Source of the DNA: Bacteroidota bacterium
GTDB lineage: Bacteria > Bacteroidota > Bacteroidia > Chitinophagales > Saprospiraceae
Assembly: GCA_003648285.1 (NCBI GenBank)
Contig: QMOR01000004.1
Location: forward strand, 1-32,233
Reading direction: 5' to 3'
Length of the DNA: 32,233 nt
Numbering within the stretch: position 1 is the first letter of the stretch; the number at the start of each line of letters is the position of its first letter. Position numbers and translations under genes: made by a program. The notes beneath the pieces are model-generated. The model was not told the origin of the DNA and searched no databases. It worked only from the letters and a program-made list of their open reading frames with translations. Positions 1 to 32,233 of this stretch are shown here, piece by piece.

Positions 1-1
1 G

Positions 2-733
2 CCTGTTATTACGATTGTACTGATCAAGTTGTGGGGCCCTATGCCAAGTGTTGCACTGGGACTGATCATGATAGCCTCGTGTCCGGGGGGGAATGTGTCA
101 AACTTTGCCGTGCACCTCGGAAAAGGCAATACCGCACTCTCCATCACATTGACATCTATTGTGACCCTCTTTGCGATCCTCATTACACCTTTAAGCTTTT
201 CGTTATGGTCCAGGCTTCTGCCGGAAACGCAAACGATACTCGCCAAAATCCAGGTAGATCATCTGAGCATGCTTCGCGTCATTGGATTGGTATTGCTGGT
301 ACCACTCATCGCGGGCATGTTGTTTAACAGACGGTTTGCGAAAATCACTGCCCGGATTAAAAGGCCGGTTCGCAGTATCTCTCTCGTCATGTTCGCTTCA
401 TTTATCTTCTTCGCTGTGTTTGCCAACCGCGTCAATATTGTAAAATACCTCCAACTCGTTTTTGCTCTTGTCATAGTGCACAATATTCTTGCTCTGGGCG
501 CCGGATACGCATTTGCCCGATTGAATCAACGATCTGTCAAAGACGCCAAGGCCATTTGTATGGAAACCGGTGTGCAGAATGCAGGATTGGGCCTCATCCT
601 CATCCTCAATTTTTTTGGGGAATATGGGGGCATGATGCTGGTCGCTGCCTTTTGGGGGGTATGGAATCTTATTGCGGCACTTACACTGGGATTATATTGG
701 AACTTCAGGAGTAAGTACACTGCCCGCGCATGA
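2..733 (+). CDS. Bile acid:sodium symporter (BASS) family protein, 5'-truncated by window edge
   Basis: Frame is open to the window edge (PVITIVLIKLWGPMPSVALGLIMIASCPGGNVSNFAVHLGKGNTALSITLTSIVTLFAI...); 'CPGGNVSN' and 'KGNTALSITLTS' are typical BASS motifs; multiple hydrophobic TM segments. The listed start at 29 is an internal TTG. Confidence 0.85.
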   Translation, partial: PVITIVLIKLWGPMPSVALGLIMIASCPGGNVSNFAVHLGKGNTALSITLTSIVTLFAILITPLSFSLWSRLLPETQTILAKIQVDHLSMLRVIGLVLLVPLIAGMLFNRRFAKITARIKRPVRSISLVMFASFIFFAVFANRVNIVKYLQLVFALVIVHNILALGAGYAFARLNQRSVKDAKAICMETGVQNAGLGLILILNFFGEYGGMMLVAAFWGVWNLIAALTLGLYWNFRSKYTARA

Positions 734-829
734 CAGCTTTTAGTCATCTCTAGCTCTGTGTACTTGAGCAGTTAGCACCAGTTCTGTTTACTTGAGTGGT
801 TATCTCCAGTTCTGTGTACTTTTGAATCA
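734..829. repeat. Degenerate 28-bp tandem array filling the BASS-OmpA intergenic gap
   Basis: Units at 752 (agctctgtgtacttgagcagttagcacc), 780 (agttctgtttacttgagtggttatctcc) and 808 (agttctgtgtacttttgaatca...) with 28 bp spacing; a weak earlier half-unit may lie before 752. Confidence 0.75.
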
Positions 830-1414
830 ATGACAGCGTCGCCATCTAAACCAAAAAAAGATTCCAAACCGCTACCCTTATGGACAAAAATTCTCCCTTG
901 GGTTATTCTCATATCGACTGCTGTCGTATTGTTTTTCGTTGTGCAAAAAGGCTGCGTTTCGAATGTATTGCAAGCAGATCCAGATGAAACTGTAACGTCA
1001 GGCCAGTCAGATTATCCCAGCCAGGGAGTTCATGATATAACGGTTGCTTTGGAAAAGTCGAGTACCAAAGACAGGGAATTTGTACTGGACGGGATCACTT
1101 TTCTTCAGGCTTCCGGATTATTAGAGGCATCCTCGATGCCGGCACTCCAGCAATTATTGACGATGATGAAGAACCATCCTACGGCGCACATCAGGTTGGA
1201 AGGATATTGCCGAATGCAGGAAAACACAAAGGCAAACCTCAGGGTATCGCATCAGAGAGCTGCGGCTGTTGCAAATTTTCTCGAAGCAAAAGGTATTGAT
1301 GCCGGTAGGCTAAGAACTGTAGGGCGTGGAGATAGCCGTAGACGGACTACTGGTGCATCGTCGCAAAGTGCCTCCCAAAGCGCACTTCTTGGATTGTACG
1401 TTGAGCGCATTTAG
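830..1414 (+). CDS. OmpA family protein (one N-terminal TM segment, C-terminal OmpA-like domain)
   Basis: N-terminal TM (LPWVILISTAVVLFFVVQ); C-terminal 'IRLEGYCRMQENTKANLRVSHQRAAAVANFLEAKGIDAGRLRTVGRGDSRR' matches the OmpA_C peptidoglycan-binding pattern. Confidence 0.8.
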   Translation: MTASPSKPKKDSKPLPLWTKILPWVILISTAVVLFFVVQKGCVSNVLQADPDETVTSGQSDYPSQGVHDITVALEKSSTKDREFVLDGITFLQASGLLEASSMPALQQLLTMMKNHPTAHIRLEGYCRMQENTKANLRVSHQRAAAVANFLEAKGIDAGRLRTVGRGDSRRRTTGASSQSASQSALLGLYVERI

Positions 1415-1415
1415 G

Positions 1416-1555
1416 CAAATCATCATATAGGTCTGCGTCCCCAACAAATCATCATATAGGTCTGCGTCCCCAACAAATCATTATGTCGGTCTGCGTCCCC
1501 AACAAATCATCATGCAGGTCTGCGTCCCCAAATCATGTAGATCTGCGCCCCCAAT
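1416..1555. repeat. 29-bp tandem array (five copies) spanning the OmpA/permease convergent intergenic region and the 3' end of the permease CDS
   Basis: Copies at 1416, 1445, 1474 and 1503 (period 29; caaatcatcatataggtctgcgtccccaa; first two identical) and a 3-nt-deleted copy at 1529 (caaatcatgtagatctgcgcccccaa) that contains the permease stop codon (1533-1535, minus). Confidence 0.92.
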
Positions 1556-2846
1556 AGTAAATTGGTAATCCGAGGACGAGTAGTCCGATTCCCCACAATG
1601 CTTGTTCGGGTCGCCCAATTAGCATGTAAATGACAAACCATACTGAAATGCCAATAAAGATGAGTGGCACTACGGGATAACCAGGTGTCCTGAATGAGGA
1701 CCTGGCATCAGAATTACGACGAAAAACGAATACGGTCACTGCACCAATTATCATAAACACCCAGTCAATGAAAACGACGGAAGCGATCACTTTTTCAAAC
1801 GACCCCCAGATGAAGAGGATCACAATAGCCCAGCCAGACTGCAGAAGGATTGCATTGGCCGGGGTCCCGTATTTGGGATGAATCCTGGAAATCAAATCGA
1901 AAAATTTCCCATCCTGTGCCATAGCGAGATAAATCCTTGGCGCGGTCATCGTGAATATGCCGATGCTCCCGAAGGTGGAAATGAGAATCAGAACGGTTAC
2001 CAGATGGGACCCTGATGGCAGTACTGACTTCAGTGCATCTGAGGCTACAGCTTTTGATTGAGCCATCTCTTCTAATGGAAGCAGGCGCATATATGCCACG
2101 TTTGCCATCACATAAGTCACAGTCACAATCAGGGCTCCAAGGATCATGGCCCGTGGCACAACGTACTCGGCATTTCGGGTTTCCGCACTCAGAAACGAGG
2201 CGTGTTGCCACCCTCCAAATGACCAAAGCACACCAATCATGGCAAGCGCAAATAATCCGATACTGCTTGTATCTGAAGTCAATTCAGATGCCACTTCTAT
2301 TTCCGTAACTCCAGACACTGCATTTCCCAGTGCGATTCCCGCCACGACAATGATTAATATACCAATCAGCTTGAAGGATGTGAACAAGTTTGAGAATACC
2401 TCGCCCCATTTCACCCCAAAAACATTGATCACCGTAACTGAAGTAATTACCGATATACCAACGATGATCATCCCGGTCTCATCAAGTTCTATATATGCGC
2501 TCAGATACCTGGCAAAAGTGAGGCTTAGCGCGGCGATTGCACCCGAAGTAATCACTGTAAGCGTACTCCATCCATAGAGAAAAGCCCACAAATCGCCGAA
2601 AGCTTCACGGATATACACATATACACCACCCACTTTGGGGTAGAGCGCTCCCAGCTCCGCAAAAGTCAGTGAGCCTGTGACTGCCACTACACCACCAAGC
2701 AGCCATGCTGCAATGATCAGATCAGGACTTTTCAACAAAGCGGCGATATCACTCGGCACAACAAAAATCCCTGACCCTATGCATGAGCCAACGGCTACCA
2801 TCGTCAGACCATAAAAGCCGATTTTCTTTTTGAGGTGTCCTTTCAT
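1533..2846 (-). CDS. APC superfamily amino acid permease
   Basis: 437 aa, about 12 TM segments; N-terminal 'GFYGLTMVAVGSCIGSGIFVVPSDIAALL' is the APC consensus; 'FGGWQHASFLSAETRNAEYVVPRAMILG' is also typical. Confidence 0.9.
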   Translation of the reverse strand: MKGHLKKKIGFYGLTMVAVGSCIGSGIFVVPSDIAALLKSPDLIIAAWLLGGVVAVTGSLTFAELGALYPKVGGVYVYIREAFGDLWAFLYGWSTLTVITSGAIAALSLTFARYLSAYIELDETGMIIVGISVITSVTVINVFGVKWGEVFSNLFTSFKLIGILIIVVAGIALGNAVSGVTEIEVASELTSDTSSIGLFALAMIGVLWSFGGWQHASFLSAETRNAEYVVPRAMILGALIVTVTYVMANVAYMRLLPLEEMAQSKAVASDALKSVLPSGSHLVTVLILISTFGSIGIFTMTAPRIYLAMAQDGKFFDLISRIHPKYGTPANAILLQSGWAIVILFIWGSFEKVIASVVFIDWVFMIIGAVTVFVFRRNSDARSSFRTPGYPVVPLIFIGISVWFVIYMLIGRPEQALWGIGLLVLGLPIYYWGRRST

Positions 2847-2849
2847 CTA

Positions 2850-2857
2850 TAAATTTG
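2850..2857 (+). promoter_or_regulatory. Candidate Bacteroidota -7 element (TAAATTTG) for the aspartyl protease gene
   Basis: TAAATTTG fits TAnnTTTG about 57 nt upstream of the start; upstream TTG at 2830-2832 has a short spacer (17 nt). Confidence 0.35.
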
Positions 2858-2913
2858 GATATTAGGTGCTATTCATAGTGTAGGGGGCCGAAAATCCTCT
2901 TTCTTTACCTTGA

Positions 2914-4176
2914 TTGAGAATAATACCGTGTAGTGTGTATGTAATATACCTCCTTCGATTCTTTTTTACGCTGGTCGCCGCATGTTATTTCTCATTTGCG
3001 GCGGCACAAAACATCACTTTCGATATCCTGAATGGCGAGGATAAGATTGAAGTTCCTTTTTCCTTTACGCATAATTTTATCATCGTTGAAGTGCGGCTAT
3101 TCGGGATGATGCCTATGAATTTCATCTTTGACACGGGAGCTGAAAACACAATACTTTTTACACGCCAGTTTGCAGATTTCCTTGATGTGAAATACGATCT
3201 GCGCATCCCTATCATAGGTTCGGACATGAGTAGAAAGCTCTATGCTCTAGTCGCGCGGTCTATAGAATTTGAGCTTGTTGGCTTACCCACGCAAAAGAAG
3301 GATATTCTTGTATTGGAAGAGAACCCATTCAACTTGTCTGAAATAACAGGTATTCAAATTCACGGGATTTTGGGTGGTAGCTTCTTTAAGAATTCGGTCA
3401 TTGAAATTGACTTCAGGAAGCAAAAACTCATTTTTCACAACCCTGTGACATTTAAGGCTCCGGGCAAGGCATATTCGAGGCTCAATGTAGAAATCCTTGG
3501 CAATAAACCATACCTCAAAGCTAAAAGCACTCTGATGAACGGGACAGAGGCCGATCTGAAATTACTGGTCGACACGGGAGCCGGGCTGCCATTGTTGCTG
3601 CACAACAACTCCCATCCAAGCCTGGTACTTCCAGAGCACTACATCCTTGGCAAACTGGGCTTTGGCCTGGGAGGATATATCGAGGGTTATGTCGGTCGTA
3701 CACGCAAGTTGAGTATTGAGGGGATTACATTTGACAACGTGCTCACAAGCTTTCAGGATATTAGTGAAGCGGTCACCATGGGTACGATATGGCCAAGAAA
3801 TGGTCTCATTGGAAATCAGCTTTTGCTTCGGTTTGATGTCATTATAGACTATGTAAAGGAATTGATGTACCTCAAACCAAGATTGCGCTATAATCGCAAG
3901 TTCAAAATGGACAAAAGCGGGCTGATCCTGGTTGCCATTGGTCCCAATCTGAACAATTTTATGGTACAGGGCACGATAGCGAACTCACCTGCGGCAAATG
4001 CCGGATTAGTGCGTGGAGACAGGCTTGTGAGAATCAATGGCTTGCCGGCGAGGGGATATTCACTTGATCAGATCCATCGTGTATTCCAAAAACGCACCGG
4101 CAAACAAATTAAATTGGTGATCTATCGAAACGGAGAAACAATCAAACTGCGATTTGACTTGAAGGATCTGATATAA
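2914..4176 (+). CDS. Secreted aspartyl protease family protein (two retropepsin-like halves) with C-terminal PDZ domain
   Basis: Signal peptide (YLLRFFFTLVAACYFSFAAAQ); two active-site motifs FDTGAENT (Asp codon at 3130) and LVDTGAGLP (Asp codon at 3571); C-terminal PDZ 'GTIANSPAANAGLVRGDRLVRINGLPARGYSLDQIHRVFQ'. Listed start is TTG; GTG at 2935 is an alternative. Confidence 0.85.
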   Translation: MRIIPCSVYVIYLLRFFFTLVAACYFSFAAAQNITFDILNGEDKIEVPFSFTHNFIIVEVRLFGMMPMNFIFDTGAENTILFTRQFADFLDVKYDLRIPIIGSDMSRKLYALVARSIEFELVGLPTQKKDILVLEENPFNLSEITGIQIHGILGGSFFKNSVIEIDFRKQKLIFHNPVTFKAPGKAYSRLNVEILGNKPYLKAKSTLMNGTEADLKLLVDTGAGLPLLLHNNSHPSLVLPEHYILGKLGFGLGGYIEGYVGRTRKLSIEGITFDNVLTSFQDISEAVTMGTIWPRNGLIGNQLLLRFDVIIDYVKELMYLKPRLRYNRKFKMDKSGLILVAIGPNLNNFMVQGTIANSPAANAGLVRGDRLVRINGLPARGYSLDQIHRVFQKRTGKQIKLVIYRNGETIKLRFDLKDLI

Positions 4177-4252
4177 CGCACGTTAAACCTGAAGGAAATG
4201 TTATAGCTCACGTTAAACCTGAAGGAATTGATATTACTGACATTAAACCTAA
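4151..4252. repeat. 30-bp tandem array starting inside the protease 3' end and running into the rplU promoter region
   Basis: 4151 gatttgacttgaaggatctgatataacgca / 4181 cgttaaacctgaaggaaatgttatagctca / 4211 cgttaaacctgaaggaattgatattactga / 4241 cattaaacctaa...; exact 30 bp period. Confidence 0.88.
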
Positions 4253-4261
4253 AGCCACCTC

Positions 4262-4291
4262 TTGACTAATAGCATAAAAAAGGTATCTTTG
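4262..4291 (+). promoter_or_regulatory. Bacteroidota-type promoter for rplU-rpmA
   Basis: TTG (4262-4264), 19 nt spacer, TATCTTTG (4284-4291), matching the TTTG/TAnnTTTG promoter architecture, 32 nt before the rplU start. Confidence 0.8.
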
Positions 4292-4323
4292 CGCTCCTAA
4301 TTTTTCGATCAAAGAGTATTGCT

Positions 4324-4632
4324 ATGTATGCAATTGTAAATATGAAAGGGCAGCAGATGAAAGTTGAGGAAGGAGCCGAGCTCTTTGTCAACCTCATTGA
4401 TGCCGAAAAAGGTGATCAAATTGCCTTTGACGAGGTCTTGTTGATTGATTCTGACGGCGACGTCAAGATTGGCACGCCTCACCTCAAAGCAAAGGTCAAT
4501 GCGACAGTGATTGAACACGCAAAAGGTGATAAGGTCATCGTCTTCAAAAAGAAGAGAAGAAAGGGCTACAAGGTGACCAATGGTCATCGTCAGCAATTCA
4601 CCAAGATCAAGATCGATTCGATAACAATCTAA
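4324..4632 (+). CDS. rplU: 50S ribosomal protein L21
   Basis: [41 protein letters not shown]...[31 protein letters not shown] is the classic L21 sequence; followed by L27. Confidence 0.98.
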
Positions 4633-4643
4633 ATCTCAGCCTC

Positions 4644-4967
4644 ATGGCACATAAAAAAGGTGCGGGTAGTACGGATAACGGACGCGACAGTAATAGTAAA
4701 CGACTGGGCGTAAAACTCTATGGTGGTCAGTTGGCCAGAGCAGGGAATATCATCGTTCGTCAGAGAGGAACGAAATTTCATCCGGGCGAACATGTCGGGA
4801 TGGGAAAAGACCATACCCTATTTGCATTGGTAGACGGTACAATTCATTATAAAACCAAAAGGAAGAACAGGAAATTTGTCAATGTGCTTCCCTTTGAAAC
4901 TGCAGTAGAAGAAACTATCGCTCCTATCGCAACACAAGCGGCGAAGGGTGCGAGTGAAGAAGAATAA
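4644..4967 (+). CDS. rpmA: 50S ribosomal protein L27
   Basis: [65 protein letters not shown]; directly after rplU. Confidence 0.98.
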
Positions 4968-4987
4968 TTCTCAGTATTAACGAGAAT

Positions 4988-5022
4988 AAAAAAGCCCTTC
5001 GGATGACCGAAGGGCTTTTTTT
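4988..5022. terminator. Bidirectional intrinsic terminator between rpmA and the 1565-aa gene
   Basis: aaaaaagcccttcgg-atga-ccgaagggcttttttt: GC-rich stem with T tract on either strand. Confidence 0.93.
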
Positions 5023-5033
5023 ATACGTATCAA

Positions 5034-8000
5034 TTATCTTATTAGCGTGATGTCACCAATGATCTCTTCGTTAAATCCACCATCATCGTGTACCACTTCA
5101 GCGTAAAAGACATATACGCCGGGCAACATCTCCTCTCCATTCCAGGTGCCATCCCATCCCTTGTTCACATCATTTGGGATCACATTATCTTCACTATACA
5201 CCAAATTACCCCATCTGTCAAAAACCTGTATCGTATTGACATTGGCAATGGATGACCCGAAAAGGTTGAAATAGTCATTTATCCCATCATCATTTGGAGA
5301 AAATACATTTGGGGCAAAAACATTGCGTTCAGAAATCACATTGAGTTGTAATTGCGTTGAGGCAAAACACCCATTCGTATCAGTAACCGAAGCTTCGACC
5401 AGGCCTGATATTTCAGCAATAAAACTTTGGGACAGACAATTATCACAAGGAGGCACGGGTCCAGACCAGACGATATTTGCAACGGCGCCTGGGTCAACAT
5501 TTGTGTTCAACAAGATTACAACACTGTCACCTCTGTTTACCGTAATGTCCGCTCCAAGATCCGCAGTGACCTTTGCCGGTTCGACGAGTGTGAAAGACTG
5601 TACAAACGAACATCCATTATTGTCCGTAACAGTCACCCCAAAATCACCACCTGTGAGGTCAGTGATCGCGGTACCAGTGGCACCCGTACTCCAGGCATAA
5701 ACAAATGGCATGCTCCCCCCATTGACTTGCACGATAGCAATCTTCCCATCAAAATCACCAAAACACGTTGGATCGTTTTGTTCGATATCAAGCGATGCGA
5801 TCACTCCGGAATCCGCCATCACCTCCACCTCGATGCTATCTTTGCATCCATTTTTCTGATCTGTAACGACGAGTTCATAAAACCCAGGACTGATCACCAC
5901 AATGTCGGGGCCATTTGCCGCACCATCGATTGTACCATCTGTGGTCGTCCAACTGTAATCATAATTTCCGTTACCACCTACTATGGTTGAACTGATCGTT
6001 ACTTTTTGCACTTCACAAGTCAAAATACCACTCACATCGACCATTGGGACCGGTGTATCAATATCTTGAGTGACAACAACAGATCCTGGCGTATTACATC
6101 CATTAGACACGTCAGACACAAGCAGGTCATATACACCAGCCGCATCCACAGTGATCATCGCGAGCGTAGGATCAGTCATGATATTGCCATCTGCCGTAGA
6201 CCACAGGTACTCTATCGAAGGTCCTGAAGATGATGCTCCACCTAGTTCTACAACAGTAACAAGACAATCGAGCGCTTTATCCTCACCGGCATCTGCTATC
6301 GGTGAATTGGCATCTTTCTGCAGCGTCACTGATGTCGAATCGCTACACCCGGACACCGGATCAGTAACCACCAACTGATATGTACCAGCGGCGCCTGCTA
6401 TGACCTCCATTGAATCTGGTCTGGTCACAAGAAATCCATCACTCGTACTCCACAAGAATACTGGAGCACCCAATGCCGCACTGGACTGCGTACCGTCCAG
6501 TGAAAGCTCATTGTTATTGGCACATGTCAATATTAAATCTGTATTTGAAATCACCGCCTGCGGAACATCGTAAACCTCGATTGAAGTCTGTGCAGGGAAC
6601 TGGCAGCTTTGATCCACATACGTGTATGTTACTATATAGACACCAGCACCTACAGCGACAGGATCAAATGTGCCAGAAGGCGTGATTCCCGTTCCGCTCC
6701 ATTCTCCTGCCCCACTACCACCTGTAACATTCACTTGCATGTCAAAAGCGCTTGTAGAAGTATAAAGACACATTGTTGTATCCATCGGTCCGATTTCGAT
6801 CACCACTGCCGGGCAGTCCTGAGCCTCACATTCAATTGAATCAATCACCGGTGGACACATCCCGGAACCGGTAGCTGTAAGCTGGAGTTTTACCATATCC
6901 CCGGGGCTCAAACCATCTACTGTATAGGTATTTCCCGTTCGAACTCCAGATGGGCCGGACAGGATGACCACTTCGTGCATCACAGCATTCAAAACATCAT
7001 CCCAGCTAAACGTAATTGAAGTAGTGCTTGTACTACAGCTGAGGTCTATATCTCCTAAAAGAGGATCCAGTACGACCATTTGAGAAAACAACTCAGATGT
7101 ACATCCATTTTCCACAACAGTAAGTGTGATCGTCTTTGTCCCTGGAGTATTCCACGTGATTACATATGGCCCCTGATCTACACCTGACTGAACCTGTCCA
7201 TTATCAAAGTCCCATGTGTACATGGCGCCTGCTCCTGCAGCCCCCATATACGTCACGTTCACATCCGCATCTTCACAAACATTCATGTCCGCGACAAAAT
7301 CTGCAGTTGGCTGTGCAAACACCTCTATCGTTAAAGGAAACGAATATGGACACAATCCGTTATCGTAAACAAATCCAATCTGATGCATTCCGGGACCTGC
7401 GATCGCAGGATCGAAGGTGCCATTGACCGGATCTGTAATTCCCGGACCGGACCACATACCCACGACCGCGCTTCCTTCCACTGTTGCTGTCAAATTGAAA
7501 GGTGGATCATTTTCGCAAATGAGTCCCGGGTCATCAATACCTCCATTGATCGGCGGGCAGTCTTCTGCAAAACACTCTAGCGTGTCTCTTTGAGCAGGAC
7601 ACACCCCATTGCCCAATGCCACCACTTCGAGGGTCACACCTTCGCCATTTGCGAGTCCTGTCACTTCATATGTTGTATCATCCAGACGTATTCCCGTACT
7701 TCCATCGAGCACATTCACTTCAAATCCGGTTGATCCCGGTACAGAAATCCAGCTAAACGTCACAGATGATGTTGTAGACGTACATCCGATCTGTGGAGCA
7801 CCAAGGCTCTCAATCATGATTTCCTCAAGAGCCATGGATGTATCACAACCAGGCTCCAGAAGTTTAAGTATCACCTCATGCGTACCGGTAGTACCCCAAG
7901 ATATCTCATAAGGCCCGGGACCAGGTCCTCCGGAGACTATCGTTCCGGCACCAAAATCCCAAAAGTACTCTGCTGCATCAGTAGCAATTCCGTTGAATTC

Positions 8001-9731
8001 TACAATCACAATTTCATCCGTACAAGCTGTGACGACAATATCAAATAATGCCAGCGGCTGAGGTATGACCCGTACCTCGATACATGTCATCTCACTTTCG
8101 CCACAATGATTTGTCCAAAACACACAAATTTCACCACCTATAGAGCTGGACCAGTCTATTGCAAGCTCGTCCGTGCCATCGCCGGAAACGATTGTCGCAT
8201 CGAGAGGTACTTGCCAGATATAATCCAATATATCCCCCGGCACTCCCGGTTCGACAGCATATACGCCTATTTCAAGCGAGCAAATAACAGTATCAGCTTG
8301 TATAAAGACCGGGGCATCCGGGACAATATCAGCAAGAACAATATCAACCGACCATACGGATCCATCATTTGGAAATACGCAGGTCACCCCATTGACGACA
8401 ACGCTGATTTCCAAAATATACAGCCCGGACATTTCAGTCATCCAATCTTCATCAGTCGATACAATGGCGCCTGTTGAATCTCTCCATAAGTATTCAGCTA
8501 CGCCAGAAGACGGTACCAGTCCAGAAGGATTTGAAGTAATCACAAATGTTCCAAAATCACACACAAAGGCAGGTTCGGCCTCGATGTACGCAAAATCAAC
8601 ATTCAGAACCGCCGTGCTATCACATCCATTGATTGACCCATCGCCATAAAACAAATCATACGCATCGGCAGTGGTATAGGTCATTCCCTCATATACTAAT
8701 TCCTGGCCACATATCACCGTGTCGATTTGTCCCGGTGTGACATCGGGATATGCCTCAAATAGCTTAATACTATCGTAAGGGCATCCCTCAGGTGTATAAA
8801 ACTCTTGTGTAACAGTTCCGGGGCCATTAATGGTCATTGTCCCCCATAAAATTCCGTCTACATACTCCTCTGGGCAGTGTATCACTGGCGGGGCGTCAAA
8901 ATCGTCAACTGCAAATATTTCAAACTCAAAACATGGCTTTACCGTCCCTGTGTCACAACCTGAAAATGGAGTGACGCATACTGTATAAATACCAGGCTCA
9001 GCATCGGGTGGTATACCGTTAAATCCAGCTGTGGTATTGTTAAGATTCACAGTGGTACTCGTGACGTCTCCCCATGGAAAGCCAGCCCAGATATATCCGT
9101 GTGCCTCTCCAATCGGTGGTCCCGTCCATGCCTCCCATGTAGAATCTCCCGGGCATGCTGAAGGAATACTCCCCGTTAATGCCTGATCCAGATCTCCCTG
9201 AAGTGAAGGCTCAAAAATCCCGTCTGCCTGATCAATTGTGTATTGGCATGTTGCGCCATTCGATCCGTCGATGAGCAAGAGATACGTATTACCTATGATC
9301 AATGGTTCAGCTGTCATAGTTGTAGCCCCACTAAATCCCGGATCGCAAACTATGACATCATCATTTACCCAGTCCGTACATCCAGCCTGATCATTTTGGA
9401 TTTCAATGATTGCAGACTGAAGTGCCGTTCCTCCAGTACAGTTATCAATCGATATGGCAATTGTGACAGTCGTGTCAGTGGCGATAAATGCAAAATATTG
9501 TGGGTTATGCACCAGGGTGAAATCTCCGCAAAATTCCGAATGACCTTGATTTGAAACATTATCGGTGGAATAGCATGCATTACTCAGGCATGTGATTGGT
9601 GCATCTACGCACTGCGGCGTAGGTACTTCTCCGGGTGGATCGCATTGGCCATATAAGTTAGCTCCAAATCCAGTTATCACCACACACAATACACCCATTG
9701 CAGCGCGTAGGGATGAAACGCAATTCCACAT
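5034..9731 (-). CDS. Giant secreted PKD/Fn3-type protein with T9SS type B (CHU_C, gliding motility-associated) C-terminal sorting domain
   Basis: Signal peptide MWNCVSSLRAAMGVLCVVITGFGANLYGQ; PKD-like WDFG/WDFDNG modules, Fn3-like modules; C-terminus 'VFAPNVFSPNDDGINDYFNLFGS...IQVFDRWGNLVYSEDN...WDGTWNGEEMLPGVYVFYAEV...GDITLIR'. Confidence 0.92.
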   Translation of the reverse strand: MWNCVSSLRAAMGVLCVVITGFGANLYGQCDPPGEVPTPQCVDAPITCLSNACYSTDNVSNQGHSEFCGDFTLVHNPQYFAFIATDTTVTIAISIDNCTGGTALQSAIIEIQNDQAGCTDWVNDDVIVCDPGFSGATTMTAEPLIIGNTYLLLIDGSNGATCQYTIDQADGIFEPSLQGDLDQALTGSIPSACPGDSTWEAWTGPPIGEAHGYIWAGFPWGDVTSTTVNLNNTTAGFNGIPPDAEPGIYTVCVTPFSGCDTGTVKPCFEFEIFAVDDFDAPPVIHCPEEYVDGILWGTMTINGPGTVTQEFYTPEGCPYDSIKLFEAYPDVTPGQIDTVICGQELVYEGMTYTTADAYDLFYGDGSINGCDSTAVLNVDFAYIEAEPAFVCDFGTFVITSNPSGLVPSSGVAEYLWRDSTGAIVSTDEDWMTEMSGLYILEISVVVNGVTCVFPNDGSVWSVDIVLADIVPDAPVFIQADTVICSLEIGVYAVEPGVPGDILDYIWQVPLDATIVSGDGTDELAIDWSSSIGGEICVFWTNHCGESEMTCIEVRVIPQPLALFDIVVTACTDEIVIVEFNGIATDAAEYFWDFGAGTIVSGGPGPGPYEISWGTTGTHEVILKLLEPGCDTSMALEEIMIESLGAPQIGCTSTTSSVTFSWISVPGSTGFEVNVLDGSTGIRLDDTTYEVTGLANGEGVTLEVVALGNGVCPAQRDTLECFAEDCPPINGGIDDPGLICENDPPFNLTATVEGSAVVGMWSGPGITDPVNGTFDPAIAGPGMHQIGFVYDNGLCPYSFPLTIEVFAQPTADFVADMNVCEDADVNVTYMGAAGAGAMYTWDFDNGQVQSGVDQGPYVITWNTPGTKTITLTVVENGCTSELFSQMVVLDPLLGDIDLSCSTSTTSITFSWDDVLNAVMHEVVILSGPSGVRTGNTYTVDGLSPGDMVKLQLTATGSGMCPPVIDSIECEAQDCPAVVIEIGPMDTTMCLYTSTSAFDMQVNVTGGSGAGEWSGTGITPSGTFDPVAVGAGVYIVTYTYVDQSCQFPAQTSIEVYDVPQAVISNTDLILTCANNNELSLDGTQSSAALGAPVFLWSTSDGFLVTRPDSMEVIAGAAGTYQLVVTDPVSGCSDSTSVTLQKDANSPIADAGEDKALDCLVTVVELGGASSSGPSIEYLWSTADGNIMTDPTLAMITVDAAGVYDLLVSDVSNGCNTPGSVVVTQDIDTPVPMVDVSGILTCEVQKVTISSTIVGGNGNYDYSWTTTDGTIDGAANGPDIVVISPGFYELVVTDQKNGCKDSIEVEVMADSGVIASLDIEQNDPTCFGDFDGKIAIVQVNGGSMPFVYAWSTGATGTAITDLTGGDFGVTVTDNNGCSFVQSFTLVEPAKVTADLGADITVNRGDSVVILLNTNVDPGAVANIVWSGPVPPCDNCLSQSFIAEISGLVEASVTDTNGCFASTQLQLNVISERNVFAPNVFSPNDDGINDYFNLFGSSIANVNTIQVFDRWGNLVYSEDNVIPNDVNKGWDGTWNGEEMLPGVYVFYAEVVHDDGGFNEEIIGDITLIR

Positions 9732-9944
9732 ATCAAGTCAGACTCTGTAAAAATAAATATATGCACCCAAGATAAGAATTATCCCAAAAGATGGTTATCG
9801 CTCTTACGACATATCCCGTGTCATTAACAAGCTTTAACTTAGGCATCTATACGTGGACAAACAGCTGCTAAAAGCCATTTAAGGTTGGTTCTGACAAACA
9901 ATCATGTGGATGTACTCTATTTCTTGCTTGCCCAAAGAATCCCT

Positions 9945-9976
9945 CCTGAGTCAGTTCTCTCCTGAGTCAGTAAGCT
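9945..9976. repeat. Short 16-bp direct tandem duplication just 3' of the 1407-aa gene
   Basis: cctgagtcagttctct / cctgagtcagtaagct; first ten bases identical, located 5 nt beyond the minus-strand stop. Confidence 0.6.
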
Positions 9977-9980
9977 GACA

Positions 9981-12900
9981 CTATCTCAACAACGTGATAT
10001 CACCAGAGTGAACTTCCACGCGACCTGTAATGAGGACCAACTCCAGCACATAGGCATAGACTGTCGGATTCAGTTCATTCCCATTAAACTTGCCATCCCA
10101 TGCTATTTGCTCGTCATGCGGATTTACATTTTCTACCCCAAACACCTGATTCCCCCAACGATCGATAATTCTGAAAAAATTCACGAACTCTACACCAGGG
10201 TGTGCATTCAGCGTCAAAAAATCATTGACTCCGTCACTATTCGGGCTGAAAATATTCGGCACATACACTTGACCTCTCTCTCGTACAAACACGGTAATCT
10301 CATCAGATGCCAGGCAGCCTCCCGCATCACGAACTTCTATCGTAAATCTCTGTGTTTCTTTTGGATAGATAGTGTTACTTAAACAAGAGTCACAAGGCAT
10401 TTGTGGAGTCCATGCAATCGAAGTCAGGATACTTGAATCCACATTGAGGGTAGCCATGAGAGGAGCCGGATCACCAAGTAGAATATCGAGATCCGGGCCC
10501 AGATCTACGGTTTCATCACTCGTTTCTGATAGTACAATCAAACTGTCAACACTACACCCAAAACTATCAATCGCGGAAACGAGGTATTCACCCTTGGGCA
10601 GGCTGTCGAATACCGGATTAGTTGACCCGCCATTCAGGCCTATTGAGTAAATCAGTCCTGTTTCAGCATCAATTACGTCATCAAAAATGATGGCACCACC
10701 CAGATCGCCCAGGCATTCCGGGATGATCGTCAGTACGAGGGACGCGAGGGTGCTCGGTTGTTCGGTGATCATGATAGTATCTGTGCTGGTACAGTGATTG
10801 ACCACCTCCTCCACACTCAGAACATACTGCCCTTGTCCATGTACGAATACAGAATCAGATGTTGCACCGATCAGAATACGACCATTGGGGGTACTCCAGC
10901 TATAGAGCAATGAGTCGCCAATAGACGCATCCGCAGTCAGATATATATCCTGAATCAGGCACTTTACAACTTCACCAGTCATCGCTACAGCAATCGGGCG
11001 CATTGTATCAATATGCACAAATACCGTTGTGTCAAATGCACAACCATTTGTCCAGGCACCCTTGAGACCATAGAGGCCCGGTGCTGAAACAGAAATACTC
11101 GGACCTACACCAATACTATCTCCCTGAGTATCCAGCCAACTGAAATTGACATTGCTGCTATCGCTTATGGCAGTGAGCACTACAGATGCATCTCTGCAGT
11201 TGATAGTATCCTCCATGGCGCTTACCGTCGGTGTGACCGGAGAAGTGACAGCTAGCGTATCGAATGATTTGCAGTTGTTCTGTGCCGTTGCCTCGACCAT
11301 GTACTGACCCGGACTTTCCACAGTAAGCGAGGCGCTATCACTTACTTCAATATTCATGGCAAACCACTTAAAGGTGACTACCGTATCCGGGCTTGCGACA
11401 GTCAATACCGCCATCGAATCTATACAATCGAGCAATTCTGAAGTTGTCACTATCACAGGTGGATCCACATCCGGGTCTACCATGATGTCCTTCGTACTCG
11501 TACAACCATTTGGTCCGGTGGCAACAAGCGAGTACGTTCCTTCCTGATAGATATACGGATCGGGGTCATTGCTTGCAAAACCTCCGGGGCCCGTCCACTG
11601 CAGTGATCTTATCGAGTCGGGTAAGAATGTTGCCAACTGGATGGAGTCGTAGCAGCCGTATGACGCGGGCTCAATGAAGATCAAAGGCTTAATCGTATCA
11701 ACAGACACCTCGACCCATCTGACCCTGGCGCACCCATTTTCACCGACTACAGTTAAAAAATAACGATCGCCAGTTGTGACCGAAAGAATTGAGTCGGTTA
11801 CGACTTGAGAATTTGGGAGTAACCATTCAAAATACTTGACAGTTCTATTAGGCCTAAACGTGAGACTTGCCACTGGATTATCACAGGTAATCGTGTCCGA
11901 AATAAACCAAAACCAAATTGTCACAGTATTGCGTGCCACTTCTACAGAAGCTCTCTGGACACACCCTGCAATATCCGTCATCTCCACTTCGTAGATTCCT
12001 TCCCTGACCACTCGAATGAAACTGGTGGTAGAGTCAACCAGACCGGGTCCCGTCCATCGATAGCTAATCACCTGCCCCAATGAGATGACACCAATCGACA
12101 CAGTGTCCTTGTCGCACGTGATGGTATCTGTAAAGGTAAGGACATTAGATAGTCCGTCACCCGGATACAAGGTCAGTGTATCAATTGCCTTACATAAGTT
12201 TGGGGCAATGCCTTCAACGATGTACTCTCCTGGCCCGGTTGCGCTCATCATATTCGTATCCGGGATGCTGCCACCAGCTCCTGACCAATTAAATACTGTC
12301 GGAATTGAAGATGAGGTGGCAGTTAGAATCACAGTTTCACCACAGTCTATTGAATCCTTTGCTGGCACAATTTCAATATCCGGGATGGTATAGTCGTGCG
12401 ACACGGTGATCGAGTCAATAGCAATGCAACCATTCGTCTGAGTAATCCCAACCACATATGTTCCGGCCGTTGGTGTGACGATAGCCCGGTTTGGCGATGT
12501 AAAACCAGCAGGGCCATTCCACAAATACGCTTGTTGAGAAGCCGGGTCTGCAACGATGACGGTTCTTTGTGTCTCACAGTTCTTTATTACACGCACTCTC
12601 GTATTTATAACCAGCATTGTATCCCAGCTCACCTCCGCTTGCGCTACAGTCTGACAGCCTGACGCATCAGTAACCGTCAGGAAGTACATACCGGCATCGG
12701 TCACACTGGGGTTCTGCACGGAATCCGTAAACCCACCGGGTCCGGCCCACTCGAATAACACATCTACAGGAAAGACGATCGTTTCAAAAGTGAAGACTGT
12801 ATCACTACAGGTAATTGCCCCATCTGGAACGAGCACAAATGGTTCGGAGCCATCTGTGATCGCCGCCCTGGATACGATGTCCGTACATCCACTTTGAATA

Positions 12901-14204
12901 TCAGTCACAGTGACTGTATAGACGCCCGAAGATCCTATCACCAGTGAGGCCTGATTCGTTGCTCCGATGATGATACCACTTGATGTGCTCCAATTATACT
13001 TGGGTGTGCCTGGCACATTACTCCCACCAGCGCTGAGTATAGTCGTCTGATCGCTACAGGATAGCGTATCCAGCTGAGTGATACTCGCACTGACTTGCAC
13101 GACACTCAAGTCAAGATGCACAACACTGTCACACCCCCCACTACTTACCAGATCAATGAAATACTCCCCGGGCTGTGAAAAAATCTCACCTCCTACCTGA
13201 TAGATTGTCCCATTACAAATAGACTCCACAAGTTGTGTTGTGTCTGGAATAGGGTGTACAATGATACTGATGCAGGGAATAGAAAATTCTGCACAATAAT
13301 CGATCGCATCAGTATTAAATGCAAGCTGTACCTCGCCAAAAGTCATCGTGTCAAGTTGTTGAAACAATTCACTCGAATCTACTCTTGCATATGACAAACC
13401 GCAAATGGTATATGTTCCTTCCGGCCAGCCGGTTCCGGTCAAATTGCTTTGAGCCGTATATGATACATTGTCCGATGATAAAAGGTATACATAGTTATAA
13501 AGTGCCGGGTCAGGGATATCCTGTGTATAGTTTGGAATAAAAACAGAATCATGCATACTTCCACCATCGCAAATCTGAACGTCCGTCAAATCAAATACAC
13601 CGGCATCGGCATCGCATATGGAGCATTTCAATCCAGTGTTATCACAAAATATCAGTTCTGCGCTGAGTAATATACCAGTCGCATTCTGATCGGCATCAGT
13701 CAACGTCAATTCCCACTTCCCATTGGCACTTCCGATATTGAAGTCTTGCAAACAACCAGAGGAAGGATAGTACGTGCCGGTATATGATGCAAACACGGCC
13801 CATGCCTGTTCGTTATCCCAGGTATCCGCAAATCCGGCATCCGGCGCCACAGGGCTTGAGCACTGAACGAATCCAATATCCCAGGTTGTCAAGTTGGTTG
13901 GGTTGATCTGGTCCGTAACCGGCCCTACGAGTCTTACCGTCTGACCCGACGGAGATGTGAGTTCGATAGTGAGGTCACCAACATAATCATGTTTAAAAGT
14001 CACTTTGACCCCGCATAGTGCCTGACCTGCACTCAGATCATCAATCAGAAGGTCGTCGACTTCGAGAAATAAGCTGATCGAGCTATCATCAGGTATGTCC
14101 TGATCAAACACAAAGTCACATTGTGCAAAGGATTGCTGGCCCACTCCCAACAGGAAGCAGATGACAAAAGCACGAACGATGGCTTGATGCGTCAGCATAT
14201 CCAT
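9981..14204 (-). CDS. Giant secreted adhesin-like protein: N-terminal proprotein convertase P domain, Ig/SprB-like repeats, T9SS type B C-terminal domain
   Basis: Signal peptide ...FVICFLLGVGQQSFAQ; P-domain 'LCGVKVTFKHDYVGDLTIELTSPSGQTVRLVGP...GKWELTLTDADQNATGILLSAELIF'; repeats of ~80 aa (...FNWSGAGGS...GPGEYIVEGIAPNLC...); CHU_C tail 'VYVPNIFSPNSDGVNDFLTL...RIIDRWGNQVFGVEN...GDITLLR'. Confidence 0.92.
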   Translation of the reverse strand: MDMLTHQAIVRAFVICFLLGVGQQSFAQCDFVFDQDIPDDSSISLFLEVDDLLIDDLSAGQALCGVKVTFKHDYVGDLTIELTSPSGQTVRLVGPVTDQINPTNLTTWDIGFVQCSSPVAPDAGFADTWDNEQAWAVFASYTGTYYPSSGCLQDFNIGSANGKWELTLTDADQNATGILLSAELIFCDNTGLKCSICDADAGVFDLTDVQICDGGSMHDSVFIPNYTQDIPDPALYNYVYLLSSDNVSYTAQSNLTGTGWPEGTYTICGLSYARVDSSELFQQLDTMTFGEVQLAFNTDAIDYCAEFSIPCISIIVHPIPDTTQLVESICNGTIYQVGGEIFSQPGEYFIDLVSSGGCDSVVHLDLSVVQVSASITQLDTLSCSDQTTILSAGGSNVPGTPKYNWSTSSGIIIGATNQASLVIGSSGVYTVTVTDIQSGCTDIVSRAAITDGSEPFVLVPDGAITCSDTVFTFETIVFPVDVLFEWAGPGGFTDSVQNPSVTDAGMYFLTVTDASGCQTVAQAEVSWDTMLVINTRVRVIKNCETQRTVIVADPASQQAYLWNGPAGFTSPNRAIVTPTAGTYVVGITQTNGCIAIDSITVSHDYTIPDIEIVPAKDSIDCGETVILTATSSSIPTVFNWSGAGGSIPDTNMMSATGPGEYIVEGIAPNLCKAIDTLTLYPGDGLSNVLTFTDTITCDKDTVSIGVISLGQVISYRWTGPGLVDSTTSFIRVVREGIYEVEMTDIAGCVQRASVEVARNTVTIWFWFISDTITCDNPVASLTFRPNRTVKYFEWLLPNSQVVTDSILSVTTGDRYFLTVVGENGCARVRWVEVSVDTIKPLIFIEPASYGCYDSIQLATFLPDSIRSLQWTGPGGFASNDPDPYIYQEGTYSLVATGPNGCTSTKDIMVDPDVDPPVIVTTSELLDCIDSMAVLTVASPDTVVTFKWFAMNIEVSDSASLTVESPGQYMVEATAQNNCKSFDTLAVTSPVTPTVSAMEDTINCRDASVVLTAISDSSNVNFSWLDTQGDSIGVGPSISVSAPGLYGLKGAWTNGCAFDTTVFVHIDTMRPIAVAMTGEVVKCLIQDIYLTADASIGDSLLYSWSTPNGRILIGATSDSVFVHGQGQYVLSVEEVVNHCTSTDTIMITEQPSTLASLVLTIIPECLGDLGGAIIFDDVIDAETGLIYSIGLNGGSTNPVFDSLPKGEYLVSAIDSFGCSVDSLIVLSETSDETVDLGPDLDILLGDPAPLMATLNVDSSILTSIAWTPQMPCDSCLSNTIYPKETQRFTIEVRDAGGCLASDEITVFVRERGQVYVPNIFSPNSDGVNDFLTLNAHPGVEFVNFFRIIDRWGNQVFGVENVNPHDEQIAWDGKFNGNELNPTVYAYVLELVLITGRVEVHSGDITLLR

Positions 14205-14242
14205 TAAAGCGTTTGATGATCCGGTTGGTGAGTGTCTGAATA

Positions 14243-14279
14243 ATTAAGGGCAGACCAAAGATAATGATCTGCCCTTAAT
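14243..14279. terminator. Perfect 12-bp inverted repeat between two giant genes; probable terminator of the upstream (minus-strand) gene, possibly an operator
   Basis: attaagggcaga-ccaaagataatga-tctgcccttaat; 13-nt loop; A/T-rich flank on the minus strand. Confidence 0.65.
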
Positions 14280-14348
14280 GGATTTCGTTTATTCGCTTTA
14301 TCTCGTAATTCGATAATTAGCTGTCCAATTAACACCCGTATCGAGAAA

Positions 14349-17300
14349 CTACCGTATTAAGGTAATATCCCCTTTCACGATCTCATCTACTGTGTCGCCC
14401 GGATAACGCACTTGCGCATGAAACACAAATACGCCAGGCTGCATCTCATCTCCTGCAAATCTGCCATCCCATCCGAGCTCCTCTATATTGACCGGAATAT
14501 CAGGATCACTGGCAAATACCTTTTCTCCCCATCTGCTGAATACCTCAAATTTACGAATGACCGTTCCCACAGGGGCATATACGGTTACGTAATCATTGAT
14601 ACCGTCTCCGTCAGGTGTAAAGACATTCGGGACATAAACCTCCCTTACGATTTTTACAAACAGTGACACCGACAAAGTGATATGACATCCATTCTCATCA
14701 TAGATCGTCACGAACACGTCCATCGCAGTAATTGCCTCTATTCTAATCGAATCACACTGCACACACAACGGATTGCCATCGGCATCAGTCCAAACGATAG
14801 AATCCGCCACTCCCTTGATAAGGTTTAAACTCAGGACGAAATCATCCCCCTGATCAATGACTGTCTCCCCAGCAATCTGGCCGTCAACTGACGTAGTTGG
14901 ATTCACCGTAAATTCAAATCTATCAGAGCATCCGTTAGCATCCACTACGACCAATGTGTAATCACCCGCAGGTAAATCAGAAAAACTTCCAATCTCATTT
15001 GCATCGGTGCCATTGAGCGTATAAGTATATGGCGCTGTCCCACCACTAATACTTGCCACACTTACTGTGGCTGGGCCATCACCTTCACACACCGGCAAAA
15101 ACAAGTTAGTGATCAAAACAGGAATATCTCCATTGATGCTCACATCCACATCGTCAAAACTCTTACATCCAGTCGATGTATTTATCACCTCAAGCTCATA
15201 TGTTCCTGCATCGCTGACATTCAGATTCATAGATCCTGAAGATACTATGGCACCATTCAGTCTCCAGTTATACTCGAAGCTACCTCCCTGGCTACTACCA
15301 CTTCCATCAAGGTCGGCCGAAGGTGCGTCACAGGTGATTTCTCTGTCGGAACCCGCATCGGCGAGAGGCACATCCTCTATGACCACTTCGATTGTTGTCG
15401 AAACGTCAGGACAAGGCGTTGTCCCCTGCAAGATGTACTCAAACGTATACGTGCCTGGCATTTCCAGTTCCGTGTCAAAAGTACCGGTGCCAGCATCAAA
15501 TCCAGTCTGACTCATCGTGGAAGATGTTTCAATCCACAAACCACCTGACTCAGCTCCAATGATCAAGTCAGTCAATGCGACGATTGTATCTTCTGCGGCA
15601 CAGACTTGTGCAGGCTCTCCTGCCAAACCAGCATCAGCAGGCGCATTTACAAGAATCTGCTGTACGTTGTTATCATTACAATTTGCCGGAATACCCGAGA
15701 TGGTATACTGGATGTCATATACTCCCGGATCTGCTCCAGTCGCATTAAACACAGAGCCACTCAATGTTGCCGGATTACTTCCTGTTGGTACATTAATGAT
15801 CGCCCATACTCCACCGAGCAGTGTACTATCATTAAAGAGTGTTTCAAGATCAAGCATACCCGCATCAGCACAAATATCTGCCGGTGGGTCAATCAGAGGA
15901 CTTGGGCAAACACAATCCCACACTGTGATCGTCACAGGATATGTTTGGTCCTTACATGGCCCCTGAGCACTGCTCGTCGTGTATTCAAACTGATAATCTC
16001 CAGGCACCACACCCGTAAAGTCAAGTTTTGGGAACACGCCCGTCGCACCGGAATTATCGACATCTTTCCAACTCCCGCCCTGATCACCACCTGTGACCAA
16101 TGTACTGAAGTCGACAATCGAGATCACGCCACCAACCGATGTATTGCAAGCCTCCGAAGTGTTCTTCACAGTCGCAAACGGTTCTGCGAACTCAGTGACA
16201 ACAATGACCGTATCTCCTGAGCAGCCAAAGGCGTCTGTAACGGTAACTGCATAACTACCTCCTGCACTCGCGATAAATGTTGGTGCTGTACTCCCATCGA
16301 ACCACTTGTATGTATCAAAGTTTCCTACTACCAGTTCGACAACCTCTCCCTCACAAATTGCTGTATCCTGAATATTCAGGGTGAGGAATGTATTTTCTGT
16401 AATCATCACCGATGCAATACCCGTACAACCGTTTGTATCTGTAACCGTCACAGAAACAGCCCCCTCGACAGAAATCGAAACAGCCTGCACAGTCTGTCCG
16501 TCAGACCAGAGATAATCCGTAAAACCCGGACCGGCATCGAGATTAGTAAAACCACCGACACAAAATGAAGTCGATCCGTTGATATTCGGAACTGGGTTGG
16601 GATTTATTGCAAAATCAAAACTTGCTACACCGGTACAACCGAGTGCATCAGTCACAGTGACATCATAGATTCCTGTAGCATTCACATCGATAGTAGAAGT
16701 TACTTCAGAAGTTGACCATTCATACTTCGCAAATCCAGCATCTGCAGTCAGTGTCTCAATTTCGCCCTGGCAGGCTTCATCCAGTCCGTTTATGACAGGC
16801 ATCGGATTGCCTGCTTGTACGACTATCTGATCCGTCCCGGTACAACCATTTGCATCTGTAACAGTCACGATAAATGTACCCGCCGTGTCAGGTTGGATGC
16901 CGGCACTAGCCTGGCCTGATGACCATAAATAACTGACATAACCTGGTCCGGAGGCATCAAGTGCCACCGCGACATTATTACATATCACGTTATCACCCAA
17001 TATCTGGGGAGTCGGTGGATCCAGTAGTTTTACGAGAATCGTATCATACCCCCTGCAACCGAGTGCACTTGTAACTATCACTGTAATCGTACTGGTCGCA
17101 TTGACGTCGATCGTCTGACTTGTCTCGCCAGTTGACCATAGATAGTTGTCATACGGCCCACCTGCATCCAGGGTTGATGATGTTCCCGGGCAGAAACTTG
17201 TAGCTCCTGTAATGAGTGGTTCCGGTGCAGCTTCCTCTGTAAGTACAAATGGTGCACTGACAGCTGTGCAATTTAGAGCATCGGTTACTGTCACTGTAAA

Positions 17301-20300
17301 TGTACCGGCCGTGTCTGTTGTGATCGTCGAAGTCGTCTCACCTGTAGACCATTCGATACTCGTCCATGTCCCTACATCGAGTGTTGAAGATTCTCCATCA
17401 CATATTGCTTGTGTTCCGTTGATATCCGCAACAGGGTCACTCTCATAAATCTGTATGGAGTCTTTACCGAAGCAACCATTGCCATCCGAAACCTCAATAA
17501 AATACAATCCAGCATCAGTTGCTGTTATCATTGTTCCACTTGCGATAAAATCAGTGAGTTCTGTATTGGAGTACCAATTCGCAATCGGATAAGGATTTAT
17601 CGAAATTTCGACAGGAGTGCCACTGCAAATCACCGTATCTGCAATAAATACCACAGGCAAATTGGCAGACTCTACTACCTCGATCTCCTCTTCACGCGTA
17701 CAGCCATTAATATCTGTGATCAATACGAAAATGACGCCTTCCTGCGTGGCGAGATAGAATGATCCGGTAGATGTAAAATTCCACTCATACGAATAATTCG
17801 GATCACCGTTGATATCAGAAGTACCACCCGGACAAATCCATACTGTATCTACAAACAAGTCGGGAATCGGATCATATACGGATACAGAAACCGAGGCCGA
17901 GCTCGTACACCCACCATCGTTTGTCACAGTCACTGTATAGGTACCGACATCCGTAATATTTATAGTTGGGCCGGTTTCAGAGGTAGACCAGTTCCACTGT
18001 ATAAAGCTAAAGTCATCATCCACTTCAATGTCTACGCCCTGGATCAAATCTGCTTCACACTTGATGATATCCGGAGGCAGAACGACATTTGGACTCTCCC
18101 TCTCTTCAACCTGAAATGCTTCCACCGCAGTACATCCGTTAAAATCGGTCACGGTGACACTATAATTCCCAATCTCGTTTACCACAATAAATGACGTGGT
18201 AAACTCCTGAGATGGTGTCATCCAAAAGTATTCGTACGGAGCCTGTCCATTTTCAACAATGGCAATGATCTGCTGCGTATTTGGGTTATTTAAACAGATC
18301 GATACAGGATCGACCGATATATCCGGTGACTCAAAAAACTCAAGACTCACAGAGTCAGCTCCCATACAACCTTCGTTATCAGTAACCAGAACATTCCACT
18401 GGCCTGTTTCGTCGACCTGGATACTTGGTCCGGACTGATTATTACCCATCGGAGAAGTCCATTCAAAGGTATAAGCCGCAATGCCTCCATCCGCTGATGC
18501 GTTAAGATCAATATCGCCTTCAACGGCACAAATCTCCAGTAATGACGCGTCTATATCTACCTCAAACGTCTCATATACATCGAGAAGAATTTTTGTAGTT
18601 GCGCTACAACCGGTAGCATCCGTGACAGTCAAAGTATAAAACAGATTGGCTTGTGGCATATCTATCGACAAGGTTGGATCCGTAGATCCATCCTGCCATT
18701 CGTACGAGTACGTGCCGTCTCCACCTGATACGGTAGGGATCAGAATATATGGATTCGTTGGTGTCGCACAGGCTCTGAATGGTTCCAGTTCAAGAGTGAT
18801 TTCAGGAAATATTTCAACAGTAACTTCCCAGATCACAGCGGGGCATTCTCCACCGTCAAAACCGAGTATGGTGTAGGTTACAAATTCTGTAGAAGCGCCC
18901 GGGTTTACAAGATTATCAAGAATGATGCTCAAGTTAGCACCTTCCCCATCAGTCGCACCTGTTACAACACTGGCATCATTTGTCCACTCCCAGAAATCGA
19001 TATCTGGCTGATCAATCAGCCAATTGAATAATCCACCTGAACATATCGGATCATGCTCATCAAACAGATAGACGAGTTCCACACAACAACCGGGCAGACG
19101 CACATCAACTGGCTCATCATTTGCACAAACACTGGGACCACCGTTCCAGGAACCAACCTCTCCGTCAGCTACTGTGACGAAACCCAGAGACAAGTCCATC
19201 GTTGTTTCGTCTTCCTGACATTCGGGATATGGCCTTACCGTGAGATCAAAGCAGAAGTTCCATGGACCCATGTTACAACTACAACAGGTTCCGTCACCAT
19301 AATCTACCGTCGGATGACCAGGTGTAGCGCACAGTCCGTTAATACCATAAGCAAACCATCCATATGGTAAAGGATTTCCCGGAGTATCCTGCCAGCATGG
19401 CCCTGTCGAGCCTCCGGTCAGTCCGGGTCCTGTACATTCGTCATCATATAGTGCATTGCAGATATCAAGAGTTCCGTTCCCATCAAAGTCCCCAACATTA
19501 TAAAAACAATTGTCATGGTGATAGGTCACATCTCCAAACCACTCCCAAGTCGTTCCTCCTGAGATTCCAGGAGCGGGAAAGGCACTACCGTTTAGTGTCG
19601 CACCGATTGGCATTCCATCCCCGTCAAAAGAGGAGGGATCCCATCCATTTCCGAAAGTCGGAATAACTCCCTGTATCCACTGGCAATTATTCCCAGACGA
19701 AGTATATGTGTTCACATTCATACATACACTGACTACCTCTGTTGGGAAAAAAGGCCCCTCTAGCGATCCGTCAAATGACCTATTGGTTACTGTCACATCG
19801 GCGTCAAGTGTACATGAACTCAAATTTTCCAAAATCGAAATACATAATTCAAAATCCCCACCTACTGTCAGAATTCCTCCAACAGCGATGTAATATATCT
19901 GTCCGGCTCCTACGTCCTGACCCGTGAGGCTAGCCTCTCCTCCAGAGCCAGTCGTACAATTCCCTATCGGCTGTAAATCGCCGCATGTTCCATCAAGCGC
20001 AAGAAACAACTGGAATGCAGGCGCATCAATGTCATCACTCGTCATGATGATATTAGCGATTGCCGCATTATCATCTGTTGTAAAAGTGTACCATACCACC
20101 GGGTCGTTGTTACCGAGGCAATTTGTATTTACCTCAACATCATCGGCAAAAACATTACATCCTTCCACACATGCGAAGGGGTCACCATTTCCGGCACAAT
20201 TTCCCGTTCCATCAGGACTGACAGTGATCAGCTCACCCATGTCATTTGCCGAACTGATTCCAAGTGGATCCTCGCAAAAATTATTATCAAAACATGGTTC

Positions 20301-22064
20301 TATCTCATCTATGCAGATTGAAAATGTTCCTTCATCAACTTCCTGCGTACCAACTATGATATAGTAAGTCTCCGTTTCGTCAACTGGTCCAAATTTGATC
20401 GTATCGGGAACACTACAGTAGAAGGCTTTAGGATCAAACTGGCCTGTACAATCATCGAGCAATCCGATTATCGCCCCCAAATTCTGCCCAGTTCCCTCTT
20501 CAATAATAATATCAAATCCAACATTATTCGGATCGGCCAATTGCATCGTAAACCAGACCGTGTTCTCTATAAATGGCATACAATCCGGGGTGACACCATT
20601 CGGTGTTGGCGAATCATCAGGATTCGCATATTCCGTGGTAAAACAATCATTTATACATGCCGGGCCCGCATTTGCATTACAAGAACCGTTTGTCTCCAAT
20701 GGTATTGCGGCACATGCCGTATCATTATCCGGCGGCATCGGATTGAAGATGTTAATACAGTAGTCACCGATATCGTTGTCATCAAATCCCACGACTACGT
20801 AATAGATATTTCCAATCTCGAGTTCATCATCTATTTCAAGATCTTCACCTACTGTACACTCGAGCACTCCCGCACTTGGGCCATCACAAATATTTCCACC
20901 GGCAAATTCGACGACTGCAATCTGCTCATCACTGCCAAAGGTGGAAGTCACTTCGATATCCACATCCGGTCCCTGGGCGACAAACCAAAACCACACACTG
21001 AATGTGGCATTGGGGTCCCAACAAGGGGGAAAGCCGAGATCAGTTGACGGCCAGTCATTATTGAGGGTTTCTACTCCAATACTTGTCAGACAATTATCCT
21101 CTTCTGAGAGTTCCAGTACAGGATACTCAACTGCACTCATGCAATCATCATTGAATGCCGGCTCCGGGGCATCCAGACACACATCAAAAGGACCGATTGC
21201 ATCATTATCAAATGTGACTTCGATATAGTACTCCTGACCTATCACCAGAAGATTATCCATTGTGATAGGGTTGTTCACGTCGACATCATTCTGACAAGTC
21301 ATCAGAGTCCCAGCAGCCAGATCACATCCTGCCACTCCTGCAAAATCCCATACTGCGACATTTGCAACATCCGGAGCACCTTCGATATGCAGGTCTGCTA
21401 TGCTGACACCTTGTGCAGTAAATTTAAACCACACTGACTGTGTCGCTGTGCCAAAACATGCTGGCACATTTGCCTCAGAAGATGGGTAGTAATAGTTTTC
21501 CAAAGGCACCGTATTGCAATTGCCATCAATGTCCGGCAGTGGCATGGCGCCAAGACATTCGTCATTATCGGCTGGTTCGGGATTAAATACACAGAGATCG
21601 AACGATCCAGGTGTATTGTTAGCAAATGCAACAATGACATAGTACGTATTCCCTATGGTCAGGTCATTGTCAAACACGATTGGTGCATTGTCACCACACC
21701 CCCATTCAGTAGCATTGGTACCATCACACGCGCCGGCATTAAACTCTACAACTGTAATGTAGTAATCATCAGGGCCATTCAGCACCTCAATAGAGGCACT
21801 CACACCCTGCGCCTGAAAAGGAAAAAACACCACATTTAGGGTGTCTGCTCCGTTCCAACAATTTCCAATGTAGTTTGCACCTGCGACATCCCAGGGTGTA
21901 GCATCGACTGTCGTACCGGGCTGAGTTGCCTGACAACTCCCATTGTCGTCATCCAGATCACCGGAGCTTATCAAGACGGCATCGAGACACACGTCGTTCA
22001 CAGGCTGAGCTATCGCAGCATGCGTCAATACTGCACATAGCAGAAAAAATAAGATTCTTTTCAT
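14349..22064 (-). CDS. Very large secreted protein (~2571 aa): five PPC-like modules, Cys-rich module, many Ig/SprB-like repeats, T9SS type B C-terminal domain
   Basis: Re-called start at 22064 (MKRILFFLLCAVLTHAAIAQ signal peptide) instead of the ORF-track 22118; N-terminal 'NDVCLDAVLI...', 'DNDECLGAMPLP...', 'NDDCMSAVEYP...' modules; CHU_C tail 'VYVPNVFTPDGDGINDYVTVYAP...FSRWGEKVFASDPD...WDGRFAGDEMQPGVFVFHAQV...GDITLIR'. Confidence 0.92.
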   Translation of the reverse strand: MKRILFFLLCAVLTHAAIAQPVNDVCLDAVLISSGDLDDDNGSCQATQPGTTVDATPWDVAGANYIGNCWNGADTLNVVFFPFQAQGVSASIEVLNGPDDYYITVVEFNAGACDGTNATEWGCGDNAPIVFDNDLTIGNTYYVIVAFANNTPGSFDLCVFNPEPADNDECLGAMPLPDIDGNCNTVPLENYYYPSSEANVPACFGTATQSVWFKFTAQGVSIADLHIEGAPDVANVAVWDFAGVAGCDLAAGTLMTCQNDVDVNNPITMDNLLVIGQEYYIEVTFDNDAIGPFDVCLDAPEPAFNDDCMSAVEYPVLELSEEDNCLTSIGVETLNNDWPSTDLGFPPCWDPNATFSVWFWFVAQGPDVDIEVTSTFGSDEQIAVVEFAGGNICDGPSAGVLECTVGEDLEIDDELEIGNIYYVVVGFDDNDIGDYCINIFNPMPPDNDTACAAIPLETNGSCNANAGPACINDCFTTEYANPDDSPTPNGVTPDCMPFIENTVWFTMQLADPNNVGFDIIIEEGTGQNLGAIIGLLDDCTGQFDPKAFYCSVPDTIKFGPVDETETYYIIVGTQEVDEGTFSICIDEIEPCFDNNFCEDPLGISSANDMGELITVSPDGTGNCAGNGDPFACVEGCNVFADDVEVNTNCLGNNDPVVWYTFTTDDNAAIANIIMTSDDIDAPAFQLFLALDGTCGDLQPIGNCTTGSGGEASLTGQDVGAGQIYYIAVGGILTVGGDFELCISILENLSSCTLDADVTVTNRSFDGSLEGPFFPTEVVSVCMNVNTYTSSGNNCQWIQGVIPTFGNGWDPSSFDGDGMPIGATLNGSAFPAPGISGGTTWEWFGDVTYHHDNCFYNVGDFDGNGTLDICNALYDDECTGPGLTGGSTGPCWQDTPGNPLPYGWFAYGINGLCATPGHPTVDYGDGTCCSCNMGPWNFCFDLTVRPYPECQEDETTMDLSLGFVTVADGEVGSWNGGPSVCANDEPVDVRLPGCCVELVYLFDEHDPICSGGLFNWLIDQPDIDFWEWTNDASVVTGATDGEGANLSIILDNLVNPGASTEFVTYTILGFDGGECPAVIWEVTVEIFPEITLELEPFRACATPTNPYILIPTVSGGDGTYSYEWQDGSTDPTLSIDMPQANLFYTLTVTDATGCSATTKILLDVYETFEVDIDASLLEICAVEGDIDLNASADGGIAAYTFEWTSPMGNNQSGPSIQVDETGQWNVLVTDNEGCMGADSVSLEFFESPDISVDPVSICLNNPNTQQIIAIVENGQAPYEYFWMTPSQEFTTSFIVVNEIGNYSVTVTDFNGCTAVEAFQVEERESPNVVLPPDIIKCEADLIQGVDIEVDDDFSFIQWNWSTSETGPTINITDVGTYTVTVTNDGGCTSSASVSVSVYDPIPDLFVDTVWICPGGTSDINGDPNYSYEWNFTSTGSFYLATQEGVIFVLITDINGCTREEEIEVVESANLPVVFIADTVICSGTPVEISINPYPIANWYSNTELTDFIASGTMITATDAGLYFIEVSDGNGCFGKDSIQIYESDPVADINGTQAICDGESSTLDVGTWTSIEWSTGETTSTITTDTAGTFTVTVTDALNCTAVSAPFVLTEEAAPEPLITGATSFCPGTSSTLDAGGPYDNYLWSTGETSQTIDVNATSTITVIVTSALGCRGYDTILVKLLDPPTPQILGDNVICNNVAVALDASGPGYVSYLWSSGQASAGIQPDTAGTFIVTVTDANGCTGTDQIVVQAGNPMPVINGLDEACQGEIETLTADAGFAKYEWSTSEVTSTIDVNATGIYDVTVTDALGCTGVASFDFAINPNPVPNINGSTSFCVGGFTNLDAGPGFTDYLWSDGQTVQAVSISVEGAVSVTVTDTNGCTGIASVMITENTFLTLNIQDTAICEGEVVELVVGNFDTYKWFDGSTAPTFIASAGGSYAVTVTDAFGCSGDTVIVVTEFAEPFATVKNTSEACNTSVGGVISIVDFSTLVTGGDQGGSWKDVDNSGATGVFPKLDFTGVVPGDYQFEYTTSSAQGPCKDQTYPVTITVWDCVCPSPLIDPPADICADAGMLDLETLFNDSTLLGGVWAIINVPTGSNPATLSGSVFNATGADPGVYDIQYTISGIPANCNDNNVQQILVNAPADAGLAGEPAQVCAAEDTIVALTDLIIGAESGGLWIETSSTMSQTGFDAGTGTFDTELEMPGTYTFEYILQGTTPCPDVSTTIEVVIEDVPLADAGSDREITCDAPSADLDGSGSSQGGSFEYNWRLNGAIVSSGSMNLNVSDAGTYELEVINTSTGCKSFDDVDVSINGDIPVLITNLFLPVCEGDGPATVSVASISGGTAPYTYTLNGTDANEIGSFSDLPAGDYTLVVVDANGCSDRFEFTVNPTTSVDGQIAGETVIDQGDDFVLSLNLIKGVADSIVWTDADGNPLCVQCDSIRIEAITAMDVFVTIYDENGCHITLSVSLFVKIVREVYVPNVFTPDGDGINDYVTVYAPVGTVIRKFEVFSRWGEKVFASDPDIPVNIEELGWDGRFAGDEMQPGVFVFHAQVRYPGDTVDEIVKGDITLIR

Positions 22065-22668
22065 GAGATCAATTTCCCCAATTAAAATGTATACATCTGT
22101 CGGTATCCAAGCCCACACCCTTACCGAATGGAAAAGATAGCGCTAAGCTAATGATTTTCAGTGCAATATTTACCTGATTATAGCCTATCACCGGACCAAC
22201 ATACCTGACACTTTACTCTTTTGATTTTTCTTATGAATACAAAACGTTTTTACCGCATATAAAGATGCCCGCAAAATATCATATGGCAATCTGTACTTTC
22301 AACACCACTTCCTCCCATTCACACAACATGTTTGCCTATTGTTAATCCTTGTTAACGACAACTCCACTTTCCTCATTCTGCTCCGATCCATTTTCCCCGA
22401 ACATGATTTTGCTCCTTCACATTCCTGCAGACTTTATACGCCCAAGAGTAATCTCGGTCGATTACTCACCGGTACAAAAACAAACGATACTTCAAGCCCA
22501 TAAGAAGTATTGTCCATTAATACCCGAAACAATCAAGACATTAATGACAAATAGAAAGAAAATCATTCGACGGAAAAGGCCGGAATCAGAGTCTGCCCCG
22601 AGGATATCGATTACAAGGGATGATTTGCCCGCCTACTAGTGCTGTCACTATACTGGTGCAATCTCTGA

Positions 22669-25600
22669 CTACTGCACCACCACCCGCATCACCTCTCTGA
22701 CATTTGCACCCTGTATCACGACATGATAAAGTCCGGGAGCAAGTGCATCCTTCAGTGATAATTCGATGCGCGCTGGGGCTTGAATTGATTCGGCATGCAC
22801 AGTGCGGCCTGTGATATCAACAATCGTGATATTCAGGTCGCCATTGTAGCTTTGAAAATCAATGCTGAAGACACCGTTGTTCGGATTTGGCCATAACTCA
22901 ATGTGTATGCCATCTGCGGGATCTGTTGTTGCCGTAGTTGTCACGACTACCTCGATACTGGAGGTGTCACTTCCACAACTATTTGACACGATGAGCACAA
23001 CCGTATATGTTCCTGAAGCCGCGTACACATGTACCGGCTCTGCAATGGTATCTGTCTCGCCATCACCGAAATCCCAAAAATATGCATCGGCATCCATCGA
23101 AAGATTCAAAAATGTTGCTTCATCTTCTTCTGTTTCAGCACTAAATTCGGATACAGGACGGTCGCCTACAACGATATACTCTTCTCTGACAAGTGATTGC
23201 GCTCCGGCAGCATTCGAAACTTTCAAGGTGATATCATAGATACCCTGGAGGTCATATGTCACAACAGGATTCTGCACATTCGAGGTGGACGGGGTTCCGC
23301 CTGGAAAGCTCCAGTCCCACGTTTCAGCTCCATTTTGCGAAGCATCGACAAACTCCACTACGAATGGGGCACAGCCCACTTCTGAAACCGCTGTAAACCA
23401 TGGCACTGGCAACGCTGCAAGTTGAAGTTGCAGAATCAGGGTGTCCGCCCCACATGCATTCATTGCGATAAGCAGTACTTCGTATTCTCCAAACTCCCCG
23501 TAATCATGGACAGGATTTTCTTCTTCGGATGAACTGCCATCACCAAATAACCAGAGATAGCTCGTTGCATCGACAGATGCATTTCCAAACTCAACCTCCG
23601 TTCCGCTTTGCAGCGTTCCAAAATCTGCTTCGGGCAAAGGGTCGACGGTGATCAGATTATCTATTGTCAGGTTATCAGTTCCCGCAGCACTTGTCACCGT
23701 CAGGCTCACACTATACACTCCCGGCACAGCATATGTCACCAAGGGATTTGGGGCATTCGAAGTCGCCGGGCTTCCGCCTGGAAAGCTCCATGCCCAAGCA
23801 ATCACATTGCTCGTCGACTGATCCTGAAACTGGACAACAAACGGCTCACATCCGCTCGTGGCTGATGCACCGGCACCTGCTACAGGTAGTGTTGAAATAG
23901 TAATACTCTGTACCACAGTATCCGATCCGCATGGTCCCGTGACAATGAGTTGAGCCAGATACACTCCATCTTCACTAAAGACGACAGTTGGGTTTTCTTC
24001 TGTATACTCAAAACCCGCAATCTCCCATACAAAAGACTCCTCACCCATCGATTCGTTTATGAAGTCGACGGTTGATCCATTGATGTCAAATGAGAAGGCA
24101 CCAACAACAGGCTCTTGCACAATCACAGCATTTGTTATTAAAATCGTATCTGAACCAATGGCATTTGTCACAATCAATTCAGCATCATATACTCCGGGCG
24201 TACTATACGTCACGACAGGATTCATCTCAGTAGAAGATATCGGATTGCCACCTGGAAATGACCAGGCGTAAGTCTCAACATCACCAGTGCTCGTACTACT
24301 ATATATCACTTGCAGCGGACTGCACCCCATCGATTCCGATATACCAAATCCAGCTACAGGAATAGCAGCCACTGATATCACTTGAATCGCCGTATCACTT
24401 GCGCAGTCATTTTCAGAGATTAACATGATCGTGTATAAGCCACCGCTCTGATAGTCATGCAACGGGCTTGCCTCTGTAGATCCATTACCATCTCCAAAGT
24501 CCCAGGTGTAGGCGTTGGCATTCTCAGACTGATTGTCAAAATCGGCCATTGAACCGGCTATGAATACTTCAAAATCTGCTACAGGGAGCGGATCGACAAT
24601 AACTGCGTCATCTAATGCCAGCACACTTTCACCAGCTTCATTTACAACGGTGAGTGATACCCCATAAACTCCAGCAAGATGATATATAACCACCGGGTTT
24701 TCAAGTGTAGACGAAGAGGGATCCCCACCGGGAAACTCCCACAGGTATGCATCTACATTATTCGAGGAAGCATCGAAAAAATTCACGACAAGAGGAACAC
24801 ACCCCTCACCGGGGGTATAAGAGAAATCTGCGTTTGGTACACTCACCACATCTATGACTACCGTATAGTCGATCTCCCCGCATCCGTTTGTCGCCGTAAG
24901 TGTCACATCATAAAGACCATCCGTGGCATATGTATGGACCGGGTCCACCTGATTGCTCGTATTCCCATCTCCAAACTCCCAGAAATAGCTATCTGCATTG
25001 ATTGAAAGATTCACGAAAAATATCGTGAGTTCATCACTCGTGAACGTAAAATCAGACTCCGGATCAGGAAGTACAGTAACATAATCCTGAAGTGTAATGA
25101 TGTCACTCCCCACTCCATTAAACACTTCGAGTGTCACATCATAAGTGCCTGGGGTCAAGTAGGTAACGATCGGATTCTGCGAGTTACTGAATCCCGGAGT
25201 CCCGCCTTCAAACTCCCAGTTCCAGGTGTCAGGTGAGCCTACGGAGAGGTCATTAAACTCTATTGTTAGTGGACTACACCCCTCTTGCAAATCTGATCCA
25301 ATCAAAGCAACAGGAGGTTGTCCTGATGCACACAGAGCAAGGCAGCCAACACTTGATACATAACTGTTTATCTGATTGACAGATGATCCAGACCATGTGC
25401 TTGTATTGTTGATTGTAGGTGACATGATCGTTCCTGATCCTGATGGATCATGGCCCGAACCGAAGTTATGACCCAATTCGTGTGCCTGAAGTACACGCAG
25501 GAAATTTGCATTTCCCGTAAAATCCTGAAGGACATTGTACTTAAAAGAAGTTTGACACACGGCATCCAGCCATGCCAGCCCTATAGTAGATCCGCTAAAA

Positions 25601-26520
25601 TTGCGATCTGACCACAGACTGCCCACGTCGTGGGCTGCACCAAATCCCGCGCCTGCCCAGTTTCCAAAACTATTGAGGAGGGTGCCCGCATTGGTCGATG
25701 AAGGCCACGGGTCGCAAGTGCTGCAAGTCGAGACAAAAATCTCAACAACATTAAACATCAACTCATCGGCAAATTCGTCATCATAGTTCGCCTGTACGTT
25801 ATTTATGACAGCCATATTATGGTTCTCGACGTCGGTGAGGTTTTCATTGCGCTCTTCGTACATCAGCCAATCGTCTGCCAATGCGATCTCAACCTCCAGG
25901 CAATCACCAACTGATCGCTCAGAAGTACTTGCCGGCTCCTCATTTGAGAAATGTCCCGGGGTTTGCATCGGCTCACAATCAAATATAAATTCCTCTGTGA
26001 TGCTCGATTTCTTATAGACCAGGATTTGATCCGATGGTGTCCCCTTCTTCCTGAACCGTACGGATTCGAAATAGAGTTCATCCTCCGGGAGTTCAATAAA
26101 TCCATTGATAAAGTCTTCATCAATAGTGAGTCTCACTTCGTATTGACCACCCGCGACGTAGCCCATAAAGGTTTTTATCTTACCATCATCGGGAATGGTT
26201 TCAATACCAGTAGCTGTCTTGATTCTGATGTGATAGTTTTCCGCCTTGAGTGGATTGTGAAAAAGGTCGATATCAAACACACCATAACCCGGCAAATTCA
26301 ATACGATATGATTGTCGTAAGCGTCTGACTGAACGTATCGGTTCAACTCAGGCAGATCAAGAGAATATAGCTGGTAAGCATCCAGAACATCACTCAGATC
26401 GACACGCCGCTCATCAACCACCTTTCCGCTGAATGGGTCGTGCTGTGCGTTTGAAATAAAGGGGGAAAGACAAATTAACAGAATCAAAGCTTTCTGCAGA
26501 AAGCACCAATTGTTACACAT
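22669..26520 (-). CDS. Secreted reprolysin-like (metzincin) metalloprotease with 10 PKD domains and T9SS type A sorting domain
   Basis: Re-called start at 26520 (MCNNWCFLQKALILLICLSPFISNAQ signal peptide); HELGHNFGSGHD zinc motif with downstream GTIMSPTI Met-turn; ten WxFGDG/WxFPGG PKD modules; C-terminus 'ELWPNPNNGVFSIDFQS...LNITIVDITGRTVHAESIQAP...ALAPGLYHVVIQG...RVVVQ' of type A. Confidence 0.93.
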   Translation of the reverse strand: MCNNWCFLQKALILLICLSPFISNAQHDPFSGKVVDERRVDLSDVLDAYQLYSLDLPELNRYVQSDAYDNHIVLNLPGYGVFDIDLFHNPLKAENYHIRIKTATGIETIPDDGKIKTFMGYVAGGQYEVRLTIDEDFINGFIELPEDELYFESVRFRKKGTPSDQILVYKKSSITEEFIFDCEPMQTPGHFSNEEPASTSERSVGDCLEVEIALADDWLMYEERNENLTDVENHNMAVINNVQANYDDEFADELMFNVVEIFVSTCSTCDPWPSSTNAGTLLNSFGNWAGAGFGAAHDVGSLWSDRNFSGSTIGLAWLDAVCQTSFKYNVLQDFTGNANFLRVLQAHELGHNFGSGHDPSGSGTIMSPTINNTSTWSGSSVNQINSYVSSVGCLALCASGQPPVALIGSDLQEGCSPLTIEFNDLSVGSPDTWNWEFEGGTPGFSNSQNPIVTYLTPGTYDVTLEVFNGVGSDIITLQDYVTVLPDPESDFTFTSDELTIFFVNLSINADSYFWEFGDGNTSNQVDPVHTYATDGLYDVTLTATNGCGEIDYTVVIDVVSVPNADFSYTPGEGCVPLVVNFFDASSNNVDAYLWEFPGGDPSSSTLENPVVIYHLAGVYGVSLTVVNEAGESVLALDDAVIVDPLPVADFEVFIAGSMADFDNQSENANAYTWDFGDGNGSTEASPLHDYQSGGLYTIMLISENDCASDTAIQVISVAAIPVAGFGISESMGCSPLQVIYSSTSTGDVETYAWSFPGGNPISSTEMNPVVTYSTPGVYDAELIVTNAIGSDTILITNAVIVQEPVVGAFSFDINGSTVDFINESMGEESFVWEIAGFEYTEENPTVVFSEDGVYLAQLIVTGPCGSDTVVQSITISTLPVAGAGASATSGCEPFVVQFQDQSTSNVIAWAWSFPGGSPATSNAPNPLVTYAVPGVYSVSLTVTSAAGTDNLTIDNLITVDPLPEADFGTLQSGTEVEFGNASVDATSYLWLFGDGSSSEEENPVHDYGEFGEYEVLLIAMNACGADTLILQLQLAALPVPWFTAVSEVGCAPFVVEFVDASQNGAETWDWSFPGGTPSTSNVQNPVVTYDLQGIYDITLKVSNAAGAQSLVREEYIVVGDRPVSEFSAETEEDEATFLNLSMDADAYFWDFGDGETDTIAEPVHVYAASGTYTVVLIVSNSCGSDTSSIEVVVTTTATTDPADGIHIELWPNPNNGVFSIDFQSYNGDLNITIVDITGRTVHAESIQAPARIELSLKDALAPGLYHVVIQGANVREVMRVVVQ

Positions 26521-26698
26521 AAAATCAGTTTGTAAGACCTTTTCGAATCGTTCGCGGCTCAAATATATCCAAATAATCTCGGTTACGTTGATTACTGATT
26601 GCCACATAATTGTCAATTAGATTACATATTTGACGTCATAAATACGTTTCAAGTGTTAGTAAAATATTAATGTTGATACTACACATCATGTGAACGTG

Positions 26699-26706
26699 TA
26701 CTTTTG
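26699..26706 (+). promoter_or_regulatory. Candidate -7 element (TACTTTTG) for the small outer-membrane protein gene
   Basis: Matches TAnnTTTG, 20 nt upstream of ATG; upstream TTG at 26673-26675 with a long spacer. Confidence 0.4.
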
Positions 26707-26725
26707 TGTATCATAACACAATTCA

Positions 26726-27379
26726 ATGAAACGCTGGATATTTTTCATATTCTTACTTGTACTGGCTCTACCCGGAATGGCCCAAACCGGATATTCCAAA
26801 AAGAGCAAGAAAAAAAAGACACGAAGTGAAAGGACGAACAGGCCCCTGGAGTCAGATAATTTTCTCGATAAGGTATGGGTCGGAGGTAATCTAAGTGACC
26901 TAAGTTTTTTCAATAATAGCTTTAGGTTTGGCCTGACTCCTGTTGGGGCTATTCAACTTAACAAAACAGTTTCTGCTGGCGTCATGGTGCGGATGGCCTA
27001 TCGGTATGAGCGGCTATATGACTTCTATGGCAATTCCTATAAATTTGAATCCTTTGACGTCGGTCCGGGCATCTTTGCACGGTTTGATATCATGGACAAA
27101 TATTTTGCCCACATCGAATTCGAACACGCTTTTATTGAGCAACCCGTGGCTGGTCCGGGGGGGATTATAGTTGAAAACGGTAAAGTTGTCACAGTTAGTA
27201 CGACTGAAAACTATGTCTACATCGGCATCGGCTTCTTGTCTGGTGGAGAAAAGGCTAAATTCCTCACATCCCTTCACTACAACGTACTGGACGATATCAA
27301 CTATTCGCGGATACCCTGGGACTTCAGGATAGGTATGCTGTGGAATCTGGGCACTCCAAGTGCATCAAAAGAGAAGTGA
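26726..27379 (+). CDS. Putative outer-membrane beta-barrel protein
   Basis: Signal peptide MKRWIFFIFLLVLALPGMAQ, alternating amphipathic strands (VSAGVMVRMAYRYERLYDF, FDVGPGIFARFDI, YVYIGIGFLSG, WDFRIGMLWNLG). Confidence 0.7.
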   Translation: MKRWIFFIFLLVLALPGMAQTGYSKKSKKKKTRSERTNRPLESDNFLDKVWVGGNLSDLSFFNNSFRFGLTPVGAIQLNKTVSAGVMVRMAYRYERLYDFYGNSYKFESFDVGPGIFARFDIMDKYFAHIEFEHAFIEQPVAGPGGIIVENGKVVTVSTTENYVYIGIGFLSGGEKAKFLTSLHYNVLDDINYSRIPWDFRIGMLWNLGTPSASKEK

Positions 27380-29806
27380 TAATCCAACCAGCAGGTTGCG
27401 CCCTGACTGTGGGAAGTAACCGCGTTCGTGATAGACATCCCCACTTTCAAGTTCTACGTACGGATTGTCAGCAGTGTAATCTGCCCCTGATTTAAAACGA
27501 TAATTCCAGGCGTTGGTGTGATATTTACTGTCAAATATATTTCTCACTAACACATTGACCTTCAATATCTTTTCACTCTTCCACTTGAAGGCATACTGCA
27601 ACTGCAAATCGCTAAATGAGTATGAGTCAATGCGCGAAGCGGGGTTACCCGTATTGTCGACATATTGTTGTCCTACGAGTTTTGTCATCAGGGCTATCAT
27701 TGCCGCGTGCTTGTCCAGCTGCAAAATCTGATATCCAATGCTCCCTGTGATGAGTGTCGATGGAGAAAATGCCAGATCCACGTCCGTGTGGGTTACGACA
27801 ATTGGGATCCCCGTGTCAAAATCTGCGATGTGCTCATCAAACTCTTTAATCCTGTTTTGACTTAATGTCGCCCCAAGCGAAATATCCCATCTGGTGGTTG
27901 GCGCATAATGCCCATTGATCTCGATTCCCAACCTGTAGCTGTCATCAACATTCACCCGTGTGGGCGCGCCAACATCGTTTATTTGTCCAGTGACAGCAAG
28001 CTGATCCTTATACTTCATGAAATACCCTACGGCTTCGAATTTCAGGTTTTCAAGATTGTATGTCAGGATCAGCTCATTATCATATAGACGCTCATGCAAC
28101 GGCCTGTCTGGCTCCAACGCAGCAATATAGTCTTCGCGATTAGGCTCCCTGTTTGCGATACCGAAGTAGTAATTGACCGTCAGATGCTCTGTCCATTGGT
28201 AGCCTATGCCCACTTTGGGATTAAAAAATTGATGTTTGACACTTTCAGATAAAATTGCTCCGTCAGAATCCAGGCCGTCTATGTCATATTGCACAGCACG
28301 ATATTGCAAATCAATCATGTATCGCAATCTGTCGCTGATATTGTAATTCAGCTTTGCAAATATGTTACTGGCGGTTTTTGTAGCATCATTGAAGTAGTAA
28401 TATGGTAGATCTGCTACATCTGCGTCAGTGGCAGACCAGATGATTTCGCCAAAATGATCACCCGCATACTTGTTGTAGCCACCACTTATTCTGAATGTAT
28501 ACTTGTCTGCCGGATCAGTAAAGTGCAACCCTCCGATGATCCCGTAGAAATCATTATCCAGCCATCTGCGCCTGATCACATCATCATTCTCGAGATTGTA
28601 TTGTGCAAGAAAATCGCTGAACGCTGAATCGAAGTACTCTGCATTCTTGTATTGCTCAAAAAATCCATTGCCGTGCGTGTAATGTAATGTCAGAAAGCCT
28701 TGAAGCTGTGTAAAAATTGACTGATTGACATGCAATTGGTAATGTGTCTGTGTGTAATCATCCACCTCATTGTCATAGGGATCGCCCGGCTTCTCCATTC
28801 CTGCGGTATTGAATGTACGGAGTTCGGGATCATTGATATACTGTGCTGGCACACCATTCCAGGCCTGATAAGTCACCTCGCTCCCACCAAATGTGGTAAA
28901 TCGAACTGAGGTCTTCGAGCCGATGTATGCGGCCGACGCAAAGTAGGATTTCAAATCAGCCGAAGCGCGATCGATATATCCATCTGATTGAATGATGCTC
29001 GCCCTCCCGTCTATTGTCCAGTGATTTCCCAATAGTCCTGTTCCAAATCCAACACTGCCCTTATAGGTACCAAAAGAGCCAACCGTACCTCCAATCCGAC
29101 CATAGGGCTCAATATGCGTGTTGTTCGTATTTAAGTTTATTGTCGCACCAAATGCACCGGTGCCGAATGTGGACTCACCCACTCCGCGCACGATCTGTGC
29201 ACTTTCTGTAGAACCCATTACATCCGGCAGATCGACCCAGAAGACATTTTGTGATTCAGCATCGTTGAGGGGTACGCCATTAATCGTCACATTCGTCCGT
29301 GTGGGGTCGGTTCCGCGAATACGTATTCCCGTGTAGCCTATGCCTGTGCCTGCATCAGAAGTGGTGGTCGTCGATGGCGTCCATTTTAGTAAAAAAGGCA
29401 CATCCTGACCCAGATTGCGTTCACGGATTGCATCTTCATCAAGGTGCATTTTTACGATAGGTGCTGTATCATCTGAGCGCACTGCGCGTACAACGACTTC
29501 GTCCATTTTGACATTGCGAGACCTCTGCAAGTGAAGCTCAAGACTTGTCCTCACGGTTATTTTCTTTTCGATCAGGCCATAATCGGTGATCACAAGTATT
29601 GCGTACTCACCTCGTACGACATCGTGAAACTCAAACCTACCTTCCAGATCTGTATGTGTAACCATCTTTCCCTCTCCACCCGTCAGTCGCACTTCCGTAC
29701 CGATAAATGGGTCTTCGGCCGCATCGTACACGAATCCAATGATTCTGTACTGCGCGTGGATTACTTGCGCCACAGACAAAAATACAATGCAAATTAGCAG
29801 CCGCAT
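27365..29806 (-). CDS. TonB-dependent receptor with carboxypeptidase-regulatory-like N-domain; predicted thiamin-regulated outer-membrane transporter
   Basis: Re-called start at 29806 (MRLLICIVFLSVAQVIHAQ signal peptide); 'RIIGFVYDAAEDPFIGTEVRL' CarboxypepD_reg domain, plug 'GIRIRGTDPTRTNVTINGVPLNDAESQNVFWVDLPDVMGS', C-terminal Phe (GLSLLF); TPP riboswitch directly upstream. Confidence 0.92.
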   Translation of the reverse strand: MRLLICIVFLSVAQVIHAQYRIIGFVYDAAEDPFIGTEVRLTGGEGKMVTHTDLEGRFEFHDVVRGEYAILVITDYGLIEKKITVRTSLELHLQRSRNVKMDEVVVRAVRSDDTAPIVKMHLDEDAIRERNLGQDVPFLLKWTPSTTTTSDAGTGIGYTGIRIRGTDPTRTNVTINGVPLNDAESQNVFWVDLPDVMGSTESAQIVRGVGESTFGTGAFGATINLNTNNTHIEPYGRIGGTVGSFGTYKGSVGFGTGLLGNHWTIDGRASIIQSDGYIDRASADLKSYFASAAYIGSKTSVRFTTFGGSEVTYQAWNGVPAQYINDPELRTFNTAGMEKPGDPYDNEVDDYTQTHYQLHVNQSIFTQLQGFLTLHYTHGNGFFEQYKNAEYFDSAFSDFLAQYNLENDDVIRRRWLDNDFYGIIGGLHFTDPADKYTFRISGGYNKYAGDHFGEIIWSATDADVADLPYYYFNDATKTASNIFAKLNYNISDRLRYMIDLQYRAVQYDIDGLDSDGAILSESVKHQFFNPKVGIGYQWTEHLTVNYYFGIANREPNREDYIAALEPDRPLHERLYDNELILTYNLENLKFEAVGYFMKYKDQLAVTGQINDVGAPTRVNVDDSYRLGIEINGHYAPTTRWDISLGATLSQNRIKEFDEHIADFDTGIPIVVTHTDVDLAFSPSTLITGSIGYQILQLDKHAAMIALMTKLVGQQYVDNTGNPASRIDSYSFSDLQLQYAFKWKSEKILKVNVLVRNIFDSKYHTNAWNYRFKSGADYTADNPYVELESGDVYHERGYFPQSGRNLLVGLSLLF

Positions 29807-29847
29807 ACTCTTCGATTGAATCGTTCCCAATTGTTCTTTTCTTTTAT

Positions 29848-29938
29848 ATCCCTTCCCGGCATTACCCGGGCAGGTTCCTGTTCTGACATACATCTGAACG
29901 CGGGTTTGATCTCAGCCAGAAATATATTAGGCACCCCA
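29848..29938 (-). ncRNA. TPP riboswitch (thi-box)
   Basis: Minus strand reads GUGGGGUGCCUAAUAUAUUUCUGGCUGAGAUCAAACCCGCGUUCAGAUGUAUGUCAGAACAGGAACCUGCCCGGGUAAUGCCGGGAAGGGA, with the conserved GGGGUGC, CUGAGA, ACCC, GAACCUG and GGUAAUGCCGG...AAGGGA blocks. Confidence 0.95.
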
Positions 29939-29948
29939 CTTGATGCGA

Positions 29949-30491
29949 CTAAGGTATGTTTTTTTGAATCAACGTGCTGACCTGCTCGAGTGCTCGTGAC
30001 ATGCGTTCCTCCCCTTCTCCTTCGACTATCACAAATGGTATCCCGGATGATTTGACATGCTTCAGGTATTCTGCAAACAGCGCATCGCGATCACGTGCAT
30101 TTTCACGGAGTGCATCTTTGACCCACGGCATATCCGGTCTACACAAAACGTAAACATCCGGCTGGTATGCCGTATATAGATGCTTCACCTCCTCCGATAT
30201 TTTGTTGTACTTGTGCATGGACCATATCCTTACCACCAACAAGAAGGTATCCGTGATCACAAGACTTGTCAGATCTCGGCTGTCGGCTGGAGTAGAACAA
30301 CCAGCTTCGTTGACAAGTCTCAGCTGCCCACGGGCTATCACATCCAAATCATGAAATCCGTATACTCCATCCCTGTCGCTTAAATACGCCCGTGCAAATT
30401 CTAGTACAGGTGTTGCGTCTAGATTACGCGCCAGGTAATTTGTCAACGTCGTCTTTCCCGAGCATTCAGGTCCGGTGATGGATATCAGCAC
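29949..30491 (-). CDS. NadR/nicotinamide-riboside-kinase-like P-loop ATPase
   Basis: MLISITGPECSGKTTLTNYLARNL (Walker A), 'EFARAYL', 'VITDTFLLVV', 'YQPDVYVLCRPDMPWVKDALRENARDRDALF' match the NadR C-terminal kinase/AAA_28 pattern. Confidence 0.82.
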   Translation of the reverse strand: MLISITGPECSGKTTLTNYLARNLDATPVLEFARAYLSDRDGVYGFHDLDVIARGQLRLVNEAGCSTPADSRDLTSLVITDTFLLVVRIWSMHKYNKISEEVKHLYTAYQPDVYVLCRPDMPWVKDALRENARDRDALFAEYLKHVKSSGIPFVIVEGEGEERMSRALEQVSTLIQKNIP

Positions 30492-30530
30492 AATAAAATA
30501 ATTCTCTTAATGGTTGGACTCATAGATAAA

Positions 30531-30550
30531 AATCTTGTAAAATCAAGATT
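30531..30550. other. 7-bp perfect inverted repeat in a divergent intergenic region
   Basis: aatcttg-taaaat-caagatt between divergent starts 30491(-) and 30588(+). Confidence 0.4.
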
Positions 30551-30587
30551 GAAAGTTGCGAAGTTTTTACTCATTTTTGACTTATAA

Positions 30588-31175
30588 ATGCACGACATAG
30601 AACCATATTACAAATGGCGGGACCGATATATCGCTGCTGAGGATGACCAATCGCCATTCTATGGGCAACAATACGATGAGTTTCAGTATTCTAAAAAGAT
30701 TTACAACTACTTTATTCATCCGCAATGGGATGAGTTTGGCAGTGCTACATTATATGCCAAGATTCTGATAGTGGATTACGATGCGCATTATGCTATCATC
30801 GAGTTTATTGGAGAATGGAATGATTGCCTTACAAATGACATCATGCATCTCAAACGAAACGTGATCGATGTCATGATGGGGCAAGGCATTTGCAAATACC
30901 TGCTCATATTTGAAAATGTCCTCAACTTTCACGGGTCAGATACAGACTACTACGAAGAGTGGTACGAAGACGTAAGCGAAGTAAACGGCTGGGTGACGAT
31001 GGTCAATATGCTGGACCACGTCGAGACTGAAATAAGGGAGACTGGAATCCACAACTATGTACTGCTCGGTGGCCCATTTCAAGATTTAAACTGGCGTATG
31101 ATAAAACCTCATACACTTATCAACCAAATTGATGAACTTTGCGGTGTAACAATACGGACTCTACCATCGCAGTGA
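30588..31175 (+). CDS. Hypothetical protein, translationally coupled to era
   Basis: 195-aa acidic, aromatic-rich ORF (MHDIEPYYKWRDRYIAAEDDQSPFYGQQYDEFQYSKKIYNYFIHPQWDEFGS...); stop codon overlaps GTG start of era. Confidence 0.8.
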   Translation: MHDIEPYYKWRDRYIAAEDDQSPFYGQQYDEFQYSKKIYNYFIHPQWDEFGSATLYAKILIVDYDAHYAIIEFIGEWNDCLTNDIMHLKRNVIDVMMGQGICKYLLIFENVLNFHGSDTDYYEEWYEDVSEVNGWVTMVNMLDHVETEIRETGIHNYVLLGGPFQDLNWRMIKPHTLINQIDELCGVTIRTLPSQ

Positions 31176-32074
31176 CAACACAACAGGAACACAAAGCAGG
31201 CTTTGTAAACATACTTGGCAATCCCAATGTCGGTAAATCGACGTTGATGAACGTGCTTGTCGGCGAGCATATGTCTATCATAAATCGCAAACCGCAGACC
31301 ACGCGCCATCGGATTCTGGGAATTGTAAATACTGATGATTTTCAGATCATATTCTCCGATACTCCTGGTCGTATTCACGATCCGCAATATGAGATGCAGG
31401 TGGCCATGAATCGATTCATCCGCTCATCATACCAGGATGCGGACGTAGTCCTGTTTATTACCACGGCTCTCGAAAAGGGCGAAGCACTGGAAGCGCATGT
31501 TGAGGAAGTTTCCAAACTCGATGTACCGAAGTATCTGATACTAAACAAGTGCGACCTCGTGGATAAGGAGCGGATCGATACTCTCGTATCACATTATACG
31601 GACCTCGGCACATTTCAGCAGATATTTCCCATCTCTGCCATGCACAAAAGAGGCATTGGTGAGATTTTGCCTTCGATTGTAAAAAACCTGCCGGATCATC
31701 CACCTTTCTATCCAAAAGATCAGCTCACCGACAGACCTGAAAGATTCTTTATCACAGAATTTATCAGGGACAATATTCTTGACCTTTACCATCAGGAAAT
31801 CCCCTATTCGTGCGAAGTGGTCGTCGAAGACTTTAAGATTGGAGAATCCAGACAGGGAGAAATCACCCGAATACGAGCCGTGATCTACGTGAATCGCAAG
31901 TCGCAAAAATCGATACTGATCGGAAAGGGCGGCGAAGCAATAAAACGGCTGGGTACCCGGTCAAGAAAAGATATTGAATCATTTTTACAGACACGTGTCT
32001 TTCTCGATCTCAACATCAAGGTGAGAGAAAACTGGCGTGACGATGAAGCGTCACTCAAGAGGTTTGGATACTAA
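31172..32074 (+). CDS. era: GTPase Era
   Basis: [62 protein letters not shown]-terminal KH domain ([59 protein letters not shown]). Start re-called to GTG 31172. Confidence 0.95.
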
Positions 32075-32082
32075 ATAGAATT

Positions 32083-32233
32083 ATGGCAAATGTAGTCGCG
32101 ATTGTTGGCCGGCCGAATGTCGGAAAATCAACACTTTACAATCGCCTCTTAGGAGAGCGTAATGCAATAGTAGATGATCTGAGCGGTGTCACCCGGGACA
32201 GGCTCTACGGCACTTGCGAATGGAATGGCAAGA
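32083..32233 (+). CDS. der: GTPase Der (EngA), 3'-truncated by window edge
   Basis: ATG at 32083: [50 protein letters not shown]...; G1/G2 motifs of Der; not in ORF track because open to the edge. Confidence 0.93.

Follow-up and report, generated by a model that had tools for sequence, protein, structure and literature searches.

Three nearby intergenic gaps in a bacterial contig each carry a tandem array with a period of 28 to 30 bp, which raises the question of whether a common element, a common function or a common mutational process placed them there. The window analysed here (32,233 nt) is the entire contig C4 of a 290-contig, 2.76-Mb draft MAG (G000) that is 72.6% complete. It encodes CHU_C and Por secretion-tail proteins, which are markers of Bacteroidota, and the MAG is probably Saprospiraceae-like. 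The minus strand also contains four giant secreted-protein ORFs of 1315–2589 aa (5034–26616), with PKD, Ig, SprB, reprolysin and type IX secretion sorting domains. The features around the arrays are as follows; rplU and then rpmA lie downstream of the protease gene.

29–733: SBF-family transporter gene
741–821, no strand assigned: array 1, period 28 (TRF span 755–821; a degenerate half copy precedes it at about 741–754)
830–1414: OmpA-domain gene, ATG at 830
1416–1531, minus strand: array 2, four 29-bp copies by TRF, occupying the whole gap where the OmpA-domain and permease genes converge
1533–2846, minus strand: amino-acid permease gene
2847–2913, no strand assigned: divergent gap, used as a control
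2914–4176, plus strand: aspartyl protease gene with a PDZ domain
4160–4254, plus strand: array 3, period 30
4262–4291, plus strand: likely rplU promoter, TTGACT ... TATCTTTG (a scan gave TTGACT/TATCTT)

Three strong arrays with unrelated units

TRF identified three strong arrays in the window, with periods of 28 (array 1, 2.4 copies), 29 (array 2, 4.0 copies) and 30 (array 3, 3.2 copies). Their scores of 99, 197 and 120 far exceeded the best scores of 39–42 obtained from 300 dinucleotide shuffles of each gap, which bears out an earlier note that had reported arrays of these periods from the sequence alone. Beyond these, TRF listed one row derived from array 2 (score 71) and some short, weak repeats with scores ≤47. 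TRF also confirmed that the divergent gap is free of arrays, and local alignment of the three units (P 0.57–0.78) agreed with the claim that they are mutually unrelated. A motif common to the three units was rejected by the same alignments. Three arrays of this period class within 3.5 kb would be expected with P ~0.009 under random placement, for a site that was picked post hoc.

Other parts of the earlier description required correction. The gaps had been described as almost wholly repeat, which is true of array 2; array 1 occupies 67 of 96 bp and array 3 about half of its gap. The third gap does contain an array, although its true extent is 4177–4323 and not 4177–4252. The arrays had also been placed 3' of genes. 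Array 3 starts 17 nt inside the upstream gene, and the gap of array 2 is convergent, such that both flanking genes terminate there.

Two arrays repeat the ends of neighboring genes

Arrays 2 and 3 are each built from the terminal sequence of the gene beside them.

1530–1557, minus strand: array 2 source copy, permease 3' end (YYWGRRST-stop)
4160–4189, plus strand: array 3 source copy, final 17 nt of the protease gene (...LKDLI-stop) plus 13 nt
4190–4254, plus strand: further copies of array 3, two of 30 bp and a 5-nt partial copy

In minus-strand orientation, four copies of TTGGGGACGCAGACC(T/G)(G/A)(C/T)AT(G/A)ATGATTTG come after the permease end ATTGGGGGCGCAGATCTACATGATTT. The permease end thus contains a fifth, degenerate and shorter copy, which corresponds to the array 2 unit minus 3 nt and is the most diverged of all copies; the two copies most distant from the permease gene are identical. 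A second convergent array (C25:3431–3562, L035; 32 bp × 4.1) covers both stops of its gene pair and has the same layout, with a diverged copy at the end of the minus-strand gene and identical copies opposite. In relatives, all of which are related to G000 at the family level or more distantly, the permease likewise ends in aromatic and basic residues.

In array 3, the unit TGAAGGATCTGATATAACGCACGTTAAACC is made up of the 17 terminal nt of the protease gene and the next 13 nt, and the partial copy at the end of the array reads TAAAG compared to TGAAG at its start. Most relatives have LRDLI, LKDLI, LEDLI or a near variant at the protease C-terminus, and no array with a TRF score of at least 50 was found at the protease end in 29 relative loci. 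Weak arrays with short units were present at this end in L078 (period 14) and L090 (period 9), with unrelated words. The protease–rplU order is kept in four relatives, where the gap to the rplU ATG is 107 (G012), 92 (G018), 114 (G019) and ~64 bp (G007). The corresponding gap in the window is 147 bp, or 87 bp once the two 30-bp copies are subtracted. TTGACT/TATCTTTG before rplU fits the −33/−7 promoter type of Bacteroidota, and array 3 ends just short of this promoter-like region, leaving it intact.

The protease tail is conserved in relatives whose loci lack such an array, and the permease tail is likewise shared by relatives; the gene copy is therefore ancestral and the remaining copies descend from it. 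Arrays 2 and 3 therefore grew outward from the gene ends. The earlier suggestion that gene-end DNA had been amplified thus applies to arrays 2 and 3; for array 1 no such source could be shown, and a dedicated amplification process is unsupported. A literature search for bacterial tandem repeats of similar size that overlap stop codons found nothing on point.

Array 1 lies between the transporter stop (733) and the OmpA-domain ATG (830). It starts 21 nt past the stop, or ~7 nt if the degenerate half copy, which may extend the array, is counted, and its 3' end is 8 nt upstream of the ATG. Unlike arrays 2 and 3, the adjacent gene ends yielded no source for its unit. Forty relatives were searched without a hit to the OmpA-domain gene at E ≤1e-20, so array 1 is without an orthologous gap on the OmpA side. 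A search of genome contigs for close named relatives returned one distant locus only. The final partial copy of array 1 (within 811–829) reads TACTTTTG 8 nt before the OmpA-domain ATG, which fits the Bacteroidota −7 box (TAnnTTTG). Array 1 may have supplied promoter sequence here.

Intergenic arrays across the genome

A census was carried out with TRF (score ≥50) on intergenic regions with flanking genes in 1.17 Mb of the 2.76-Mb MAG. Genes were called mechanically as the longest non-overlapping ORF with the first start codon; distances measured to starts are therefore less sharp than those measured to stops. This analysis yielded 60 intergenic arrays compared to 9 in 20 complete shuffled sets (0.45 per set), while a 250-kb E. 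coli K-12 control contained no intergenic array with a unit below 80 bp. Most periods lay between 7 and 34 and a few were longer, so that a special period of 28–30 bp is not supported and these lengths are part of a broad range.

The census arrays fell into two classes. One consists of dispersed families with periods of 7/14/21, 8/16/24 and 9/18 bp that match each other across contigs, with words near AATTTTG, GCGGGAT, ACTCCTCA and AAGCGACAA.

C38:4365, C53:9058, C71:7908, C5:10074, C8:9896: loci of the dispersed 7/8/9-mer families
C2:7589, C21:3316, C24:7522, C16:2238: further loci of these families

The second class consists of locus-private arrays (n=47 at a TRF score of 40, with periods of 7 to 34 bp plus two longer). 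Among the 14 units of period 26–34, 11 had no other match in the 1.17 Mb, two had one marginal match and one belonged to a dispersed element, which upholds the earlier view that the arrays are not copies of a single dispersed mobile repeat.

Taken together, the arrays avoided divergent gaps and favored convergent ones. For all 60 arrays, divergent gaps contained 4 compared to 15.4 expected (P 1.6e-4) and convergent gaps 16 compared to 9.4 expected (P 0.02); several tests were made, and the P values are uncorrected. With periods of 26–34 alone, divergent gaps contained 3 arrays compared to 3.6 expected and the class bias was not significant. Within this period range, 11 of 15 stop-side ends were ≤5 nt from the array compared to 7.4 expected from random placement of the array in its gap (P 0.011), or 8 compared to 5.6 with the window left out (P 0.048). 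Overlap with the stop codon occurred at the level of chance (8 versus 6.4 expected, P 0.21), and the 40 arrays in codirectional gaps were split between 23 nearer the stop and 17 nearer the start. A strong pull to stop codons is not supported; the attraction seems weak.

Arrays in relatives

Intergenic arrays of period 26–34 were more frequent in G000 (14 in 1.17 Mb) than in 12 relatives (1 in 0.80 Mb; P 0.005); the relatives contained 21 intergenic arrays of all periods in this 0.80 Mb. At 65 gene ends corresponding to three window genes, relatives had four arrays (score ≥50) no more than 100 nt from the stop, with another two close to the start. Arrays crossed the stop of the permease gene in G023 (period 24) and of the transporter gene in G003 (period 22), and permease-end arrays were also present in G014 (period 21) and G012 (period 72). 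The G012 array (L158) consists of 2.4 copies of a 72-bp unit located 20–192 nt past the permease stop and contains a TCGCTACGCTCAGAATGACA-like word. The array words at orthologous ends differed among relatives and from the window, and the arrays therefore have repeated, independent origins with no sequence in common.

Origin of the arrays

From the tandem copies, the gene-end source of arrays 2 and 3, the absence of these arrays in relatives and the avoidance of divergent gaps, we infer slippage as the mechanism, and neutrality. The reading that we favor, with a probability of about 0.75, is that the window arrays are locus-private minisatellites that arose from slippage-duplicated gap DNA and were tolerated where they were harmless. 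Slipped misalignment at replication would tandemly duplicate a short piece of gap DNA, which in two cases would span the stop codon; re-duplication would follow and the copies would diverge. The head-to-tail copies, the short partial copy at the end, and the diverged older and identical newer copies are consistent with this slipped-strand origin. A duplication spanning the stop would spare the protein, as the first copy would still supply both coding end and stop. DNA past a gene end holds little regulatory information. Duplications would survive at gene ends for these two reasons, whereas selection would remove duplications that hit promoters or coding frames. The similar periods would reflect a broad size range of duplication events with no set ruler. 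The simplest account of array position is thus selection against damage rather than attraction.

Neutrality alone does not explain the excess of 26–34-bp arrays over relatives. A mutational bias of the lineage toward duplications of this size, e.g. through a missing exonuclease that suppresses slipped structures, is compatible with tolerated slippage duplication, and we give it roughly one chance in five. The 14 arrays compared to one in relatives are in its favor, as is the repair gene content: G000 has MutS and no match to RecJ or SbcD, gene absences that are weak in a MAG of this completeness. RecJ (TIGR00644) was detected in 1 of 10 family members including G000 (8 of the 9 others sampled had no match) and in 6 of 6 sampled genomes from the other families of the order; for SbcD, 6 of 9 family members exceeded the cut-off. 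RecJ is also absent from relatives without the excess, and loss of repair would be felt throughout the genome rather than at gene ends. Somewhat less probable is a lineage-specific quirk of mutation or repair by which ~26–34 bp are duplicated time and again, preferentially at gene ends, with the coding copy as source and additions at the far end.

A function at transcript 3' ends, whether in termination, mRNA protection or as spaced protein-binding sites, is improbable. The arrays sit after genes, and a unit length of about three helical turns, as judged from the sequence, would suit spaced binding sites. None of the three arrays contains a terminator-like hairpin with a T-run, and fold z-scores were ordinary (+2.0 for array 1, −1.1/−1.9 on the two strands for array 2 and +0.1 for array 3), in contrast to −6.2 for a strong intrinsic terminator after rpmA (4988–5021). 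The arrays were thus rejected as intrinsic terminators, since they lack a GC-rich hairpin with a T-run and a stable fold, and the earlier proposal that they might terminate transcripts or protect mRNA was not supported. The units are unrelated and private, nothing supports the proposed protein spacing, and the same gene ends in relatives are without these arrays.

An assembly artefact is very improbable. The MAG is a draft in 290 contigs and array 2 has two identical copies; however, the arrays (67–116 bp) are shorter than a common read length, several substitutions separate most copies, and besides the 60 arrays of G000, comparable ones occur in other assemblies that were made independently. 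Least probable is insertion of a dispersed repeat family (STRR/heptamer, REP or BOX-like) at the window sites: G000 does contain the dispersed 7/8/9-mer families, but the three window units had no other match in the 1.17 Mb searched of the 2.76-Mb genome, and for arrays 2 and 3 the origin lies in the neighboring gene.

Comparison with known repeat systems

Mycobacterial MIRU are a family of dispersed elements. MIRU and pneumococcal BOX resemble the window arrays in having intergenic tandem units of tens of bp; BOX is likewise a dispersed family (boxB 45 bp; PMC1315331), whereas the window units are not dispersed. Membership in any of the STRR, REP, BOX or MIRU families, which have the same unit at many loci, was rejected within the 1.17 Mb. 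Arrays of the heptamer TAACTGA occur in Bacteroidetes, Cyanobacteria and Beggiatoaceae, where they are intergenic and in some cases extend across stops, with array-free gaps reported in close relatives (PMC4679880). The window arrays are similar in these three respects. The heptamers are a single dispersed 7-bp word, located mostly before starts in Beggiatoaceae (PMC4679880), whereas the window units are private and 28–30 bp long. It is the 7/14/21-bp arrays of G000 outside the window, and more generally its dispersed 7/8/9-mer families, that resemble the heptamer class of Cyanobacteria and some Bacteroidetes (PMC4679880).

Prokaryotic minisatellites (unit ≥10 bp) have been described as under-represented and little studied (PMC3324548), while intergenic VNTRs with units of 12–51 bp are routine typing markers in MLVA (PMC1315331). 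The window arrays share with these elements tandem units of at least 10 bp, a small number of copies that have diverged, and an intergenic location (PMC1315331, PMC3324548). As expected of minisatellites, the copies are arranged head to tail with a unit ≥10 bp, and the unit is locus-specific within the 1.17 Mb. The difference is that two of the window arrays have a demonstrable source in the adjacent gene end. We conclude that the window arrays are private, partly gene-end-derived minisatellites, an already known kind of element.

In arrays 2 and 3 the conserved C-terminus marks the source copy, and the relatives, as an outgroup, show that the gap DNA was built from the coding end. Marking the source copy in this manner provides a simple way of orienting bacterial minisatellites. 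If the excess of 26–34-bp arrays holds in complete genomes, it would become testable whether the loss of repair genes is linked to the birth of minisatellites.
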